A DNA stretch of 64,000 nucleotides, taken from Promethearchaeota archaeon (GTDB taxonomy: Archaea; Asgardarchaeota; Lokiarchaeia; Sigyniarchaeales; SOKP01). The notes below the pieces were generated by a model that had not been told where the DNA came from, ran no database searches, and worked only from the letters and a program-made list of their open reading frames with translations. This document shows, piece after piece, positions 1 through 64,000 of the stretch; the stretch's first letter is position 1; each line of letters starts with the position of its first letter. The position numbers and the translations under genes were made by a program. The stretch spans positions 1 through 64,000 of the forward strand of contig JAHLWS010000065.1 of the NCBI GenBank assembly GCA_019057795.1, given 5' to 3'.

Positions 1-789
1 AAAAAAGCGATAAGAAAAAGTCTAAGAAAGGAAGTAGATTTTATAAAAATCCTATCGACTGGAGGCGTTATGAGTTCGCGAAAAATCGGCGAAGCTGGAC
101 GGCCTCAAATGACCATAGAAGAGATCGAGACTGCGTGTTTTGAGGCTCATCGTGGTGGATTATTAGTTGCCACTCATTGCGAAGCGACTCACGGTATTAA
201 GGAAGCACTTTTGGGAGGTGTTGACAGCATTGAACATGGTGCTAAAATAACTGATGATTTAGTACCATTATTTAAAAACAATCCTAAATCACTCCGAGGA
301 TTTACTACTTTGACTTCCACTATTTCTGCAGGTATGGGTATAGCTGTACTCTCTAAAGAAGAGACGAAAATAACGGATGTTAAAAAAGAAAATGCTATTT
401 TGATAGAAGTAGGAATGATCAATGGATTACAAAAGGCGTACAAAGAAGGAATAAATTTAACGGTTGGTACAGATGCGGCAGTTCCGTACTCTACACACTA
501 TAATATGTGGAAAGAATTAAAGAACTTTTTGAAATACACAGATATGACCGCACAAGAAGCTCTTCATTTCGCCACTAAAGGTAATGCCGAAAATATTGGA
601 ATTGGTGAAATAACAGGAAGCATAGAGGTTGGAAAATCAGCAGATATACAAGTTGTTCCGGGAAATCCCCTAGAAAATATTGATTATTTAGGACAAGTAT
701 CTATGGTAATGATTAAAGGATATTTAATTAAGAATCCTAAAGTTAAAAAAGTTAAGAACTTAAAAGAATTCGAACCAATAGAGCTTTAA
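1..789 (+). CDS. Metal-dependent amidohydrolase, C-terminal part (5' end outside window)
   Basis: C-terminal portion of an imidazolonepropionase/prolidase-like amidohydrolase, a TIM-barrel metal hydrolase that cleaves C-N bonds. The frame is open from base 1. Codons before the ATG at 70 encode DFIKILSTGGVMSS, a conserved loop of this family, so that ATG is internal and the gene begins upstream of the window. Metal-ligand motifs are visible: the His in VATHCEAT, the His in SIEHGAKI and the Asp in VGTDAA. The C-terminus has the usual GSIEVGKSADIQVV strand that closes the small beta domain. The substrate cannot be told. It converges on the next gene across a T-rich gap of about 50 bp that probably terminates both. 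Confidence 0.85.
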   Translation, partial: KKAIRKSLRKEVDFIKILSTGGVMSSRKIGEAGRPQMTIEEIETACFEAHRGGLLVATHCEATHGIKEALLGGVDSIEHGAKITDDLVPLFKNNPKSLRGFTTLTSTISAGMGIAVLSKEETKITDVKKENAILIEVGMINGLQKAYKEGINLTVGTDAAVPYSTHYNMWKELKNFLKYTDMTAQEALHFATKGNAENIGIGEITGSIEVGKSADIQVVPGNPLENIDYLGQVSMVMIKGYLIKNPKVKKVKNLKEFEPIEL

Positions 790-842
790 ATATTTTTTTT
801 ATTTTATTTTTATCTAATTTTTTTTTAGTAGATATTAAATAA

Positions 843-1727
843 TTAATTAGATGAAATATCTAATTGATTTTCTTTAAATCCCCATGATTTTAAAATCTCT
901 CCCGCTTCGTCCATAATTTCTTCGATGAAATCGCGTAAAGGAATGATTTCTTTTTGATGCGCTATAGCTGTTGATAATACGCTAGTTGCTTTTAATTCTC
1001 GATGGTACAGTTTTTTATGGTAATCTTCGGAAAATATATCCATGTCTAACCATTTCTTCTTCATCTCTTTAGGGACGGGACTTTCAGCTGTTGTAAGGAT
1101 TGCTGAACCAAGGCAAACACCATCTGCCCCCATAGCTAATGCCCCTAAGAATCCACGTGCGTCTCCAATTCCACCTGCGGCAATGATGGGAACGTTCAAT
1201 AACCGTTTTGCTATGGTTATATTTACTAAAGTTGTGTGTTGATAGGGATTTTTAAAACCTGAAGCTTCCATTCCAATTAAAGTAATAGCGTCAGCTCCCG
1301 CTCTTTCAGCCGAAATAGCGTGTCTAATCAAAGCACATTTGTGAATCCAATAGTTACCCGCTTCGTGAATCCTTTTTCCCAAATGAGTAGCTTGGTAAGC
1401 AGAAGTAAAAAAAACTTTCACACCTTCATTTATAGCAATGTCTAAATATTTTAAATAGTCATCTTTTGATACCTTAACATTTATAGCTCTCACGCCCGGA
1501 GGTAGCACAGTTAAATTAACACCAAAAGGCTTGTCCGTTAATTCTTTCATTTTTTGCAATTCGGATCTAAAATCACCGATCTGGTAATTCAAGGCAGTAA
1601 TAACCCCCAATCCACCAGCATTTGAGAACAATGCTGCAAATTCAGTTCTACCATACCCGGCAAAAGCGGCCATAATTAAAGGGTACTTAGTACCCGTCAT
1701 TTTATTTATTGAAGTTTTCCAAATCAT
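843..1727 (-). CDS. Nitronate monooxygenase / FabK-like FMN oxidoreductase
   Basis: 294-residue TIM-barrel flavoprotein of the 2-nitropropane dioxygenase family, cytosolic and FMN-binding. It starts with the typical strand and loop carrying PLIMAAFAGYGR, followed by NAGGLGVI. The phosphate-binding half has GADAITLIGMEASG and then AAGGIGDARG and MGADGVCLGSAIL, the family's FMN phosphate site. Length is close to the usual 310-350, slightly short. Members oxidise nitronates or act as enoyl-ACP reductases; archaeal members are mostly uncharacterised, so the substrate is left open. It may be co-transcribed with the amidohydrolase upstream, which lies 65 bp away on the same strand. Confidence 0.8.
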   Translation of the reverse strand: MIWKTSINKMTGTKYPLIMAAFAGYGRTEFAALFSNAGGLGVITALNYQIGDFRSELQKMKELTDKPFGVNLTVLPPGVRAINVKVSKDDYLKYLDIAINEGVKVFFTSAYQATHLGKRIHEAGNYWIHKCALIRHAISAERAGADAITLIGMEASGFKNPYQHTTLVNITIAKRLLNVPIIAAGGIGDARGFLGALAMGADGVCLGSAILTTAESPVPKEMKKKWLDMDIFSEDYHKKLYHRELKATSVLSTAIAHQKEIIPLRDFIEEIMDEAGEILKSWGFKENQLDISSN

Positions 1728-1792
1728 ATTGTAACACTATTCAATTGTTAATGTGTATTTAAAATATTGAAAGGTTTCTAAATCATACAAGG

Positions 1793-2650
1793 TTATAATT
1801 CTAATAACTTTTTTGCATTTTCACCGAGAATTTTTCTTCGAAACCCATCAGAAATAGGAATTTCTTTAACTGCGGGAATAATCTTGTTCCAATGTTTAAT
1901 TGGGTGATCTGAAGCAAATAATACTTTATCCTCAGCATTACTTTTAGAAAAAGCTTCAAAAGGAAACCACTGATATAGTTCAGGATATGCAGAAATATCA
2001 ATATAGACTTTGGGATGTCTAACAACTACGCTCCATGCATCCCAAAACCATGGAGTTCCCATGTGTCCCATTATAATTGTTAAATCTTGATGTTTAGATG
2101 CCAATACATCTACTAGCATTGGATGACCGTATTTTGTTATTGAACCTATTATTGATCCTAAATGTGCTGTGTGAGTCCAAAGAGGAATGTTAAAATCTAT
2201 CATTTTCTTCCATAAGGGGTCATATTTATTATCAGAAATGTCAAACTTCTGCGCTGGAGGTACAAGTTTGACACCTTTAAGTCCTAACGATGTTATAGCA
2301 TATTCAAGTTGATCCATAGCGTCATGTGCGGGAATATCAATACACGCAAATCCAATAAACTTCTCTGGATATTTCTCAACAAAATCCGCGACATTATCAT
2401 TTGTAACTATACATACACCGTAGGCTGTCGTAAGATTATATGATACAATTACAGCTTTATCAATACCGTATTTTTCCATCTGAGTAATATAATCATCAAT
2501 AGATATTTTTGTCTGTAGAACTTCATAAAATTTAAACATCGCACGACGGCCTTTTTTATTTGTACCAAGTAGAGCATTAGCTACAAAATCAAGATCGTCG
2601 CCCCAATCAGCCTCTTTACAAAAAGGATGAACATGCATATCAATAATCAT
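1793..2650 (-). CDS. Amidohydrolase 2 family TIM-barrel hydrolase/decarboxylase
   Basis: 285-residue member of the amidohydrolase-related family (ACMSD / gamma-resorcylate decarboxylase type). The N-terminal MIIDMHVHPF supplies the H-x-H metal pair, WTHTAH and IIMGHMG supply further His ligands, and FASDHPIKHW supplies the last Asp. The family hydrolyses or decarboxylates small acids through a single divalent metal; the substrate is not predictable here. It has its own upstream AT-rich region and lies 65 bp before the nitronate-monooxygenase-like gene, so the two may form a short operon. Confidence 0.8.
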   Translation of the reverse strand: MIIDMHVHPFCKEADWGDDLDFVANALLGTNKKGRRAMFKFYEVLQTKISIDDYITQMEKYGIDKAVIVSYNLTTAYGVCIVTNDNVADFVEKYPEKFIGFACIDIPAHDAMDQLEYAITSLGLKGVKLVPPAQKFDISDNKYDPLWKKMIDFNIPLWTHTAHLGSIIGSITKYGHPMLVDVLASKHQDLTIIMGHMGTPWFWDAWSVVVRHPKVYIDISAYPELYQWFPFEAFSKSNAEDKVLFASDHPIKHWNKIIPAVKEIPISDGFRRKILGENAKKLLEL

Positions 2651-2721
2651 CTTAATAACTCCCCAGTTCCTTATAGATTTAAATTAAGTTAAGTATAATA
2701 TAAATTTTAAAATTAGATAAC

Positions 2722-4053
2722 TTATAAAAAATTATCTATAGTTCTCTGATTTTTAACGAAATTTATTAATTTACTGCTCTTTTTCCAATATTTATAGCTA
2801 ACCATGAAACCCTCCGCCATGCTTTTAATCGAATCGTCAAAATTATCGAGGATTTGCGGATTGTTTAGTTCCATTGCGTTTTTTACAGTCTCTCTGATAA
2901 CCCAAACACCTAATGGCACAATATAACCCCCTTGTACTTCGCGAAAGATTAGAATCCTTGCTTGTCTTCCGATCCGGTATAAATATTCGCAAACTTCCTT
3001 TCGAGCAGCGTAATAAGCACCCGTAATATTGCTTGCGTAACTCTTTCTCCCCCTATAAAATTCAAAATCAGTCATTATTTGAGGTTTTAAACTGCCAATA
3101 TTCCCATTGAGAGAAATGTTCCACAATGTATTGGGCGCCCAAACTTCGTTCATCTCATACGTGAATTTACCAGGAAAAAGAAGTATTTTAAAGTGATTAT
3201 CTAAGTAAGTTCTTTCAAAAATGCGATAATCATTTATTTCAGGAAATTTTTTAATCTCTTTAATTAGTGCCTTAGAGATGATGTCATCAACAGCGGTTAT
3301 ACTCCATCTAGTCGGAACAATTCGCCGTTTATTCTTTTCGCCTAACAAACCAGCTGAAAAAACCCTTTTAATTGTCGATTCTGGGACGCGTCCTTTAAAA
3401 TAGAGGTATTTTGATACTGCTTCCGTTGCTTTTAAATCGGTATCTGCAACGCAATAATCTACTTTTGGATGGACCTTTGTATTCTCTGTGATTCTTATTT
3501 TCTCAGTCATGCCAGTAGGACCCATAGGTAACGAATGATTATCCAGCAACATTCTTAAATTTATTTTTGGTAGCTTTGTTTCTGTATCTACAGGACGAGC
3601 TGCCATCGATAATTCTTGAGAAGTTTCGAGCAATTTTTGTGCCTTCATGGGGGGCGTGTTTTTACGGCTCCTTTTGCCAATATTAACATTGATTTTAAAA
3701 TTATTTCTTACCAAACTACTTCTATATCGAATAATATCAAGCATACTTTTTCCAAACCACAGTTCTGGAGCGTCTAAGATGTGGTAATCCGAAATTCTTT
3801 GATCTATTTCAAATTTTTGGAAAGGAACCAATGGTCCTAAATACACGTTAGGATAATTGAAATGACCGACGAAAAATCCTGGAGGGCTAGGTCCAGAAAG
3901 CTCTACATTTCGTAATGTTTTATCAAATTCAAATGGAACCAGCGATTTTAAAACAGATTTTTTTAATAAGATTGGGCATGTTTTCTTACCACATAATAAT
4001 CTCGCTCCTTTACAGCGTAAGCAGATGTTTTTTTCAGTTGGGGGTCGAACCAA
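2722..4053 (-). CDS. nreA: Nre-family archaeal DNA repair protein (NreA-like)
   Basis: 443-residue protein recognised as the archaeal Nre family, which is linked to DNA-damage tolerance and works with PCNA. The N-terminus has a four-Cys zinc site (C11, C14, C21, C26 in CLRCKGARLLCGKKTCP). The body has family blocks such as GPSPPGFFVGHFNYPNV and LPMGPTG. The last eight residues, QRTIDNFL, match a PCNA-interacting peptide (Q-x-x-I-x-x-aromatic-hydrophobic), as expected for this family. Length is normal. The gene stands alone, reading away from the MDR gene. The family call is firm from these motifs; the cellular role rests on published work on other archaea. Confidence 0.85.
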   Translation of the reverse strand: MVRPPTEKNICLRCKGARLLCGKKTCPILLKKSVLKSLVPFEFDKTLRNVELSGPSPPGFFVGHFNYPNVYLGPLVPFQKFEIDQRISDYHILDAPELWFGKSMLDIIRYRSSLVRNNFKINVNIGKRSRKNTPPMKAQKLLETSQELSMAARPVDTETKLPKINLRMLLDNHSLPMGPTGMTEKIRITENTKVHPKVDYCVADTDLKATEAVSKYLYFKGRVPESTIKRVFSAGLLGEKNKRRIVPTRWSITAVDDIISKALIKEIKKFPEINDYRIFERTYLDNHFKILLFPGKFTYEMNEVWAPNTLWNISLNGNIGSLKPQIMTDFEFYRGRKSYASNITGAYYAARKEVCEYLYRIGRQARILIFREVQGGYIVPLGVWVIRETVKNAMELNNPQILDNFDDSIKSMAEGFMVSYKYWKKSSKLINFVKNQRTIDNFL

Positions 4054-4261
4054 TCTTGTGTCTCTTTAAAAATTATTATCTTTATTAGAAAAGATTATAT
4101 TTATTATTAAAAAGGTAGACGAGTATAAATTTTTAATATTTATAAAAGAATTAATATAAATTTTTTATTGAATGTATGTGTTGTTGATGTTTATATTATT
4201 GATCATCAATTTATATAGAATGCCTTCTAATAAGGATTTATTATAATAATAATAAATACTT

Positions 4262-5245
4262 ATGAAAGCGATTGTATGCACAAAATACGGACCACCGGAT
4301 GTACTTCAGCTCAAAGAGGTAGATAAACCTACTCCCAAGGACAATGAAGTACTGGTCAAAGTTCATGCGGCATCCTTAAATGCCGCTGATTTGGATTACC
4401 TCAGAGGTAGGCCAATGGTCCGCATCGGGGGGCTTCGAAAACCAAGATATAAGATACTCGGATCTGACATAGCGGGGCGGGTTGAAGCAGTTGGCAGAAA
4501 TGTAAAGCAGTTTCAACCAGGTGATGATATATTCGTGGACTTATCCGTGTGTGGTTTTGGCGGTTTTGCAGAGTATGTATGTGTTCCTGAAAAACCATTA
4601 GCGCTGAAATCGGCCAGCATGACATTCGAGGAAGCAGCGACCCTACCTCAAGCAGCAATCCTCGCCTTGCAGGGTCTTCGCGATAAAAGTCAGATTCAGC
4701 CAGGTCAAAAGGTTTTGATTAATGGTGCGGGTGGTGGTGTGGGTACGTTTGCGGTGCAGATTGCCAAATTATTCGGGGCTGAAGTGACTGGCGTGGACAG
4801 CACGGAGAAATTGGACATGGTGCGCTCCATTGGTGCTGACCAGGTCATTGATTACACTCAAGAAGATTTCACCAAAAGTGGGCAGCGTTATGACCTGATT
4901 CTTGATGTTGTGGTATCTCGTTCAATTTCCGATTACAAGCGTGCTTTGAACCCCAAGGGAATTTTACGCATGGTCGGAGGTTCAATGGCTCGAGTTTTCA
5001 AAGTTATGTTCCTAGGATCATTGATTTCAAGGAGTAAGAAAATGGGTATCGTGATGTGGAAACCAAACAAAAAAGAAGATCTGGTTTTTTTGACTGAGCT
5101 TTTTGAAGCCGGCAAGATAGTCCCTATTATAGATAGATGTTACCCGTTAGGTGAGGTTGCTGAAGCTTTCCGGTACCTTGAAGAAGGACACCACCAAGGA
5201 AAATTAGTAATAACTATTGACAGTAAGAAAAATGAGTTTCCTTAG
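4262..5245 (+). CDS. Zinc-independent MDR oxidoreductase, NADPH:quinone reductase-like
   Basis: 327-residue medium-chain dehydrogenase/reductase. It has an N-terminal GroES-like fold (VLVKVHAASLNAADLDY, GSDIAGRVEAVG), then a Rossmann domain with the nucleotide loop GAGGGVGTFAVQIAKLFGA around residue 157. Catalytic and structural zinc ligands are absent, which places it with quinone/crotonyl reductases rather than alcohol dehydrogenases. Base composition is strikingly richer in G+C (more than half in the 60-bp line I counted near 4741) than its neighbours, and codon choice differs, suggesting recent lateral transfer. It ends in TAG, with TAA five codons later. Confidence 0.85.
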   Translation: MKAIVCTKYGPPDVLQLKEVDKPTPKDNEVLVKVHAASLNAADLDYLRGRPMVRIGGLRKPRYKILGSDIAGRVEAVGRNVKQFQPGDDIFVDLSVCGFGGFAEYVCVPEKPLALKSASMTFEEAATLPQAAILALQGLRDKSQIQPGQKVLINGAGGGVGTFAVQIAKLFGAEVTGVDSTEKLDMVRSIGADQVIDYTQEDFTKSGQRYDLILDVVVSRSISDYKRALNPKGILRMVGGSMARVFKVMFLGSLISRSKKMGIVMWKPNKKEDLVFLTELFEAGKIVPIIDRCYPLGEVAEAFRYLEEGHHQGKLVITIDSKKNEFP

Positions 5246-5288
5246 GCTTCGGTAGAGGGATAAAACTTGTAATTCATGTGTTCAAGTT

Positions 5289-5762
5289 TCACTTCTTTTG
5301 CAGGTTCTGCTTCAGGTTCTGAGCAAACTCTTCCGCATGTTTGAGGTCTTCAGCATTAGGTCTACCCTTATTCATTCCCCCAAAATATTTCATGAAACTA
5401 TTAGTGTTAAAACCTTTACAAGCAAATTCATCAACGATCATGTAACCTTTCGATTGCAGTTTTTCCCTAAGCAGCGAATGATCTTTGGCGACTTTGGCTT
5501 CTCCTGTCATTGCACTGGTTGAGAAAATGAATGCTTTCTTGTTGGTGACTTGTGGTAGTTTATCGGCAAGGTCAAGCAGATCTTTATGGTGTTTTGCACC
5601 ATATATCCCTGAGCCAAAGCCTATTAGACTATACTCTTGAAGCTCTTCAGGGTTTATTTGCTGTGGCGTTTTTATTTGTGCATCAAGAACTTTTGCGAAG
5701 ACATTAGCGATTTTCTCAGTATTATTGTGATGGTATGAAAGCAAAACCAATAGAGATTTCAT
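5289..5762 (-). CDS. Flavodoxin-domain protein
   Basis: 157-residue single-domain flavodoxin. The N-terminal strand and phosphate loop (LLVLLSYHHNNTEKIANVFAK) and the later GFGSGIYGAKHH and STSAMTGEA loops fit FMN binding, as in menaquinone-dependent protoporphyrinogen-oxidase or flavodoxin_5 proteins. It probably carries electrons in the cytoplasm; the partner is unknown. It converges with the quinone-reductase-like gene, separated by 43 bp. Its G+C looks a little higher than the surrounding genome, so the two may have arrived together. Confidence 0.75.
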   Translation of the reverse strand: MKSLLVLLSYHHNNTEKIANVFAKVLDAQIKTPQQINPEELQEYSLIGFGSGIYGAKHHKDLLDLADKLPQVTNKKAFIFSTSAMTGEAKVAKDHSLLREKLQSKGYMIVDEFACKGFNTNSFMKYFGGMNKGRPNAEDLKHAEEFAQNLKQNLQKK

Positions 5763-6074
5763 AGGTATCGAAACATTCTCTTATATTTAAGATTATCGGA
5801 CTTAAAAATGCATATGCCAAAATGTTTGATCGTTATCTTGATACTTAATATATGATATTGATGAATATCCAACCATTTTTGAATCTTAAGAGCTTCTAAA
5901 GTATAATTCACATAAGTTATGTAATCAATAAATTTTTAATATTTATATTAAAGAACCAATATTTTGCTTTTAAAAATTCGAAAATAAAATTTTACAAATA
6001 ATTTATTACAAAAACCTTTAATTTATAATAAATTGTAATATATTGTAAATATAAAATTATTTTTAAATTTTTAA
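5763..6074. other. AT-rich intergenic region before the RHH-Doc module
   Basis: A 312-bp gene-free gap between a leftward flavodoxin gene and the rightward toxin-antitoxin pair, so it should hold two divergent promoters. I see no open frame worth calling. The right end holds four copies of a TTACAA/TTGTAA hexamer (listed separately) and TATA-like AT runs. Confidence 0.5.
5992..6048. promoter_or_regulatory. Paired TTACAA/TTGTAA hexamers upstream of RHH antitoxin
   Basis: TTACAA occurs at 5992 and 6006, and its complement TTGTAA at 6033 and 6043, giving two inverted pairs within 57 bp and 27 bp before the antitoxin start. RHH antitoxins usually bind repeated short palindromes in their own promoter, so this is a candidate autoregulatory operator. 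The background is very AT-rich, so chance is a real alternative. Confidence 0.35.
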
Positions 6075-6338
6075 GTGGTTTTAATGGAGAAAGAAAAACC
6101 AAAAGTGGTACATACAGAGTTAAAAGGCAATCTTTCAACACGTTTCAATATAATTAAATCCTCTTTAGGGATACAAAATGACGCTGAAGTTATTCGCTAT
6201 TTAATTCAGAATTATTTTAAGGAATCTTTAGAAAGTGAAAAAAAGGGAGCTATAGAAGAATTAGAAAGAGATCGAGAAATTGTAAAGACATTCATGGAAA
6301 AATATGGTGAAGAATGGAGAAAACTTGGTGAAGATTAG
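6075..6338 (+). CDS. Ribbon-helix-helix-like antitoxin of a Doc module
   Basis: 87-residue protein whose N-terminal 45 residues (a short strand, then STRFNIIKSSLGIQNDAEVIRYLIQNYF) look like a ribbon-helix-helix DNA-binding fold, followed by a charged helical tail that would wrap the toxin. The start is GTG at 6075 or, as plausibly, ATG at 6084. Its TAG stop overlaps the GTG start of the Doc gene by one base (TAGTG), so the pair is translationally coupled. It is likely a repressor of its own operon through the hexamers upstream. The fold call is from pattern only. Confidence 0.65.
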   Translation: MVLMEKEKPKVVHTELKGNLSTRFNIIKSSLGIQNDAEVIRYLIQNYFKESLESEKKGAIEELERDREIVKTFMEKYGEEWRKLGED

Positions 6339-6712
6339 TGGTTTGGATTCCTTCAGTTGAATATATTGAAGCTTTATTCGAAGATCAAATTAAGAAAGGA
6401 CATTTAATGAATCGACAAGGATTGATATCCACACTTGATAAAGTAAAATGGGGCATTCCTTTCCAAAACACTCCGACTATTTGGGATCAATTTGCTACTT
6501 TATATAAAGAAATTGTAGAGAATCATTATTTCTCTGACGGAAATAAAAGAATAGGTTCTTTATTAGCATATATCTTCTTAGATAAAAATGGATATGAATT
6601 TTTTCCGCCTAAAGGCGAAATTTATCGTATGACTATGAATGTTGCACAAGGATTAAGTAAATTTGATGAACTTAAAGAATGGTTTCAAAAAAATTCTAAG
6701 AAAATTCAATAA
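6338..6712 (+). CDS. doc: Doc/Fic-family toxin (death-on-curing)
   Basis: 124-residue Fic-fold protein of the short Doc class. The active-site loop HYFSDGNKRIG at about residues 63-73 carries the catalytic His63 and the D-G-N-K-R anion-binding residues. Doc enzymes phosphorylate EF-Tu or a relative, and longer Fic enzymes AMPylate their targets; length and loop favour Doc. The start is GTG overlapping the antitoxin stop. Together with the RHH protein it forms a complete type II toxin-antitoxin module, expected to arrest translation when the antitoxin is lost. Confidence 0.85.
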   Translation: MVWIPSVEYIEALFEDQIKKGHLMNRQGLISTLDKVKWGIPFQNTPTIWDQFATLYKEIVENHYFSDGNKRIGSLLAYIFLDKNGYEFFPPKGEIYRMTMNVAQGLSKFDELKEWFQKNSKKIQ

Positions 6713-6805
6713 AGGGAATATTCCTTTCCAAACACTCTGAAAATTTGGATATCGTAGAAAATCACTTTAATGAAGATATTTTTCCTTTTTAGGTGTTCCA
6801 TCAAT

Positions 6806-8878
6806 TTATGTTATTCTAAACGATGTTGATATAAAATTCTCCTCTTTAGAAGAGGGTCCAACATTCGCAATATATTCAATTGGTTCAATAACCCATTCTT
6901 TTTTATGAGAATCGTAATATGATAGGTCTTCTGCTTTAAGTTTTAATGTTAATGTTTTAGTTTCTCCAGGGTTCAAATATACCTTCCCAAATCCTTTTAA
7001 TTCTTTAATTGGGCGATCAACTGAAGAATTATTATAACTTATATATAATTGTGCGATTTCTTCTCCTGCTATATGTCCATCGTTCGTAATATCCACATTA
7101 AATTCTATTTCAGCATTTTTAGAAATGGTTTCTTTATTCTTGCGAAGATTTTTATAAGTATAAGTTGTATAACTTAGTCCATATCCAAAAGGGAAAGCAG
7201 GTTCATACCCATTTTTATCCATTAACTTGTATCCATGATAATATCCATATTCAATATATTTTGCATATTTGTCAAAAAAGGGGAGTTGATCTTCTGATTT
7301 TGGGAATACAATGGGAAGTTTACCACACGGATTAAATTTTCCGAAAATAATCTCCCCAATTGCTGTACCACCCTCCATTCCAGGATACCACGCCATTAAT
7401 ATTGCTGGAACTTTATCTTTCCAAGATTCTACTATTATTGAACTTCCCCCTTCTAATACAACAATAGAGTTATTGTTTGCTGAAGCAACTACTAAAATTA
7501 ATTTTTCGTCTTCCTCTGCCAATTCAAGCAAATCCCTATCTCCCCCTAAAGGAGGAATATACTCGCCTTCGTCATCGCTTGTATTACCTACAACAATGAT
7601 TACAACATCAGTTTGCCGAGCTAATTTTACAACGTCCTCAAGGTTTCTTCCATCGTTGTGTATTATTTCTATAGTATTTCCAGCAGAATTTTTGATTCCC
7701 TCGAGAGGAGTTATTACGTAAGGCGGATAAACCCTGCTACTACCATTGTCTCCGATATTAGGCGCATCTGCAAGCTTTCCTATCACTGCAATTTTTTTAA
7801 TATTGTTTTTATTTAGTGGAAGTAGATTTTTCTCATTTTTTAATAGTACTATACTTTTCCTCGCGGCATCTAATGCAAGCTGGATATGCTCTTTACACGC
7901 AACTTTATCTGTATTATATATCGCAGGATCTCCTTCATGTGCATACTTGAGTTTTAATCTCAATATTCTTAAAACGGCCTCATTAATTTGCTCTTCCGAA
8001 ATTTTCCCTTTCTCTAATAACCTTTTCAGCTTTATTGGTTTCATATGAATTCCAAAAGGCATCTCAATATCAACTCCAGCATTTATTGCATCCATTCCGT
8101 TTCGAATGCCCCGGACAAAATCTGTAACTACAAAACCTTTGAAATTCCAATCAGTTTTTAATATATCGCGTAAAAGATGAGAATTGTGGCCACAGTATTT
8201 TCCATTGACCTTGTTATATGCATTCATAATGGATGTTACACCTGCTTCGACGCATTTTTTAAAATGCCAAAGATACACTTCCCTTAAGGTCCGTTCATCT
8301 ATTTTTACATCAACATCAAATCGCATGTTCTCCATGCTATTACACGCGTAATGTTTTGCACATGACATTACATGCTTCTGCGTTCCTTTTATGAGGGCCA
8401 CTCCAAAGGCTCCAAGATGGAAAGTATCTTCGCCATAAGTTTCTTGAGCCCTACCCCATGCGGGATGTCTTAGAAGGTTAATGCAAACGCCACCAAAATA
8501 ATTAGCTCCTTGAGCTTTTGCTTCGATTCCGATCGCATTTCCTATATTTTTCTCTAGTTCCAAATCCCAAGTTGCCCCCCTTGCCATAGAAACAGGAAAA
8601 CAAGTGGAATTACCCAATGCAACACCTCTAGGACCATCAGTGAATTCAATACCGGGAATTCCAAGATTCTTATCAACACCAGCAGGGACAGGTTTATAAT
8701 TATATCTTGTTTCCGAACTCTCCGAACTCTCATCATGAATACCAAGTTCACCATCTCCAACCATCTGCCATGTTTTTTCTTTTATAGTCATATGTGAAAG
8801 AATTTCTTGTGCTTTTTGGTTAATTTCTTCTTCTGAGAGCCCAATTAACTTGTCCCACTTTAATTTTCGTTCAGCCAT
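6806..8878 (-). CDS. Beta-glucosidase-like glycoside hydrolase family 3
   Basis: 690-residue GH3 enzyme with full architecture. The N-terminal (beta/alpha) barrel has IEFTDGPRGV, SCAKHYACNS and the nucleophile Asp in GFVVTDFVRG. The (alpha/beta)6 sandwich follows from about residue 345 (SIVLLKNEKNLLPL), and a C-terminal fibronectin-III-like domain starts near residue 590 (ITNDGHIAGEEIAQLY). No signal peptide is visible, so it probably acts inside the cell on imported beta-linked oligosaccharides. A GPH-family glycoside transporter lies about 43 kb away in this window. The gene stands alone. Confidence 0.9.
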   Translation of the reverse strand: MAERKLKWDKLIGLSEEEINQKAQEILSHMTIKEKTWQMVGDGELGIHDESSESSETRYNYKPVPAGVDKNLGIPGIEFTDGPRGVALGNSTCFPVSMARGATWDLELEKNIGNAIGIEAKAQGANYFGGVCINLLRHPAWGRAQETYGEDTFHLGAFGVALIKGTQKHVMSCAKHYACNSMENMRFDVDVKIDERTLREVYLWHFKKCVEAGVTSIMNAYNKVNGKYCGHNSHLLRDILKTDWNFKGFVVTDFVRGIRNGMDAINAGVDIEMPFGIHMKPIKLKRLLEKGKISEEQINEAVLRILRLKLKYAHEGDPAIYNTDKVACKEHIQLALDAARKSIVLLKNEKNLLPLNKNNIKKIAVIGKLADAPNIGDNGSSRVYPPYVITPLEGIKNSAGNTIEIIHNDGRNLEDVVKLARQTDVVIIVVGNTSDDEGEYIPPLGGDRDLLELAEEDEKLILVVASANNNSIVVLEGGSSIIVESWKDKVPAILMAWYPGMEGGTAIGEIIFGKFNPCGKLPIVFPKSEDQLPFFDKYAKYIEYGYYHGYKLMDKNGYEPAFPFGYGLSYTTYTYKNLRKNKETISKNAEIEFNVDITNDGHIAGEEIAQLYISYNNSSVDRPIKELKGFGKVYLNPGETKTLTLKLKAEDLSYYDSHKKEWVIEPIEYIANVGPSSKEENFISTSFRIT

Positions 8879-8986
8879 TTCTTTTGAAACCTTTTTTATT
8901 GGTTTAATGAGTACAGCAAAAAGATAAGTATTTTTCTTAAACTTTGATTTTTTTTATAATATTAAGTCAAAAAAGATTATATCCTT

Positions 8987-9017
8987 AATTAAAGATATTG
9001 AATGGGTTGTAGGGGTA
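8987..9017. repeat. 31-bp copy of an internal endonuclease V gene segment
   Basis: The 31 bases at 8987-9017 are identical to 9876-9906 inside the endonuclease V gene, in the same orientation, where they encode IKDIEWVVGV. Flanking bases diverge at once. It lies in the 230-bp gap between the GH3 and O-methyltransferase genes and has no reading frame of its own. It looks like a small duplication or a relic. Confidence 0.85.
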
Positions 9018-9108
9018 CTAAATCTAATCATTTCCTCGTTTAGTCCTAACCTGAATTTAATTTCTCAACTTATTTAGTAAATAATTCCTAAAATAATTTT
9101 TGTTTAAT

Positions 9109-9699
9109 TTAATTTTTCCTACATAATAATTCTCCTTTTCCAATTGGTAAAATCATAGCGTCTACACGTTTGTCAGACAATGCTTTATTTATCATAGGCT
9201 TTAATGTCTCATAGTGATTTATTGCATTGTCAGCTACCAACAATCCTCCTTGTATCAACTTTGGTATTATTAAATCATAACATTCTTCATAAATTTCTTT
9301 TTCAGCATCCAAAAAACAAAACGATACATTTTTTTCAGTTGTCAAATAATTGAGAGCATCCCCCTCAATTAATTCAATATATTTCTCCATTTTACTCTCT
9401 CGAAATGTCTCTTTAGCAATTTGTATTTTTTTCTCCAAAATTTCATAGGTTTTAATTTTAATATTCCTTTTCATGCATGCTAAAGCTATCCATAGTGTGG
9501 AATAGCCAGCACTGGTTCCGATTTCTAAGATTTGTCCTTCTGGTGCAGAAGCTGCTAAAATCGCGAGAAATTTACCAGTTTCAGCCGGTATTTGTCGCAA
9601 TCTTTCCATCCGAGGCGTTCCATTAGCTCTATCTTTAGAATCAAGACCCTCTAAATATCTCATTCTTCTTATTACGAGTTCTGGGATGTTATGAAACAT
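9109..9699 (-). CDS. Class I SAM-dependent O-methyltransferase (family 3)
   Basis: 196-residue methyltransferase similar to catechol/caffeoyl-CoA O-methyltransferases. Motif I is [18 protein letters not shown], and an acidic residue for ribose binding follows (TYEILEKK). [17 protein letters not shown] and the [11 protein letters not shown] strand complete the core, including the metal-binding D-x-E region. It methylates a hydroxyl on a small molecule that cannot be named. It diverges from endonuclease V with about 60 bp between starts. Confidence 0.85.
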
Positions 9700-9762
9700 T
9701 TTATTTCACTTGATTAGTATATTAATTTATAATAAATATAACGATTAATATATTGATTATCA

Positions 9763-10497
9763 ATGACGTATGAATTACTTCAAAAGGACTTTTCTTCAGA
9801 TGAAGCAGAAGCACTTCAAAAGAAATACAGTTTAATTTTTAAAAAAAAGAATCAAAAAAGTGTAATTAATACAAAAATTAAAGATATTGAATGGGTTGTA
9901 GGGGTAGATATTTCTTATTATAACAAAGAAAATGAAGAGTGGGGGGTTTCATGTGCGGTTCTCTGGAATTTGACTAATAATAAGATGGAAAATCATTGTC
10001 TCGCGGAAGGTATTATTAAATTCCCTTATAAAACCGGTTTTTTGGGTTTTAGAGAGTGTAACTTGCTTGCACAAGCTATAAACAAGCTTTCAAAAACGCC
10101 AGATATTATTATGTGTGATGGTCACGGAATTATCCATCCTAAACGATTTGGAGAGGCGGTACAGTTAGGTTTAGCTTTAGATGTCCCAACTTTTGGTGTA
10201 GCAAAAAATCCGTTTATTGGATATTCAGAGTGGAAAACATTAAAGAGAGAAAAAGGGAAAAAAGTGCCAGTCTGGGCTTATGATCCAAAAAAAGCAACTG
10301 ATTCACCTCAAGAAATAATAGGAAATGCTGTATGTTTAAACGATAGTATGAAACCTATCTTTATTAGCGTTGGGTACAAAACAATTTTAGATTTATCTAT
10401 AAAAGTTGCGTTAAAAACAACTAGAAATCATAGACAACCAGAACCTCTTTATTTAGCAGATTACTTTTCAAGGCAAAAAATAAAAGATCGTTTCTAA
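9763..10497 (+). CDS. nfi: Endonuclease V (deoxyinosine 3' endonuclease)
   Basis: 244-residue endonuclease V, which nicks DNA one base 3' of deoxyinosine and starts repair of deaminated adenine. The first catalytic Asp is in VVGVDISYY near residue 50. The core block DGHGIIHPKRFGEA, followed by LGLALDVPTFGVAKNPFIG, is diagnostic. Length is typical. A 31-bp piece of this gene recurs 860 bp upstream. The start ATG at 9763 directly follows an AT-rich promoter-like stretch, consistent with a leaderless message. Confidence 0.92.
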   Translation: MTYELLQKDFSSDEAEALQKKYSLIFKKKNQKSVINTKIKDIEWVVGVDISYYNKENEEWGVSCAVLWNLTNNKMENHCLAEGIIKFPYKTGFLGFRECNLLAQAINKLSKTPDIIMCDGHGIIHPKRFGEAVQLGLALDVPTFGVAKNPFIGYSEWKTLKREKGKKVPVWAYDPKKATDSPQEIIGNAVCLNDSMKPIFISVGYKTILDLSIKVALKTTRNHRQPEPLYLADYFSRQKIKDRF

Positions 10498-10582
10498 CTA
10501 AAACCGGTAATATTTTAGAGAAACGCTATTTTTAAAGGAAGAAAAATAATGTTAATTAAATTAATAATAATAAATTATATGG

Positions 10583-11782
10583 GTGATGTATACGAGCTTT
10601 AAAGTAAAAAATAACGTTTATTGGGTAGGTAAAGTAGATTGGGAACTCCAAAAATTCCATGGAGACGAATATTCCACGAATCGGGGCTCTACTTACAATT
10701 CCTACTTAATTAAGGAAGAAAAAATTGTACTAATTGATACTGTTTGGAAGCCCTTTTCGAAAGAATTTGTTGAGAATCTATCTAAAGAAGTTGACTTAAA
10801 TAAAATTGATTACGTTATTACAAATCATGCGGAGAGTGATCATAGTGGAGCACTTCCGGAACTCATGGAAAAAATACCAGAGACGCCAATATATTGTACT
10901 GCAAATGGCGTAAAGTCCATAAAGGGACATTATCATAAAGATTGGAATTTTCAAGTAGTAAAAACGGGGGATACGTTAGATCTAGGAAATGGTAAACAAT
11001 TAATCTTTGTAGAAATGAGGATGCTTCATTGGCCTGATAGTATGGCGTGTTATCTAACGGGAGACAACATCCTGTTCAGTAACGATGCTTTTGGTCAACA
11101 TTACGCCAGTGAATTTATGTATAACGATCTTGTTGATCAAGAGGAACTTTATGCGGAGTGCTTAAAATATTATGCTAATATTCTCACGCCTTTTAGTATG
11201 TTTGTTGATAAAAAAATCAAAGAGGTTTTAGATCTTAAAATCCCTATTGATATTATTGCAACAAGTCATGGTGTTATTTGGAGAGACAATCCAACTCAAA
11301 TCGTAGAAAAATATTTAACTTGGGCTAACGATTACCAAGAAGACCAAATTACAATATTATACGGTACAATGTGGGATGGAACAAAAAGAATGGCCGAAGC
11401 AATTACAAAAGGAATCCGTGAAATTGATAAGAAAGTTAATGTTAAATTGTATAACATAGCAAAATCCGATAAAAACGACTTAATTACAGAGATCTTTAAA
11501 TCTAGGATTATTCTTGTAGGATCACCTACTATTGGTGGAGGCGTTCTAACTGGTGTTGCCGCAATTTTGGAGATGATTAAAGAAATGCGTTTTAAAAACA
11601 AGAAAGCGGCGTCATTCGGCTGTTATGGCTGGAGTGGAGAATCAATAAAGATTATAAAGGAACATTTAGAAAAGAGCGGTTTTTCTATAATTAACGACGG
11701 TATACGCGCTATGTGGAACCCTGATGATGAAAGTATTGAAAAATGCGTAGAATTCGGTAGAGAAATAGCTAATACTAAATAA
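10583..11782 (+). CDS. fprA: Flavodiiron protein (A-type flavoprotein, FprA-like)
   Basis: 399-residue two-domain enzyme: an N-terminal metallo-beta-lactamase di-iron domain with ligands in NHAESDHSG (around residues 83-91), and a C-terminal flavodoxin domain beginning at ILYGTMWDGTKRMAE (about residue 255). Family members reduce O2 to water or NO to N2O to protect strict anaerobes, taking electrons from rubredoxin or F420H2. No rubredoxin domain is fused. The start is GTG at 10583 or ATG at 10586. It is followed by T-runs likely to end transcription. This supports an anaerobic lifestyle with oxygen detoxification. Confidence 0.9.
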   Translation: MMYTSFKVKNNVYWVGKVDWELQKFHGDEYSTNRGSTYNSYLIKEEKIVLIDTVWKPFSKEFVENLSKEVDLNKIDYVITNHAESDHSGALPELMEKIPETPIYCTANGVKSIKGHYHKDWNFQVVKTGDTLDLGNGKQLIFVEMRMLHWPDSMACYLTGDNILFSNDAFGQHYASEFMYNDLVDQEELYAECLKYYANILTPFSMFVDKKIKEVLDLKIPIDIIATSHGVIWRDNPTQIVEKYLTWANDYQEDQITILYGTMWDGTKRMAEAITKGIREIDKKVNVKLYNIAKSDKNDLITEIFKSRIILVGSPTIGGGVLTGVAAILEMIKEMRFKNKKAASFGCYGWSGESIKIIKEHLEKSGFSIINDGIRAMWNPDDESIEKCVEFGREIANTK

Positions 11783-11949
11783 TTATTTTTTTTAAAATTT
11801 TTTTTATTTCAAAATGTTAATGTATATAAGCAATTCATAATAATTATCGTAATATCTTCGTATTACCACAAGTTGTATATATGTTGTATATACAATTAAC
11901 AACTGTCCTCTAAAATAATTTTGCGTACTATGAACTTCTAAATGATTAT

Positions 11950-12450
11950 TTATTTCAGACTATTTTCATATTTTAACAAATCTAAAACTAATATGGAGAA
12001 GGTCTTTCTATCTTTAAACCATTCAAATCCTAAATTTATTTTTTCTAAATAATAAGACTTCTTATCTAGTGAAGTTTCAATTAATAAAAATCGGCAAGCG
12101 ATTAATTTACTAGCTTCAAGCGCTTTCTTAATAGCAATGGTTATCATTGTGCGTCCGATATTACTTCCCCTAAAATTTTTATCTACGCCCATTCTCCCTA
12201 ATAGTACAATTGGTATTTTATCAATTCCATAGATACGAGCATCTCCAGTATTTAATTGGGACGCCAATATAGAGAAATAAGCAACTACTCTTTTATCTTC
12301 TTCATTGTAAAAGAGATATGTATTTGAAAGTTTTCTATATTGATTTGGAATTGCCAAATTTTTTAGGAAGTAATTGATATCATCGTCTCCACAATTGAAA
12401 TTATCGATCTTGTCAGATTCATCAATTATTTTTAATAACAGTTTACTCAA
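11950..12450 (-). CDS. GNAT acetyltransferase, TacT/AtaT-like toxin candidate
   Basis: 166-residue GNAT. The N-terminus (IDNFNCGDDDINYFLKNLA) and the acetyl-CoA loop region (LGRMGVDKNFRGSNIGRTMI) closely resemble TacT-type toxins, which acetylate charged tRNAs. It reads from TTG at 12450, overlapping the TGA of the upstream small gene (TTGA), so the two are coupled like a toxin and antitoxin. Toxin activity is inferred; an ordinary GNAT is the alternative. A second GNAT at 14890 lacks these features. Confidence 0.7.
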   Translation of the reverse strand: MSKLLLKIIDESDKIDNFNCGDDDINYFLKNLAIPNQYRKLSNTYLFYNEEDKRVVAYFSILASQLNTGDARIYGIDKIPIVLLGRMGVDKNFRGSNIGRTMITIAIKKALEASKLIACRFLLIETSLDKKSYYLEKINLGFEWFKDRKTFSILVLDLLKYENSLK

Positions 12451-12701
12451 GGCTTATTTTCTCTTGCTATTTCTTCTAATGAAATAGAAAAATTATTTTT
12501 CATAAGTCTTTCATAGAACTCATTCGCTGATCTAAATGCAGCTTTAGTTTTATCGCTAATTTCTTCATTTTCCAAGATTTCTTTCAATCTGTTTATATCA
12601 TCCTCAGTTTCAATTAGATCTTCATCTAAATGAAAGAATAAGTTTTCTTTAAGTCGTTCCTTTTCTTTTTCTAACTTCTTTTTCTCATTAATAGTAGTCA
12701 T
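12447..12701 (-). CDS. Small charged protein, candidate antitoxin to the GNAT
   Basis: 84-residue, highly charged, mostly helical protein (many Glu and Lys; KKKLEKEKERLKENLFFHL near the start). It precedes and overlaps the GNAT gene. No canonical DUF1778 ribbon-helix-helix is obvious, so its DNA-binding role is uncertain, but size, charge and coupling fit an antitoxin. The gap upstream has two similar runs ending in CTATTTTTT that could be promoter or operator sequence. Confidence 0.5.
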   Translation of the reverse strand: MTTINEKKKLEKEKERLKENLFFHLDEDLIETEDDINRLKEILENEEISDKTKAAFRSANEFYERLMKNNFSISLEEIARENKP

Positions 12702-12780
12702 CGTTATTATAATACTATTTTTTACTTAAAATTATAACTATTTTTTGGATTAGAATAATTAAATGGAGAAAAGAGTTTCC

Positions 12781-12794
12781 CTTTACGGGTAAAG
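12781..12794. promoter_or_regulatory. CTTTACGGGTAAAG motif, candidate operator (copy 1)
   Basis: CTTTACGGGTAAAG is a near-perfect dyad (CTTTAC and GTAAAG) 62 bp before the CopD-like start. A 13/14 match sits before the HTH regulator gene at 13394. In this AT-rich DNA a repeated GC-containing dyad in front of a regulator and its neighbour suggests a shared operator. Confidence 0.5.
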
Positions 12795-12818
12795 TAATAA
12801 TTATATTACTTAATTATC

Positions 12819-12852
12819 CATTTTAATTAACTATACATTTTAATTAACTATA
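12819..12852. repeat. Perfect 17-bp tandem repeat before the CopD-like gene
   Basis: CATTTTAATTAACTATA occurs twice without a break, at 12819-12835 and 12836-12852, ending only three bases before the GTG start. Each unit carries the palindrome TTAATTAA. It could be a duplicated promoter element or a regulator site. Confidence 0.8.
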
Positions 12853-12855
12853 GAT

Positions 12856-13371
12856 GTGATCCTTATGGCTCCTATATCTGTTATAATTGCTCCAATATTA
12901 ATAAACTTCCTCCACAATGTATTTACTGCTTTGTGGATTGGGGGTATGTTGACGCTTGCATTTACCGTTTTACCTGCAATGAGGAAGGTTCTTGGTAAAT
13001 CCAAAGAAACTCAAGCATTGAATTCTATGATAAAGAAAAAACTTAGTGTGTTAACCTACATCAGTATAGTTGGATTGATAATTACCGGGTTACTTATGTC
13101 TAATAGAGCTGTATTATCTGGGTTATCCACGGGCTTTTTGAGCTTTGGAAATGAATACTCGACCCTTATGAGTATCAAACATTTGTTATACTTCGTGATG
13201 GTATTCTTAAGTTTGTTCCGCAGTCAGATTGTGGATAGAGTTAAGAAATTCACACCAGAACAGAAGCAGAAGCTCAATATGCTTACACTATTGCTGAATA
13301 TTCTTGCGGGATTATCGGTTCTGTTCCTCAGTTCATATGTTAGCGTACTTGCAGCGTTACCAACACCTTAA
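12856..13371 (+). CDS. CopD / DUF2269-like four-helix membrane protein
   Basis: 171-residue protein with four predicted membrane helices (about residues 8-35, 65-85, 105-125 and 142-165). His residues lie in the first helix (INFLHNVFTALWIGG) and the third (SIKHLLYFVM), as in CopD-like copper or heme-binding membrane proteins. The start is GTG at 12856 or ATG at 12865. It sits just upstream of an HTH regulator, and both carry the CTTTACGGGTAA motif, suggesting the regulator controls it. It ends in a long T-run at 13374 likely to stop transcription. The ligand is unproven. Confidence 0.6.
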   Translation: MILMAPISVIIAPILINFLHNVFTALWIGGMLTLAFTVLPAMRKVLGKSKETQALNSMIKKKLSVLTYISIVGLIITGLLMSNRAVLSGLSTGFLSFGNEYSTLMSIKHLLYFVMVFLSLFRSQIVDRVKKFTPEQKQKLNMLTLLLNILAGLSVLFLSSYVSVLAALPTP

Positions 13372-13392
13372 ATTTTTTTTTTTTATTTTTTC
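13372..13392 (+). terminator. T-rich terminator after the CopD-like gene
   Basis: A run of about 14 T followed by a second T-run directly after the stop codon. Archaeal RNA polymerase stops at such oligo-T tracts without a hairpin. Confidence 0.5.
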
Positions 13393-13393
13393 A

Positions 13394-13407
13394 CTTTACG
13401 GGTAAGG
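13394..13407. promoter_or_regulatory. CTTTACGGGTAAGG motif, candidate operator (copy 2)
   Basis: Matches the dyad at 12781 in 13 of 14 bases and lies 30 bp before the ATG of the HTH regulator, overlapping the expected promoter position. This is consistent with autoregulation. Confidence 0.5.
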
Positions 13408-13436
13408 TTTTTCTAAAAAGATAATTTTCTTTTATT

Positions 13437-14078
13437 ATGCCTCAAGATATTGTTCAAATTAGGCTTGAAATAGACATTCCTCATGATAAATGGCTATTCA
13501 AATTTAACGAAAAATATCCCGAATTAAATTTTTATATCCTATCTAAATTTCTTATAGAAGATAACGCTGGGATAACTTTATTCCAAATAAGAGGGCTATC
13601 TGTTAAACAATTTATTTCAGATTTTAAGGAACAATTAACCAAGAATTCTTCCCAAATCTTATTTGAAGGAAGTGATCTTGTAATTATGAACATTAGAGTG
13701 GTTGATCCATGGATTTTAAACACATTGATAAAAACTGAGCTTTTAATATTATATCCAATACTAGTAAAAGAAGGTAAAATAAGAATAGAAGCTATTACTA
13801 ATCGTTCTAAAGTTGATGATTTCTTAACAGAATTAGAAAAAAAAGGCATAAAAGCGTCCATAGGAAGTATAGGATACGGCTTTAAACCTACTTTACTCAC
13901 CCAAAGACAAAATGAAATATTAAATGTTGCTTATAAAAACGGATATTTTGATATTCCAAGAAAAATTTCATTAACCGAATTTGCTAATAATCTAAATATA
14001 TCTAAATCTGCTCTTTCTGAAACTTTGAGAAGAATTTTTAAAAGACTTTCTGATAATTATCTTAAATCTAACAATTGA
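13437..14078 (+). CDS. Bacterio-opsin-activator type HTH transcriptional regulator
   Basis: 213-residue regulator. The C-terminal ~55 residues (LTQRQNEILNVAYKNGYFD, then LTEFANNLNISKSALSETLRR) are a clear HTH_10 domain of the Bat family, an archaeal class with a preceding sensor-like domain of about 140 residues. The ligand is unknown. Divergence from neighbours and a shared upstream motif with the CopD-like gene suggest local regulation. The start ATG at 13437 has no Shine-Dalgarno and is probably leaderless. Confidence 0.85.
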   Translation: MPQDIVQIRLEIDIPHDKWLFKFNEKYPELNFYILSKFLIEDNAGITLFQIRGLSVKQFISDFKEQLTKNSSQILFEGSDLVIMNIRVVDPWILNTLIKTELLILYPILVKEGKIRIEAITNRSKVDDFLTELEKKGIKASIGSIGYGFKPTLLTQRQNEILNVAYKNGYFDIPRKISLTEFANNLNISKSALSETLRRIFKRLSDNYLKSNN

Positions 14079-14194
14079 ACCAAAATATAATATACAATTT
14101 TATCTTGAAGATGTTCGCTTTAAAATTTATATCCTATCAAATTTTAGACAGCTTAGTTCATTAGTAAAAAATAAAAAGTTAAGATGAAAAATAA

Positions 14195-14533
14195 ATGAAA
14201 ATAGTAGATGTTAAAGACGTTCAAATTGCTGATACGCCTCATAAAGTAGCAGTTAAAAAATTATTTAATTTTGAGCACGCAACAATCGTTCATATTGAAC
14301 TTAAACCGGGAGAGGCTCTTAAAAGGCACTTAACTCCTGTAGACGCATTTTTCTACGTTCTTGAAGGAAACGGTATTGTTGAGATTGGAAAAGAAAGAAA
14401 AGAAATTCAAAAAGATCAATTGATCTTCAGTCCTGCTAAAATATCTCATATATTGGCAAACGAATCTGACGATATATTTCGATTCTTAGTTATTAAAACT
14501 CCAACTCCTACTTCAGAAACAAAAATTCTTTAA
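14195..14533 (+). CDS. Cupin-domain protein
   Basis: 112-residue single cupin. The two motifs appear as LKPGEALKRHLTPVDAFFYVLEG, with one metal-ligand His, and DQLIFSPAKISHILANES, with a second His. Small stand-alone cupins bind a metal and a small ligand; function varies too much to assign. The start ATG at 14195 was chosen because it opens directly on the cupin strand. It is unpaired with the RHH gene downstream, 106 bp away. Confidence 0.75.
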   Translation: MKIVDVKDVQIADTPHKVAVKKLFNFEHATIVHIELKPGEALKRHLTPVDAFFYVLEGNGIVEIGKERKEIQKDQLIFSPAKISHILANESDDIFRFLVIKTPTPTSETKIL

Positions 14534-14604
14534 AGATTTATATCTTTTTTTATATCTTATCCTTAATGTAAAAATAATTTGTTTGAGCAATAAAATTAAT
14601 ATTT

Positions 14605-14624
14605 ATAATTACAGATGTAATTAT
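14605..14624. promoter_or_regulatory. Perfect 9-2-9 palindrome before the RHH regulator
   Basis: ATAATTACA-GA-TGTAATTAT is an exact inverted repeat 15 bp before the ATG of the RHH gene. RHH proteins bind such sites as dimers of dimers, so this is probably its own operator. Confidence 0.6.
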
Positions 14625-14639
14625 TAGTGATGTGAAATT

Positions 14640-14903
14640 ATGAAAACATTACAAATTAGGTTACCTGAAGGTTTGTTGAATAAAATAGATAATTTCATAG
14701 AAAAAGGTTTATTTAAGAGTAGAAGCCAATTAATAAGAGAAGCACTACAGAAGTATATTTCAGATTTTAATTATGTAGGTACTTTGCCTTATATTATAGG
14801 TCCTTTCTCGCCAGCAGAAATAGATTTACTGAAAAAGGATCCCAAAGAACCGCTTGAGATTTCTATATCCCAACAAAATAATAAATATCTTAAAAATATT
14901 TAA
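14640..14903 (+). CDS. CopG/NikR-type ribbon-helix-helix regulator
   Basis: 87-residue protein with a textbook RHH: strand LQIRLPEGLLNKIDNFI, then helix-turn-helix LFKSRSQLIREALQKYI. About 40 residues follow with no ACT/nickel domain, so it is not a full NikR. It resembles stand-alone archaeal CopG proteins and antitoxins, but no toxin gene follows; the next gene is convergent and overlaps its 3' end by 14 bp. A perfect palindrome precedes it, suggesting autoregulation. Confidence 0.8.
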   Translation: MKTLQIRLPEGLLNKIDNFIEKGLFKSRSQLIREALQKYISDFNYVGTLPYIIGPFSPAEIDLLKKDPKEPLEISISQQNNKYLKNI

Positions 14904-15372
14904 TCCACATTACCGCATCATTATTAGGATAGAACGATGGGATCTCTGAAACTTTGCGAAAACCCATATGGTTATAGAATAGTTCTCCCATATTGTTGCT
15001 TTTTTCCATAAAGAGATAAATAACTCGCAATTTATATCCAGCTTTAGAGAAATATTTTTTTACTTCATTTATTAACGATAATACTAAATCTCTTGCTATT
15101 CCTTGTCGTTTAAAATTGGAAGATGTGCCTAATCCAACTAATTCTATAACACCGTCATCCAAACCACCACGAGTATCCCATGTAATAGTTCCACGGATGT
15201 TTTTATCGCTTACGCAAATATTTGTTTTAAACCGATAAATTAAATCTTTAGCAAACTGTTGAGCGCGCTGTTGATGGTTTTCAACTTCGTCTAAATACAT
15301 CTTTACGAGTATATCCATGTCTTTTTCTGTAGCGTTTCTTATTATTTTATCCAAAAAATCACCTTCATTCAT
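14890..15372 (-). CDS. GNAT family N-acetyltransferase
   Basis: 160-residue GNAT. It has the N-terminal acceptor-binding half (IIRNATEKDMDILVKMYLDEV) and the acetyl-CoA loop (FKRQGIARDLVLSLINEV, the R-Q-G-I-A variant of Q/R-x-x-G-x-G/A). The C-terminal strands include ELFYNHMGFRKVSEIPSFY, normal for a family that acetylates small molecules or protein N-termini. It is 21 bp downstream of the vWA gene on the same strand and may share its transcript. Confidence 0.8.
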   Translation of the reverse strand: MNEGDFLDKIIRNATEKDMDILVKMYLDEVENHQQRAQQFAKDLIYRFKTNICVSDKNIRGTITWDTRGGLDDGVIELVGLGTSSNFKRQGIARDLVLSLINEVKKYFSKAGYKLRVIYLFMEKSNNMGELFYNHMGFRKVSEIPSFYPNNDAVMWIKYF

Positions 15373-15393
15373 TCAATAAATCGTTTATTTTAA

Positions 15394-16362
15394 TTAAATT
15401 TGGGACAATAGTTCAATTAATGCCCTCGGAATTTCTCTGTAATTATTTACGGCAAAAAACTTACCTTGCCCCGCTTTAGCAATTTCTCTGCACGTATCGA
15501 TGCCGCTTGCGGCATCATTTTTGGCAGGTATCCCTATTACATGTAGTTTAGGATATTTTTTCGCTAATTCGATTGGGTTATCCCCTCTATTATAGTTACC
15601 GTCACTAATTAAAATTCCAAATTTGTTTCTTGTTCTTTCTTTAATTTTATCTAATTCTTTCAATCCTTTCTCTAAACCAATATTTATATTAGTAAACCCA
15701 ACCGCCTCAGAATCCAAGATTTCGTCGATTATTGTTATAATTGGCTTTTTTTCGTCAATTTTTTTTAGAACCATTGCGGTAGAGTTGAATAAAACTATAC
15801 CATAATCTTCTTTTTCCATATTATAGGCTAAAACGGAAGTAGTGAGAGCGGCATTAAGCAAAAGTTTGCCGTACATGCTTCCACTTGTGTCAAGAATCAG
15901 AATAATTTTCCTTTTCTGTCGTTGTCTTCTTATTCCGTAGATGTCTTTATAAGTTAAGCTTTTTTTGTAAATGTTCAATGGATTGTGCTGGATAGTTTCA
16001 TCCAAGTCAAACTCTGGCATCCCAATATGATAATAAGGGACAGTTTTCTTATAATTTCCTCTAATTCCCTTACTTGTTATTTTTAAAGAAGTTTTCAATA
16101 TGCTCTGTCTGGCTAGCCTTCTAAAAATTTTTTTGTATTTTTCTGAAATTGGGCGTCTTATAAAAAAGTAGACTTCTGCCATAGAGGTTTCAGAATTTTT
16201 TGCTTTTTCTGTGAAGAACTTCACGCCTTCGTCACAATCCAAAGCGTCGGTTGAGGCGTATACATTTGACTTAAGTAAGCCTAATATTGCTTCGAGATTC
16301 TTGTATTGAATAGCTAAGTAAGTCAGTTCCTTAATTTGTTTGTAGTCTAATGTATTTGCCAA
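15394..16362 (-). CDS. von Willebrand A domain protein (MoxR partner)
   Basis: 322 residues from the TTG at 16362. The vWA domain has an intact MIDAS: ILDTSGSMYG supplies D-x-S-x-S, and LISDGNYNRGDN supplies the distal Asp. It pairs with the MoxR ATPase just upstream, the standard MoxR-vWA chaperone pair for metal insertion or complex assembly. The 5' end is uncertain. The same frame stays open about 67 codons upstream to a stop at 16564, and the stretch up to the MoxR stop (near 16506) reads like real protein (SAEDSEEIESKRLHVRL, PDGEILRFEIIRKKRKK), but it holds no ATG, GTG or TTG. A non-standard start or a sequence error is likely. Confidence 0.8.
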   Translation of the reverse strand: MANTLDYKQIKELTYLAIQYKNLEAILGLLKSNVYASTDALDCDEGVKFFTEKAKNSETSMAEVYFFIRRPISEKYKKIFRRLARQSILKTSLKITSKGIRGNYKKTVPYYHIGMPEFDLDETIQHNPLNIYKKSLTYKDIYGIRRQRQKRKIILILDTSGSMYGKLLLNAALTTSVLAYNMEKEDYGIVLFNSTAMVLKKIDEKKPIITIIDEILDSEAVGFTNINIGLEKGLKELDKIKERTRNKFGILISDGNYNRGDNPIELAKKYPKLHVIGIPAKNDAASGIDTCREIAKAGQGKFFAVNNYREIPRALIELLSQI

Positions 16363-16505
16363 ATGCTGGTAATAATCTGGTTTTTTCCTTTTTTTCCGAA
16401 TTATTTCAAATCTTAAGATCTCTCCGTCGGGAATCCTTTCAGTAAGTCTAACATGAAGTCTTTTACTCTCAATCTCCTCGGAATCCTCCGCAGAGAAATC
16501 ATCGA

Positions 16506-17378
16506 TTATTGAAAATCCATTTTGTTTAAAACTGATAGTACAATATCTGTGATAATTTCGGTTTTAGAACTGGTTACGCCATCTTCAAGGTCAATCTTGT
16601 TATACAAAGCCATGATTGCCGCTTCGACCCAATTTTTTGAACTGTTTTCATTTTCCGATTTAGAAATTAACTCTGCCAAATCAATAGCGCCTCTTATCGA
16701 ACTACCCCTGCGAATTGAAGTAATATTTCTTGAAATTTGAACTATTTGTTGTGAAATCATTGCGATTTTATCGCTACTAGGATTACTCAGATTGGCTTCT
16801 TGTTTAATAATGAGAATTTCTTCTTCAGGAGGTTGGAAATCTAGTTTTACCCAAATAAATCTATCTTTTAAAGCCTCTCCTATAACGGTCACGCCTATAT
16901 GAGCAGCAGGATTTTGTGTGGCAATGACAAAAAACTTTTTATGAGCTTTAATTGTTTTTAGTTTAGGTATTTCTATCGTGCCTTCGTCTAATGCAGTTAA
17001 AAGAGAGTTTTGAGTGCTCTCAGGCATTCTGTTGATTTCATTAATAAAAAGACAGCCCCCTTTGAGCATCGATGAAGTGAGTGGCCCATAAACGTAAGCG
17101 TCTTCTATATAACCCTTTGAAATCACCATTGGTGGATCCCAATAGCCAACTAAATTATGAGCAAGCGTTTCTTCTGAACAGTCTATTCGAGCAAAACCAA
17201 TATCGTAATAAGAAGCAATAGCTTTTGCGATCCTGGTCTTACCAACACCTACAGAACCTTCAATTATAATATTTTTTCTAACTGTTCTTGCCAGAATAAT
17301 TTTTTTTAATTCTTCAGTTCTTCCAATGATTTTGTATTTACTTTGTATCTCTTTCACAATCTCAGAAGCATTTACCAT
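16506..17378 (-). CDS. MoxR-family AAA+ ATPase
   Basis: 290-residue ATPase: Walker A GSVGVGKTRIAKAIA near residue 41, Walker B with GGCLFINEINRMPE, sensor 1 ATQNPAAH, and the C-terminal lid. MoxR proteins act with vWA proteins to remodel or activate target enzymes; the target here is unknown. The downstream vWA gene confirms the pairing. The start ATG at 17378 has AT-rich sequence upstream and diverges from the alpha/beta-hydrolase gene. Confidence 0.9.
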   Translation of the reverse strand: MVNASEIVKEIQSKYKIIGRTEELKKIILARTVRKNIIIEGSVGVGKTRIAKAIASYYDIGFARIDCSEETLAHNLVGYWDPPMVISKGYIEDAYVYGPLTSSMLKGGCLFINEINRMPESTQNSLLTALDEGTIEIPKLKTIKAHKKFFVIATQNPAAHIGVTVIGEALKDRFIWVKLDFQPPEEEILIIKQEANLSNPSSDKIAMISQQIVQISRNITSIRRGSSIRGAIDLAELISKSENENSSKNWVEAAIMALYNKIDLEDGVTSSKTEIITDIVLSVLNKMDFQ

Positions 17379-17486
17379 GAAATTATTAATATTTCATTTC
17401 TAAAAAACTAAACTTAACAAAGTAAAAGGTTTATAAAAAATAAGAAGAATTTTTTAATTAACGAAGGATTTTAACTTAAGTTAATA

Positions 17487-19511
17487 ATGCCTCTAAATTT
17501 TGGGTTTAATAGAAAGGAAACGAAAAATGTGTGTCTTGTTTTTATTACATTAATTTTAATTTTGTTAGCAGCGAATTTTATAACAAATTTTATTAGTACA
17601 TCAAAGCAAAATTACGAACCGTCTTTTTCGATATCAGATAATGGTGTTAGTTTTGACATATTAGATTTTTGGGAAACTGAAATTGAGAGAGTAAATAATA
17701 CACCATTAAATATTGTTTTTGGCGAGAATCGTACCATAGAGCATGTTAACCCCATTTCTAACAAAATATTTAAATTCAAAGCCCAAGATATTAATTTTAC
17801 TTCACCAAATTGGGTTGGAGCACTGCAACAGAACATAACATTACGAGGTATTATACTTTATCCCAAAATTATTAAAAGTTCTAATCCAGGATGTTTATGC
17901 ATGCACGGTTTGAATGCAGAAATTGAAGATGCGTTTGAATTGGCGATTCCATATTTAGAAAAAGGTTTTGTAGTCTTATGCCATTCGCACCCAGGTCACG
18001 GCAATTCTGAAGGGGCTGAACCAGAACCAAATAACATTTTTTATACTGGAGCCTATAACGAATCAGCACATTTCTATCTAACTTTATGTGGGGCAATACA
18101 AGGATTAAGAGTGCTTGAAAATCTTTCATTTGTAAATAATTCTCAAATAATGGTTACAGGCAAGTCTTATGGCGGATTAAACGCTATGTGGCTCGCAAGT
18201 ATTGCGGGGGAAAGAATTGCGGGGATTTTAGCTTATATTTCGATTGGAGACATCGCTAAAAACTTACAGTATCCAGATAAATTAATTTTTTGGATTCTAG
18301 GGAAAAGTGCCGAAGAAATATCTGGTTCTTATTTAACAAACCAGCTTTTAAGGTTTGACCCAATATTCTACTTAAAATCTTCTAAACTTCCTCCGATCAT
18401 GTGGCAAATAGGAACAAACGACGATTTCTTTCATTATAGCTCAATTAAAAGCACTTATGAAACTGTCCGGCACTATAAGAAATTTCTTCAGATTTTTCCT
18501 AACGACCATCACGGTTTTCCAAGATTTGAAAATTCAACAAAATTTTTCATCGATTATATACTTAACAACGGTTCTGCTCCGCCTAAAATTAACATCAATA
18601 GCGATCGTAAGAATTATGGTTTACTTGGGGATAGTTTAAAAATTTCTTTAAGAGTAAATTCAACGGTGGAAATCGATTCGGTTCAAATCGTTTACAAATA
18701 TATAGATATAGTTGGATTTGTTTGGCAAAGGTTTAATCTTCAAAAAACGGGTGTAAACAATTGGGAAGGAGAACTAAATCCTGCAATAGTTAATTCACGG
18801 CTAGATTATTACATCATCGTAAATTTAAAAAATAAGAGTGATGTATGGTTTTCTTCTAATATTTTCTCGGTTGGAGTAATGATCAGTAATTACACAATCC
18901 CATTCGTAATTCTAATTTCATTTTTTATTATTGTTCCTTTCGCGTTATCAATCTGGAGAAAGTTTAACAAAATTTCAGAATCAGATATTGAGGATAAACT
19001 CGTCGCGAAACGGTGGTTACTTATTGAAGTCGTTTTAATATTTATCTTAGATTTGATTTATTACTTTGCTCTTATAATGCCTTGGATGGTATACGAAAGC
19101 GGAGGGGTTACTCTTTCGCATATATATTTCTTTAACAATTTATACACTTTGGAAACATTTTTTGGCGAAATAGCATCTCTATTAACAATTATCTTTTTTA
19201 TATCAGCTATAATTAACTCGAATTTAAACTTCATTAGCCCAATGAGTTCCGCTATACTTAAATTAATATATCCGACTATTGGGTTAATTTTTATTTGCGT
19301 AATGCCAATTCTTTCTGGTGTACTAGACCCTTCAAAGTTAATATCCAATTTTGGATTAATATTTCCTGGAGTCGGTCCTTTTTTAATGATAATTTCGGCA
19401 ATATCTCTGTTTTTTGTTGGTAATTGGGAAAGAAAGAACAAAATTAGAATTGGATTAAAAAAGAGGAATGAACGCTGGGAATCGTTAAAGCTAAGATTTA
19501 AATGGAATTAA
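17487..19511 (+). CDS. Alpha/beta hydrolase fused to a five-helix membrane domain
   Basis: 674 residues. An N-terminal membrane helix (about 17-38) anchors an external alpha/beta hydrolase: the oxyanion region CMHGLNAE, nucleophile Ser227 in GKSYGG, and a late DHHGF that offers the catalytic His. After a beta-rich linker (about 370-460) come five hydrophobic helices (about 470-670). It probably cleaves peptides or esters at the cell surface; S9-like peptidase or acetyl-xylan-esterase-like functions are both possible. The membrane tail is unusual for this family. It stands alone and diverges from MoxR. Confidence 0.7.
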   Translation: MPLNFGFNRKETKNVCLVFITLILILLAANFITNFISTSKQNYEPSFSISDNGVSFDILDFWETEIERVNNTPLNIVFGENRTIEHVNPISNKIFKFKAQDINFTSPNWVGALQQNITLRGIILYPKIIKSSNPGCLCMHGLNAEIEDAFELAIPYLEKGFVVLCHSHPGHGNSEGAEPEPNNIFYTGAYNESAHFYLTLCGAIQGLRVLENLSFVNNSQIMVTGKSYGGLNAMWLASIAGERIAGILAYISIGDIAKNLQYPDKLIFWILGKSAEEISGSYLTNQLLRFDPIFYLKSSKLPPIMWQIGTNDDFFHYSSIKSTYETVRHYKKFLQIFPNDHHGFPRFENSTKFFIDYILNNGSAPPKININSDRKNYGLLGDSLKISLRVNSTVEIDSVQIVYKYIDIVGFVWQRFNLQKTGVNNWEGELNPAIVNSRLDYYIIVNLKNKSDVWFSSNIFSVGVMISNYTIPFVILISFFIIVPFALSIWRKFNKISESDIEDKLVAKRWLLIEVVLIFILDLIYYFALIMPWMVYESGGVTLSHIYFFNNLYTLETFFGEIASLLTIIFFISAIINSNLNFISPMSSAILKLIYPTIGLIFICVMPILSGVLDPSKLISNFGLIFPGVGPFLMIISAISLFFVGNWERKNKIRIGLKKRNERWESLKLRFKWN

Positions 19512-19694
19512 CCTCGTTTTATGGATATAGTTTTGTGATCATATTTTCTCTAATGCACTATCAGATACTTACTATAAAGATTTTGAACTATTTATGAACC
19601 TAAAGCATAATCTTTTTTAACTTAAATGGTTTAGTGAAGTTTACTTTTAATCTAAAAACAATTTAATTTCACAAAATAATATAAGGTATTAAAA

Positions 19695-20216
19695 ATGGGA
19701 AAATCATCAGGAGTGGCATTAGCCTTTATAAGTTTGCTTATTGGGGCAGGAGGATTAGGAATTGGAGCGTATAGTTACTTTACATTTGGTACGCGAATTG
19801 CCGATTTAGAAGAGAGGTCTATTAAGGGTATATGGTACGAAGAATCTTTGGAAGATTGGTCTCCAACCGTCATAGATACAAATGAAACGATACCTAATCT
19901 TTCCATTACTTTTCAAGTAAAAGAAGGCGAATCTGTTTATTTTTTATTTATATCTAGAGCAATTATTTATCCCTATTCTGGTCATACATATTTACGTTTT
20001 ACTTTCAGTATTGATGGTACAATTTTATATGCGCCCTTTACCATAGCAGGTGGTTTGGATGTAGACGAATGGTATTCATATATTCCTGTTGCTCTTCAAT
20101 ACTCGACAGATTCTTTAGCAGCAGGTAACCATACTGTCTCTGTTATCGGATTGAAAACTATTAGTTCAAATCTTATTCGCCAAAGTACTTTATTAGTTCA
20201 AACGTACATACCATAG
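19695..20216 (+). CDS. Membrane-anchored extracellular protein of unknown function
   Basis: 173 residues. An N-terminal hydrophobic helix (about 8-30, LAFISLLIGAGGLGIGAYSY) and then a beta-rich domain with alternating strands (LSITFQVKEGESVYFLFIS, YLRFTFSIDG, NHTVSVIGLK) suggest a surface-displayed beta sandwich. I do not recognise the family. It ends in TAG, with TAA six codons on. It follows the hydrolase gene by 184 bp and converges on the moeA gene. Confidence 0.6.
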   Translation: MGKSSGVALAFISLLIGAGGLGIGAYSYFTFGTRIADLEERSIKGIWYEESLEDWSPTVIDTNETIPNLSITFQVKEGESVYFLFISRAIIYPYSGHTYLRFTFSIDGTILYAPFTIAGGLDVDEWYSYIPVALQYSTDSLAAGNHTVSVIGLKTISSNLIRQSTLLVQTYIP

Positions 20217-20237
20217 AATTTAAGAAATCTTATTTAA

Positions 20238-20268
20238 CCTTTTTTTTTTTATTTTTATTTTTTATATA
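20238..20268 (+). terminator. T-rich terminator between convergent genes
   Basis: Three successive T-runs in the short gap between the rightward surface-protein gene and the leftward moeA. It fits oligo-T termination of the rightward transcript. Confidence 0.45.
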
Positions 20269-20282
20269 AAAATCCATTCATT

Positions 20283-21536
20283 TTAAGGATGCAAATATAC
20301 CAACACTTTTTCTCCTTTTTTCAATCCTTCTTTATCTTCTGATATTTCTACAATCCCATCAGACTGAGTTAATGAGCTTATGATTCCAGAGCCTTTTAAT
20401 CTAACTGGGAGAGCAAGAAAATGATTTTCTTTCTTTTCAAGTTTAACTCTCAAGAAATGTCTATATCCCATTCGCGAGACAGGTACATCTTTACTAATGG
20501 TTGCTATGATTTCTACTCTAGGATCTATGTTCATGCATCCTAACATCTTCTTGATGGTGGTTCCAACAATTAATAAAAAACAAATATACGCTGCTACAGG
20601 AGTACCGGGTAGGCAAAAAACTAACGATTGATCCATTAATCCAATTAATACAGGTGAACCGGGTCGCATCGCAATTCCATGAACCAACACCTCACCGTTT
20701 TTATGCATTATTTCGGGTAAGAAGTCTTTAGTTCCCACCGATGTTCCCCCCGTAAATATAATAATTTTAGAGTCTGCAGAAGATTTAATTAATTTATTTC
20801 TAATTTCGTCTTTACTGTCTTTAAGATTTAATTCTCTTACCACGCTTCCTCCATATGTTTCTACAAGACTTGATACCATTGGACTATTTGAATTATAGAT
20901 TTTATTTGGTGGAAGGGGATTACCTACTTCAATTAATTCGTCTCCTACAGCGAAAACACTAACTTTGGGTTTTGTTTTTATTTTGACATGTTTAATCCCT
21001 AATGAAGACAAAAGAGCGATGTGAGAAGCTTTAATTGTAATACCAGATCTTAATATTTCTGTTCCTCGAGGAATATCTTCGCCTCTTTTAGAAATATTTT
21101 TTCCCGGAACTATTGATGTATAAAGAGAAACTTTATCGCCATCAATATCAGTATCTTCTATTTTAATAACGGAATCAGAGCCTTGTGGTATTGCAGCTCC
21201 AGTGGATATTCTAACAGCTTCTCCAGATGTGAGAACAAGATCAGTATGTTCTCCAATCTCAACTGTTCCAATTTTCTTTATTACTTTTGGATTGCTAGGA
21301 GATGCACTAAATGTGTCTTCCGCTTTAACAGCGTATCCATCCATAGCAGATCTATTAAAAGGGGGAATATCGAGTTCACTGATAATATCAGTCGCTAATA
21401 CTCGGTTTAATGCTTTAGATGTTTCTACTTCATCAAGAGAAGCTGGTGTGATATAAGCTTGCATCTTTTTTAGAGCATCATCTAATAAAGTTAATCTCGA
21501 AAAACCAATTTTGTTTAAATTTTTCAGAATGCTCAC
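20283..21536 (-). CDS. moeA: Molybdopterin molybdenumtransferase MoeA (copy 1)
   Basis: 417-residue MoeA, which inserts molybdate or tungstate into adenylated molybdopterin. It has the N-terminal IPPFNRSAMDGYAVKAEDT, the GAAIPQGSDSVIKIEDT block, the MoCF fold with FTGGTSVGTKDFLPE and the PGSPVLIGLMDQ loop, and the C-terminal domain IV. The GTG start (21536) overlaps the TGA stop of moaB. It is the last gene of the cofactor set and resembles but clearly differs from copy 2; archaea often keep two, possibly for Mo and W. Confidence 0.9.
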   Translation of the reverse strand: MSILKNLNKIGFSRLTLLDDALKKMQAYITPASLDEVETSKALNRVLATDIISELDIPPFNRSAMDGYAVKAEDTFSASPSNPKVIKKIGTVEIGEHTDLVLTSGEAVRISTGAAIPQGSDSVIKIEDTDIDGDKVSLYTSIVPGKNISKRGEDIPRGTEILRSGITIKASHIALLSSLGIKHVKIKTKPKVSVFAVGDELIEVGNPLPPNKIYNSNSPMVSSLVETYGGSVVRELNLKDSKDEIRNKLIKSSADSKIIIFTGGTSVGTKDFLPEIMHKNGEVLVHGIAMRPGSPVLIGLMDQSLVFCLPGTPVAAYICFLLIVGTTIKKMLGCMNIDPRVEIIATISKDVPVSRMGYRHFLRVKLEKKENHFLALPVRLKGSGIISSLTQSDGIVEISEDKEGLKKGEKVLVYLHP

Positions 21537-22069
21537 TCTTTTTTATTTATCATATAAATCATATGCTTGATTTCGGGCAAAATTATTTCATTTAAAGCTA
21601 ATTTTACAGCATTAGGAGATCCTGGAAGTAAAAATACTGCTTTATTTTTGATTTTACCTGCTATTGCGCGTGATAACATCGCCGATGTACCAATATCTTT
21701 GTAAGAGAGATATCGGAATAATTCTCCGAAACCATCTATAGTTTTTTCTAATAAAGGTTGAATTGCTTCGTACGTTACATCTTTAGGTGTTAATCCTGTC
21801 CCTCCACTAAATACGATGGCGTGTAGGGAAGAATCACTTAATAATCTTTCTAACATTTCTACGATTTGAACTTGGCTATCGGACACTATCTCTGAATATG
21901 TTAGGAATACTCTAGGATTTTGACCTAAAATTTGTTGTACCAAAGGAATCGTCTTATCTGAGCTACTTTCTTTTTCTTTTAACTCATTAAATTTGGATGT
22001 GCTTACGATAACTAAGGCAAGGTTAACAATATCAGGTCCTTTTTTCTTATGTTGTTCATGAACTTTCAT
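21533..22069 (-). CDS. moaB: Molybdopterin adenylyltransferase, MoaB/MogA family
   Basis: 178-residue single MoCF domain. The key loops are VFSGGTGLTPKDVTYEAIQP and LPGSPNAVKLAL, which bind and adenylate molybdopterin ahead of metal insertion by MoeA. Archaea use MoaB for this step. The gene overlaps both neighbours (one base with the upstream moeA and four with the downstream one), a tight operon. Confidence 0.9.
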   Translation of the reverse strand: MKVHEQHKKKGPDIVNLALVIVSTSKFNELKEKESSSDKTIPLVQQILGQNPRVFLTYSEIVSDSQVQIVEMLERLLSDSSLHAIVFSGGTGLTPKDVTYEAIQPLLEKTIDGFGELFRYLSYKDIGTSAMLSRAIAGKIKNKAVFLLPGSPNAVKLALNEIILPEIKHMIYMINKKE

Positions 22070-23295
22070 TAAAAAAAATACACCCGTTTTTTTTCTCCTT
22101 TTTCAATTAGTGACTCTAATTCATCGATTTCAACATAACCATCCGCATAAAACATAGTGCTAATAGCTTCAGAACCTGTTTTTATTGGAAAAATCTTTTT
22201 AACACCATCCACATCTTGAATTTTTACAGTTTTGAATTCGTGACGACCGATCGTGCTGTATATTCTTTCTCCAACTTCGAATAGCTTAGAATAAGATTCT
22301 TTTAAAGGATAACCAGAATTTTTTCTAAGAAAATTATCGATAAAAACATAAAAACAACTTAATGCTGAAGTTGGGTATCCTGGTAGTATAAAAATCATCT
22401 TGTTTCCAAACTTGGTAAAAATTATTGGCTTACCAGGTTTAATTCTTACACCATGCACCAGAATTTCTATATCATTGTATTGTTCTAAAACTTTAGGTCC
22501 CAAATCCCCCTCACCTTTAGAAGTTCCGCCAGAAAGAATAACAATGTCAGAATATTTCAAAACATCGTCAATTACACACTTCATTTCATTAAAATCGTCC
22601 ATTAGAATTCCATAGAATTCCACTGACGCTCCTGTGTTTTCAATCGCTTTTTTCAATATTATAGAATTTACATCGTAAATTTTCCCAATTTCTAATTCTA
22701 CAACATTATCGCTGACGAGCTCGTTTCCAGTACTCATGAGCCCTACCCTTAGTTTCTTGTAAACGGGCACTTCCCTAATTCCACATGAAGCTAGAATTCC
22801 GAGAGTTGCTAAATCGATTAATCGATCTTTTTTAACGATAATTTGTTCTTTTTGAATATCATGCCCAATTTTTATTATATATGTTCCAGGAGTTATAGCT
22901 TTTGAAATTAGAATCTTTTCTTCAATTCTTTCAGTAAATTCAACCATTACTACACTATCAGCGTTTTCCGGAATGGCTGCACCCGTTGCAACGTACGAAC
23001 ATTGACCTCTGGATATTTTTTTTTGAGGTTTCTCTCCCGCAGGAATTGTTTCGATTAATTCGAATTCTATGAGGTTGTCTTCTTCAGCAAGAAAAGTATC
23101 CTCAGCAATAACAGCATAACCGTCCATTCTTGATTTACGGAAATGAGGGACATCGATAGGACTTATAATGTCTCTGAACAATACCCTATTATAGGCTTCT
23201 TCAAGGAGGATGATTTCTTCTTTAATTTTTATCTTTGGTATAGCGCTTAATATCTCTTTAAATTCTTCTACTTTAATTGTTTGTAAAAATTTCAT
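22069..23295 (-). CDS. moeA: Molybdopterin molybdenumtransferase MoeA (copy 2)
   Basis: 408-residue second MoeA paralogue. It has VPHFRKSRMDGYAVIAEDT, GAAIPENADSVVMVEFT, ILSGGTSKGEGDLGPK and GKPIIFTKFGNK in the expected order. Differences from copy 1 in the MoCF loop (SKGEGDLGP against SVGTKDFLPE) may reflect metal preference; this is inference. It lies 33 bp downstream of moaE and ends on the moaB start. Confidence 0.88.
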   Translation of the reverse strand: MKFLQTIKVEEFKEILSAIPKIKIKEEIILLEEAYNRVLFRDIISPIDVPHFRKSRMDGYAVIAEDTFLAEEDNLIEFELIETIPAGEKPQKKISRGQCSYVATGAAIPENADSVVMVEFTERIEEKILISKAITPGTYIIKIGHDIQKEQIIVKKDRLIDLATLGILASCGIREVPVYKKLRVGLMSTGNELVSDNVVELEIGKIYDVNSIILKKAIENTGASVEFYGILMDDFNEMKCVIDDVLKYSDIVILSGGTSKGEGDLGPKVLEQYNDIEILVHGVRIKPGKPIIFTKFGNKMIFILPGYPTSALSCFYVFIDNFLRKNSGYPLKESYSKLFEVGERIYSTIGRHEFKTVKIQDVDGVKKIFPIKTGSEAISTMFYADGYVEIDELESLIEKGEKKRVYFF

Positions 23296-23327
23296 TTGAA
23301 GATATCCTAATAATGATTATTTTTAAT

Positions 23328-23777
23328 TTAATGAACCCATTCTGAAGTTCCATCTAAAAAAACTTCTTTCTTCCAGACGGCTATTTCTTTTTTATATTTT
23401 TCTACAGCGAGTCTTAAAGCTTTGAATCCTTCTTCTCTATGAGAAGATGTGACTATAACATGAACTAATTCGTCTTTTATGTCAAAAACTCCTTTGAAAT
23501 GAATTATGATGACATCAACTATTCCGGGTATTTCTTTTATTTCCTTACATATTTTGTTAATGCTTTTATTTGCAAGCTCTTCATAGGCATCAATTTCTAA
23601 ATTGCGAATTAGTTTGCCATCCTTGGAATCTTTTCTTACAATTCCTGTGAAGGTTAGAATCGAACCAGCATCTTTAATTTTAGGATGGTTTTTTAGTGAA
23701 AATATGATATTACTTAAGTTAATTTCATCTTTTTCATAGATACCAGATTTAACTTGAGTAAAGTTATTATTATCCAC
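23328..23777 (-). CDS. moaE: Molybdopterin synthase large subunit MoaE
   Basis: 149-residue MoaE, which with thiocarboxylated MoaD adds the dithiolene to precursor Z. It shows GSILTFTGIVRKDSKDG, the long helix ending IVTSSHREEGFKALR, and the C-terminal IAVWKKEVFLDGTSEWV with the catalytic lysines. The first 15 residues are an extra, variable tail. It follows moaD by five bases. Confidence 0.92.
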   Translation of the reverse strand: MDNNNFTQVKSGIYEKDEINLSNIIFSLKNHPKIKDAGSILTFTGIVRKDSKDGKLIRNLEIDAYEELANKSINKICKEIKEIPGIVDVIIIHFKGVFDIKDELVHVIVTSSHREEGFKALRLAVEKYKKEIAVWKKEVFLDGTSEWVH

Positions 23778-23782
23778 TTTAG

Positions 23783-24064
23783 TTAACCCCCCGCAAAGGG
23801 TAATAAAAAAGCTACTTTATCTCCATCTATCAACTTCTTTATTCCTTTGTTTTTATCTGTGATCAATTTATCGTTTATGACGATAGAGATATTTCCCTTC
23901 AAATTTTTTATTTCGTCGTCCCATATTAGATTTTTTATTGGATTATACTTGCTAAAGATCTTTGAAGTAAGTCCTTCAATAGTGTTTTCCTTTAATTCTA
24001 AAAACTCCCTATCTTTTCCGGTTATATCCTTAAAATCAGCAAAGTAAAGTATTTCGACTTTCAT
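23783..24064 (-). CDS. moaD: Molybdopterin synthase sulfur carrier MoaD
   Basis: 93-residue ubiquitin-fold carrier ending in LLPFAGG; the terminal Gly-Gly is thiocarboxylated and donates sulfur. The N-terminal strand KVEILYFADFKDITG and the internal NGSISI-type strand (GNISIVINDKLI) fit. It sits between moaA and moaE, its enzyme partner. No MoeB-like activating enzyme is in this window, so activation must come from elsewhere. Confidence 0.9.
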   Translation of the reverse strand: MKVEILYFADFKDITGKDREFLELKENTIEGLTSKIFSKYNPIKNLIWDDEIKNLKGNISIVINDKLITDKNKGIKKLIDGDKVAFLLPFAGG

Positions 24065-24087
24065 TATCGTGATATCTAAAATTTTAG

Positions 24088-25008
24088 TTAATAATAAGGT
24101 TCTCTGGTATCTACAACTTGTTTAACGATTTTTTCATACATAGATAGTGTGTGATTATTCTTCAATGCCTCTTTAATGTTTGTACCTAAATCAGACCGAA
24201 ACAGACAACCAAACAGATTTCCATCGCAGCCAACTCTTAATTTTGTGCATCCCATACAAAATTCATGCCCGGGAGTAATAGTTTCAACTTTTGCTGAGTT
24301 TGGTAGTGTAAACACCTTTCGGTTTTGCATATTGCCCCTTACTTCTATATTTGTTGCTTTTCTTTCAAATTCTTCTATTAAGGGCGTTACATCGAAATAA
24401 TACTTTTTATAAAATCCATTATCTTGACTGATTGATCTAGACACTTTATGTAATTCAATTAATTGCAAAATAAACTCATTTTCAGCACAAAAATTAATCA
24501 AATCATCTACTTCCTGATCATTTATGCCTTTAAGGACTACGTAATTCAATTTAATAGGAGTAAGTCCTACTTCTTTTGCTCTCATCAATCCTTTTAGAAC
24601 TGTTTCTAAGGAATCAGACCCATATATCTTCTTATAAATACCTGGTTTTAATGTTCCTAACGATACATTAACACGGTTTAAACCAGCATCATGAAGGTCT
24701 TGAGCTTTTTCAATTAAATAAAAACCGTTTGTTGTCATAGATATATCTTTGTAAAGTTGCAGATCAGAAACATTTCTAATAATCTCGACTATTTCTTCTC
24801 TGAGTAAAGGCTCTCCGCCAGTAAATTTAATTTTGGTTACTTTTAATATTTGTGCTAATATCCTACAAAGTTGAGTAATTTCATTAACGCTTAGGTCCGT
24901 CGTTTTGGGAATGAAACCTTCTCGATCGCAGTAAATGCAATTGTAATTACAATCAGAAGTGACCGAAAATCTAATGTGCTTTATTTCTCTGTTGCAATTG
25001 TCTTTCAT
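24088..25008 (-). CDS. moaA: GTP 3',8-cyclase MoaA (radical SAM)
   Basis: 306-residue radical SAM enzyme that starts molybdopterin synthesis from GTP. The N-terminal SAM cluster motif is CNYNCIYC, followed by KFTGGEPLLRE. The C-terminal second 4Fe-4S cluster motif is FCMGCTKLRVGCDGNLFGC. It lacks the bacterial C-terminal GG extension, as usual in archaea. It is adjacent to moaC, which acts on its product. Confidence 0.93.
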   Translation of the reverse strand: MKDNCNREIKHIRFSVTSDCNYNCIYCDREGFIPKTTDLSVNEITQLCRILAQILKVTKIKFTGGEPLLREEIVEIIRNVSDLQLYKDISMTTNGFYLIEKAQDLHDAGLNRVNVSLGTLKPGIYKKIYGSDSLETVLKGLMRAKEVGLTPIKLNYVVLKGINDQEVDDLINFCAENEFILQLIELHKVSRSISQDNGFYKKYYFDVTPLIEEFERKATNIEVRGNMQNRKVFTLPNSAKVETITPGHEFCMGCTKLRVGCDGNLFGCLFRSDLGTNIKEALKNNHTLSMYEKIVKQVVDTREPYY

Positions 25009-25017
25009 AATATTTTC

Positions 25018-25449
25018 TTACATTTTTTTTATTTTTTCATCAACTTTCACTTCATTAATAACTGTTATCGGATACTGTCCTTTACTATCTTTCTCATACA
25101 TCTTTACAACATCCCAAATATTTAATAATGCAATGTTAACACCCATGAGAGCTTCCATTTCTACTCCAGTTTTTGAAATGCTTTTGACAGTACATGTCAC
25201 TTTAATAATATTATCGCCTTCATAATTAAAATCAATAACAACATTACTTATAGGAATTGGGTGACATAATGGAATTAAATCAGGAACTTTTTTAACGGCA
25301 TTAATCGCTGCGATTTTTGCAATTGTAAAAACATCCCCTTTTTTAACATTTTTATTTTTAATCCGTTCAATTGTTTCTTTCTTTAGATAGATTTTCCCAG
25401 ATGCTGTTGCTATTCTTAATATTGACTTTTTTTCTGAAATATCAATCAT
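25018..25449 (-). CDS. moaC: Cyclic pyranopterin monophosphate synthase MoaC
   Basis: 143-residue MoaC, which turns the MoaA product into precursor Z. Diagnostic blocks are LIPLCHPIPISNVVIDF and the KTGVEMEALMGVNIALL helix; the conserved Lys lies near residue 125 in KDSKGQYPI. It is the first cofactor gene after the transporter, 90 bp downstream of tupC. Confidence 0.93.
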   Translation of the reverse strand: MIDISEKKSILRIATASGKIYLKKETIERIKNKNVKKGDVFTIAKIAAINAVKKVPDLIPLCHPIPISNVVIDFNYEGDNIIKVTCTVKSISKTGVEMEALMGVNIALLNIWDVVKMYEKDSKGQYPITVINEVKVDEKIKKM

Positions 25450-25538
25450 TTTTTCATAAGGAACTTTTTTTTTTCGTTTTTTTCGTTTTCATTTCTCATA
25501 CATATCGATAAATTTCGCTATTATTAAAAAATTTAGGA

Positions 25539-26642
25539 TTATAGGAGTTTAACATCAGTCGCCTTGAAATTGATATAAACTTCTTTTCCAAATTTAATAC
25601 CTAATTTTTGTTGAGATAATTTTGTAACGCTTACTAAAAATCTTTCTGAATTAGTTTTAATAATAACATGGATTAAATTACCAAGATCTCGAATTTCATC
25701 AACTTTACCTTTAAATAAATTCAATGAGCTAACATTTTGAGGTGGATTTTTAGCGAGAATAATACTCTCAGGATGGATACAAACTTTCACTTTTCCTTCT
25801 TTTTGATCCGATGAAGTGATAACAATATCATTTATTTTTATTTGATTAAGATTTGATGTTGGATCTACTTGGGCGTTACCTGAAAAAATATTTTCGTAAC
25901 CTACAAAATATGCTGTGAATTCATCTTTAGGAGATTGAAATATTATGCTTGGAGAATTAATTTGATTAATTTTCCCTTGATTTAAAACCGCTATTCTATC
26001 CGCTAACTTTATTGCTTCATATCGATCGTGAGTGCTTATTATGATTGTTTTTTCTTTATCTTGTTTGATTAATTTAATAAAACTATCTAGAATTTTAATG
26101 TTGATTGGATCCAAATTTGCTGAAACCTCATCAAGTAAGTAAATTTCCGGGTTGATTATAAAATTCATAGCGATTACAACTCTCTGCATTTCTCCTCCTG
26201 ATAATGTTCTAGCGTTTTTGTTTTCCATACCAGAGAGTCCTACGGATTCAATTATTTCTTCTACTAGATGTTTGTACTGTTTATATTGCAAACCTCTAAC
26301 TTTCAATCCATAAGCGATATTGTCAAAAACCGAAGCAGCTCTTACTAAGGGTTTTTGCCTTACGAATGATAATTTTCTTCGATATAGTGTTTTTTCTTTT
26401 CTTGATAAATTTGTTATCTCTTTACCTAAATATCTTATTTCCCCTTTCGTTGGAGATTCAAGTAAGCCTAAAATTCTCAATAAAGTGGTCTTCCCACTTC
26501 CATTTGGGCCGATTATGGCAAAAGTTTCTCCCTTATTAATTGAAAAATTAATATTTGATAGTACTGAGATTACATTACCATCTTTTTTATAGTAATCTTT
26601 TGAGAGGTTTTTAACCTCAAGAAGGCTCATTCTATTTATCAC
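25539..26642 (-). CDS. tupC: Tungstate ABC transporter ATP-binding protein
   Basis: 367-residue ABC ATPase: Walker A GPNGSGKTTLLRIL, signature LSGGEMQRVVIAMN, Walker B IYLLDEVSANLDP, and H-loop STHDRYEA. Residues about 245-367 form a TOBE-like regulatory tail, which in Mo/W transporters can bind the oxyanion. The GTG at 26642 overlaps tupB by 11 bp; the ATG at 26630, one base after the tupB stop, is the likelier start. The substrate is assigned from tupA next door. Confidence 0.88.
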   Translation of the reverse strand: MINRMSLLEVKNLSKDYYKKDGNVISVLSNINFSINKGETFAIIGPNGSGKTTLLRILGLLESPTKGEIRYLGKEITNLSRKEKTLYRRKLSFVRQKPLVRAASVFDNIAYGLKVRGLQYKQYKHLVEEIIESVGLSGMENKNARTLSGGEMQRVVIAMNFIINPEIYLLDEVSANLDPINIKILDSFIKLIKQDKEKTIIISTHDRYEAIKLADRIAVLNQGKINQINSPSIIFQSPKDEFTAYFVGYENIFSGNAQVDPTSNLNQIKINDIVITSSDQKEGKVKVCIHPESIILAKNPPQNVSSLNLFKGKVDEIRDLGNLIHVIIKTNSERFLVSVTKLSQQKLGIKFGKEVYINFKATDVKLL

Positions 26643-27327
26643 TCCCTTGTAATCGCGTTAAACCGTAATTTAATATAAAAGCTATTGATATTAGGATAAT
26701 ACCTAACGCTATTGCCATACCAAATTCGCCCATACGCGTTTCTAATACAATTGAGGTAGTAAATGTTCTGGTTGCCCAACGAATGTTTCCACCGACGATC
26801 ATAACAGCCCCAACTTCAGATATTGCTTGACCAAAAGCTACTAGAAAACCCGCAATAATTGATTTTTTAGAATGTTTGATTAATTCCCACCAAAGTTGCC
26901 GTTCATTGGCCCCCAAAGAAAGAACCGTTTCTTTCAAGGCGGGATCTACGCTTTCTATTGCTGCCTTTCCAGTTCCAATTATGATTGGTACCGCTAAAAG
27001 AAATTGAGCGATAATCATGGCAGTCGTCGAATATAATAACCCTAGCGATCCAAATATTCCTCCAGCAGAAAGTAGTAAAAACACTATCAGTCCCATAACT
27101 ACTGGTGGAAATCCCATAAAAGTATTTATTAAATTGCTGAGAAATCTTTTTCCACGGAATTCTCTTAATCCAATGAAAGAGCCAATTGGTAAAGAAACTA
27201 AAGCTGCAAGAAACGTAGAAGTTAAAGAGACGCGAAATGAAACTTCAATCACGCTCCAGACTTCTGGATTTAAAGTAAAAATTAAAAAAATCGCTTCTAA
27301 TATTCCTTCTATAATTTCATTTGACAT
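26632..27327 (-). CDS. tupB: Tungstate ABC transporter permease
   Basis: 231-residue membrane subunit with six hydrophobic helices. The cytoplasmic loop holds the EAA-type motif (ETVLSLGANERQLWWEL, then GQAISEVGAVMIVGGN) that docks on the ATPase. The region FMGFPPVVMGLIVFLLLS is typical of TupB. It is flanked by tupA and tupC. It uses a TAG stop. Confidence 0.9.
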   Translation of the reverse strand: MSNEIIEGILEAIFLIFTLNPEVWSVIEVSFRVSLTSTFLAALVSLPIGSFIGLREFRGKRFLSNLINTFMGFPPVVMGLIVFLLLSAGGIFGSLGLLYSTTAMIIAQFLLAVPIIIGTGKAAIESVDPALKETVLSLGANERQLWWELIKHSKKSIIAGFLVAFGQAISEVGAVMIVGGNIRWATRTFTTSIVLETRMGEFGMAIALGIILISIAFILNYGLTRLQGSDK

Positions 27328-27345
27328 CTTTCTTTTGTTATCTAT

Positions 27346-28356
27346 TTAATTAAATTCTTGTTGGTAACTTGCCCAAAAAGAAACTTCTTCTTTAGTAGTT
27401 GGGCAATTATGTGTTGAATTACACATTCCAAAGGCACCATGAAATAGTGTTTCTCCGTTTTTTGTATAAGAGTTAATTAAGTTTTGCCCATAATCAGAAG
27501 TAAGAAATCCAACAAACCTCAATACGCTACTATATTTAACATGTGAATGCATATCGGGGTTCACGGGGATTACACCATAAGGATTAAGTAAATTATCCTC
27601 CCCTACAACTGATTCAGCTAAAATTTTTAAAGTTGTATAGGTATCGTTAAAAGAGAGCCAAGTACCTCGATCTACTAAAGTATAACCCTTATTATTCGCA
27701 TCTTGGTAAGTCATTTGTAAAGTAGCTGCCATACCTTGTCCAGTTTCGGTGTATTTATCAGGCTGTCCAAACCACTCCACATCCGGAGTAACATTGATAT
27801 TTCCCCATAAAGACAATTCTTTGAAATAAGTACCTGATCCATCTCCTCGAGAGTAGAACGCTGAATTGCCAGCATCTATGCTGTCTTTCAATTTTATCAT
27901 AACAGTAGTGATGTTATCATTTGGTAGTAATTCTACAGGATTGTTTTCATGACCAACTATAATAAAATCATTGTACATGACACATGCTCTATTAATCCCA
28001 AAGGGAGTTTGCCCATCGCTATCGTTTACAAATGCATCTTCTCTTGATCTAGAATGAACAAGTATTACATCTACATCGCCATTCTCACCATATAATAAAG
28101 CTTGTCCAGTTCCAACTGATAAAACTGAAACTTCGATTCCTGTTTTTTGAGTAAATTTAGGTAGCAAATAATCTAATAATCCAGAATCATAGGTAGAAGT
28201 TGTAGTTGCTAAAGTAATTCGATTAGGATTTCGTGCAGTTAGTATGTCAAATATAAAATAAGTTCCAAATGAACCCCCAATTATTATTAAAAGCATTAAA
28301 ATAAAGGCGGTTTTATGTTCACTTATTAATATTTTTAATGATTTTTGATGTGGCAC
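27346..28356 (-). CDS. tupA: Tungstate-binding extracytoplasmic protein
   Basis: 336-residue substrate-binding protein. A membrane anchor (about 15-40) leads to ITLATTTSTYDSGLL, whose TTTS motif is the oxyanion-binding signature of TupA proteins selective for tungstate. Further family blocks are GENGDVDVILVHSRSREDAFV and SRGDGSGTYFKELSLWG. The GTG start follows a strong Shine-Dalgarno (GGGAGGAT), rare in this window. As first gene of the run it probably carries the promoter for tupABC and perhaps the moa/moe genes. Confidence 0.9.
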   Translation of the reverse strand: MPHQKSLKILISEHKTAFILMLLIIIGGSFGTYFIFDILTARNPNRITLATTTSTYDSGLLDYLLPKFTQKTGIEVSVLSVGTGQALLYGENGDVDVILVHSRSREDAFVNDSDGQTPFGINRACVMYNDFIIVGHENNPVELLPNDNITTVMIKLKDSIDAGNSAFYSRGDGSGTYFKELSLWGNINVTPDVEWFGQPDKYTETGQGMAATLQMTYQDANNKGYTLVDRGTWLSFNDTYTTLKILAESVVGEDNLLNPYGVIPVNPDMHSHVKYSSVLRFVGFLTSDYGQNLINSYTKNGETLFHGAFGMCNSTHNCPTTKEEVSFWASYQQEFN

Positions 28357-28813
28357 TTTTTTTATCCTCCCGCTAAACTTACGTTAATAATTAATAAGAT
28401 TCCAATAATCATGTCTTTATTTTCCATCTTAAATTCATTCTATTATTTTCTTTAAAAATTTATATTATAATTCAATTTTTTATTATTTAAAAAAGATCTC
28501 GTTTGGTCTGACCAAACATATCGGAGTAATAACGAGCCGTTCAAGTAATGTTGCGATATATCTACCCAGAGGGCTTAAATATTAAAGGAACAGAACTGCT
28601 TAGGAAAATTCAGCAATATTTTAGATTTCTTTATTAAAAGATTCTTTCAGGGCTTTTATCAATTAATTTAAAAAATCTTAAAAAGTTGGATTTTTTTCCT
28701 TCCATTTCTTAAAAACAGTCTCGTTCTCCAAATCAGTATCCTTGATTGCTTTGATTAAATTAGAATAAGCATCCAGCTTGTGATAATTAGCTAGTTTATC
28801 AATATCCGGTAAT
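28357..28813. other. Intergenic region upstream of tupA
   Basis: 457 bp. It holds the tupA ribosome site, AT-rich promoter-like DNA and a perfect palindrome at 28501. A minus-strand frame of 49 codons (28678-28827, TTG start overlapping the vapC end) reads LPDIDKLANYHKLDAYSNLI then KKWKEKNPTF; it looks protein-like but has only a TTG start and no relatives I recognise, so I leave it uncalled. It may be a relic. Confidence 0.4.
28501..28517. promoter_or_regulatory. Perfect palindrome GTTTGGTC-T-GACCAAAC upstream of tupA
   Basis: Exact 8-1-8 inverted repeat, GC-containing in AT-rich DNA, 145 bp before tupA. It could be an operator for oxyanion-responsive control of the transporter, or a hairpin ending the vapBC transcript. 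Confidence 0.5.
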
Positions 28814-29230
28814 TTATATTGGATCAATCCGTTTTATGAGCATTATTTTATCAAAATCTGAATCATGAGAATAGATTTCTTGAATCTTATTCTCTAGTAA
28901 GCTTGCCGCAATTAAGGAATCCCTCCCCCCAGTCCTATACTTTTCAGCTATCTCAAATGCAAATAATATTGAAGATGTAGAAATGTCTAATACATTGATA
29001 TTTTTAGAATCGATAATAGCAATTAACCGCTTCTTAACCTCAACCTCTTTATATTTAAATGCTTTAACTAACGCATGAAAACATTCCATAAATACAATTG
29101 AAGGAATGCTTACGAGTTCTTTTCCATTAACTATATTAATTAAAAGTTCTTTACAAGGTAAATGTTCAGGAAGATCTTTATTTAATGCATACACAAGAAT
29201 GTTCGAATCGATCCCCTTCATGATTTCCAC
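28814..29230 (-). CDS. vapC: VapC-type PIN-domain toxin
   Basis: 138-residue PIN ribonuclease. The acidic metal site is complete: D8 in GIDSNILVYAL, E49 in VFMECFHALV, D104 in GGRDSLIAASLL, and the C-terminal SHDSDFD. PIN toxins cleave tRNA or rRNA. It overlaps the antitoxin gene by 13 bp, giving coupled translation. It sits next to the Rel-TIR locus, which fits a defence-rich neighbourhood. Confidence 0.88.
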   Translation of the reverse strand: MEIMKGIDSNILVYALNKDLPEHLPCKELLINIVNGKELVSIPSIVFMECFHALVKAFKYKEVEVKKRLIAIIDSKNINVLDISTSSILFAFEIAEKYRTGGRDSLIAASLLENKIQEIYSHDSDFDKIMLIKRIDPI

Positions 29231-29448
29231 ATACTCTTACTTGCCTTTATTACATCTACGTTTTTTAAACCCTCTGATAATGGATTCTCTAAAATCTCGA
29301 GAATTTTATCTTTATTAACCATCTTTTTTCTAAGATCATGACAGAAAATAAAATAATCACCAATTTTCATGTTGAGATGATCTGCTTCCTTTTTAATCTC
29401 CCACCACTTCTCTTTTAACTCATCATCAATTACAATATTAGTCCTCAT
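29218..29448 (-). CDS. vapB: VapB-like antitoxin
   Basis: 76 residues. The N-terminal strand and helix (NIVIDDELKEKWWEIKKEADHL) resemble a ribbon-helix-helix, followed by a toxin-binding tail. It directly precedes and overlaps vapC, and a perfect palindrome lies six bases before its start, as expected for an autorepressor. Assignment rests on context and size more than on motif strength. Confidence 0.7.
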   Translation of the reverse strand: MRTNIVIDDELKEKWWEIKKEADHLNMKIGDYFIFCHDLRKKMVNKDKILEILENPLSEGLKNVDVIKASKSMWKS

Positions 29449-29454
29449 ATATGT

Positions 29455-29473
29455 AAGTATGTATTACATACTT
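29455..29473. promoter_or_regulatory. Perfect 9-1-9 palindrome before vapB
   Basis: AAGTATGTA-T-TACATACTT is an exact inverted repeat six bases upstream of the vapB start, a position where repressor binding would block transcription. Probable VapB operator. Confidence 0.65.
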
Positions 29474-29554
29474 AAAAGCTTTACTTAATTTAAATTATTA
29501 TAGACTCTGGAAAAGCACTTGGAAGTTAAAGGATGTTACATTTCTTTTTTAGTA

Positions 29555-29586
29555 GGGGGTTACCACGGGGGAGGGAGATAATAGGG
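29555..29586 (+). other. G-rich tract with four G-runs
   Basis: Runs of 5, 5, 3 and 3 G with loops of 7, 1 and 8 bases, standing out sharply in AT-rich DNA between vapB and the rel gene. It could fold as a G-quadruplex on the plus strand or be a relic of inserted DNA. Confidence 0.35.
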
Positions 29587-29653
29587 AGAAAATAATATCC
29601 ATCAGTTTAAGATAAAAAGTTAATTTAAAAATTAATAAATAAAAGTTAGTTAG

Positions 29654-29682
29654 GGCATTGTTATAATGTTAGTATCTTCGTC
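29654..29682. repeat. 29-bp copy of the 3' end of the coiled-coil gene at 38571
   Basis: 29654-29682 is identical to 38575-38603, the last codons (DEDTNIITM) of the coiled-coil/winged-helix gene, in the same orientation. It lies just past the rel stop. The copy suggests that an end of that gene once stood here, or that recombination linked the two loci. Confidence 0.85.
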
Positions 29683-29687
29683 TAATT

Positions 29688-31697
29688 TTATTGAGAGAGA
29701 AATTTTTTAATATGATCAGAATTATTTTCCACATTTGTTAAGTTCTCGCATTTCCAGGTAGGATCTTGGAGTAATTCTGTACTAGAGCCGCCAATTTTTT
29801 CTAAAAGGCCAACAAATGCTCCAAAAACTAAAGCTAATCGATATTCAAAAGCAGAAATTTTTCCCCCTCCAATTCCAAAAAGTTTAATTTTACTAGAAGT
29901 AAGTTCGTTTAATACAATATCCGTCCAATAGTGGAGTGCCTCTAAAAAACTAAAATCATTCCCATCAGTCTGATGTATTTTTAAATACCTTTCATCAACC
30001 TTAACATCTCCGGGAAAATTTTTAGGAATGTAGCCAACAGTTTTAATTGAATTCGGATACGCCTTCTGGATATCACCTACAAGGTCACAGACACCAGCAA
30101 CTGTGCTTCCAGAGATAATTGTTCCTTCAAAAGATTTTAATGCTTCTAATAAATTTCTTTGTAAATCTTGCCCGAGTTCTTCCTTACTTAGTTTCGTACT
30201 TCCTGTAATAATGACAAGTGGTATGCTCAAACCACCCTCCTTTACGTCATACTCTTTTTTCAATCGATTTATTGCATCTTTATCCTTGAATCGAATAGCT
30301 AAACCAAGTATTAGTAAATGTCTTACTAATTTAATTCCTTGTAACTTATCATCTACAATGCTAAGACTATCCAGATCATTTAAATGAGAAGAGATCATCC
30401 ATCCTGCTGTACTAAACCTTATCCCCAATAAATAATTATGTAAACTTTCATTTATCTCTTTAGAAAATAATTTAAACAGCCCATTATTGAAATATGCCCA
30501 AGGCATGTTAATTCCAACTGAAATTTGCTCTTCACTCATTTTAATTATGTTTTTTATAGCTGGTAATGAATAATCAAGGATATCGATATTTTTATTAAGA
30601 GTAATATTAGTAATAAAGTAATTAACACCAGTATAGGTATCATCAGGATTAACATTATAAGATTGGTTATAACAGTCAAGCGACCTTTTAAGATTTAGTT
30701 TCTTCCATGAACCGCCTAAGCATGTTAAAGCATCGGTATCTTCAGGATCCAATTTAATTGCTTCTTCTAAATATTTTTGTCCTTGTTGATATTCAGTGCC
30801 ATTAGGATTATTAGCATAATATTTGTATAAAGCAAGACCAAGTTCTCTTAATGCTGAAGAATTATTGGAATTGACAAAATCAGTTAGTAGTTTTATATTA
30901 AGATCCCATTTTTCTACAGCTCTTGCTAGTTTTACAATTCTTAATATTAAATTAAGTTCTTTTGATTTATCAGGGGCAGTATCATATACCAATTCCAAAC
31001 TATTAATTTTATTGTTTATTTCTTGAGCAGTCATATATGCTCCATAATTCGCCTCATATATGCTCAAAAATTCTAAGCTATTCTTAAATTCATAGTCAGC
31101 ATCTTCAAGAATTGCCGCAATTCGATAGAATTGCCGCTTAATTTTATCTGGAATTTTAATACTTGGTTTATATAAATTATCATGTTGAATAACACTCCAA
31201 CAATGTTGAAGAAGAGTTCTTATTTGAAGTTCCGCTTTAAGTTGATAAATCTCATCAGGAACATCAAGATCTTGTAGATATATGGAATCTGGAATTAATT
31301 GTACAATATAATGATGAGATAAATATCCAAATTGATCCTCATCTAAAGTATCGAGTTTGTCCTCGCTATCTTCCCATTGTATTTTGAAATTCTCTTCTAT
31401 TATTTGGCAACATTTCTTTACATCATCTAGAGTTGGTAAAATAATACGTCCACCGCACAGATCGGTTAAATCTTCAACAGGATTTGGTCCATACTTCTCT
31501 GCTTTCCCAGGGCGTTGTATTTTTTCTGCATAACTCGTTACCGCTTTAGCACGTGTTTGAACTATGCTTTCAGGAGAAATATTTTTCGCAATTTTTTTAA
31601 GAATCAATTCAAGTATTTCTGCATATTTAACAAAATCTTTACGACATTCTTTGTAATTATTAATTTCTCTTATAAGCTCATCTCGATCTTTTTTCAT
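29688..31697 (-). CDS. RelA/SpoT-like nucleotide pyrophosphokinase with TPR and SLOG-like domains
   Basis: 669 residues with three parts. About 45-178: a synthetase domain with RAKAVTSYAEKI, DLTDLCGGRII, FGYLSHHYIVQL and the catalytic-Glu block ELQIRTLLQHCW, then HDNLYK; no HD hydrolase domain precedes it. About 285-360: TPR-like helices (KYLEEAIKLDPEDTDALTCLG). About 490-650: a Rossmann-like fold resembling SLOG nucleotide-binding domains (LVIITGSTKLSKE, GTIISGSTVAGVCDLVGD, GIGGGKISAFEYRLALVFGA). It would make (p)ppGpp-like or other pyrophosphorylated nucleotides under control of a ligand-sensing domain. It is followed on the same strand by two TPR-TIR genes upstream. The Rel call is firm; SLOG is a pattern-based inference. 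Confidence 0.8.
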   Translation of the reverse strand: MKKDRDELIREINNYKECRKDFVKYAEILELILKKIAKNISPESIVQTRAKAVTSYAEKIQRPGKAEKYGPNPVEDLTDLCGGRIILPTLDDVKKCCQIIEENFKIQWEDSEDKLDTLDEDQFGYLSHHYIVQLIPDSIYLQDLDVPDEIYQLKAELQIRTLLQHCWSVIQHDNLYKPSIKIPDKIKRQFYRIAAILEDADYEFKNSLEFLSIYEANYGAYMTAQEINNKINSLELVYDTAPDKSKELNLILRIVKLARAVEKWDLNIKLLTDFVNSNNSSALRELGLALYKYYANNPNGTEYQQGQKYLEEAIKLDPEDTDALTCLGGSWKKLNLKRSLDCYNQSYNVNPDDTYTGVNYFITNITLNKNIDILDYSLPAIKNIIKMSEEQISVGINMPWAYFNNGLFKLFSKEINESLHNYLLGIRFSTAGWMISSHLNDLDSLSIVDDKLQGIKLVRHLLILGLAIRFKDKDAINRLKKEYDVKEGGLSIPLVIITGSTKLSKEELGQDLQRNLLEALKSFEGTIISGSTVAGVCDLVGDIQKAYPNSIKTVGYIPKNFPGDVKVDERYLKIHQTDGNDFSFLEALHYWTDIVLNELTSSKIKLFGIGGGKISAFEYRLALVFGAFVGLLEKIGGSSTELLQDPTWKCENLTNVENNSDHIKKFLSQ

Positions 31698-31746
31698 TTT
31701 AACTCATTTAATTTTTAAGTTAGTTTACATTTTACAATCTATTTAT

Positions 31747-34272
31747 TTACACTTTATCATGTTCATAAAGAGTTGGTAATATTACTTCTCGTAATTTAGG
31801 GTAAAAATCGGAATCAGACATGAGATATTTCTTCATAGATTGAATATCAGCAATATCAAACTCTAATTCACTGGGTAATTCAGTCTCCTTCAGATAAACA
31901 CCAAAAAATCTCTTCTGTCTTTTCGAAGCGAAGCTAATTTCCTTCATTACATAATCTGAATCGAGTATATGCGGTGTAATAAATAGTAAAAAAGCTTTAC
32001 ATCGCTCTAAATTTTCCACGATTGATCTTTTCCAATTCTCGCTAATAGGAATTCCTTCATCATACCAAATATGTATACCCTTTTTATTAAGATAGTCTAT
32101 TATTGGATATACTTGGAGTTTGTCTGTGTGAGAATAACTAACAAAAACAAATGGCTCATCTCCTTCATATGCTTCAAATGGCATTTGAAATTTCTGTGGA
32201 TCGGAAAGAAAGCTCTCAACTATCAGGTTTTCAAGAGAAGGATGCTTATTTATTTCTATAACCTCATTTACATTTACAACATTTTTCAGGGTCTCCATAA
32301 GACTAGAATCCTTTTTTAAATTCTCACAAAAATGATCTAATTTCTGCTTAGCACTATATGAATGACCTTGGAACATATAATAGATGCAAATATTTTCTAT
32401 TGCTGATATAAGGATTGTGTATTGACCAAATTTCACACGATCAAAAGATTCGGAAAAAATTTGATCGCAAAATGCATTACAAGAAGAAAGAAACTCACCG
32501 AAGTGGGACTCGTCGATAGTCATATCTGCTGTAAATGGACTGGATAATAAAACATCTCCCTCTTTTGTCATTATAGCAAATAATATAGGCTGTTCTGCAT
32601 CTAACTTCGGAGGTTTTACTACACGTTTTCTGAGCATTTGTCCCATTTGATCGTTTAAACGAGCTAATTCTATACGCTCCTCTAAAGGCGCTTTTGAATC
32701 TCTTAAGTGCTCCCATAAGTTTAGTTGATTAAGCAATTGATCGTGTTCACTTGATATCCTCATAGCTAAACGAGTAAGACCATATTTTTCAGCTATTTCT
32801 TGAGCTTTAGCCAATAATCTTCGGGCTTCTTCTAGATTCAATGAGATTAATGCTAATTTAGCTTGTAGAAGATAAGTTTCCCCCAAAATCCAAAATGAAT
32901 GTGATTTATCGGATAAATTTAATAGTTGGGTAATAAAAGGCTTGATCTCTTCTAAAATTTCTACTTCATTAGTCATTTGTAATTCAGCGAGGAGCAATTC
33001 ACATAAGTTAAGTAATGTTTTTAGTAAAATACCAATTTGTAAATCCTTTTCTTCAAGAATTTGCCTTAATAATTCTTCAGCTTTTACCCGATTGCGGGCT
33101 CGAGGACTGGTTTTCAATAGCAAAGCCTTATCAAAAAGATACACTAAATTAATAAATTTGTCTTTTAATTGACTGTTCAATTGCTCCAAATCACGAAGAG
33201 AATTCCGTGCTCGTTCAAGATCGCCCATATCAATTAATATCTGAATTAAAATGTTAAGGTTAAGAGCTAGTTCTCTTAAAACTCCTAACTCACGGCTTAA
33301 TCCCATAGATTGTTCTATACGCTCTAAAGCACGATCCAATTCTCCTTTCATTCGATAACTTTCAGATAAATTGTTAAAAACATAAATCATTAAGTATTTA
33401 TAGTTAAGTTCATTGTAAATTATCAAGCTTTGCTCAAAAAGCATAATACTACGATCCAATTCACCTCTCATTGCATAACTATCTCCCAAATCGCTAAGAA
33501 CCCTTGCTATCATAAATTTATTGTTAAGTTCATTGTAAATTATCAAGCTTTGCTCAAAAAGCATAATACTACGATCCAATTCACCTTTAACCAGATGTAC
33601 CCCTGCCATATAGTAAAGACAATATCCAATAACATTTTTATTACCACTTTCCTCGGCAAGAGCCAAGCCTTGCTTCAAGTATTTTAAAGCACGGTCAAAA
33701 TCACCTTTTAGATACGTAAATACATGGGCAATTCCTACAAGGGAACGCGCAATTTCTTTTTTAGCACTAAGTTCTTCTCGCAATGATATACTGAGCTCAA
33801 ACTGTTTTACTGCATGATCAGCCTCACTTTTTTGTTCGTAAGCCCATCCTTTCAGAAAAGCTATATACGCCTCTCTTTGCTTGTACTCTGCGGGTAATTC
33901 TAGTGTTAAAGTTTTTAGCAGTTCTTCTCCCTGCTTAATGATATCGTGAGCTTTATCCGTTGGACCTTGACCCATACGTAATAGAGCTAAAGCCATTATT
34001 AGTAAGATATCAACTGATAGAAGGTTATTTCCTAATCCTAAACTCTCTTTATATGTTTGTTCGGCAAGTTTTACACTATCTTCATATAAACCTCGCTCAC
34101 ATAAGAGCTCACATTTGAGGAAATAACATAAAACTATATCGTGAAGAGTGTGTCCTCCTTTTTCCTCAAAGCTCTTTATTAATTGCTCTGCTTCATCAAG
34201 CTTATATTCATCAATGAGTTGTTTTGCTCGAATTAATTCCTTAGGTTCTAAATAAGTCATATGTTTTTCCAT
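31747..34272 (-). CDS. TPR - longin-like - TIR protein (copy 1)
   Basis: 841 residues. About 1-540: TPR helices, including kinesin-light-chain-like repeats of exactly 40 residues (LDRSIMLFEQSLIIYNELN occurs twice). About 561-665: an alpha-beta domain (PILFAIMTKEGDVLLS, FGQYTILISAIE) that looks like a longin/roadblock-type module. About 704-841: a TIR domain (FVSYSHTDK, IWYDEGIPISENW, FITPHILDS) with Glu778 in VMKEISFA at the position of the NAD-cleaving Glu. It probably binds a partner or ligand through TPRs and acts by NAD hydrolysis or signalling. Paralogue of the next gene; 49 bp upstream of rel. Confidence 0.82.
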   Translation of the reverse strand: MEKHMTYLEPKELIRAKQLIDEYKLDEAEQLIKSFEEKGGHTLHDIVLCYFLKCELLCERGLYEDSVKLAEQTYKESLGLGNNLLSVDILLIMALALLRMGQGPTDKAHDIIKQGEELLKTLTLELPAEYKQREAYIAFLKGWAYEQKSEADHAVKQFELSISLREELSAKKEIARSLVGIAHVFTYLKGDFDRALKYLKQGLALAEESGNKNVIGYCLYYMAGVHLVKGELDRSIMLFEQSLIIYNELNNKFMIARVLSDLGDSYAMRGELDRSIMLFEQSLIIYNELNYKYLMIYVFNNLSESYRMKGELDRALERIEQSMGLSRELGVLRELALNLNILIQILIDMGDLERARNSLRDLEQLNSQLKDKFINLVYLFDKALLLKTSPRARNRVKAEELLRQILEEKDLQIGILLKTLLNLCELLLAELQMTNEVEILEEIKPFITQLLNLSDKSHSFWILGETYLLQAKLALISLNLEEARRLLAKAQEIAEKYGLTRLAMRISSEHDQLLNQLNLWEHLRDSKAPLEERIELARLNDQMGQMLRKRVVKPPKLDAEQPILFAIMTKEGDVLLSSPFTADMTIDESHFGEFLSSCNAFCDQIFSESFDRVKFGQYTILISAIENICIYYMFQGHSYSAKQKLDHFCENLKKDSSLMETLKNVVNVNEVIEINKHPSLENLIVESFLSDPQKFQMPFEAYEGDEPFVFVSYSHTDKLQVYPIIDYLNKKGIHIWYDEGIPISENWKRSIVENLERCKAFLLFITPHILDSDYVMKEISFASKRQKRFFGVYLKETELPSELEFDIADIQSMKKYLMSDSDFYPKLREVILPTLYEHDKV
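33403..33586. repeat. 120-bp spaced direct repeat inside the TPR region
   Basis: A 64-bp segment at 33403-33466 recurs exactly at 33523-33586. The 120-bp spacing equals one 40-residue TPR unit, so one repeat was copied recently within the gene. It leaves the frame intact. Confidence 0.9.
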
Positions 34273-34475
34273 AAATTATCGGTTTAAAAACTTGGATTTA
34301 TACTTTAAAAATACAATTAATATATTAAGTAATTAAGTCAATTACAATTTTAAATATAATACAATTTGTTTTCTCCAGTTATTTATATCATTTTCTTTTT
34401 TTCAATTTTTATATCCTTCTTTCAACTGATTATTAATTTATTCTTTAATAATTATTATTCGATTTTGCAAATCAT

Positions 34476-36839
34476 TCATCCATGAAGCACAGGAAACAGT
34501 GTATTTCTTAACTTATCATAAAATTCGGTTTCTGGCATGAGGTATTTTTTCATTGCTTGAATTTCATCCATATCAAACATTAGCTCATGAGGTAATTCTG
34601 TTTCTTTCAAATAAATCGTGAAAAATGGCTTATGCATTTTCATTGCATAATTAATTTCTTTCCTCACATATTCTGAATCTATTATATGAGGGGTTACAAA
34701 CACCAAAAAAGCATTACACTTATCTAAGTTTTCTACTATGGATTTCTTCCAATTCTCGCTAATAGGAATCCCTTCATCATACCAGATATTTAATCCAATT
34801 TTATTAAGATAATCTATAATAGGATAGACTTGGAGTTTGTCTGTATGAGAGTAGCTAGCAAAAACAAATGCCTCATCTCCTTCATATGCTTTAAATGGCA
34901 TTTGAAATTTGTGTGGATCAGATAGAAAACTCTCAACAATTAATTCCTCAAGAGAAGGATGTTCATTTATTGATATAATCTTATTCTCGTTAACAATATT
35001 TCCCAGAAATTTCATTAAAGTGGGATCTTTTTTAATTGCATCACAGAAATGGGTTAATTTCTGCTGAGCACTATATGAATGTCCTTGGAACATATAATAG
35101 ATGCAAATATGTTCTATTGCTGATATAAGGATTGTGTATTGACCAAATTTCACACGATCAAACGATTCTGAAAAAATTTGATCACAAAAAGTCATACAAG
35201 AGGTTAAAAACTCACCGAAGTGGGTCTCATCAATAGTCATATCCGCAGTAAAGGGGCAGGATAACACCATCTCACCCTCTTTTGTCATTATAGCAAATAA
35301 TATAGGCTGTTCTGCTTCCAATTTTGGATATTCCATCACACGTTTCTTGGTCATGTGTTTTATTTGATTAGCCAAACGAGCTAATTCTATACGTTCTCCC
35401 ATAGGGGCATTTGATTCTCTTAATCCCTCCCACACACTCAATTCATTTAATAATTTATCATGTTCTTCTGAAATACTCATAGCTAACCTATTAAGACCAA
35501 ATTTTTCAGCAATTTGCTGTCCTTTAGCCAATAATCGTCTAGCTTCTTCCAGGTTAGATGATATTAAAACCATTTTTGCTTGTAATAGATACGCTTCGGC
35601 TTGAAGCGAGTATGAATGTGTTTTTTCGGCAATATTTAATAGTCGACCAATATAATCTTTTATTTCATCCACGATTTCCATATCGTTGGTATTACGTAAA
35701 TCTACTAAGAGTATGTCACAAAGATTAATTATAGCAATTTTTTGCCCAGCATCCTCTTCAATTACCTCTTTTAATAATTTTTGAGCCTTAGCTAAATTGC
35801 TAATTCGCGGTTTAGTTTTCAACAATAAAGCTTTGCTTACACGATATAGTCTATTAACCCCTTTATTTTGTGTTTGATCGGAAATTTCTTTTATCTGTTG
35901 TAAGTATTCCTCTGCTTGGTTAATCTCATTTTTACTTATAGTTATTCGTAATAATGTGTACATAAATGAAGCGAGAAAAGGAATATTATGACCGACTTGC
36001 CTATACAATGTCAAACCCCGTTCACTAAATATTAAAGCTTGATCAAAATCACCTTGGCTATAATAAATATTGCCAATGCAGTCTAAAAAATATGCGATAT
36101 TTATTTTACCGCTATTAAGTTTCTCAGCAAGCGCTAAACCTCGTTTATAGTAGATGAGGGCATGATCCAATTCACCTCTTTGATTATAAAAAAATCCCAT
36201 ATGATAGAAAAGCCATGTAAGAAACGCATTAAAACCTTTTTCTTCAAGTGCAAGAGCTTTATCATAGTATTTCAGAGCTTGTTCCCAATCACCTTGAGAT
36301 AAGTAATTTAACCCAATATATTGATAAAATCGTGCAATTTCATGCTTATTACCTAGTTTTTTTTGCAGTGCTAATCCATATTTAAGATATTTTAAACTAA
36401 GCTCTAAATCCCTTTCAAGATAATTATCCACATTAATATAACCTTTTATAAGAGCAATAGCAGATTCTATCCTGTTGTGTTCAATTGTCGTTTCTAGAGT
36501 AATAGTTTTAAAAAATTTTTCACATTTCATAATCACCTCAAGACTCTCGTTATATCTCTCAAGATACATAAAAGCCTCAGCCATTTCAATGGATACATCA
36601 ATTGATTGGATAGGAGTTCCTAATTTTTCAGCGTCTTTATAAGTTTTTTTGGCAAGTTTGAGAGCATCTTCATGGAACCCTAGCTTGTTTAGGAGAGTAC
36701 ACTTAATGATATTGTTGGAAAGTTGATCTTGAGATGTAATACCTTCATTTTTCTCTATTTCTTTGATTATCTTAAAGGCTTCAATAAATTTACCTTCTTC
36801 CTTAAGATGTTTTGCTTGAAGCAATTCTTCAGGATCCAA
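34476..36839 (-). CDS. TPR - longin-like - TIR protein (copy 2)
   Basis: 787-residue paralogue with the same order: TPR helices (about 1-500; DWEQALKYYDKALALEEKG, FDQALIFSERGLTLY), longin-like domain (about 511-615; FAIMTKEGEMVLS), TIR (about 654-787; FASYSHTDK, VTPHIIDS) with Glu728 in VRKEINYA. By hand alignment the TIR domains of the two copies are roughly 70-75% identical and the longin-like parts also very close, while the TPR halves match poorly. It starts at ATG 36839, preceded by AT-rich DNA; 203 bp separate it from copy 1, so each may have its own promoter. Confidence 0.82.
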   Translation of the reverse strand: MDPEELLQAKHLKEEGKFIEAFKIIKEIEKNEGITSQDQLSNNIIKCTLLNKLGFHEDALKLAKKTYKDAEKLGTPIQSIDVSIEMAEAFMYLERYNESLEVIMKCEKFFKTITLETTIEHNRIESAIALIKGYINVDNYLERDLELSLKYLKYGLALQKKLGNKHEIARFYQYIGLNYLSQGDWEQALKYYDKALALEEKGFNAFLTWLFYHMGFFYNQRGELDHALIYYKRGLALAEKLNSGKINIAYFLDCIGNIYYSQGDFDQALIFSERGLTLYRQVGHNIPFLASFMYTLLRITISKNEINQAEEYLQQIKEISDQTQNKGVNRLYRVSKALLLKTKPRISNLAKAQKLLKEVIEEDAGQKIAIINLCDILLVDLRNTNDMEIVDEIKDYIGRLLNIAEKTHSYSLQAEAYLLQAKMVLISSNLEEARRLLAKGQQIAEKFGLNRLAMSISEEHDKLLNELSVWEGLRESNAPMGERIELARLANQIKHMTKKRVMEYPKLEAEQPILFAIMTKEGEMVLSCPFTADMTIDETHFGEFLTSCMTFCDQIFSESFDRVKFGQYTILISAIEHICIYYMFQGHSYSAQQKLTHFCDAIKKDPTLMKFLGNIVNENKIISINEHPSLEELIVESFLSDPHKFQMPFKAYEGDEAFVFASYSHTDKLQVYPIIDYLNKIGLNIWYDEGIPISENWKKSIVENLDKCNAFLVFVTPHIIDSEYVRKEINYAMKMHKPFFTIYLKETELPHELMFDMDEIQAMKKYLMPETEFYDKLRNTLFPVLHG

Positions 36840-37100
36840 CTAAGACCTCTCTATATAAAGATTTGATTTGTTTAGATTATAAATTTTTAAATACAATTAA
36901 TATATAAGGGTAATTACTATTTTAAATGTAATTAAGGTTAATGAGTTGTTGGTGAAATAGAAAAAAAGAATTAAAAAAATTATAGTCCCAGAAAATAATG
37001 AAGAATTAGATGATGATCATTTTTAAAATTTTGAGAAACAATAAAATAAGACTTATCAATTCTATAAAAATAAAAATACAACAGGACTTCATTAGTGGGG

Positions 37101-38150
37101 CTAGGGTGAGAACCAATTTCCCCCCTTCATTTTTGATTCTTTGAGGACCTCTCTATCATAGGCACCGAATTCTTCCTCGGCCCTGTTGATGTAAGCATTA
37201 AATCCCTTGAAATCGAATCCGGCGAGGTTGCAGAGGATAGCGTCTAGGGACACGAGGTCTCTGCCAAAGGCCACAACCCCCAAGCCCTCTATAATGTTGT
37301 ATTTGCGCTTGAACATATCTTCAAACTTACCTTCAGGATGGAGGACGGCCGTGTTGTTCAACGCTTCACAAATCCCGTAAATGTTGAAGAGAGAGTGGTA
37401 AATTTTGTTAATGTCGACGATACTCTTTGCAAGCATGCTATTTTCTGGTCCATGCCACCATGGCCTCCATGGATCGGGTATCATTCCGAAAAGGTTCTTC
37501 AAAGTGAATGTGTTGAAGTGTTTCAGTTTAGCTAAGCTGATGAACGTCGATCCACGCAGGTCGTAAAGTCTTTTCGGTATCATACTATAAAGCTTGTCTA
37601 TTTGAACCGGTTTGAAACGTGTCTCCACTATCCTCTTTACTTCTGTTGGATCTGCTATCCTTCCACTCCAAACTTCATCGGTCACGCAGATGTAACTGAC
37701 ATTGAACTCCTTGAAGAGATCTGTGAACCCATATCTGCCAAGGAAGGCTTTATCCTCCTTCTTGATCTGATCCCAGTATCCACCTTTCTTAAACCAGTCC
37801 CAATCCGGGTTTTCGATAAACCAGTTCCAACCGCCGCCATCTATTATCCACTTTAAGTTCACCTCCTTGTCCTCGACGACGAAGCTCATCCCCTCCTTTA
37901 GGAGTTCATTAACCACGTGTGTGGAGGATTCCGTGACCACGATATGGGCGTCAAGTGCCTCCAATATCGTTCTCAAAGTCTTGGAATCGATGAAATGTGC
38001 TGGTTCTGTTGATACCCAGTTTGGTTTGATGATGATGGTCTCGGATTCGAGCCAAGGGTCAATCAATAGCTGCTTTAATTCATCGGAGTTGCTTACTTTC
38101 GCTATGGTTATCTGACCGAACTTGTGATAGGGAACAGACATGTTCAACAT
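37101..38150 (-). CDS. DUF362 family protein
   Basis: 349 residues matching DUF362 (IIIKPNWVSTEPAHFIDSKT at the start, later FISLAKLKHF and FGRDLVSLDAILCNLAG). The family is often iron-sulfur or metal related, but its biochemical role is not established; no ferredoxin CxxCxxC cluster is present here. A run of Trp-rich sequence (GGGWNWFIENPDWDWF) is notable. The gene is much richer in G+C (about half in one 60-bp line counted) than its neighbours and ends in TAG, suggesting lateral origin. It stands between the TIR locus and the coiled-coil pair. Confidence 0.75.
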   Translation of the reverse strand: MLNMSVPYHKFGQITIAKVSNSDELKQLLIDPWLESETIIIKPNWVSTEPAHFIDSKTLRTILEALDAHIVVTESSTHVVNELLKEGMSFVVEDKEVNLKWIIDGGGWNWFIENPDWDWFKKGGYWDQIKKEDKAFLGRYGFTDLFKEFNVSYICVTDEVWSGRIADPTEVKRIVETRFKPVQIDKLYSMIPKRLYDLRGSTFISLAKLKHFNTFTLKNLFGMIPDPWRPWWHGPENSMLAKSIVDINKIYHSLFNIYGICEALNNTAVLHPEGKFEDMFKRKYNIIEGLGVVAFGRDLVSLDAILCNLAGFDFKGFNAYINRAEEEFGAYDREVLKESKMKGGNWFSP

Positions 38151-38570
38151 ATAGTTTTTAAATGAGTTTAGCTAATTCTTTAGGGTCTGAATGAGACATT
38201 TAATCATCTTTACTTAATAGATTTGATAAATAAACTTGGATTAGTTTTTTTTATACAATAGAAATATTAAGATAACAAAAATTATAAATATCTTCTTTTC
38301 TCTTTTAATCATCTCGATTGATTATATGTTCAGAAAATGGTTTGATATTTTTTAGAGATTAAATGGTGCGAATTGTATAAATTGTAAAAAAAAATCATTT
38401 TCGTATTTCTTAGAAAAACCTTTAAATCTAGAATAATTGAGAATGAGATCACAGAGAAAATTGATTTTAAGCGTAAATTTTTTTTTATTTTCTTTTTTAG
38501 GATTTCTCTCTTTTAAAAATACGAAAACGCTTTAAAATTTAAAAAAGAACATTAAAAATAAGAAAAAAAG
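38151..38570. other. AT-rich intergenic region upstream of DUF362
   Basis: 420 bp without a credible reading frame. It should hold the DUF362 promoter on its left side and the end of the coiled-coil operon on its right. Several T-runs near 38478-38505 could terminate the leftward coiled-coil transcript. Nothing else stands out. Confidence 0.5.
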
Positions 38571-39308
38571 TTAAGGCATTGTTATAATGTTAGTATCTTC
38601 GTCAAGATTTATTATACCCTTTACTGCAAGCTGTTTAATAGTTCTAACAGCCATAATTGGAGGAACATCAAGCAGTTTTTTCAAGTCATTAAGATTACAG
38701 CTACCTTGAGCCATAATAGTGGCTATTATATCAACCTCAGGAAAATCTTCTTTAGAATTTTCTATTAAAAACGATGTAAAGTAGCTATCCCTTTTTAAAT
38801 AAGTTAGTTTTTTATTTAAATCTTCCATCTTTTGCCCTGTATATGTTGTTTTTAGTTGATTTTCCTTGTTTTCGTTATCGATCTTTTTCTGGTCTAACTG
38901 TGACTTTTCTAACTCTTTTGAAGCGATTTTTTCGTTTATGGTATTTAACTTCGATAAATTGTTTTCAAGCTCAACTTTAGGTGTCTTGAGATCGTCATTT
39001 ATACTCTCTAAAGTGCCTTTTAATTCCGAAACTTTTGATAAGGATTCGTCCTTTGTAGATTTTAAGCTTTCAAGTTTTTTATTTAAATCATCTGCTTTAA
39101 TTTTTAATCCAGTTAATTCATTCTTTTGAATTTCAATATTTCTTTCTATTTTTTGGAGATCATCATGCTCTAATTTCATCAATTTCCATGTTGAGCTTAA
39201 ATTTTGAATAATATTTTCGCAATTTTTTTGAAAGGCTTGCTGATATTCGTCAAAATATTTTTCAAGTTGTTCAATTGATCCTAAAATATCTTTTAAACTT
39301 GAACTCAT
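38571..39308 (-). CDS. Coiled-coil protein with C-terminal winged-helix-like domain (copy 1)
   Basis: 245 residues. About 20-185 is a long charged coiled coil; the last 60 residues (VDIIATIMAQGSCNLNDLKKLLDVPPIMAVRTIKQLAVKGII) look like a small winged helix. The start overlaps the stop of the next gene by one base (TAATG). Both genes share this layout, so they may form a heteromeric rod. A role in DNA or membrane organisation is possible, but I recognise no known family and do not claim ESCRT. Its 3' end recurs as a 29-bp copy near the rel gene. Confidence 0.65.
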   Translation of the reverse strand: MSSSLKDILGSIEQLEKYFDEYQQAFQKNCENIIQNLSSTWKLMKLEHDDLQKIERNIEIQKNELTGLKIKADDLNKKLESLKSTKDESLSKVSELKGTLESINDDLKTPKVELENNLSKLNTINEKIASKELEKSQLDQKKIDNENKENQLKTTYTGQKMEDLNKKLTYLKRDSYFTSFLIENSKEDFPEVDIIATIMAQGSCNLNDLKKLLDVPPIMAVRTIKQLAVKGIINLDEDTNIITMP

Positions 39309-40063
39309 TAGAAATCAACCTCCTCTTTTAGGGTTATCGTTCCATCCGTTGGATTATATTCGATTGGTCCGTTATCTTCAAGCATTTTTACTATAATTTT
39401 TTTGGCTTGGTCTTCTCTCATATCAATTGCAACTAATATATTTTTTAAATCTAAAGCACTTCCTAATTGTAAGGCTTTGATAAACTGAAATAATGAAGAG
39501 TTTATGTATTTCTTATTAATTAAAATTTTCATGGCAGCTACTCTATTTTCGTACGATTGAACGAATTTTTCCTTCTTTATAAAAGTATTTTCAAGCTCAG
39601 CTTCTAATGCGTTTAATTCTACTTCAAATTTTTCAATTTCTTTATATAAAGTAAACAATCTATCCTCAAGTTCTCTTAGACGCTGATCCCGACTTATTAA
39701 TTCTTCTTGTTTCAATTTAATGATCTGTTGTGTCTCATTCAACTCATTTTGTTTTTCCTGAATTTTTTGTAATAATTCTTGGCGCTTTTTCGTTAATTCA
39801 GCATTATCTTCTTCAAACTTTACGATATCTCGTTGATTTTGAGAAATCTCATTCTTGAAAGAATTAATTTCTTCATTGTTAGATTCTATAGTTTTCATTA
39901 GGTTGTTTTTTTCATCTTCGTATTTTTCTAACCCTTCAAGAATGCTTTCGGGTTGCATTCTTAATTTCGGTATATAATCGCTATTTAATCCGCTAATATC
40001 TACAATTATCGAAGTCATTTTCTTTAAAGATGTTTTAGCATCTAATATTGGTACCTCACTCAT
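39308..40063 (-). CDS. Coiled-coil protein with C-terminal winged-helix-like domain (copy 2)
   Basis: 251 residues, same plan: an N-terminal segment, a coiled coil at about 45-180 dense in Glu, Lys and Gln, then a winged-helix-like end (SALDLKNILVAIDMREDQAKKIIVKMLEDNGPI, closing with a beta hairpin DGTITLKEE). First gene of the pair, coupled by TAATG to copy 1, and 103 bp downstream of the kinase-fold gene stop... on the same strand, so the three could share a transcript. Function unknown; the matched architecture implies joint assembly. Confidence 0.65.
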   Translation of the reverse strand: MSEVPILDAKTSLKKMTSIIVDISGLNSDYIPKLRMQPESILEGLEKYEDEKNNLMKTIESNNEEINSFKNEISQNQRDIVKFEEDNAELTKKRQELLQKIQEKQNELNETQQIIKLKQEELISRDQRLRELEDRLFTLYKEIEKFEVELNALEAELENTFIKKEKFVQSYENRVAAMKILINKKYINSSLFQFIKALQLGSALDLKNILVAIDMREDQAKKIIVKMLEDNGPIEYNPTDGTITLKEEVDF

Positions 40064-40166
40064 ACTAATTTCTCCTAGATATTTTAAACTAAATTATAAT
40101 TTATTTATAGAGTATGCATTATTAAATTTGCATTTTCCCAAAACTTTATATAATTAAATTGAAAAA

Positions 40167-41003
40167 TTACATTTCTTTTGAGATATTTTTTATGAAGTTT
40201 TCCTTTTTGAGATTTAAATTGATCCCTCTTCTTCTCATTACTATATTTAAATTCTCAATAAGTTTCTCTGTGAAATATTTAAAATTAAAATGAAATGTAG
40301 GGTTTTTCCGGTAATAGCTTTTTAAAAAGAGGTTTAATAGCTCAATTTTGGATTTAGGATTATCCATTTCAAAAATTCCGGGATTGGTATCAAGTAAAGA
40401 GCAGCAAACCCATGCGATGTCGTCAATGTGATTTCCTTCGTAAGATTCTTCGAAATCCATACCATACAATTCGTTATTTGAAGGATTATATATGAAATCT
40501 CTTAGACGAGTGTCGCCTTTATTTAGAACTATAATTTCTGAAAGCTCGTTCTTCCCAATCGTATTATTTGTATGTAATTGAGTAAACCAATCTGCTAATT
40601 TTTCAACACAAATAATAATCTCTTTTTTAACAGCAGCGTCTAACTCGTTTAAATCAGCAACATCAACTAACTTATCGTTAATGTAATCGCATAAATTAAC
40701 CCCTTCCGCTTTTCCAAGGAATAAATAAGGTTTTTTATAAAATAATATATCGGGGATTAATAACTTTTGTTTCTTCAATCGTTTTAAAGTATTATATTCA
40801 TTATCGGCATTTTTAGTTCTAAATATTTTAACTATCGTTTCTTTAGGTAGTCTTTCCGTTTCTTTGTTAAAAATTAAGCTGATAACTGTATTTTGCTTAC
40901 TTTGTAAGGGAGATATAACAAAATGATTAAATTTATCAACCAATTCAGGAAGTTCTTCTCTAAGATCGGTAATGATTTCCTTTCTAATTTTTAAAAGCTC
41001 CAT
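40167..41003 (-). CDS. Protein-kinase-fold (APH-like) protein with altered catalytic motif
   Basis: 278 residues with the small-molecule kinase pattern: Lys-bearing N-lobe (ETIVKIFRTKN), the catalytic-loop equivalent VLNKGDTRLRDFIY (Asp kept, the usual His replaced by Asn-Lys) and a metal-binding MDFEESYEG in place of DFG. It resembles aminoglycoside/choline-type phosphotransferases and Kae1-associated kinases. The phosphate acceptor is unknown. It lies upstream of the coiled-coil pair, which might be its partner or target; that is inference. Confidence 0.65.
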   Translation of the reverse strand: MELLKIRKEIITDLREELPELVDKFNHFVISPLQSKQNTVISLIFNKETERLPKETIVKIFRTKNADNEYNTLKRLKKQKLLIPDILFYKKPYLFLGKAEGVNLCDYINDKLVDVADLNELDAAVKKEIIICVEKLADWFTQLHTNNTIGKNELSEIIVLNKGDTRLRDFIYNPSNNELYGMDFEESYEGNHIDDIAWVCCSLLDTNPGIFEMDNPKSKIELLNLFLKSYYRKNPTFHFNFKYFTEKLIENLNIVMRRRGINLNLKKENFIKNISKEM

Positions 41004-41235
41004 CTTGATAAAACGAAAATAAAACGGTGATTAATATATTCTGATTTATGGAACGCTGTAATTTAATAATAAATATCAAATATTTATATTAAATTTCTGT
41101 ATTAGTTTTTTGAAACTTTATTAAAATATTATTATTAGAATAATAAGTGAAGATGTTCAAGGCAAATATTATATGATTTATGAAATATCATAGTAATAAA
41201 TTAAAGTCTAGATTAAATTTATTCCTTGATGAGAT

Positions 41236-42114
41236 ATGGAAAAACAATATAAAATTGGGATTTTTTACGGACCGGCTCCAGATACAGAAATGTTAGCCCA
41301 AAAATTTGTTGGCAACCTTATCAACGACGATGAATTTTGTAAAGCATGTGAATTGCTCGAGCAAAAAGTTAAATGCGATCACTGTAGAGAACATTTAAGA
41401 AACTTTTCAAGTTCGGTTTATTTTTAGGATAAAATAGGAGAAAATATCCCAGATTTTATTGAAAACCCTGAAGAGTTTTTGCCAAAAACTATACCCCCAG
41501 TAGATTTTTTGATGGTAGTTGGAATTCATCAAGACTTACTTTCAGAATTACCAGAGTATTTGAAAGATAAAAAAATTAAAGCGGTAATTATCCCTATTGA
41601 GAATCCTAAATGGGTGCCCCCAGGATTACAAGTACAAGTATTAGAAGATTTTGAAAGATTGGGAATTCAAGCAGCGTTTCCAAAACCTTTTTGTTCATTG
41701 AGTAAAGAACTGAACGAATACATCAAAGTAGGGTTTAATCTCACTAAAAACCACGATTATATTATTGAATTTATTGATTATTACAAAATTGGAGAACCCA
41801 TTGTTTCATTCATTTTGAGCGACGATGGAAAAGCAATTTTGGATACATGCGTTTTACAAAGCGCACCATGCGGCTCTACATTCTATATCCTCCAACAATT
41901 GAAAGCTAAATATATTGATGACGATGAATTAAGTTTAAACGAAAGAATTAGTAAAGCTCATCATTCCTATCCTTGCAATGCATCAATGGATAAAGATTTA
42001 ATATTAAAAGATTCAATACTCCATATAGGTGGAATTCTCGTAAGAAACGCGGTTAGAAACGAATTGGGGCTTAAAGAACATGAAGGTCGTAAAATGGCAT
42101 ATGTCGCCCCTTAA
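41236..42114 (+). CDS. DUF166 family protein interrupted by an in-frame TAG
   Basis: One reading frame of 293 codons with a single TAG at 41425-41427 (codon 64). Before it: IGIFYGPAPDTEMLAQ and a four-Cys stretch (FCKACELLEQKVKCDHC). After it: DFLMVVGIHQDLLSELP, IIPIENPKWVPPG, PKPFCSL and the QSAPCGSTFYI block, all in the same frame and all typical of DUF166, a poorly known archaeal family. The only restart is a TTG at 41479, so either TAG is read through (pyrrolysine or a suppressor), or this is a fresh nonsense mutation. The preceding codons are Tyr-Phe, as at the other in-frame TAG in this window. Confidence 0.75.
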
Positions 42115-42355
42115 TTTTAACCATTTTTACTATTTTTAAAACATAATTCACGCTTCGTAATAATATTTAATATGGCAATTTATATTTTATAAAAAGAACT
42201 TGAGTTTTGATCAATAAAATTAGTAGCTAAAATTAAATCTGTTAATCTTTTAATAGTTTAACAGCTAACACTAATATATTCACATTTTTAACGGAAGTTA
42301 GCTCGTTTTTATTATATAATATGAACCTTTTTAGACGTAATTAAATTCATTAATC

Positions 42356-44524
42356 ATGGTGAGTCATATAACTCAATGTACAAAAACGCTGTGTCTCGAC
42401 GAAGGTTTTGAAGTAGAAAAAGAATCTCTTTTTGAAAAAAAATTTTGGTATTTCATAATTCCATCATTGATCTTGCTTGGATTATCAATCACTTTAGAAC
42501 TTCTAACTGACTCTGTTTTATTAAGTCAGGTTTTAGCTGCTGCTTCAATTCTACTCTCAGGTTATGGAATATTAAAAGAGGCTATAGAAGATGTCTTATC
42601 TAAAAAGATTACAGCTAATATTCTAATGTTAGTCGCTGGTATTGCGTCTTTCTTTATATTGCATGGTCAGGAAGGCGCTATGGCGATTTTACTTTATGCA
42701 ATAGCTGAATATTTAGAGGAATTAACTACTGAAAAATCTAAAAATGCGATCAAAGAATTACTTGAATTAGCTCCAGATGACGCTCTATTAAAGATTGAAG
42801 ATAGCTACGAGAAAGTACCGACTGAAACTGTAAAAATCGGTGAAATAATCGGTATTAAACCAGGAATGAAAGCCCCTCTGGATGGAATAATTGTAAAAGG
42901 GAAATCTTATTTCGACGAAAGTGCAATAACAGGCGAGTCCTTACCTATTTTCAAAGAAGAAAACGATGAAATCTTTGCCGCAAGTATTAATAACGATAGT
43001 TTTGTGGATATAGAAGTAATAAGAGAGAGTTCAAACACAGTTGTGGCCAAAATAGCCGAAAGTATTAAATTAGCTCAACAAAACAAAAGCGATAGCGAAC
43101 GATTTATTGAAAAGTTTGCTAAATATTATACGCCAATTATATTGATTAGCGCGCTCCTTGTTATGATTATACCCACGGTCGTATTTAGCCTTGATTTTAA
43201 CGTGTGGTTTTACCGAGGTTTAATTTTATTAGTAGTTTCTTGTCCTTGTGCTCTCACATTGTCAACTCCTTTAGCTAATATAGCCGCGCTCACAAAATTG
43301 GCAAAGGAAGGAATACTGGTTAAAGGAAACAAATTTATTGAAATAGCGAAAAATATCGAGTTAATTGCGTTTGATAAGACCGGAACTCTTACGGAAGGAA
43401 ATTTAAAAGTTTTTAATATTATTAATTATTCCAGCAATAATAATAATAAACAAGAGATTCTTAAAATAGCTGCTAGCTTAGAAATTCTTTCAGAGCACCC
43501 AATTGGAAAAGCTATCGTTTATCAAGCGAAACAAATGCAATTACCGTTATATAATGTGGAAGACTTTAGAATTACTAAAGGTAAAGGTATTAAAGGAGTA
43601 ATTCAAGGGGAAGTATATTATGTAGGAAGTAAGAATTACCTTGAAGAATTAAAGATTGACCTTCCTGATGATATCTTTGAAGAAACCGAATTATCTGGAA
43701 CTATTCCTATATTACTTGGAAACAATAAAACTATTATGGGTATAATTACAATCAGAGATGTGTTAAGAGTTTCAGCACCCCTCTTAGTCGACGGTTTGAA
43801 AAAACGAGGTTATAAGTCAGTCCTTATTTCGGGAGATAATCAGCTAGTATGTAACACAATAGGGGAATGTTTAGATATAGATTCTTACTACGGTGAATTG
43901 TTACCCGACCAAAAATTAGAGGAAATTGAAAATTTTAAAAAGAAATTTAACGGAGTGGCTATGGTTGGTGACGGAATAAACGATGCTCCAGCCTTAGCAT
44001 TATCAGATTTAGGAATTGCGATCGGTGCTTCGGCAACGGATTTAACTTTAGAAACAGCGGATGTTATTATAATGAGCGACGATTTAAAGAAAATTATAAC
44101 CTTCTTTGATATTACAAAAAGGACCAATAGAATCATAAGACAAAACATTTGGACTTCGATAATTGTCAAAGTTGCTTTCGCGATTCTCACAGTCTTAGGT
44201 TTTATGACGCTGTGGCTTGCGGTTGGAATAGCCGATATGGGCGTGTCATTACTCGTTTTAATCAATGGAATGACCATTTTCAGGTATAAAATAAAGTTTA
44301 AAGAACTCTCTTTAGAGAACTTAGAAAGCAATGCAAAATTAATTCTTTGTCAAAGTTGCGAAACTAAAAAAATTATACCTCAACACCATGGTCGAGATAT
44401 GATCGAAAAAGATGGAAAACTAATTTGTTGGAGAAAATTACTAAGTAGCGAAGATTTAGAACCATGTCAAGAGGAATTACCTTTATTTTGCCCTAAATGT
44501 AATAATGAGTTACATGTAATTTAA
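42356..44524 (+). CDS. P1B-type heavy-metal-transporting ATPase
   Basis: 722-residue metal pump. Membrane helices flank the metal-binding CPC motif (VVSCPCALTLSTP, about residue 296); the phosphorylated Asp is in DKTGTLTEG near residue 341; the actuator loop is ITGESLP and the hinge MVGDGINDAPALA. CPC with this layout fits Zn/Cd/Pb or Cu export. No N-terminal HMA domain is present; instead a C-terminal Cys-rich tail (CQSCETKK, HHGRDM, FCPKCNNEL) may bind metal. A palindromic T-rich terminator follows. Confidence 0.9.
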   Translation: MVSHITQCTKTLCLDEGFEVEKESLFEKKFWYFIIPSLILLGLSITLELLTDSVLLSQVLAAASILLSGYGILKEAIEDVLSKKITANILMLVAGIASFFILHGQEGAMAILLYAIAEYLEELTTEKSKNAIKELLELAPDDALLKIEDSYEKVPTETVKIGEIIGIKPGMKAPLDGIIVKGKSYFDESAITGESLPIFKEENDEIFAASINNDSFVDIEVIRESSNTVVAKIAESIKLAQQNKSDSERFIEKFAKYYTPIILISALLVMIIPTVVFSLDFNVWFYRGLILLVVSCPCALTLSTPLANIAALTKLAKEGILVKGNKFIEIAKNIELIAFDKTGTLTEGNLKVFNIINYSSNNNNKQEILKIAASLEILSEHPIGKAIVYQAKQMQLPLYNVEDFRITKGKGIKGVIQGEVYYVGSKNYLEELKIDLPDDIFEETELSGTIPILLGNNKTIMGIITIRDVLRVSAPLLVDGLKKRGYKSVLISGDNQLVCNTIGECLDIDSYYGELLPDQKLEEIENFKKKFNGVAMVGDGINDAPALALSDLGIAIGASATDLTLETADVIIMSDDLKKIITFFDITKRTNRIIRQNIWTSIIVKVAFAILTVLGFMTLWLAVGIADMGVSLLVLINGMTIFRYKIKFKELSLENLESNAKLILCQSCETKKIIPQHHGRDMIEKDGKLICWRKLLSSEDLEPCQEELPLFCPKCNNELHVI

Positions 44525-44530
44525 ATCTGC

Positions 44531-44546
44531 GATTTTTTAAAAAATC
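44531..44546 (+). terminator. Palindromic terminator after the metal ATPase
   Basis: GATTTTTTAAAAAATC is a perfect 8+8 inverted repeat seven bases past the stop, followed by TTCTTTCTTTCTC. It fits a transcription end for the ATPase gene. Confidence 0.5.
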
Positions 44547-44699
44547 TTCTTTCTTTCTCATTTAAAAGAATAAAAATAACTCTTTTTCAAACCCAAGTAA
44601 TAATCTGATATACAATGTAAAAAAGAAACCTAATGATATCTTTTATTGTCTAAACATAAAGATTCTTTCCCAATTATTTTAAAAGTAAGAATGTTTAAA

Positions 44700-44784
44700 T
44701 GCGGGAAGGGAGATTCGAACTCCCGAACCCCTACGGGACTGGATTCTGAGTCCAGCGCCTTTGACCAAGCTTGGCAATTCCCGC
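44700..44784 (-). tRNA. tRNA-Leu (anticodon CAG)
   Basis: On the minus strand the acceptor arms are GCGGGAA and TTCCCGC with discriminator A. The anticodon stem CTGGA/TCCAG encloses the loop CTCAGAA, giving anticodon CAG. A 14-base variable arm with the stem CCC-GTA-GGG marks a class II tRNA, and the T arm is GGGAG-TTCGAAT-CTCCC. CCA is not encoded and there is no intron, both normal in archaea. Confidence 0.95.
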
Positions 44785-44981
44785 ATTGAATTAATTTTCG
44801 AAAGTTTCCTTTGCCAATAATATTAGAGACTGAGGAATATAATTACACGAAATTTTTATATCTTGTGAACTTTGCAGTTGTTAAAGTCCAGTTTTTAAAA
44901 TACTAAAATTAAGAAAAACCTAATATTAAAATAAATTAAAATCTTATACATCGATAACTAATCGAAAGGGGAATTTAAATA

Positions 44982-45776
44982 ATGCCTAAGGTTAAAATTA
45001 ATAATTTTAATTTATACTACGAAGTTTACGGCGAAGGCCATCCTCTATTAATGATCTTAGGTTTGGGGGCAAATACTAGCTGGTGGGGGAGATATTTTCT
45101 TAAAGAGTTAGCAAAACATTTTAAAGTTATTGTGTTCGATAATAGAGGAACAGGACAATCTGACGATCCCAAACTGGATTACAAAATAAAATCATTAGCA
45201 GATGACACAATTGGTTTAATGGATGCCTTAAACATTGATTATGCTCATCTTTTCGGGCACTCAATGGGAGGTGGTATTGCCCAAGAGTTGGTTCTAAACT
45301 ATGATAGGGTAAATAAGTTAATTTTATGTTCCACAAGTTGTGGCGGCCCTAAATCTATTTTAGCATCTCCAGAAGTATTACAAATTGTAGGGAAGCCAAG
45401 AGAGGGCCGAACTATAGAAGAAATAGCAAAAGAAACTTTGACTATATTCTATTCAAACGAATTCATAAAAAACAACCCTATGCTTATTGGATATGCGATT
45501 CAAAACATGGGAAAAACGCCAATGTCGCCCGAAAATTACGAACGTCAAACAAAGGCAATTGAATCGTTCAACACATGCGATAAATTAAAAGAATTAAAGA
45601 AATCTACCTTAATCATGCATGGAAAGAAGGACATTTTAGTTCCACCTCAAAACGCCAAAATCCTCGCTGAATTAATAGTAAATTCCCAAATCACTTGGTT
45701 TAATAAAAGCGCACATGCTCCTTTTGTCGAAGAACCATATTTGGTCTTAAATGCTATAATTGAATTTCTGAAATAA
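44982..45776 (+). CDS. Alpha/beta hydrolase
   Basis: 264-residue single-domain hydrolase of the BioH/haloperoxidase-like group. The oxyanion loop follows LLMILGLGANTSWWG, the nucleophile Ser is in GHSMGGG (about residue 96), the acid is in MHGKKDILVPP, and the His is in NKSAHAPFVEEP near the C-terminus. No signal peptide. Substrate not predictable. The ATG at 44982 has AGGGGAAT 11 bases upstream, a possible ribosome site. Confidence 0.85.
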   Translation: MPKVKINNFNLYYEVYGEGHPLLMILGLGANTSWWGRYFLKELAKHFKVIVFDNRGTGQSDDPKLDYKIKSLADDTIGLMDALNIDYAHLFGHSMGGGIAQELVLNYDRVNKLILCSTSCGGPKSILASPEVLQIVGKPREGRTIEEIAKETLTIFYSNEFIKNNPMLIGYAIQNMGKTPMSPENYERQTKAIESFNTCDKLKELKKSTLIMHGKKDILVPPQNAKILAELIVNSQITWFNKSAHAPFVEEPYLVLNAIIEFLK

Positions 45777-45867
45777 ATTCTACATCTATTTTTAAAGCAA
45801 AAATAATAATATATTATTAATCCTAACTAGAGTTATTAAGTAAAGAAAGCAATTTAAATTAAATAAA

Positions 45868-46632
45868 ATGCCAGACGAGCAACCCCCAGCTAAAAATAAC
45901 ACGAAAGAAGAAGAAAATATTCCTGAAAGACAAGTTCAAGAGATTATCGTTTATCAATTCAATGACGAAATCGGTGAATTCCAGGAATTGATTATTGATC
46001 CTGACCTACGATTATCAGAGTTGTTAGATGATGATTTTGTTCTTCTTTTTGTAGATCCGCAGCATTATAGAGTCTGGCTGTGGTACGGCTATAATTGTAC
46101 TACAAGAATGAAATTCATCGCTGCAAAGATTTCTCCAGCTATAAGAGACAAACACGGAGTTGCCTTTAAAATTACTGCTGTTGACCAAGATGACGAAACA
46201 CATGGTTTTAAAGAAATGATGGGGTTAGAGAAAGCGATCGATTATGAACTTACTCAAACTGGACCTGCTTATGAAGGTACAGCTGAAGATCTTGAGCTTC
46301 TTGAGTCTTTATCGAGGGAAAAAATAATCCTAATACTTGAAAAAGCGGGAATTCCTGAAGGATTTGAACGAAAAATTGTTATTGTAAAAAATGATATCTT
46401 TGGGTATCGCGAATATGAACGAAATTATCTAGGTTCTGTAATTAAAGAAAAGCAGTTATTCCCTTTAAAAGAAGAAATCGAAGATGGAACCTATTTAGCT
46501 GATAAATATATCCCCAGAATGCTTTTTTCGTATAATAAGGTTGTGCTAACCGAGCTGTTGCAGAGGGTAGAAGTGGAAGAAGGAGGAGAAGGCGATGATA
46601 TCATAAAAAAAAAGCCACTTAAAGTAAAATAA
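45868..46632 (+). CDS. Gelsolin-like domain protein (Asgard type), tentative
   Basis: 254 residues. The central part (LDDDFVLLFVDPQHYRVWLWYGYNCTTRMKFIAAKIS, then FKITAVDQDDETHGFKEMMG) follows the gelsolin pattern: a 'D-x-F-ll-x-D' strand, an aromatic strand V-W-x-W-x-G, a helix of small residues, and a G/D-x-E-x-x-x-F strand. Gelsolins bind and sever actin; Asgard genomes are known for such proteins. The N-terminal 25 residues are low complexity and the C-terminus is unassigned. It is coupled (TAATG) to a small membrane protein. The gelsolin assignment is by eye and tentative. Confidence 0.5.
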   Translation: MPDEQPPAKNNTKEEENIPERQVQEIIVYQFNDEIGEFQELIIDPDLRLSELLDDDFVLLFVDPQHYRVWLWYGYNCTTRMKFIAAKISPAIRDKHGVAFKITAVDQDDETHGFKEMMGLEKAIDYELTQTGPAYEGTAEDLELLESLSREKIILILEKAGIPEGFERKIVIVKNDIFGYREYERNYLGSVIKEKQLFPLKEEIEDGTYLADKYIPRMLFSYNKVVLTELLQRVEVEEGGEGDDIIKKKPLKVK

Positions 46633-46784
46633 TGAATAAAATGAGTTCATTAAAATCAAAACGGTACCAAAAAAGAAAGAAGTATATACGAAAAAAGCAG
46701 AATAAAAAGGCATGGATAACATTAGCGCTAATATCGATATTTCTAGTTAGTATTTTAGTAAGTGTTATTATTGCGATAGTTTAA
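46632..46784 (+). CDS. 50-residue tail-anchored membrane protein
   Basis: Small gene whose ATG overlaps the TAA of the gelsolin-like gene by one base. The first 27 residues are strongly basic (KSKRYQKRKKYIRKKQNKK) and the last 22 are a membrane helix (WITLALISIFLVSILVSVII), so it should insert by its C-terminus with the basic end in the cytoplasm. It could hold a partner at the membrane. It is too short for family assignment; overlap and composition argue that it is real. Confidence 0.65.
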   Translation: MNKMSSLKSKRYQKRKKYIRKKQNKKAWITLALISIFLVSILVSVIIAIV

Positions 46785-46865
46785 ATCCCTTAATGTTTCT
46801 AAACGATCAACTATTTAATGAACTTCTTTTTATTTTACATAATAACATCATGAAGTATTAATTAA

Positions 46866-47578
46866 ATGAAGTTAAAACGAATAGATTACGTCTTTATAAT
46901 TCTGTTAATCGTGCTTACGATTATTTCAATTGATTTCCTATTAAATGAAGCTCATAGAGAAGCTATAGAAAACCTTTCCAAATATCCCCCCTTTCAAAAT
47001 TTAGCATCTGGGCTTCTAATAACCTTTCTTGTTTGTTTAATAGGAAACCTATTACCTATTCCTACACCATATACATTTGTAGTTTGCTTTAGTTCGCTTC
47101 CATTTTTACAATTAAATTTGATCATCCCTTTAATTGTCGCTTTAAAGCAAGTTTAGGTTGTTTATTTGGCGAATTGGGGGGTTATTTTGTTGGTAGAGGC
47201 GTTTCAGAGTTCATTTCTGAAGAACAGAGAAAAAAATTAAAGAATTATCAACAGTTCTTAGTAGAACATCCAAAAATTGCTCCTTTTGCTATATTTTTTG
47301 CCGCTTTAACTCCCATATCTGACGATCTTATCACAATTCCCCTTGGATTAATAAAATATTCTTTGAAAAAGACAATATTTTGGTGTTGGCTTGGGAAATT
47401 AGGTTTGATGTTAATTTTCTCTTATAACTTCTTAAATATTTGCAGTTTATTGGGAGGAGAAAGTTGGATTCTAAGCGTAGTTTCATTATATGTTATGGTA
47501 ATCTTCTTATATGCTATGTTGAAAATAAATTTTCTAGACTTAGTAAAAAAATATGTAAAAAGAAAATCAAATAAATAA
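46866..47578 (+). pseudogene. VTT/DedA-like membrane protein with a frameshift
   Basis: The N-terminal half (MKLKRIDYVFIILLIVL onward) ends at a TAG at 47154 after VALKQV. The C-terminal half begins in another frame with ASLGCLFGELGGYFVGRG, exactly what a VTT (SNARE-associated) protein should have next. Adding one G near 47147 (AAAG-GCA) would restore VALKASLGC and give about 237 residues. VTT proteins are lipid scramblase-like. A real one-base deletion or a sequencing error both explain it; TAG readthrough does not, because the frame differs. Confidence 0.75.
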
Positions 47579-47597
47579 AAAGTTATGGATTTTTAAT

Positions 47598-49130
47598 TTA
47601 CTTTTCCTTAATTGAGATTTCCGTACCTGGTAAAGAAACGCTCCCCGATGTCATCCCTTCGGCTTTCATATAATCGTCGATCGTTCTTTCTTCTACTTCT
47701 TTAATATATTCTTGTAGTTCAGAATGGATATCTTGAGAAAGTTCAGGAGGGTTATAATCCCGCAATATTTCCTCGACTTTTTCGCGAGCTGACTCCATAA
47801 TATCTTTTGAACCCTTCTTTCGCCAAGTACTTCTTCTATTCCTATTAATAAGTTTATGAATTGGCATATATAATTCTTGCTTCATATGTTTACGCGTGTG
47901 TTTTTCAGCCAAGAAAGTAGCACCAGGCTTTTCATTCAATGCTATTTTTTTAATAGTTTCTAACCCTATTGTATCATCATTTACAATAATACCCTCAGTT
48001 GCTCTTTTTACCATGCCAGCTAACTCGTCATCAATTACAAGAAGCTCCAAAGCTTCGACTAAAGTAGCTTCGTAAGTCCCAGCGCACGTAATGTAATTTA
48101 TTCCAGCCTGTGCTGCAAGTAAAAGCGTCTGAAATCGTTCAAAACCATTTTGTAGGTCGAAACATTTAGAATCGGTTACCAAACCAGGACCTCTTGAAGG
48201 AATATTGTAAAATCGCGCAAGTTGTGCAATACCCACAGTGATAAGTCCAGTTTCAATACTCCCAATAGCTGAGTTCCCAGATCGCATGTCAGTTATGTGA
48301 GATACGGTTCCATAAAAAATTGGAGCTCCCGGGTTAAAGATTTGAGCAAGAATAGCACCACCAAGAATTTCAGCGTTGGTTTGGGCTAATAATCCCGCTA
48401 AGGTAACTGGTGCTGAGGATCCAGCAAGAGCTTCAGGAGCAACTATTGTTGGCTGCTTGTATTTCGCAAAGATTTGTAATCCATTTGTCATGATTTGGGG
48501 GAAATGAAGCGGGCTAGTAGGGCTAAAAAACCCAACAAGGCGAGGTCTGTTAATTAATTCATCATTTCCTCCTACAACTATAGAGACCATGTTCATCATA
48601 TCTGTACTTGCAAGCTTCCCGTAAACGCCTAGGCCGTAAGGTTTTCTGGTATTTTTAGCCCATTCATAGATACAACGTACGTGGATTGTTGTGTATTGTA
48701 TATCTCCCGGCCACACATCTACATGTGAACATACGATGTTTTCCAGACTATCTACGACTCGTATCTGTTTAATCGTATCATCTAATAAAGATTTTCGTAT
48801 GCCACTCTTATTCTCGGGATCGTATATTTTAACTGGAGTTCCTATAGTTGCAAAAATGGTATCGTGCGTATTTACTTTAAAATTAAAAGAGCCATCAGGT
48901 CCGTGTAATTTAAAAGAACTAGGGACTTTTTTTATCTGCTCTTCAATAAAATTTTCAGGGAATTTTACAAATTTGGTATTATCATTAATAATAGCGCCTT
49001 TTTCCTGAAGTAACTCCCTAACATCTTGAGTATCAATTTTAATACCGACTGTTGATAGTAATTCCATAGATGCGGAATGAATTAATTCAATTTCATCCTT
49101 CGTTAAAACCTCAATTTGATTCATTTTCAT
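47598..49130 (-). CDS. mttB: MttB-family methyltransferase (non-pyrrolysine type)
   Basis: 510-residue trimethylamine-methyltransferase-family protein. It is read in full without internal TAG, unlike pyrrolysine MttB, so it more likely demethylates glycine betaine or another quaternary amine, passing the methyl group to the corrinoid protein encoded just upstream. Family blocks are seen (LLSTVGIKIDT near the N-terminus, ETGLITVGIAQLARFYNIPSRG, and TCAGTYEATLVEALELLVIDDELAGM). Two base-identical-like starts exist in this window: its first 15 codons recur at 49972. Confidence 0.88.
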   Translation of the reverse strand: MKMNQIEVLTKDEIELIHSASMELLSTVGIKIDTQDVRELLQEKGAIINDNTKFVKFPENFIEEQIKKVPSSFKLHGPDGSFNFKVNTHDTIFATIGTPVKIYDPENKSGIRKSLLDDTIKQIRVVDSLENIVCSHVDVWPGDIQYTTIHVRCIYEWAKNTRKPYGLGVYGKLASTDMMNMVSIVVGGNDELINRPRLVGFFSPTSPLHFPQIMTNGLQIFAKYKQPTIVAPEALAGSSAPVTLAGLLAQTNAEILGGAILAQIFNPGAPIFYGTVSHITDMRSGNSAIGSIETGLITVGIAQLARFYNIPSRGPGLVTDSKCFDLQNGFERFQTLLLAAQAGINYITCAGTYEATLVEALELLVIDDELAGMVKRATEGIIVNDDTIGLETIKKIALNEKPGATFLAEKHTRKHMKQELYMPIHKLINRNRRSTWRKKGSKDIMESAREKVEEILRDYNPPELSQDIHSELQEYIKEVEERTIDDYMKAEGMTSGSVSLPGTEISIKEK

Positions 49131-49160
49131 AGTTAATCAGACTTACACTCTTATTTTTAT

Positions 49161-49802
49161 CTATTCAATTAATTTCTTTACTAAGTTTACCGTTTCAATA
49201 GCATCGTCTGCCCAACCATCGGCTCCAATTTGCTCAGACCATTCATCTGTTGTAGGAGCACCGCCAACGATAACCTTATATTTCTCCCTCAATCCCCTCT
49301 TTTTCAATTCTTCTATAACTTGTCGTTGAAAATCCATAGACATCGTTAATAACGAAGACATTCCTATAATTTTGGCGCCAATTTCTTCTGCTTTATTAAT
49401 AAACTCGTCAGCAGTAACCTCTACTCCTAAATTATAGACATCAAACCCATTAGAAAAAAGAAAAGACGCTACTAAATCCTTCCCAATACTATGTACATCG
49501 CTTTCAACGGTTCCAATAACGATTTTTCCGAGCGTTTTCTTTTCACTACCAGAAGCTCTAATTGCCGGGTCTAATACATCGTCGATTACGGTTTTAACGA
49601 CTCCCGCAGCACCAATTAAGTCAGGTAGAAAAATTTCTTCATTTTCAAATTGAGAACCTATAAATTTCATAAGATTACCAATAATTTCCAAGAGTTCTTC
49701 CGCAGACGCTTCTTGGTTATCTAACACGGAATTACATAGATTTTTCAAACCATCCTCATCCCATTCTTCAACAAGTTCTTTCACTTGTTCTTCTAATGAC
49801 AT
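49161..49802 (-). CDS. mtbC: Corrinoid methyl-carrier protein (MtbC/MttC type)
   Basis: 213-residue cobalamin-binding protein: an N-terminal helical cap (about 1-90), then the B12 fold with DVHSIGKDLV (the D-x-H-x-x-G motif whose His ligates cobalt), SSLLTMSMD and VIVGGAPTTDEW. It accepts a methyl group from the adjacent MttB-family enzyme. It is first in the two-gene operon (30 bp gap) and has a Shine-Dalgarno-like AGAGGAAT. The final methyl acceptor enzyme is not in the window. Confidence 0.92.
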   Translation of the reverse strand: MSLEEQVKELVEEWDEDGLKNLCNSVLDNQEASAEELLEIIGNLMKFIGSQFENEEIFLPDLIGAAGVVKTVIDDVLDPAIRASGSEKKTLGKIVIGTVESDVHSIGKDLVASFLFSNGFDVYNLGVEVTADEFINKAEEIGAKIIGMSSLLTMSMDFQRQVIEELKKRGLREKYKVIVGGAPTTDEWSEQIGADGWADDAIETVNLVKKLIE

Positions 49803-49941
49803 TTTGATTCCTCTGAATAATAGAATTTAATATATAGTTTTTATTTATTACTAACCTTTATGAAAGAAAAAGTTTTTCAAAAAGTAGATAAATTAATGCT
49901 TTCTAGAACTAAAATATTGAAATAATATCTTGTTAAGAGAA

Positions 49942-49949
49942 TTTAAATA
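49942..49949 (+). promoter_or_regulatory. TATA-like box for a leaderless start at 49972
   Basis: TTTAAATA centred about 26 bp before the ATG at 49972, the usual archaeal spacing to a transcription start at or near the start codon. Confidence 0.4.
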
Positions 49950-49971
49950 TCTTATCTGGTTTGAAATAACA

Positions 49972-50043
49972 ATGAGAATGAATCAAATTGAAGTTTTAAC
50001 GAAGGATGAAATTGAACAAGTAATTACTGGTTTAGAGGGATAA
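49972..50043 (+). pseudogene. Truncated second mttB start (23-codon relic or leader peptide)
   Basis: The first 45 bases match the start of mttB (47598-49130) in 43 positions and encode MRMNQIEVLTKDEIE against MKMNQIEVLTKDEIE. The frame then leaves the family (QVITGLEG) and stops at TAA, two bases before the PLP-enzyme ATG. So a second mttB lost nearly all its body, and the PLP gene now stands behind its promoter and start. It may be translated as a leader peptide. Confidence 0.8.
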
Positions 50044-50045
50044 AA

Positions 50046-51320
50046 ATGGCAGAAAAAAAACCACAGGATCAAATCAATAAAGAATTAAGAGAAAAGTGGG
50101 ATGAGCTAGAATTCGATTCACAACTAATTAGAGCTGGAGAAGACCCATACCCTAGCACTACTCATAGTTTACGCGTACCCTTATATGCTACTAAATCATA
50201 CGTATACTCCTCCTTAACAGAACTTTTAAAGCACCATTACTTTTATTCAAGAACAGAAAACCCTACATTGTTTGCTTTGGATAAGAAGCTCGCAACATTG
50301 CATGGGGGAGACGATGCTATATCCGTTGCTTCTGGGATGGCAGCAGTTCATCTTGCTTGTTCGAGCGTCCTCCAAAAACGGATTAAGAGAGTCAAACCGA
50401 AAAATTTATCCAAGTATTACCCTCAAAGTAAACCAGATCATATTCCAAACTTTATTATGCATAAAAACCAATACACTGGAACATATCGCCTTTTTACAAA
50501 TTTATATCCACAAATTGGATACAAACCGAAAATAATTGATATGCGGGATTTAAACGCTGTCAAAAAGGCTATTGACGAACAGACTAAGTTTGTATTTGTT
50601 GAGACACCTGCAAACCCCACAATTGACGTAATAAACATTCAGAAATGCGCTGAACTTATTCACGAAATAGGAGGAAAATGTATTGTGGATAACACATTCG
50701 CAAGTCCAGCTTTACAAAAACCAATAAAATTAGGCGCTGATTTAGTGATTGAGAGTTTAACTAAATATATTAATGGACACGGTGATTGCCTTGGTGGGGC
50801 AATAATTGGTCCCAAAAACGAGTTACAAAATATTCGGTATTTCTAGTTAGAGACTCAAGGAGCCGTTTTAAGTCCGTTTAGCGCATGGCTCATTTTGCGC
50901 GGATGTAGAACTCTTAGCTTGCGAATGAAAAGACATAGTTCAAGTGCAATGAAAATAGCAGAATTCTTGAGTAAACATCCAAAAGTGACAAATGTTGTTT
51001 ACCCGGGATTAGAATCAGATTTGGGACACGAAATCGCTAAAATGCAAATGACGGATTTTGGTGGCATGATTGGTTTCGAATTAGAGTCGATGGATGCTAG
51101 TTACAGGTTTATCGATTTATTAAAACTAATCAAAGTCGGAGTATCGTTAGGAGACACGACTTCTTTAATCGAATATACTGCTGTTATGACGGGAATTGAT
51201 CTAGCTTCGTGGGAAAAGCGAACTATGGGAATGTCTGATACTCACTTTAGATTTTCGGTTGGTTTAGAAGATCCTAAGGATTTAATTACGGATTTAGATC
51301 AGGCATTAAAAAATTCATAA
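50046..51320 (+). CDS. Cys/Met-metabolism PLP enzyme interrupted by an in-frame TAG
   Basis: A 424-codon frame broken only by TAG at 50844-50846. Before it: the cystathionine-gamma-synthase/methionine-gamma-lyase core (YSRTENPTLFALDKKLATLHGG shortened: YSRTENPT), FVETPANPTIDV, VDNTFASPALQKP, and the PLP-lysine region ESLTKYINGHGD. After it, in the same frame: GAVLSPFSAWLILRGCRTLSLRM and the C-terminal domain. The TAG falls between NIRYF and LETQGAVLSP, inside a conserved helix; a Gln codon (CAG) would be a single C-to-T change away. Readthrough, recoding and recent inactivation are all possible. If intact it cleaves or forms C-S bonds. Confidence 0.8.
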
Positions 51321-51391
51321 GTGAATTAAGATTAGAATTTGAACCTAAAATAAAAAAAAGAGTGTTAAAAAATTTTATATAGTTAATACAT

Positions 51392-52774
51392 TTAAGTAAC
51401 TTTTTCTTTCTTCTGGTTATGAAGCTCCGTTATTTGTTGCTTAATCTCTTCAACTCTAGATTTTGAGAAGGGATAAAATTTTAAACAAATCAGGTTTAGA
51501 CCTAGTGCAATGGCGGGGAACAAAAATACTAATAATCTGAGCCCAAGAATTATATCTACATCAGGTGAAGGTTGGTAATCTCCCCAACCCGTCGCTGTGA
51601 ATATGAACCCCACAGTTACAATAGAAAGAACCATTGAAAGCCGCATGAAGAAATTTGTAATTCCAAAGAAGATTCCCTCGTGTCGTACACCGGTTTTTAA
51701 TTCATCCTCGTCAATAACATCTGCAATAATCAGGTAAATGAAATACAGCATGCCTCCAAATCCAAAACCCATTAAGGATACTACAATTAATGCTAGTTCA
51801 TATGTCTCTAGAAATAACAATGGGATTGAAGCAACAAAATAAGCGACAATTGAGATAAAATATCCTTTTTTGCTTCCAAGTTTAACATCTAACTTCTTCC
51901 AAATTAATACCGTGGCAATTCCTACGATAAACAACAACCCTAACATTATCGATGTGAGAAATGTACTTTCTTGATTTAGAACATGCAAACTATACAACGG
52001 TACGGTTGTTGCGAGCACAAGTAGGACATACTCATATAAGAAAAACATAAGTGTATAGAGTACAAAACCTTTGTTCTTTAAAGTATATTTTAATCCTCCA
52101 AAAAAGGAAAAGGCCTGCTTATAATCTTCTTTAAATTCTACACGTTCAACAGCACCCCATTTTAGAAAAATAAGCATTGTTATTCCTACGATTATTGATG
52201 TAACAATACCATTTGTTAAGTAACCAGACATCTTTGTCAAGTCTATAATTAAGAACCCTGGAACTAAGAAAGCTAATATCAACCCCACTGTAGATAAAAT
52301 TTGTCTAATAGTATTTACTTGGGCTCGGTCTTCTACAGACGTATACAATTCAGGAAATAATGAATCTGAAGGTAAGGCTAACATGGTATAGAAGGTATCA
52401 TAACATATAAGCATGATAAGAAGATAGAAAAATCCTAATATTTGATTACCAACAGGGGGCAACCATAAGATTATCTCAATTATGAGAACAGGTATTAATC
52501 CAATCATTATATATGGTTTTCGTCGACCCCAGCGAGTATGTGTACGATCTGAAAGGTAACCAATTAGGGGGTCATTTACTGCGTTCCAAATTGTCCATAA
52601 AACATATGCTAACATTATATACGGTATTTCCAAGCCAACAGCGACATAGTAAAAAGAAAAAACCCATGTATTAAATGCACTATTAATAAAAAATAGTCCA
52701 AACGAAATTGTCCCGAAACTCCACTTTTGTAGCGCCCCAAATTCTTGAGTACTTCTATTTTTATTTTGATTCAT
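51392..52774 (-). CDS. GPH-family sugar:cation symporter (MFS)
   Basis: 460-residue transporter with about 12 membrane helices. The family signature near the N-terminus is WNAVNDPLIGYLSDRTHTRW followed by GRRKPY, typical of melibiose-permease-like glycoside-pentoside-hexuronide carriers. A central cytoplasmic loop and the second half (GFGGMLYFIYLIIADVIDEDE) fit. It probably imports a glycoside with Na+ or H+, which could feed the GH3 enzyme elsewhere in the window. It stands alone, convergent with the PLP gene. Confidence 0.85.
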   Translation of the reverse strand: MNQNKNRSTQEFGALQKWSFGTISFGLFFINSAFNTWVFSFYYVAVGLEIPYIMLAYVLWTIWNAVNDPLIGYLSDRTHTRWGRRKPYIMIGLIPVLIIEIILWLPPVGNQILGFFYLLIMLICYDTFYTMLALPSDSLFPELYTSVEDRAQVNTIRQILSTVGLILAFLVPGFLIIDLTKMSGYLTNGIVTSIIVGITMLIFLKWGAVERVEFKEDYKQAFSFFGGLKYTLKNKGFVLYTLMFFLYEYVLLVLATTVPLYSLHVLNQESTFLTSIMLGLLFIVGIATVLIWKKLDVKLGSKKGYFISIVAYFVASIPLLFLETYELALIVVSLMGFGFGGMLYFIYLIIADVIDEDELKTGVRHEGIFFGITNFFMRLSMVLSIVTVGFIFTATGWGDYQPSPDVDIILGLRLLVFLFPAIALGLNLICLKFYPFSKSRVEEIKQQITELHNQKKEKVT

Positions 52775-53005
52775 CTTTTTAATCCAAAAATTTAATTATT
52801 TAATTGTTTATTTTTGAAATTTATATAAGGTATTAGATTTTTTCACATATAAAAATAAGCAATTTTAGACTATTTCTAATTCAGATTATAAATATAAAGA
52901 AGTAGATTATGGTAAATTTAAAATTTATTATTATAATTATATGTTTAATATTGCTGTATATCTCTACAAACTAAGAAAAGTCAAGTAGAAAAGGGTTATC
53001 GTGCT

Positions 53006-53218
53006 TTACTCTCTAGAATATTTCTCTATAATATAATTTTGCAAAGACCAAGCATACTTTTCGAGATTTAGAATTAAAACTTTTTGTTGTATTTCTCTTA
53101 AGTACGATACATCAAAACTTTCAAATAATCCTTTAAGGTGATCTATTGCGTTAAAAACTTCTACGATAACCTTCCAATCGCTCGCCCATTCCTTATCTTG
53201 AATTTCTAATTGATTCAT
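53006..53218 (-). CDS. Small helical protein of unknown function
   Basis: 70 residues, no membrane helix, mostly alpha (QLEIQDKEWASDWKVIVEVF, YLREIQQKVLILNLEKYAW). Own promoter region of about 180 bp upstream. It resembles no family I know; it could be a small adaptor related in style to the microproteins at 58044 and 58338, but sequence similarity is not evident. Confidence 0.45.
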   Translation of the reverse strand: MNQLEIQDKEWASDWKVIVEVFNAIDHLKGLFESFDVSYLREIQQKVLILNLEKYAWSLQNYIIEKYSRE

Positions 53219-53396
53219 TTTATGAAATTGTAAATTTTAATGTTTTTTAATTGAATTATAACTTCTTTATGAATCCTATAGTTACACCCATTAAAAAATG
53301 TTTAGATATCTATGATTTAGTAATTTCAATATATCGCGAAATTTGAATACGATTTATCAATTTTAGAGAAGATTAATTTTGTAATTTTATTCTGGA

Positions 53397-54545
53397 TTAT
53401 AAATACAATTGAAAGTTTTTTTCCACGATTTCTTTTACGCCGCTGAATTCTGAAACGTTAATTAACCGATTTATATCTTGAAGATCGGTTAGCTCATCCT
53501 CATATTTTCTTTTAAATTCAATCGAAAAGTTTTGCATAAGGTCTTCTATTATACTATTTTTTTTATTAGTGATAACTACTAAAGCAAAACCATAGTCAAT
53601 TTCATACCTAACCACAATATCAGAGTTTTTTGTTTGGATAACATCAATTTTATTTTTTTTGCCAACAAACTCGCTTAGAATATGATTTAGACCTATAAGG
53701 ATATTCCCCCAGATGGGTGATTCATCTTTACTATCTAATTTTTTATCGAAATTAAAAGAATATAATAAGATACCTGATTTGTGATAAATGTTAATTGAGT
53801 AAATTCTATTTGGTAAAACGAAAAACATCTCTGGTTTTTTAATTAACATGATATTGACGGCAAAGTTTGTTATCCAAATAAGAGTTATGTATAACTCTCT
53901 ATAGACGGTCTGTTGTAATATTACGTAATAAATATTCATTAATATAGGAATCGTAAAAACAATGGTATTTAATATTAAAGGCAAACTTTCTTCCTTTTTT
54001 TTTGATCTGATATTAATTATTGAAGCAATATAAAGATAATAACTCGTAATTAAACTTTGAAATAATATAATTATTGCTCCAGTTATAAAGTTAAAGCGAA
54101 AATTAATTATAGCAGGATCTATAACTGAAAACGACGAAGGAGGGGGGATACTAAGAGTTAATTCGATTGAATCAGGAGCTATTAAAGCCCCAATCAACAT
54201 GCCAATAAGGAGCGTGTAGTATAAAAATGGAAAGGGTTTTATTTTTTTATATTCATTAAAAAATGAATATATGAATGAAGCTATCATTAATGAAATAACC
54301 CCGGCAATAATTGATAGTTTCCAAAATAAAATGTTGATTTCATAACTAATGAAAAAAGTAACTGAAAAGACGAATAATGTTGAATAAATAACACCCGCGG
54401 TAAGAACTGTTGCCGCAAGCAAAAATGCTATTAATTCCGTTCCATATTTCTTTCGATATCGGATGATGTGAATTATTGTTATAATACTTAAACATAATAT
54501 AATAATATAGCCAATGATGAGCGATATGGAAGTAGTATAATTCAT
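53397..54545 (-). CDS. Membrane protein with C-terminal longin-like domain (copy 1)
   Basis: 382 residues. Residues 1-240 contain about seven membrane helices in a histidine-kinase 7TM-like layout. From about 246 a cytoplasmic longin-like domain begins (IYHKSGILLYSFNF, ILIGLNHILSEF, GFALVVITNKKN). In Asgard archaea such domains are widespread and may recruit small GTPases or sense ligands. Paralogue of the gene just upstream (54737-55837). The combination suggests a receptor linking a membrane signal to the small-GTPase machinery; this is inference. Confidence 0.7.
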   Translation of the reverse strand: MNYTTSISLIIGYIIILCLSIITIIHIIRYRKKYGTELIAFLLAATVLTAGVIYSTLFVFSVTFFISYEINILFWKLSIIAGVISLMIASFIYSFFNEYKKIKPFPFLYYTLLIGMLIGALIAPDSIELTLSIPPPSSFSVIDPAIINFRFNFITGAIIILFQSLITSYYLYIASIINIRSKKKEESLPLILNTIVFTIPILMNIYYVILQQTVYRELYITLIWITNFAVNIMLIKKPEMFFVLPNRIYSINIYHKSGILLYSFNFDKKLDSKDESPIWGNILIGLNHILSEFVGKKNKIDVIQTKNSDIVVRYEIDYGFALVVITNKKNSIIEDLMQNFSIEFKRKYEDELTDLQDINRLINVSEFSGVKEIVEKNFQLYL

Positions 54546-54736
54546 AATTTATAATGGTTTAAAATTCAAACGAGAAAAACTATGAGATTTCTTGGAAATA
54601 TCAAAAAATATTCTTATAAATAGAGAAGAATTATTGATTTTTAAGAATTACTGAAGGTTTTTCTAAAAAAATGTGAGAAAATCTTTTAAAAATGTAAATT
54701 ACGATACAATTCTACGTAGAAATGTAGGTGCTTTAC

Positions 54737-55837
54737 TTATTTTCCAGTTAAATAATGGCTAAAATATTCTTCGATTAAATCGTTAGCATTTTTAAAAGTT
54801 GATACATCAATTAAGCCACCTAGCTTTTTTAAGTTATCTTTATTGATTTCGGCAAATTTCTTCGTAAAATTATCTACTGCGTTTTCGAGAATTTTATTTT
54901 TGTGTTTTGCGATTAGTAAAACTGCGTAACCTAATTGGTTGTTATAGTTAAAAACAATTGCTCGATCGCTCATCTTAATAAGGGTTATCTGATCTTCTAC
55001 ATTTGACAAATTAGCTAAAATGTGATTAATTCCAATTAGTATGCTCCCTTTTAGAAGCGTTTCATCAATTTCTGATTGTTTTTCGAAATTAAAAGAATAT
55101 AGTAAGATGCCAGACTTATGGAAAATAATAAAATCGTATATTTTATTAGTGAAAACTACAAATAAATCTGGTCTCTTAACTGCAAGAAAGATTACAAATC
55201 CCATAAAAATAATGTAAAACATTTGATGTAGAATTTTAAAAAATGAATTTAAAGTTAATATATAGAGTGTATACCATAAAATTTTTAAGCTTAAGAGAAA
55301 TACAAAAAAGAAATAGAAATTACCTAACTTTCTGTCGTTAAAATCCTTGTATCCTTTTATTTGTGTAATCCAGGAAATAACTACAATAAAAACATTGAAT
55401 GTAACAATCGAAATTAATAAGGGAAGGTTACTGAAAAAGTAGGAGAACTCAAATCCAGTCTGGGTAACTAAAAACGAAACGGGATTGAACAATAAGCTAA
55501 GGATAATCCCTCCTATTAAGATGGATATCATAACAGGTAAAAATCTAACTCGGCTAGATTTGTTTAATTCCGTACTATGAACAGCAGACCATATCCCATT
55601 TGATATTATTCTAGCAAAAATTGATATATTCCATAATATCAAGGCTGAATTTATATCAAAAAAGGTTTCGACTGATAGATTAAATAAAATGAAGTAAATA
55701 CTTTCACTGACGAAATATAACATAATTACAATAAAAAAATCTACTTCAGGCTTGTAATCTTCTCTGTGAAATAATATGTAAATTATACCAATAGAAAATA
55801 TCGTAAAGTAAACAGTAATAAATATACTTGCAATCAT
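54737..55837 (-). CDS. Membrane protein with C-terminal longin-like domain (copy 2)
   Basis: 366 residues, same plan: about seven helices over residues 1-225 and a longin-like domain from about 231 (IFHKSGILLYSFNFEK, SILIGINHILANL, GYAVLLIAKHKN). The longin-like parts of the two copies align closely (KSGILLYSFNF identical), while the membrane halves share hydrophobicity but little sequence. The starts are separate, with about 190 bp between genes, so regulation may be independent. Ligand and partner unknown. Confidence 0.7.
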   Translation of the reverse strand: MIASIFITVYFTIFSIGIIYILFHREDYKPEVDFFIVIMLYFVSESIYFILFNLSVETFFDINSALILWNISIFARIISNGIWSAVHSTELNKSSRVRFLPVMISILIGGIILSLLFNPVSFLVTQTGFEFSYFFSNLPLLISIVTFNVFIVVISWITQIKGYKDFNDRKLGNFYFFFVFLLSLKILWYTLYILTLNSFFKILHQMFYIIFMGFVIFLAVKRPDLFVVFTNKIYDFIIFHKSGILLYSFNFEKQSEIDETLLKGSILIGINHILANLSNVEDQITLIKMSDRAIVFNYNNQLGYAVLLIAKHKNKILENAVDNFTKKFAEINKDNLKKLGGLIDVSTFKNANDLIEEYFSHYLTGK

Positions 55838-56066
55838 TAATTTTAACGGATTTCTTTATTATTTTTAATTTCTTCCTTTTTGTATCAAAGAAGATATTGA
55901 ATAATTTTATATAAATATTGGTTCAACAACCTATAAGAAGTTTTATGTGAATAGTGATCTCCATAATTTTAAAGAACTCTAATTAAATATAAAACTTTAT
56001 TCTGGTTAAATAGAAATTTAATTTGATAAAACATAATTTGATTTATAATACCTAAAACCGAACTTT

Positions 56067-57983
56067 ATGAGCGATTTTCAAAAATTCCTAATAGATAAGG
56101 GAATAATTTCAGACTTAATAACACGATATGGAATCGATTTAATAGATAAAGAAATAAACGATTTCATCAATAAAATGGTCGAAGATTTAACTAAGATTGA
56201 ATCGAAAGAAATTCATGATAATAAACAAGGGGATGATCACAGTTTTGATTTGGATATCCTAGCTAAATCTTACGAAAAGATTATTCCCCATTCCCAAAGA
56301 AAAACAATGGGTGAGTTTTTTACCCCCATTCAAATAGTTAATTACATACTAAAGAGAGTGGGGTATATAGAACAGCAAGATATTGAAAATAAAAAATTAA
56401 TAGATTTAAGTTGTGGTTCAGGGAGTTTTTTAATTAAAGCTGTAAAGGTTCTCTTAGAAAAATTAAGAAAGCAAATTAAATCGAAAGAGAACTCAGAGTT
56501 AACTCCTAAACAAGCTGAAGAAATTATCAACAAAATTAAAGTAAATATCTCTGGCATTGATATAAATCCAATGGCTTGTATATTATGCCAAATCAACTTT
56601 TATTATACACTTTTCGAACTCATAAAAATTATTTTAGAAACAAATAAAGATTACCAAATACCCGTATTTAATATTTTCAATAAAGATACTCTTCAATTTA
56701 ATTTTAATAATAAATACGACTATGTAGTTGGAAATCCCCCATATTTATTTATTCGAGCGATTCCACATGATTATAGAAAATTAATTGAAAAACTCCCATT
56801 GGAAACAAATAAGGGTCAATATGACTACTATCAACTGTTTATCGAAATAGGAATTCAAATATTAAAGCAAAATGGTTTACTTGGTTATATAATCCCTGAT
56901 TCTTTGCTCGTGTTATCAAATCGTAAAATACTTAGAAAATATATATACAACTCAACTAAGATAAAGGAGATTTATTATAGCGGCCCGCAATTCGATGAAC
57001 CAGTCGTTTCAAATATTATTCTTGTTTTAGAAAAAGAATCAGATGAAATAAAGAGGAAAAATAATCAAATCATATTAAAATTTCCATTAGAGCAATCTCA
57101 AGATGATAATACAATTCTTCAAAATGTAATTGAAAAATGGAATTATCGATTTCTAATTAATTTAAATGACCAGGATAGAGAAATTATCGAGTTTTTGAAC
57201 ATAAATTTTCCTGAATTAAATGATTTAAGTGTTAATCCAAATTTTAGAATAGATATATGGAGGGGCGTTGAATTAGGCAAAAATGGAAAGGTTATATTCT
57301 GTAATATTTGTAATAAATATTTTCCTCTTCCAAAAAATAATTATATATGCAAAGAATGTAAATCAGAATTAAGCAATGATTCTATAGAAAGTATAATAAT
57401 AAAAAGTATAAAAGGCGATTTAAAAAAAAATTATAAACCATTTCTCTATTCTATTAATCGATATCAAGTAAAGGAATTAAAATATATTAATACAACTAAA
57501 CAAGGCATTAATTACAAGGAGTTAAATCGCTACGAAAATCGCGTAATAGTAAGACAATTAGCACAAAATAGCTTAATATGTGCTACTTATGATAAGGATT
57601 CATTGACTTCGCAATCGCTTTACAATATAAAAATACTTAAATCACCTATTACAGAATTTAATAATTATTACCTTCTAGGGCTTTTAAATTCGCAATTATT
57701 AGCGTTTTACTTTATTAAATCATTTGGCTCTTATAAAAAACTATTCCCAAGGATTCTTATAGAGAATTTAAAAAGTATGCCTATAGTAGTTCCTGAAATC
57801 GACATTGAAAAGAAATTTTCAAGAGAAATTATAATACTCGTCAAAACCATCTTGAAATTAGATAAATTTGATACAGAACACTATACTAGTTTACAAAATA
57901 AAATTAATTCACTTGTTTTTGATCTCTATCGTATAACAAATGAGCAACGCAATTATATATCTGATGTTTTGAAGAATTTATGA
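56067..57983 (+). CDS. N6-adenine DNA methyltransferase, Eco57I/TaqI-like
   Basis: 638 residues. SYEKIIPHSQRKTMGEFFTP precedes motif I (LIDLSCGSGSFLI, about residue 111) and catalytic motif IV (VGNPPYLF, about residue 222), the amino-methyltransferase NPPY type. The C-terminal half is a target-recognition region; within it a four-Cys zinc finger (CNICNKYF ... CKECKS, about 412-431). No nuclease motif is visible in the short N-terminus, so it may be a methylase only. No restriction gene is adjacent. Confidence 0.85.
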   Translation: MSDFQKFLIDKGIISDLITRYGIDLIDKEINDFINKMVEDLTKIESKEIHDNKQGDDHSFDLDILAKSYEKIIPHSQRKTMGEFFTPIQIVNYILKRVGYIEQQDIENKKLIDLSCGSGSFLIKAVKVLLEKLRKQIKSKENSELTPKQAEEIINKIKVNISGIDINPMACILCQINFYYTLFELIKIILETNKDYQIPVFNIFNKDTLQFNFNNKYDYVVGNPPYLFIRAIPHDYRKLIEKLPLETNKGQYDYYQLFIEIGIQILKQNGLLGYIIPDSLLVLSNRKILRKYIYNSTKIKEIYYSGPQFDEPVVSNIILVLEKESDEIKRKNNQIILKFPLEQSQDDNTILQNVIEKWNYRFLINLNDQDREIIEFLNINFPELNDLSVNPNFRIDIWRGVELGKNGKVIFCNICNKYFPLPKNNYICKECKSELSNDSIESIIIKSIKGDLKKNYKPFLYSINRYQVKELKYINTTKQGINYKELNRYENRVIVRQLAQNSLICATYDKDSLTSQSLYNIKILKSPITEFNNYYLLGLLNSQLLAFYFIKSFGSYKKLFPRILIENLKSMPIVVPEIDIEKKFSREIIILVKTILKLDKFDTEHYTSLQNKINSLVFDLYRITNEQRNYISDVLKNL

Positions 57984-58043
57984 TCGTTCAAGCTTCTATA
58001 AAATTTGATAGATATTTGAAATGAGTAATTAAGAAAATTAATA

Positions 58044-58208
58044 TTAAACTAATTCTCTTTTTGCTACATAATTTTTTAGAATTCTGTCCCATTTTTCGGC
58101 TAATTCTGTTAGTCCGGTTTTTTTAAAGAGATCAACAGCTCTAAATAACATTTTTTCAATTTGCTTTTCTTCAATCAAGTCGTTTTTCAAATGTATATTG
58201 TCTATCAT
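58044..58208 (-). CDS. Microprotein (54 aa), paralogue of the next small gene
   Basis: Helical protein reading MIDNIHLKNDLIEEKQIEKM at its start and RAVDLFKKTGLTELAEKWDR in the middle. An in-frame ATG at 58226 would add six hydrophobic residues (MFLLYF); the ATG at 58208 is preferred because it matches the length of its neighbour. Similar in sequence and size to the gene at 58338. Unknown function. Confidence 0.55.
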   Translation of the reverse strand: MIDNIHLKNDLIEEKQIEKMLFRAVDLFKKTGLTELAEKWDRILKNYVAKRELV

Positions 58209-58337
58209 AAAATATAGAAGAAACATTTCGAATAAAAAGAAGAATAATATTGTGATATAACTATAAAAATATTGTTTTTGGAATAAAACGAGAGAACTTC
58301 CTTAAGAATCGACAAAAAGTAATTCTGAACCGTTTAA

Positions 58338-58490
58338 TTATTTTCGTAATGTTTTTGCTTTGTCGTAGTTCTTTAGAACTTGTTCTCCTTTTTTTGCTAG
58401 GTTAGTAAGATCTGTTTGTTTGCAGAGGGAAACTATGCGACCTAGAATTTTTGCTATGTTTTCCTCGTGCTTTAAAAAATTTTCTTCCAT
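58338..58490 (-). CDS. Microprotein (50 aa), paralogue of the previous small gene
   Basis: Reads MEENFLKHEENIAKILGRIV, then SLCKQTDLTNLAKKGEQVL and KNYDKAKTLRK. It aligns with the 58044 gene at I-x-K-x-L-x-R-x-V-x-L-x-K-x-T-x-LT-x-LA and LKNY, which supports both as real genes arising by duplication. Two helices are likely, forming a hairpin. Unknown function. Confidence 0.6.
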   Translation of the reverse strand: MEENFLKHEENIAKILGRIVSLCKQTDLTNLAKKGEQVLKNYDKAKTLRK

Positions 58491-58674
58491 TCTACAGAAA
58501 TCAATACAAATTTAGAAATAAATAGGTTTATGTTATGGAGATAATCAGAGTTTAAAAATTACTTGAGTTTTAATTTCAATTGCGGGTAAATATCGTTTTA
58601 CAATTTTCTAATAGCTATATTTATATCTTTTAAAACTAATATATTTTTAAGAAAACCCAACAAAGTTGAATTCT

Positions 58675-59652
58675 ATGGAAGGTTTGCCCAATATCGATTT
58701 AATTCAATCCTTATTAGAAAACTACATGTTCGATGTAGATGGTGCCGCAGCGGTGACAATTTGTGATAGAGACGGTTTTATTATCGCTTCAGAAAGTAAA
58801 GAGAAAGGAAGTCACGAATCAACTTTAGTAATTGGAGCAATTTCAGCATTTCTTGATATTTATATTGATAGAATTAAAAGTGAATATAAAACCCAGAGCA
58901 ATTTTTTTAATATAACCTCAATGCAAGATAAAAAATTTGCTTATTGTTCCATGGGACCACATTGTATATTAACTACGATCGCTGATCCAACTACATCAAA
59001 TACAGAACTAAGGATTTATTCGGAATATATTGCCAGTAAGGTTGAACTGATTCTTGATGGTTTCGATAATGTGTCTACAGATATACCCGAAATTATCCGC
59101 GTTTTATCAAAAAGAAGAGAAGGTAAGCTACCGAAGGGTGAATTTACGGCAAAACTCCTTCTAACTGGCGATTTTAAAGTTGGAAAAACTTCTTTAATTA
59201 AGAGATTTGTCGAAAATGTATTCAGTGAAACATATATCTCAACGATTGGCGTTGAGATTTCTAAGAAATCCATTGTAATGGACGAAGATACAAGCATTAA
59301 CTTCGTCCTCTGGGATATTGGAGGTCAAATAGGCTCAATGACACCTTATAGACGAAGATTTTACGAAGGGGCAAGCGCAGCTTTTATAGTGATTGACAGA
59401 ACCCGTCCAAATAATTTAGAAAGCGTTAAGAAATGGTATGAGGACATAAAAACTTCTGTATCGAAAAGTATACCCGTTGTGATAGTTGGAAATAAATCGG
59501 ATTTACTAGAAGAGATAGTAATTAGCGAAGACGAGATAAAGGTTGTTGCTAAACAACTAGGTTTTCACCACATTTTGACTTCTGCTCGAACAGGTGAAAA
59601 TGTCAACGAGGCTTTCCTTTATATTGCCTACAGAGATATTGAGAAAGCGTAG
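58675..59652 (+). CDS. Roadblock/LC7 domain fused to a Rab-like small GTPase
   Basis: 325 residues from ATG 58675 (a TTG nine bases earlier is possible). About 6-125: a roadblock/LC7-type domain (AAAVTICDRDGFIIASES, FAYCSMGPHCILTTIAD). About 158-325: a Ras-superfamily GTPase with G1 GDFKVGKTS (165-173), switch I T in YISTIG, G3 WDIGGQ, G4 NKSD and G5 TSA. Gln in DIGGQ matches the Ras catalytic Gln. No C-terminal Cys for lipidation. Roadblock domains regulate such GTPases, so the fusion may be self-regulated. A hallmark of Asgard archaea. Confidence 0.88.
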   Translation: MEGLPNIDLIQSLLENYMFDVDGAAAVTICDRDGFIIASESKEKGSHESTLVIGAISAFLDIYIDRIKSEYKTQSNFFNITSMQDKKFAYCSMGPHCILTTIADPTTSNTELRIYSEYIASKVELILDGFDNVSTDIPEIIRVLSKRREGKLPKGEFTAKLLLTGDFKVGKTSLIKRFVENVFSETYISTIGVEISKKSIVMDEDTSINFVLWDIGGQIGSMTPYRRRFYEGASAAFIVIDRTRPNNLESVKKWYEDIKTSVSKSIPVVIVGNKSDLLEEIVISEDEIKVVAKQLGFHHILTSARTGENVNEAFLYIAYRDIEKA

Positions 59653-59822
59653 ATTAATCGATAGAAACTTTTTTAATTCTCATATATATTCTTATTATTG
59701 TAAGATTAGCATCAAGTTTGTTAAATATTTGTATAGAAATAAATAAAGGAGGTTATAAAAAAATAGTATTAAAGGTTTTATTCAACGACATTTTGGCGAC
59801 TTGAAATCAATCAGGCTATTTA

Positions 59823-60689
59823 ATGGGATTTTCGATAAAAGAATTGACATATCAGGGAAAATATTTGCTCTTTTTGACAGAACAGCAGTTTGCCGGGCCA
59901 TGGTTCAGTTTTAAATTGATAGGCAAAAAAGTGGGCACTATTCCTGTTGTGTTGAAAAATATTGAACCAACGCCGATCTATAAAATGGTAAACAGTCGGA
60001 CGGGAACTGTGATCGACCGTATAACGCTAGATTTTGACATAAAAGAATACTTAAAAAAATTAATAAGAGAAAAGAAAATTCAACCGATTAGATTTAAAAA
60101 AGAAAATTCTTCGATTCGGTTATATATTGACGTCTTTAATCGTCCAAAAGTTCCTTATGTCAACACATTTTTCACATTAAAGAATATTTCCGATTTCAGC
60201 TTAATTGACTTCTCAATGTACTTTGTGTTTGACTTTGATATCAACGGATTAGAAGGTTTCGATAACGACTTATCTGGTTATGACGAAGAAAACGACATAC
60301 TTTACCAATACGATCATACAGGTTTATATGGTGGCTTCTCTCCTATATCAAAATCGACGAATTACGAAACTTGTTTAACGAAAGACTTTGAAATTAATAA
60401 CGAAAGATTGAATCTGTCAAATACTTTATATGGAGAGGCTGGAGAAATCTTATCGGCTTTGCAAATTGAGTTCAAAACTTTAAAGCCAGACCAATCGTTT
60501 CAGACTGCTTTAATTATTTCTGGAGCTTTAAGCAAAGAAGAATTAATTGAAAACATTAACGAAGGCAAAACCAATGCGATGAAATTTTTGTCGCAAGTAA
60601 ACAGATCAGTAAAATCAGAGCAAAGAAACAGACAAGAAGAAGCTTTCATTAAAATCAATCTCCAAAAATCAGTTGATTGTAATGAATAA
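59823..60689 (+). CDS. Beta-rich protein of unknown function
   Basis: 288 residues, no signal peptide or membrane helix. It appears mostly beta (IRLYIDVFNRPKVPY, TFFTLKNISDFSLIDFSMYF) with a DxDxxGxxxxDxD-like acidic stretch (FDFDINGLEGFDND) that could bind calcium or another metal. The C-terminal 40 residues are helical and charged. I recognise no family. An isolated GGAGG at 59748 is too far from the ATG to be its ribosome site. It lies between the GTPase and a DNA methyltransferase. Confidence 0.6.
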   Translation: MGFSIKELTYQGKYLLFLTEQQFAGPWFSFKLIGKKVGTIPVVLKNIEPTPIYKMVNSRTGTVIDRITLDFDIKEYLKKLIREKKIQPIRFKKENSSIRLYIDVFNRPKVPYVNTFFTLKNISDFSLIDFSMYFVFDFDINGLEGFDNDLSGYDEENDILYQYDHTGLYGGFSPISKSTNYETCLTKDFEINNERLNLSNTLYGEAGEILSALQIEFKTLKPDQSFQTALIISGALSKEELIENINEGKTNAMKFLSQVNRSVKSEQRNRQEEAFIKINLQKSVDCNE

Positions 60690-60827
60690 GTCCTATTTAA
60701 TGATTCAAATAAAAAAGTCCAATTAGGGAAGTTATTTGATGAATGCTCCGCGAGAGTTGGGATTTACTATAATTAAATTATTGATTATAGAATTTATTTA
60801 AGGATAGATATGCGATGTTTGACTATA

Positions 60828-61922
60828 TCAATTATTACTTTGCTCAAACTCAAATTTACTATAATTTACAGTAAATTTTTTACCTTCTTCGCTATAATTT
60901 TTTATGGAAAATAATAAAATTTCAATTTCTTGTTTTGTAATAACCGGAAACTTATAATTTTTCGCTTGATATTTAGGTTCCTTTCCTGATTTCTTATATT
61001 TTTCTATAAATTCAATATGACTTTTAATTCGGTTATTGTTAATCGATTGAGTAGTATTTTTTAGTTCTTTCAGATTAAGTTTAAAGCCTTCCAAAAATTC
61101 AGAATTAATCTCGTACCCTATAGAATTTCTCCTAGAAACCATCGCAGCGAGAGTCGTTGTACCTGTCCCCCAAAAAGGATCTAAAACTATGTCTCCATAA
61201 ATAGAAAACATATTGATCAATCTATATGGCAATTTTAGGGGAAAAGCTGCTGATCTTTCTCTTATTTTTTTTTTATTTCCATTTTGATTATTCAATTTTT
61301 GGGACATCCCTCTAATATCTACCCACAAATCTGAAAACCATTTATTTCTTTCTTCCCAAAAATAAGCACTATTATATCTATGCTCAAACCCAGGAGGTAG
61401 CTTCCTTTTTTTATCCCCTTTTCTAAAAATTAATACATACTCGTGTTCAAGGGTTATATATGCATTTGTTGGCAACATACCTGATCCTAAGAATTTATTA
61501 GGACTATTTGTTGGTTTTCGCCATAGAATGCATGGTAAAACTATAAATCCATTGTTTTGAAAAAAAGTAGTTATTCTAACATGGTTAGCAAATAGTTGAA
61601 AACTTTTATTAATATTTCTTGTAGCATCTCCAACATTAATACATACAATTCCCCCCGGTTTTACCACTCTCACAACTTCATTCCAAATCTTTTCTAATTC
61701 TTCATGCATAAGATTAAAAGCGCTATTACCGTCTCCCTTTTGAAGATATTGTTGGATATTTTCGTTTAGCGTTGAAAATAATGCATCCCACATTTCTATC
61801 ATGGGGTAAGGGGGAGAAGTTATTACCAAATCAACTGTGTCTGATTTTACTTCGCTCATATCAGAAGAATTCTTAAAAAAAAATTTGTGAATAGTTTCCA
61901 TTATCAAATTATTAGTCTTCAA
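60828..61922 (-). CDS. Beta-class DNA methyltransferase (probably N4-cytosine)
   Basis: 364 residues. Catalytic motif IV comes first (ITSPPYPM, residues 35-40), then the target region, and the SAM-binding motif late (DPFWGTGTTTLAA), the beta-class order. S-P-P-Y favours N4-cytosine methylation, though N6-adenine is possible. HEYVLIFRKG supports the class. No partner nuclease is seen nearby, so it may be an orphan methylase. It diverges from the histidine kinase gene with 150 bp between starts. Confidence 0.85.
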   Translation of the reverse strand: MKTNNLIMETIHKFFFKNSSDMSEVKSDTVDLVITSPPYPMIEMWDALFSTLNENIQQYLQKGDGNSAFNLMHEELEKIWNEVVRVVKPGGIVCINVGDATRNINKSFQLFANHVRITTFFQNNGFIVLPCILWRKPTNSPNKFLGSGMLPTNAYITLEHEYVLIFRKGDKKRKLPPGFEHRYNSAYFWEERNKWFSDLWVDIRGMSQKLNNQNGNKKKIRERSAAFPLKLPYRLINMFSIYGDIVLDPFWGTGTTTLAAMVSRRNSIGYEINSEFLEGFKLNLKELKNTTQSINNNRIKSHIEFIEKYKKSGKEPKYQAKNYKFPVITKQEIEILLFSIKNYSEEGKKFTVNYSKFEFEQSNN

Positions 61923-62078
61923 TATGCATTTTGTTGCTTATAATTAGCTCTTCGGACTTATTAAAACTTTTAATTAATGAATATTTGTCATTTTCCTTTT
62001 TTTTTTAATTTATATATATAATTATACTACTTATAGTGTAATATATTACTTGCATATAAATAATTGAAATATGTGGTT

Positions 62079-64000
62079 ATGAATAATTCTAAACCAAAAA
62101 GAGAAATTACTATACCAGAGGAAATACGTCAAAAATGGCAAGGAATTGTAAATCTTATAGCTAAGATTATTAATGTTCCTGCTGCTTTAATTATGAAAAT
62201 CGATCCACCTTACATAGAAGTCTTTCGATCCAGCGAATCTGCAAACAATCCTTATAAAGTAAGAGACAGAGAGCATTTAGCTGGTCTTTATTGTGAAACC
62301 GTCATAAAAACAAGAGAAAAACTTTTGATTCCCAATGCTTTGAAGGATAAACACTGGAAAAAAAACCCAGACATCAAATTAGGAATGATCTCCTACTTAG
62401 GCTTTCCTTTACTTTGGCCTAATGATGAAGTTTTTGGTACAATTTGTGTACTTGATTCAAAAGAAAATAAATACAGCAAAGATTATAAGGATTTGATTTT
62501 ACTTTTCAAAGAAACTATTGAAGCCCATCTTACTCTTTTATATAAGAATCTCAAACTTGAAAATTTAATCGCAACAGGTAAAGAAATCGATCAGAAATTG
62601 AAAGATTCGGAGGAAAAATACAGATTAATCTCTGAAAACGCAAATGATATGATTCACATTTTTAACGAAAAGTTTGAGTTTGAATACATCAATGAACAAG
62701 CTTTTATGAAATTTATGGGATATTTAAAGGATGATTTAATTGGTAAATCGGGGTTAGAATTTATTCATCCAGCAGATTTAAAAAGAGCTAGTAAAGAGCT
62801 AAGAGGGGGTTTTAAAAGGGGTAAAGGAAGCCTTGAATTGAGATTAAGACATAAAAATGGCACTTATCGTTGGATTGAAGTTAGCGGATCGGTATATATA
62901 GATAAAGATGAAAAAAGGAAAGCTCTTTTAATTGGAAGGGATGTAACTAACCGTAAGAAAGTGGAGAAAAAGCTTAAGGAGAGTGAAGCCAGATTCAAGG
63001 GGATTTTTGAGTCTAAATTGATTGGTACATTTTTCTGGGATGCAAATGGCGATATTATCGACGCCAATGATGTCTATCTTAAGATGGTAGGATATTCTAA
63101 GGACGAAGTTCTTTCTGGAGCTGTACGCTGGAGGGATTTAACACCCTCGGAATATACAGATCTTGATAATAAAGCTTTAGAGGAGATTGCTACTACGGGT
63201 GTAATGACCCCCATCGAAAAAGAATACATTCGTAAAGATGGAAGCCGCTTTCCCATTCTTGTGGGTGGATCGGCATTACCTGGTTCTACACATGGCGGTG
63301 TGAGTTTTGTTTTGGATATTACTGAGCGAAAATTGTCAGAACAACGCTTAAAAGAATCTGAAGTAAAATATCGTCACTTGTTCGAAACATCTCCATATTT
63401 TATAGGTTTGCTGAATACAGAAGGAATTTTAATAGATTGCAATGACGCTATAAAGGATCTTCAATCTATCCATACTATAGAGGATGTAAAAGGTAAAAAT
63501 TTTATCGAAATTATTTTATTAAATGAGAAAAACAAACATCTTATCCCTATGTTCGAAAAATTTATAAAAAGTGTATTCGAAGGTGCTAATCAAGAAATGT
63601 TTGATTTTCGTTTAAGTAGGGCTATTGGAGGCCATTTGTGGCTATATGTTGAAGCTACTTTAATAGAAATCGAAAAGCAAAAATTCGTTCAGTTCATTAT
63701 GCAAGATATTACCGAGCGTAAGCGTTCAGAACAGTTACTTCAAGAATCTATGAAAGATTTAGCTAGAATTAATACCGAACTCGAGCAATTCACTTATGTC
63801 GCATCTCACGATCTAAAAGAACCTCTCCGAATGATTTCAAGTTTTGCTCAGCTTTTAGAAAAACAATATAAAGATAAATTAGATGAAGGTGCTAACGATT
63901 TCATTAGGTTTATTATTGAAGGAGTCGTAAGAATGCAAGATTTAATAAATAATTTATTGAAGTATTCAAAAATTGGAAAGTCAAGTAGGGAATTTGAAAA
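62079..64000 (+). CDS. GAF-PAS-PAS-PAS sensor histidine kinase, 3' end outside window
   Basis: The frame stays open from GTG 62073 or ATG 62079 to the window end, so no stop is seen. Order: a GAF domain (about 15-165), three PAS domains (about 185-300, 305-425, 430-550; WIEVSGSVYIDKDE, DITERK) and a HisKA dimerisation helix with the phosphorylated His577 in ASHDLKEPLRM. The ATPase domain lies beyond 64000. It has no membrane helices, so it senses a cytoplasmic signal. The response regulator is not visible. Confidence 0.88.
   Translation, partial: MNNSKPKREITIPEEIRQKWQGIVNLIAKIINVPAALIMKIDPPYIEVFRSSESANNPYKVRDREHLAGLYCETVIKTREKLLIPNALKDKHWKKNPDIKLGMISYLGFPLLWPNDEVFGTICVLDSKENKYSKDYKDLILLFKETIEAHLTLLYKNLKLENLIATGKEIDQKLKDSEEKYRLISENANDMIHIFNEKFEFEYINEQAFMKFMGYLKDDLIGKSGLEFIHPADLKRASKELRGGFKRGKGSLELRLRHKNGTYRWIEVSGSVYIDKDEKRKALLIGRDVTNRKKVEKKLKESEARFKGIFESKLIGTFFWDANGDIIDANDVYLKMVGYSKDEVLSGAVRWRDLTPSEYTDLDNKALEEIATTGVMTPIEKEYIRKDGSRFPILVGGSALPGSTHGGVSFVLDITERKLSEQRLKESEVKYRHLFETSPYFIGLLNTEGILIDCNDAIKDLQSIHTIEDVKGKNFIEIILLNEKNKHLIPMFEKFIKSVFEGANQEMFDFRLSRAIGGHLWLYVEATLIEIEKQKFVQFIMQDITERKRSEQLLQESMKDLARINTELEQFTYVASHDLKEPLRMISSFAQLLEKQYKDKLDEGANDFIRFIIEGVVRMQDLINNLLKYSKIGKSSREFE

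Follow-up and report, generated by a model that had tools for sequence, protein, structure and literature searches.

A portable cassette of Lokiarchaeia pairing TPR-TIR proteins with a Rel-TPR-S-SLOG protein, a candidate Thoeris-like immune module

CapRel is a single protein that senses phage directly. Burroughs et al. reportedly described, in 2015, nucleotide-conflict systems of the SLOG/SLATT/RyR kind. In Thoeris, a cADPR isomer made by a TIR protein activates the SIR2-SLOG protein ThsA, and one ThsA is found with one or several ThsB proteins (PMC11204291). The SLOG (LSDAT, MHR1/2) domain of zebrafish TRPM2 binds ADPR (PMC13143021).

The window (the 64,000-nucleotide stretch of Lokiarchaeia DNA that was analysed) contains, as a preliminary description had claimed, three consecutive same-strand genes between positions 29688 and 36839, all on the minus strand. 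The gene at 29688–31697 (669 aa, ATG start) encodes the Rel-TPR-S-SLOG protein, which is composed of a synthetase (~31053–31697), a TPR-S region (~30243–31052), and a SLOG domain of the LSDAT/TRPM type (~29691–30242). The other two genes encode TIR2 (31747–34272; 841 aa, ATG start), assigned from Pfam, homologues, and the catalytic Glu, and TIR3 (34476–36839; 787 aa, TTG start), assigned from Pfam, PDB matches, and the catalytic Glu. Each includes a TPR array (~32593–34272 in TIR2 and ~35310–36839 in TIR3), a domain that we designate the Loki C-terminal domain (~32188–32592, putatively "longin-like", and ~34905–35309), and a TIR domain (~31750–32175 and ~34479–34892).

Comparison between this locus and Thoeris type I (ThsB TIR plus ThsA SIR2-SLOG) revealed that (i) both have one or more TIR genes beside a single SLOG effector; (ii) the effector here is a RelA/SpoT-type synthetase with TPR-S, whereas ThsA has SIR2; (iii) the SLOG domain is of the TRPM/LSDAT type; (iv) the TIR proteins bear TPR arrays and the Loki-specific domain; and (v) the present system is archaeal. 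Pfam and PADLOC gave no match to SIR2, macro, or ThsA in the window effector; the RelA_SpoT-TPR-S-SLOG architecture is therefore not classed as Thoeris. The PADLOC candidate PDC-S33 matches the Rel part at 8.4e-18 in the window protein (residues 6–168) and at 5e-17 in a bacterial homologue, and this model, which covers mainly the Rel part, gives neither partner nor mechanism. Like CapRel and the toxic small alarmone synthetases, the effector joins a Rel synthetase and a sensing region in one protein; unlike CapRel, the system has TPR-S, SLOG, and a TIR partner. TRPM2 MHR1/2 belongs to the same SLOG subfamily according to Pfam and the best PDB matches, but TRPM2 is an ion channel rather than a synthetase, and the sequence homology is weak, within the window protein itself as well. 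Bacterial Rel homologues bear a RyR domain, as in the SLOG/SLATT/RyR systems, and are neighboured by NUDIX, TrkA-RyR, SLATT_1, NACHT or NB-ARC-TPR, and TIR genes; one such locus, from Thermodesulfovibrionia, combines Rel-RyR, NUDIX, and TIR. By contrast, the Asgard Rel proteins lack RyR, have no NUDIX neighbours, and are tied to TIR receptors.

The RelA/SpoT synthetase claimed for the window was recovered by Pfam (RelA_SpoT, E = 3.6e-15, above the cut-off), and the TPR-S region was detected at 2e-5, short of its cut-off. In 25 aligned homologues, each residue of the catalytic set R49-K51-S55-K59, D79, and E156-Q158-R160 is either invariant or conserved at 90% or more. The AF2 model of the protein (pLDDT 88.4) resembles B. 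subtilis SAS1 (5dec, TMt 0.78) in a fold search, and CapRel (7ztb) is also among the fold matches, so that the window protein has both the fold and the catalytic residues of the RelA/SpoT synthetase family. Pfam detected no HD hydrolase domain in the protein, and a profile search detected no HD_4 alarmone hydrolase in this genome; Rel is therefore like a small alarmone synthetase and not a long RSH. A RelA_SpoT domain of any kind is present in 15 of 83 Lokiarchaeia genomes, with at most one per genome across the class, and Rel is the sole such domain where present. That Rel is a stringent-response enzyme of ordinary stress regulation, with the TIR proteins as cytoplasmic scaffolds, would agree with a fold equal to that of small alarmone synthetases; given this minority distribution, the missing HD_4 hydrolase, and the mobile, patchy occurrence of the genes, such a reading is barely credible and was rejected. 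In one subclade of the Lokiarchaeial Rel proteins (G012, G066, G072, G079, and G060) the GYxSxH motif is gone, and the enzyme may be inactive or changed there.

The SLOG-like sensor of the preliminary description matched LSDAT_prok at 0.024 in the window protein, short of the cut-off, and became firmer across the family. All 12 of the 12 family SLOG segments matched LSDAT_prok at E ≤ 0.01 (best 2.5e-10), and the window segment alone gave 0.0021, short of the curated cut-off. The family alignment displays the motifs GG...GGT...G(I/V) and GGG..(S/A)..EY; the window protein has GSTVAGV where the motif is GGTxxGV. In the whole-protein fold search with the Rel model, synthetase and TPR matches took up the top 50 places, so that SLOG did not show among them. 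Relatives were instead sought with a SLOG-only sequence profile, whose closest PDB relatives were TRPM2 and other TRPM channels (E = 0.04, weak). Judged from sequence, the SLOG domain of the Rel protein is of the TRPM (LSDAT) type.

The two partner proteins proved to be TPR proteins ending in TIR, as described, with many TPRs detected by Pfam and TIR_2 matched at 6.7e-17 and 3.2e-15; the ThsB_TIR profile matched them more weakly than TIR_2. The catalytic Glu is retained in both and in every partner TIR protein. In a PDB profile search, the nearest solved structures to the TIR domain of TIR3 were BtTIR and AbTIR, the latter deposited under the name NAD(+) hydrolase. The TIR proteins probably turn NAD into a signal, or may instead act by NAD depletion alone. 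That one protein of the locus makes or senses a nucleotide and the others act on NAD, as previously suggested, is plausible. The longin domain proposed between TPR and TIR was not supported: searches of Pfam and PDB with 13 family members as a profile returned nothing convincing, and the predicted order strand-strand-helix-strand-strand-helix fits longin, but in a poor part of the model (pLDDT about 30).

The TPR arrays are fast-evolving, with dN/dS values of 0.36–0.63 in nearly all pairs, and the TIR domains (0.06–0.20) and Rel (0.19–0.28) are both constrained. TIR domains have been exchanged between paralogues in G017 and G010. Each cassette has one Rel versus 1–3 TIR proteins with differing TPR arrays. 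This pattern bears on the order of signalling. The order could be reversed, with the Rel protein sensing a cue through TPR-S and SLOG and making an alarmone, and the TIR proteins serving as NAD-destroying effectors whose TPR or C-terminal domain is engaged by the alarmone or by the Rel protein. The "S" in TPR-S stands for "sensor", Rel and TIR both look catalytically active from their residues, and NAD depletion by TIR NADases can kill cells. We nevertheless consider the reversed order improbable, because it is the TPR arrays on the TIR proteins that vary and evolve fast, as receptors would, while Rel is conserved and single-copy, and because one kind of Rel occurs amid varied sensor-like TIR modules (NosD, LRR, and TPR). 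Moreover, ADPR-type signals are read by SLOG domains of this class (PMC11204291, PMC13143021).

The co-occurrence of the genes supports their partnership: in several lineages, Rel-TPR-S-SLOG and TIR genes adjoin each other far more often than chance would predict. Of the 11 Lokiarchaeial loci in which neighbours can be seen, 10 have a TIR gene immediately beside Rel (G000, G003, G010, G012, G017, G060, G066, G068, G072, and G070; the exception is G032). Only 1–7 TIRs are encoded per Rel-bearing genome, and the adjacency expected by chance is about 0.001–0.004 per genome; chance adjacency was rejected on this count. The sole TIR in the G017 genome is the one adjoining Rel, and in G070 an LRR-TIR gene adjoins a tandem Rel pair. 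The TIR partners fall into at least four architectures, and divergent Rel proteins are paired with unrelated ones, such as NosD-TIR and LRR-TIR. In bacterial homologues, a TIR gene lies a few genes or less from Rel in 6 of 15 loci. Such clustering could arise if two independent defence genes, a TIR acting through NAD loss and Rel acting as a CapRel-like toxin, shared a mobile defence island. Consistent with this, a related TPR-TIR gene in G015 has no accompanying Rel, Rel has no TIR nearby in G032 and in several bacterial loci, and the sites are hotspots with other cargo. Island clustering alone, however, would usually leave intervening genes, whereas the TIR and Rel genes are immediately adjacent, keep the same order and a constant gap of 47–63 bp in five genomes, and recur with unrelated TIR partners; we regard independence as unlikely, if worth keeping in view.

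The three genes travel as part of a portable DUF362-TIR-TIR-Rel cassette, which in this genome is bracketed by two identical 29-bp direct repeats (0 mismatches). The distal repeat (29654–29682, minus strand) is directly after Rel and is the duplicated 3′ end of a 245-aa gene (38571–39308), within whose own 3′ end lies the proximal repeat (38575–38603, minus strand). Homology to the G003 and G017 cassettes ends at 29683. In those two genomes the TIR-Rel cassette is beside a tRNA-Leu gene; in the window this site (tRNA-Leu 44699–44785 and adjoining intergenic DNA to 44918, no strand assigned) is unoccupied. The Rel tree conflicts with genus assignment. The co-travelling DUF362 gene (37101–38150, minus strand; 349 aa, Pfam 1.5e-13) has copies adjoining the TIR genes in G017 and G010 that are 96–99% identical; among the 27 genomes searched, a close copy was found only in G000 and G010. 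The G003 and G068 contigs stop short of its position, and a paralogue exists elsewhere in this genome. DUF362 may be a passenger or an accessory, and its part in the core is undecided. The preliminary description did not mention that the genes lie in a mobile cassette between repeats, that DUF362 travels with them, or that bacterial homologues are associated with RyR, NUDIX, and TrkA. The VapBC module reported to adjoin the genes is real (76-aa ORF, 29218–29448; PIN, 28814–29230, E = 4.8e-14), but we do not count it in the unit, since it lies beyond the cassette boundary (~29683) and does not adjoin the G003 cassette. Viral contigs yielded no relatives of Rel or of TPR-TIR at the sensitivity used, and a viral origin was set aside.

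The short spacing, the co-transfer, and a VapBC-type module in the same site could also suit a toxin-antitoxin-like unit in which Rel restrains the TIR proteins, or vice versa. This seems very improbable, since catalytic residues are kept in both Rel and TIR, the window Rel is large and multi-domain, and TIR occurs alone in G015.

Because Rel-TIR pairing is far beyond chance, the cassette appears to represent a Thoeris-like antiviral system in an archaeal form not previously described. We give an even chance to a two-component mobile immune module in which a TIR signal passes through SLOG to Rel-mediated arrest. The TPR array would be the variable receptor, recognizing an invader or its effect, upon which the conserved TIR would convert NAD to a signal of ADP-ribose type, either ADPR or a cADPR isomer. 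The single shared responder would be the Rel-TPR-S-SLOG protein, whose TRPM/LSDAT-type SLOG would bind this signal and release the N-terminal synthetase. The freed synthetase would pass pyrophosphate to a nucleotide, yielding an alarmone, or to RNA such as tRNA, and growth would stop; NAD loss through TIR would add to the arrest. The logic would be that of Thoeris, in which the signal made by TIR is read by a SLOG effector, except that an alarmone-type synthetase would stand in for SIR2. We infer the antiviral role together with this signal, direction, and Rel product. Put most boldly, the locus would represent a new class of TIR-signalling immunity: an ADP-ribose-type messenger from TIR would activate, via a TRPM-type SLOG, a synthetase that makes an alarmone or pyrophosphorylates tRNA, several exchangeable receptors would serve one responder, and NAD signalling would be tied to Rel toxicity within a single archaeal pathway. 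This proposal is possible and is held slightly more tentatively. Counted against the cascade is that genes linked within an island need not share a pathway.

The searched text of two recent archaeal and Asgard defence surveys (PMC11291487, PMC12988326) makes no mention of a TIR-Rel system. If the cascade is true, immunity based on NAD-derived messengers and immunity based on Rel-type pyrophosphorylation, two separate currencies, would meet in one pathway, and this would account for the few Lokiarchaeia that have one Rel enzyme but no stringent response. Through the module, the SLOG subfamily known from animal TRPM channels as an ADP-ribose sensor could be tested in a prokaryote, and Asgard archaea would have a receptor array, with variable TPR sensors and one TIR output, whose logic would recall that of plant and animal immune receptors.

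The window is part of a 187-kb contig (G000:C65) of a Lokiarchaeial metagenome-assembled genome with an estimated contamination of 7.5%; the TIR-Rel locus is also present in independent assemblies. The three ORFs of the preliminary description lie exactly where it placed them, and Pfam gives the following domains in them: (i) the 669-aa Rel protein (29688–31697, minus strand) has a RelA_SpoT domain (Pfam, 3.6e-15) and a TPR-S match (2e-5, below the cut-off); (ii) its SLOG-like domain matches LSDAT_prok at 0.024, which is below the cut-off and weak alone, the assignment being firmer across the family, where 12 of 12 SLOG segments tested matched LSDAT_prok (best 2.5e-10); and (iii) TIR2 (31747–34272, 841 aa) and TIR3 (34476–36839, 787 aa), on the same strand, carry TPR arrays and Pfam TIR_2 domains (6.7e-17 and 3.2e-15). 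The leading PDB matches to a SLOG-only profile are TRPM channels (TRPM2, TRPM7), though weak ones (best E 0.04). AlphaFold models Rel with confidence (pLDDT 88.4), and the N-terminal part of the model resembles SAS1 of B. subtilis (TMt 0.78). In a set of 25 homologues, every residue of the synthetase signature (R49, K51, S55, and K59; D79; E156, Q158, and R160), known in the RelA/SpoT family as its catalytic and ATP-binding positions, is either unchanged throughout or conserved to 90% or more; a GYxSxH motif is kept in the window-type Rel and missing from one Lokiarchaeial subclade. All partner TIR proteins retain the catalytic Glu that had been described for the TIRs, and one inner TIR copy of a four-TIR protein (genome G045) has Asp at this position. 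By sequence, BtTIR and AbTIR are the closest TIRs of solved structure, and AbTIR is described in its PDB deposition as an NAD(+) hydrolase. A large family of ~650-aa Lokiarchaeial proteins, often in tandem clusters (G025, G033, G007:C48, G049, G050), has no TIR and shares with the TIR proteins their C-terminal domain, nameless in Pfam.

The window-type Rel was found in G000, G003, G010, and G017 in a search among 58 relatives, and a family profile run on 83 class genomes added G068. In 5/5 of these genomes, a TPR-C-domain-TIR gene lies immediately upstream, across a gap of 47–63 bp. Remoter Rel proteins (31–43% identity) adjoin TIR genes of other architectures: NosD-TIR (G066, G060), a TIR protein whose outer part was judged by eye to be NosD-like (G012), an 833-aa TIR protein (G072), and an LRR-TIR protein beside a tandem Rel pair (G070); in G045, TIR arrays lie a few genes from Rel. 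G032 is an exception, and the G079 locus is interrupted by a contig end. Rel-carrying genomes hold 1–7 TIR domains (26 in G045), so a random gene in them would touch a TIR gene with a chance of 0.001–0.004; the co-occurrence of the relatives is far above this chance. Four distinct TIR architectures alone give a joint chance of ~1e-10, the counts being not fully independent in related genomes. The NosD/beta-helix proteins of G066 and G060 (L082, L085; 1689–1900 aa, TIR at the end) may be envelope receptors that have their TIR domain on the inside. The 29-kb contig G045:C4 (L052) carries two Rel-TPR-S-SLOG genes, one broken by a stop, together with the four-TIR-domain protein and another TIR protein; it also has a weak match to AAA/2H-phosphoesterase. 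Contig G070:C38 (L086, L124) is an Asgard island with an abundance of receptor-like immune proteins: two tandem Rel-type genes lie there beside the LRR-TIR protein, along with a DUF4062-AAA-TPR protein and several more TIR genes.

The cassette DUF362-TIR3-TIR2-Rel (DUF362 gene, 37101–38150, minus strand) ends sharply at 29683 and is flanked by exact 29-bp copies at 29654–29682, directly at this end, and 38575–38603. The copy at 29654–29682 duplicates 3'-end sequence of the 245-aa gene on the far side of the cassette, as would be expected if the cassette had inserted where a gene ends. G003 and G017 instead carry this cassette ~6 kb farther along the shared gene order, by a tRNA-Leu (44699–44785 in the window, where the site beside it is empty), and the window's insertion site is occupied by other genes in G002 and G007. 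The G068 Rel is of the window type although G068 belongs to another genus, and the G012 Rel groups with the other subclade although G012 belongs to the window's own genus. The sharp end, the repeats, the shifted sites, and this mismatch show a cassette that moves from one genome to another; none of its own genes was identified as a recombinase. The surrounding hotspot (28356–38571, between a PBP gene and 245-aa/278-aa genes) holds different cargo in each of the relatives G002 (L120), G003 (L049), and G007 (L121): genes for 585 and 318 aa; for 308, 340, and 245 aa; and for 402 aa. The window's cargo is the cassette plus VapBC; the module reported to adjoin the locus is indeed a VapBC-type pair (28814–29448, a PIN-domain gene overlapped on its upstream side by a 76-aa ORF) and lies outside the cassette.

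At 1e-5, 15 of the 83 class genomes have a RelA_SpoT domain, one each: 13 are Rel-TPR-S-SLOG, one is a remnant (G071), and one (G027:C403, L058), at a contig end, has a distinct architecture of Rel fused to another region of ~750 aa. No HD_4 hydrolase domain was found in the window's genome. A stringent-response role is disfavoured because each carrier has a single RelA_SpoT domain and the window's genome has no HD_4, which speaks for Rel being a conditionally used, potentially toxic enzyme.

Full-length Rel homologues occur in Planctomycetota, Nitrospirota, Acidobacteriota, Verrucomicrobiota, KSB1, Cloacimonadota, and others, with an additional RyR domain in 15/15 bacterial homologues examined. 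Among the neighbours at these 15 loci, NUDIX (9 loci), TIR (6), and TrkA_N (4) genes recur, and SLATT_1, a NACHT-TPR protein, and a TIR-NB-ARC-TPR protein each occur once. The Asgard proteins form one clade (support 100/100), nearest to the bacterial loci L095 and L099, the latter with a TIR gene two genes downstream. The recurrent set of Rel-TPR-S-SLOG-RyR and NUDIX, often with TrkA_N or TIR (L099, L102, L104, L109, L111, L112), is a candidate separate nucleotide-signalling defence system.

The component parts of the TIR-Rel unit are already known, and the Rel protein and one bacterial relative match the listed defence candidate PDC-S33. The pairing of TIR with Rel-SLOG was absent from the literature searched; a 2015 survey of SLOG systems, outside that scope, may list part of it. 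Because it lacks the domains that define ThsA, the unit is not classed as Thoeris. With parts, residues, linkage, mobility, and selection established, our best reading is that the TIR receptor would sense and convert NAD to an ADPR-type signal, the TRPM-type SLOG would read it, and Rel, thus released, would arrest the cell; here we infer the messenger, its direction, the Rel product, and an antiviral role. Signalling from TIR to SLOG has a precedent in Thoeris ThsB/ThsA (PMC11204291), and the SLOG ligand has one in TRPM2 MHR1/2, which binds ADPR (PMC13143021); the main rivals are the reverse order between TIR and Rel, and two independent genes.

The putative receptor parts of the TIR proteins evolve fast. 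Their TPR arrays share 34–63% identity between types (dN/dS 0.32–0.64, nearly all 0.36–0.63), and the C-domains (0.08–0.26), TIR domains (0.06–0.20), and Rel (0.19–0.28) are constrained. TIR domains are also swapped among paralogues, as in G017, where a TIR3-type TPR (91%) is joined to a TIR2-type TIR (96%), and G010 combines one Rel with two full TIR genes and a tail fragment of another. As indirect evidence, this combination of fast TPRs, constrained TIR and Rel, and TIR swaps matches the picture expected of variable receptors that share a single conserved output.
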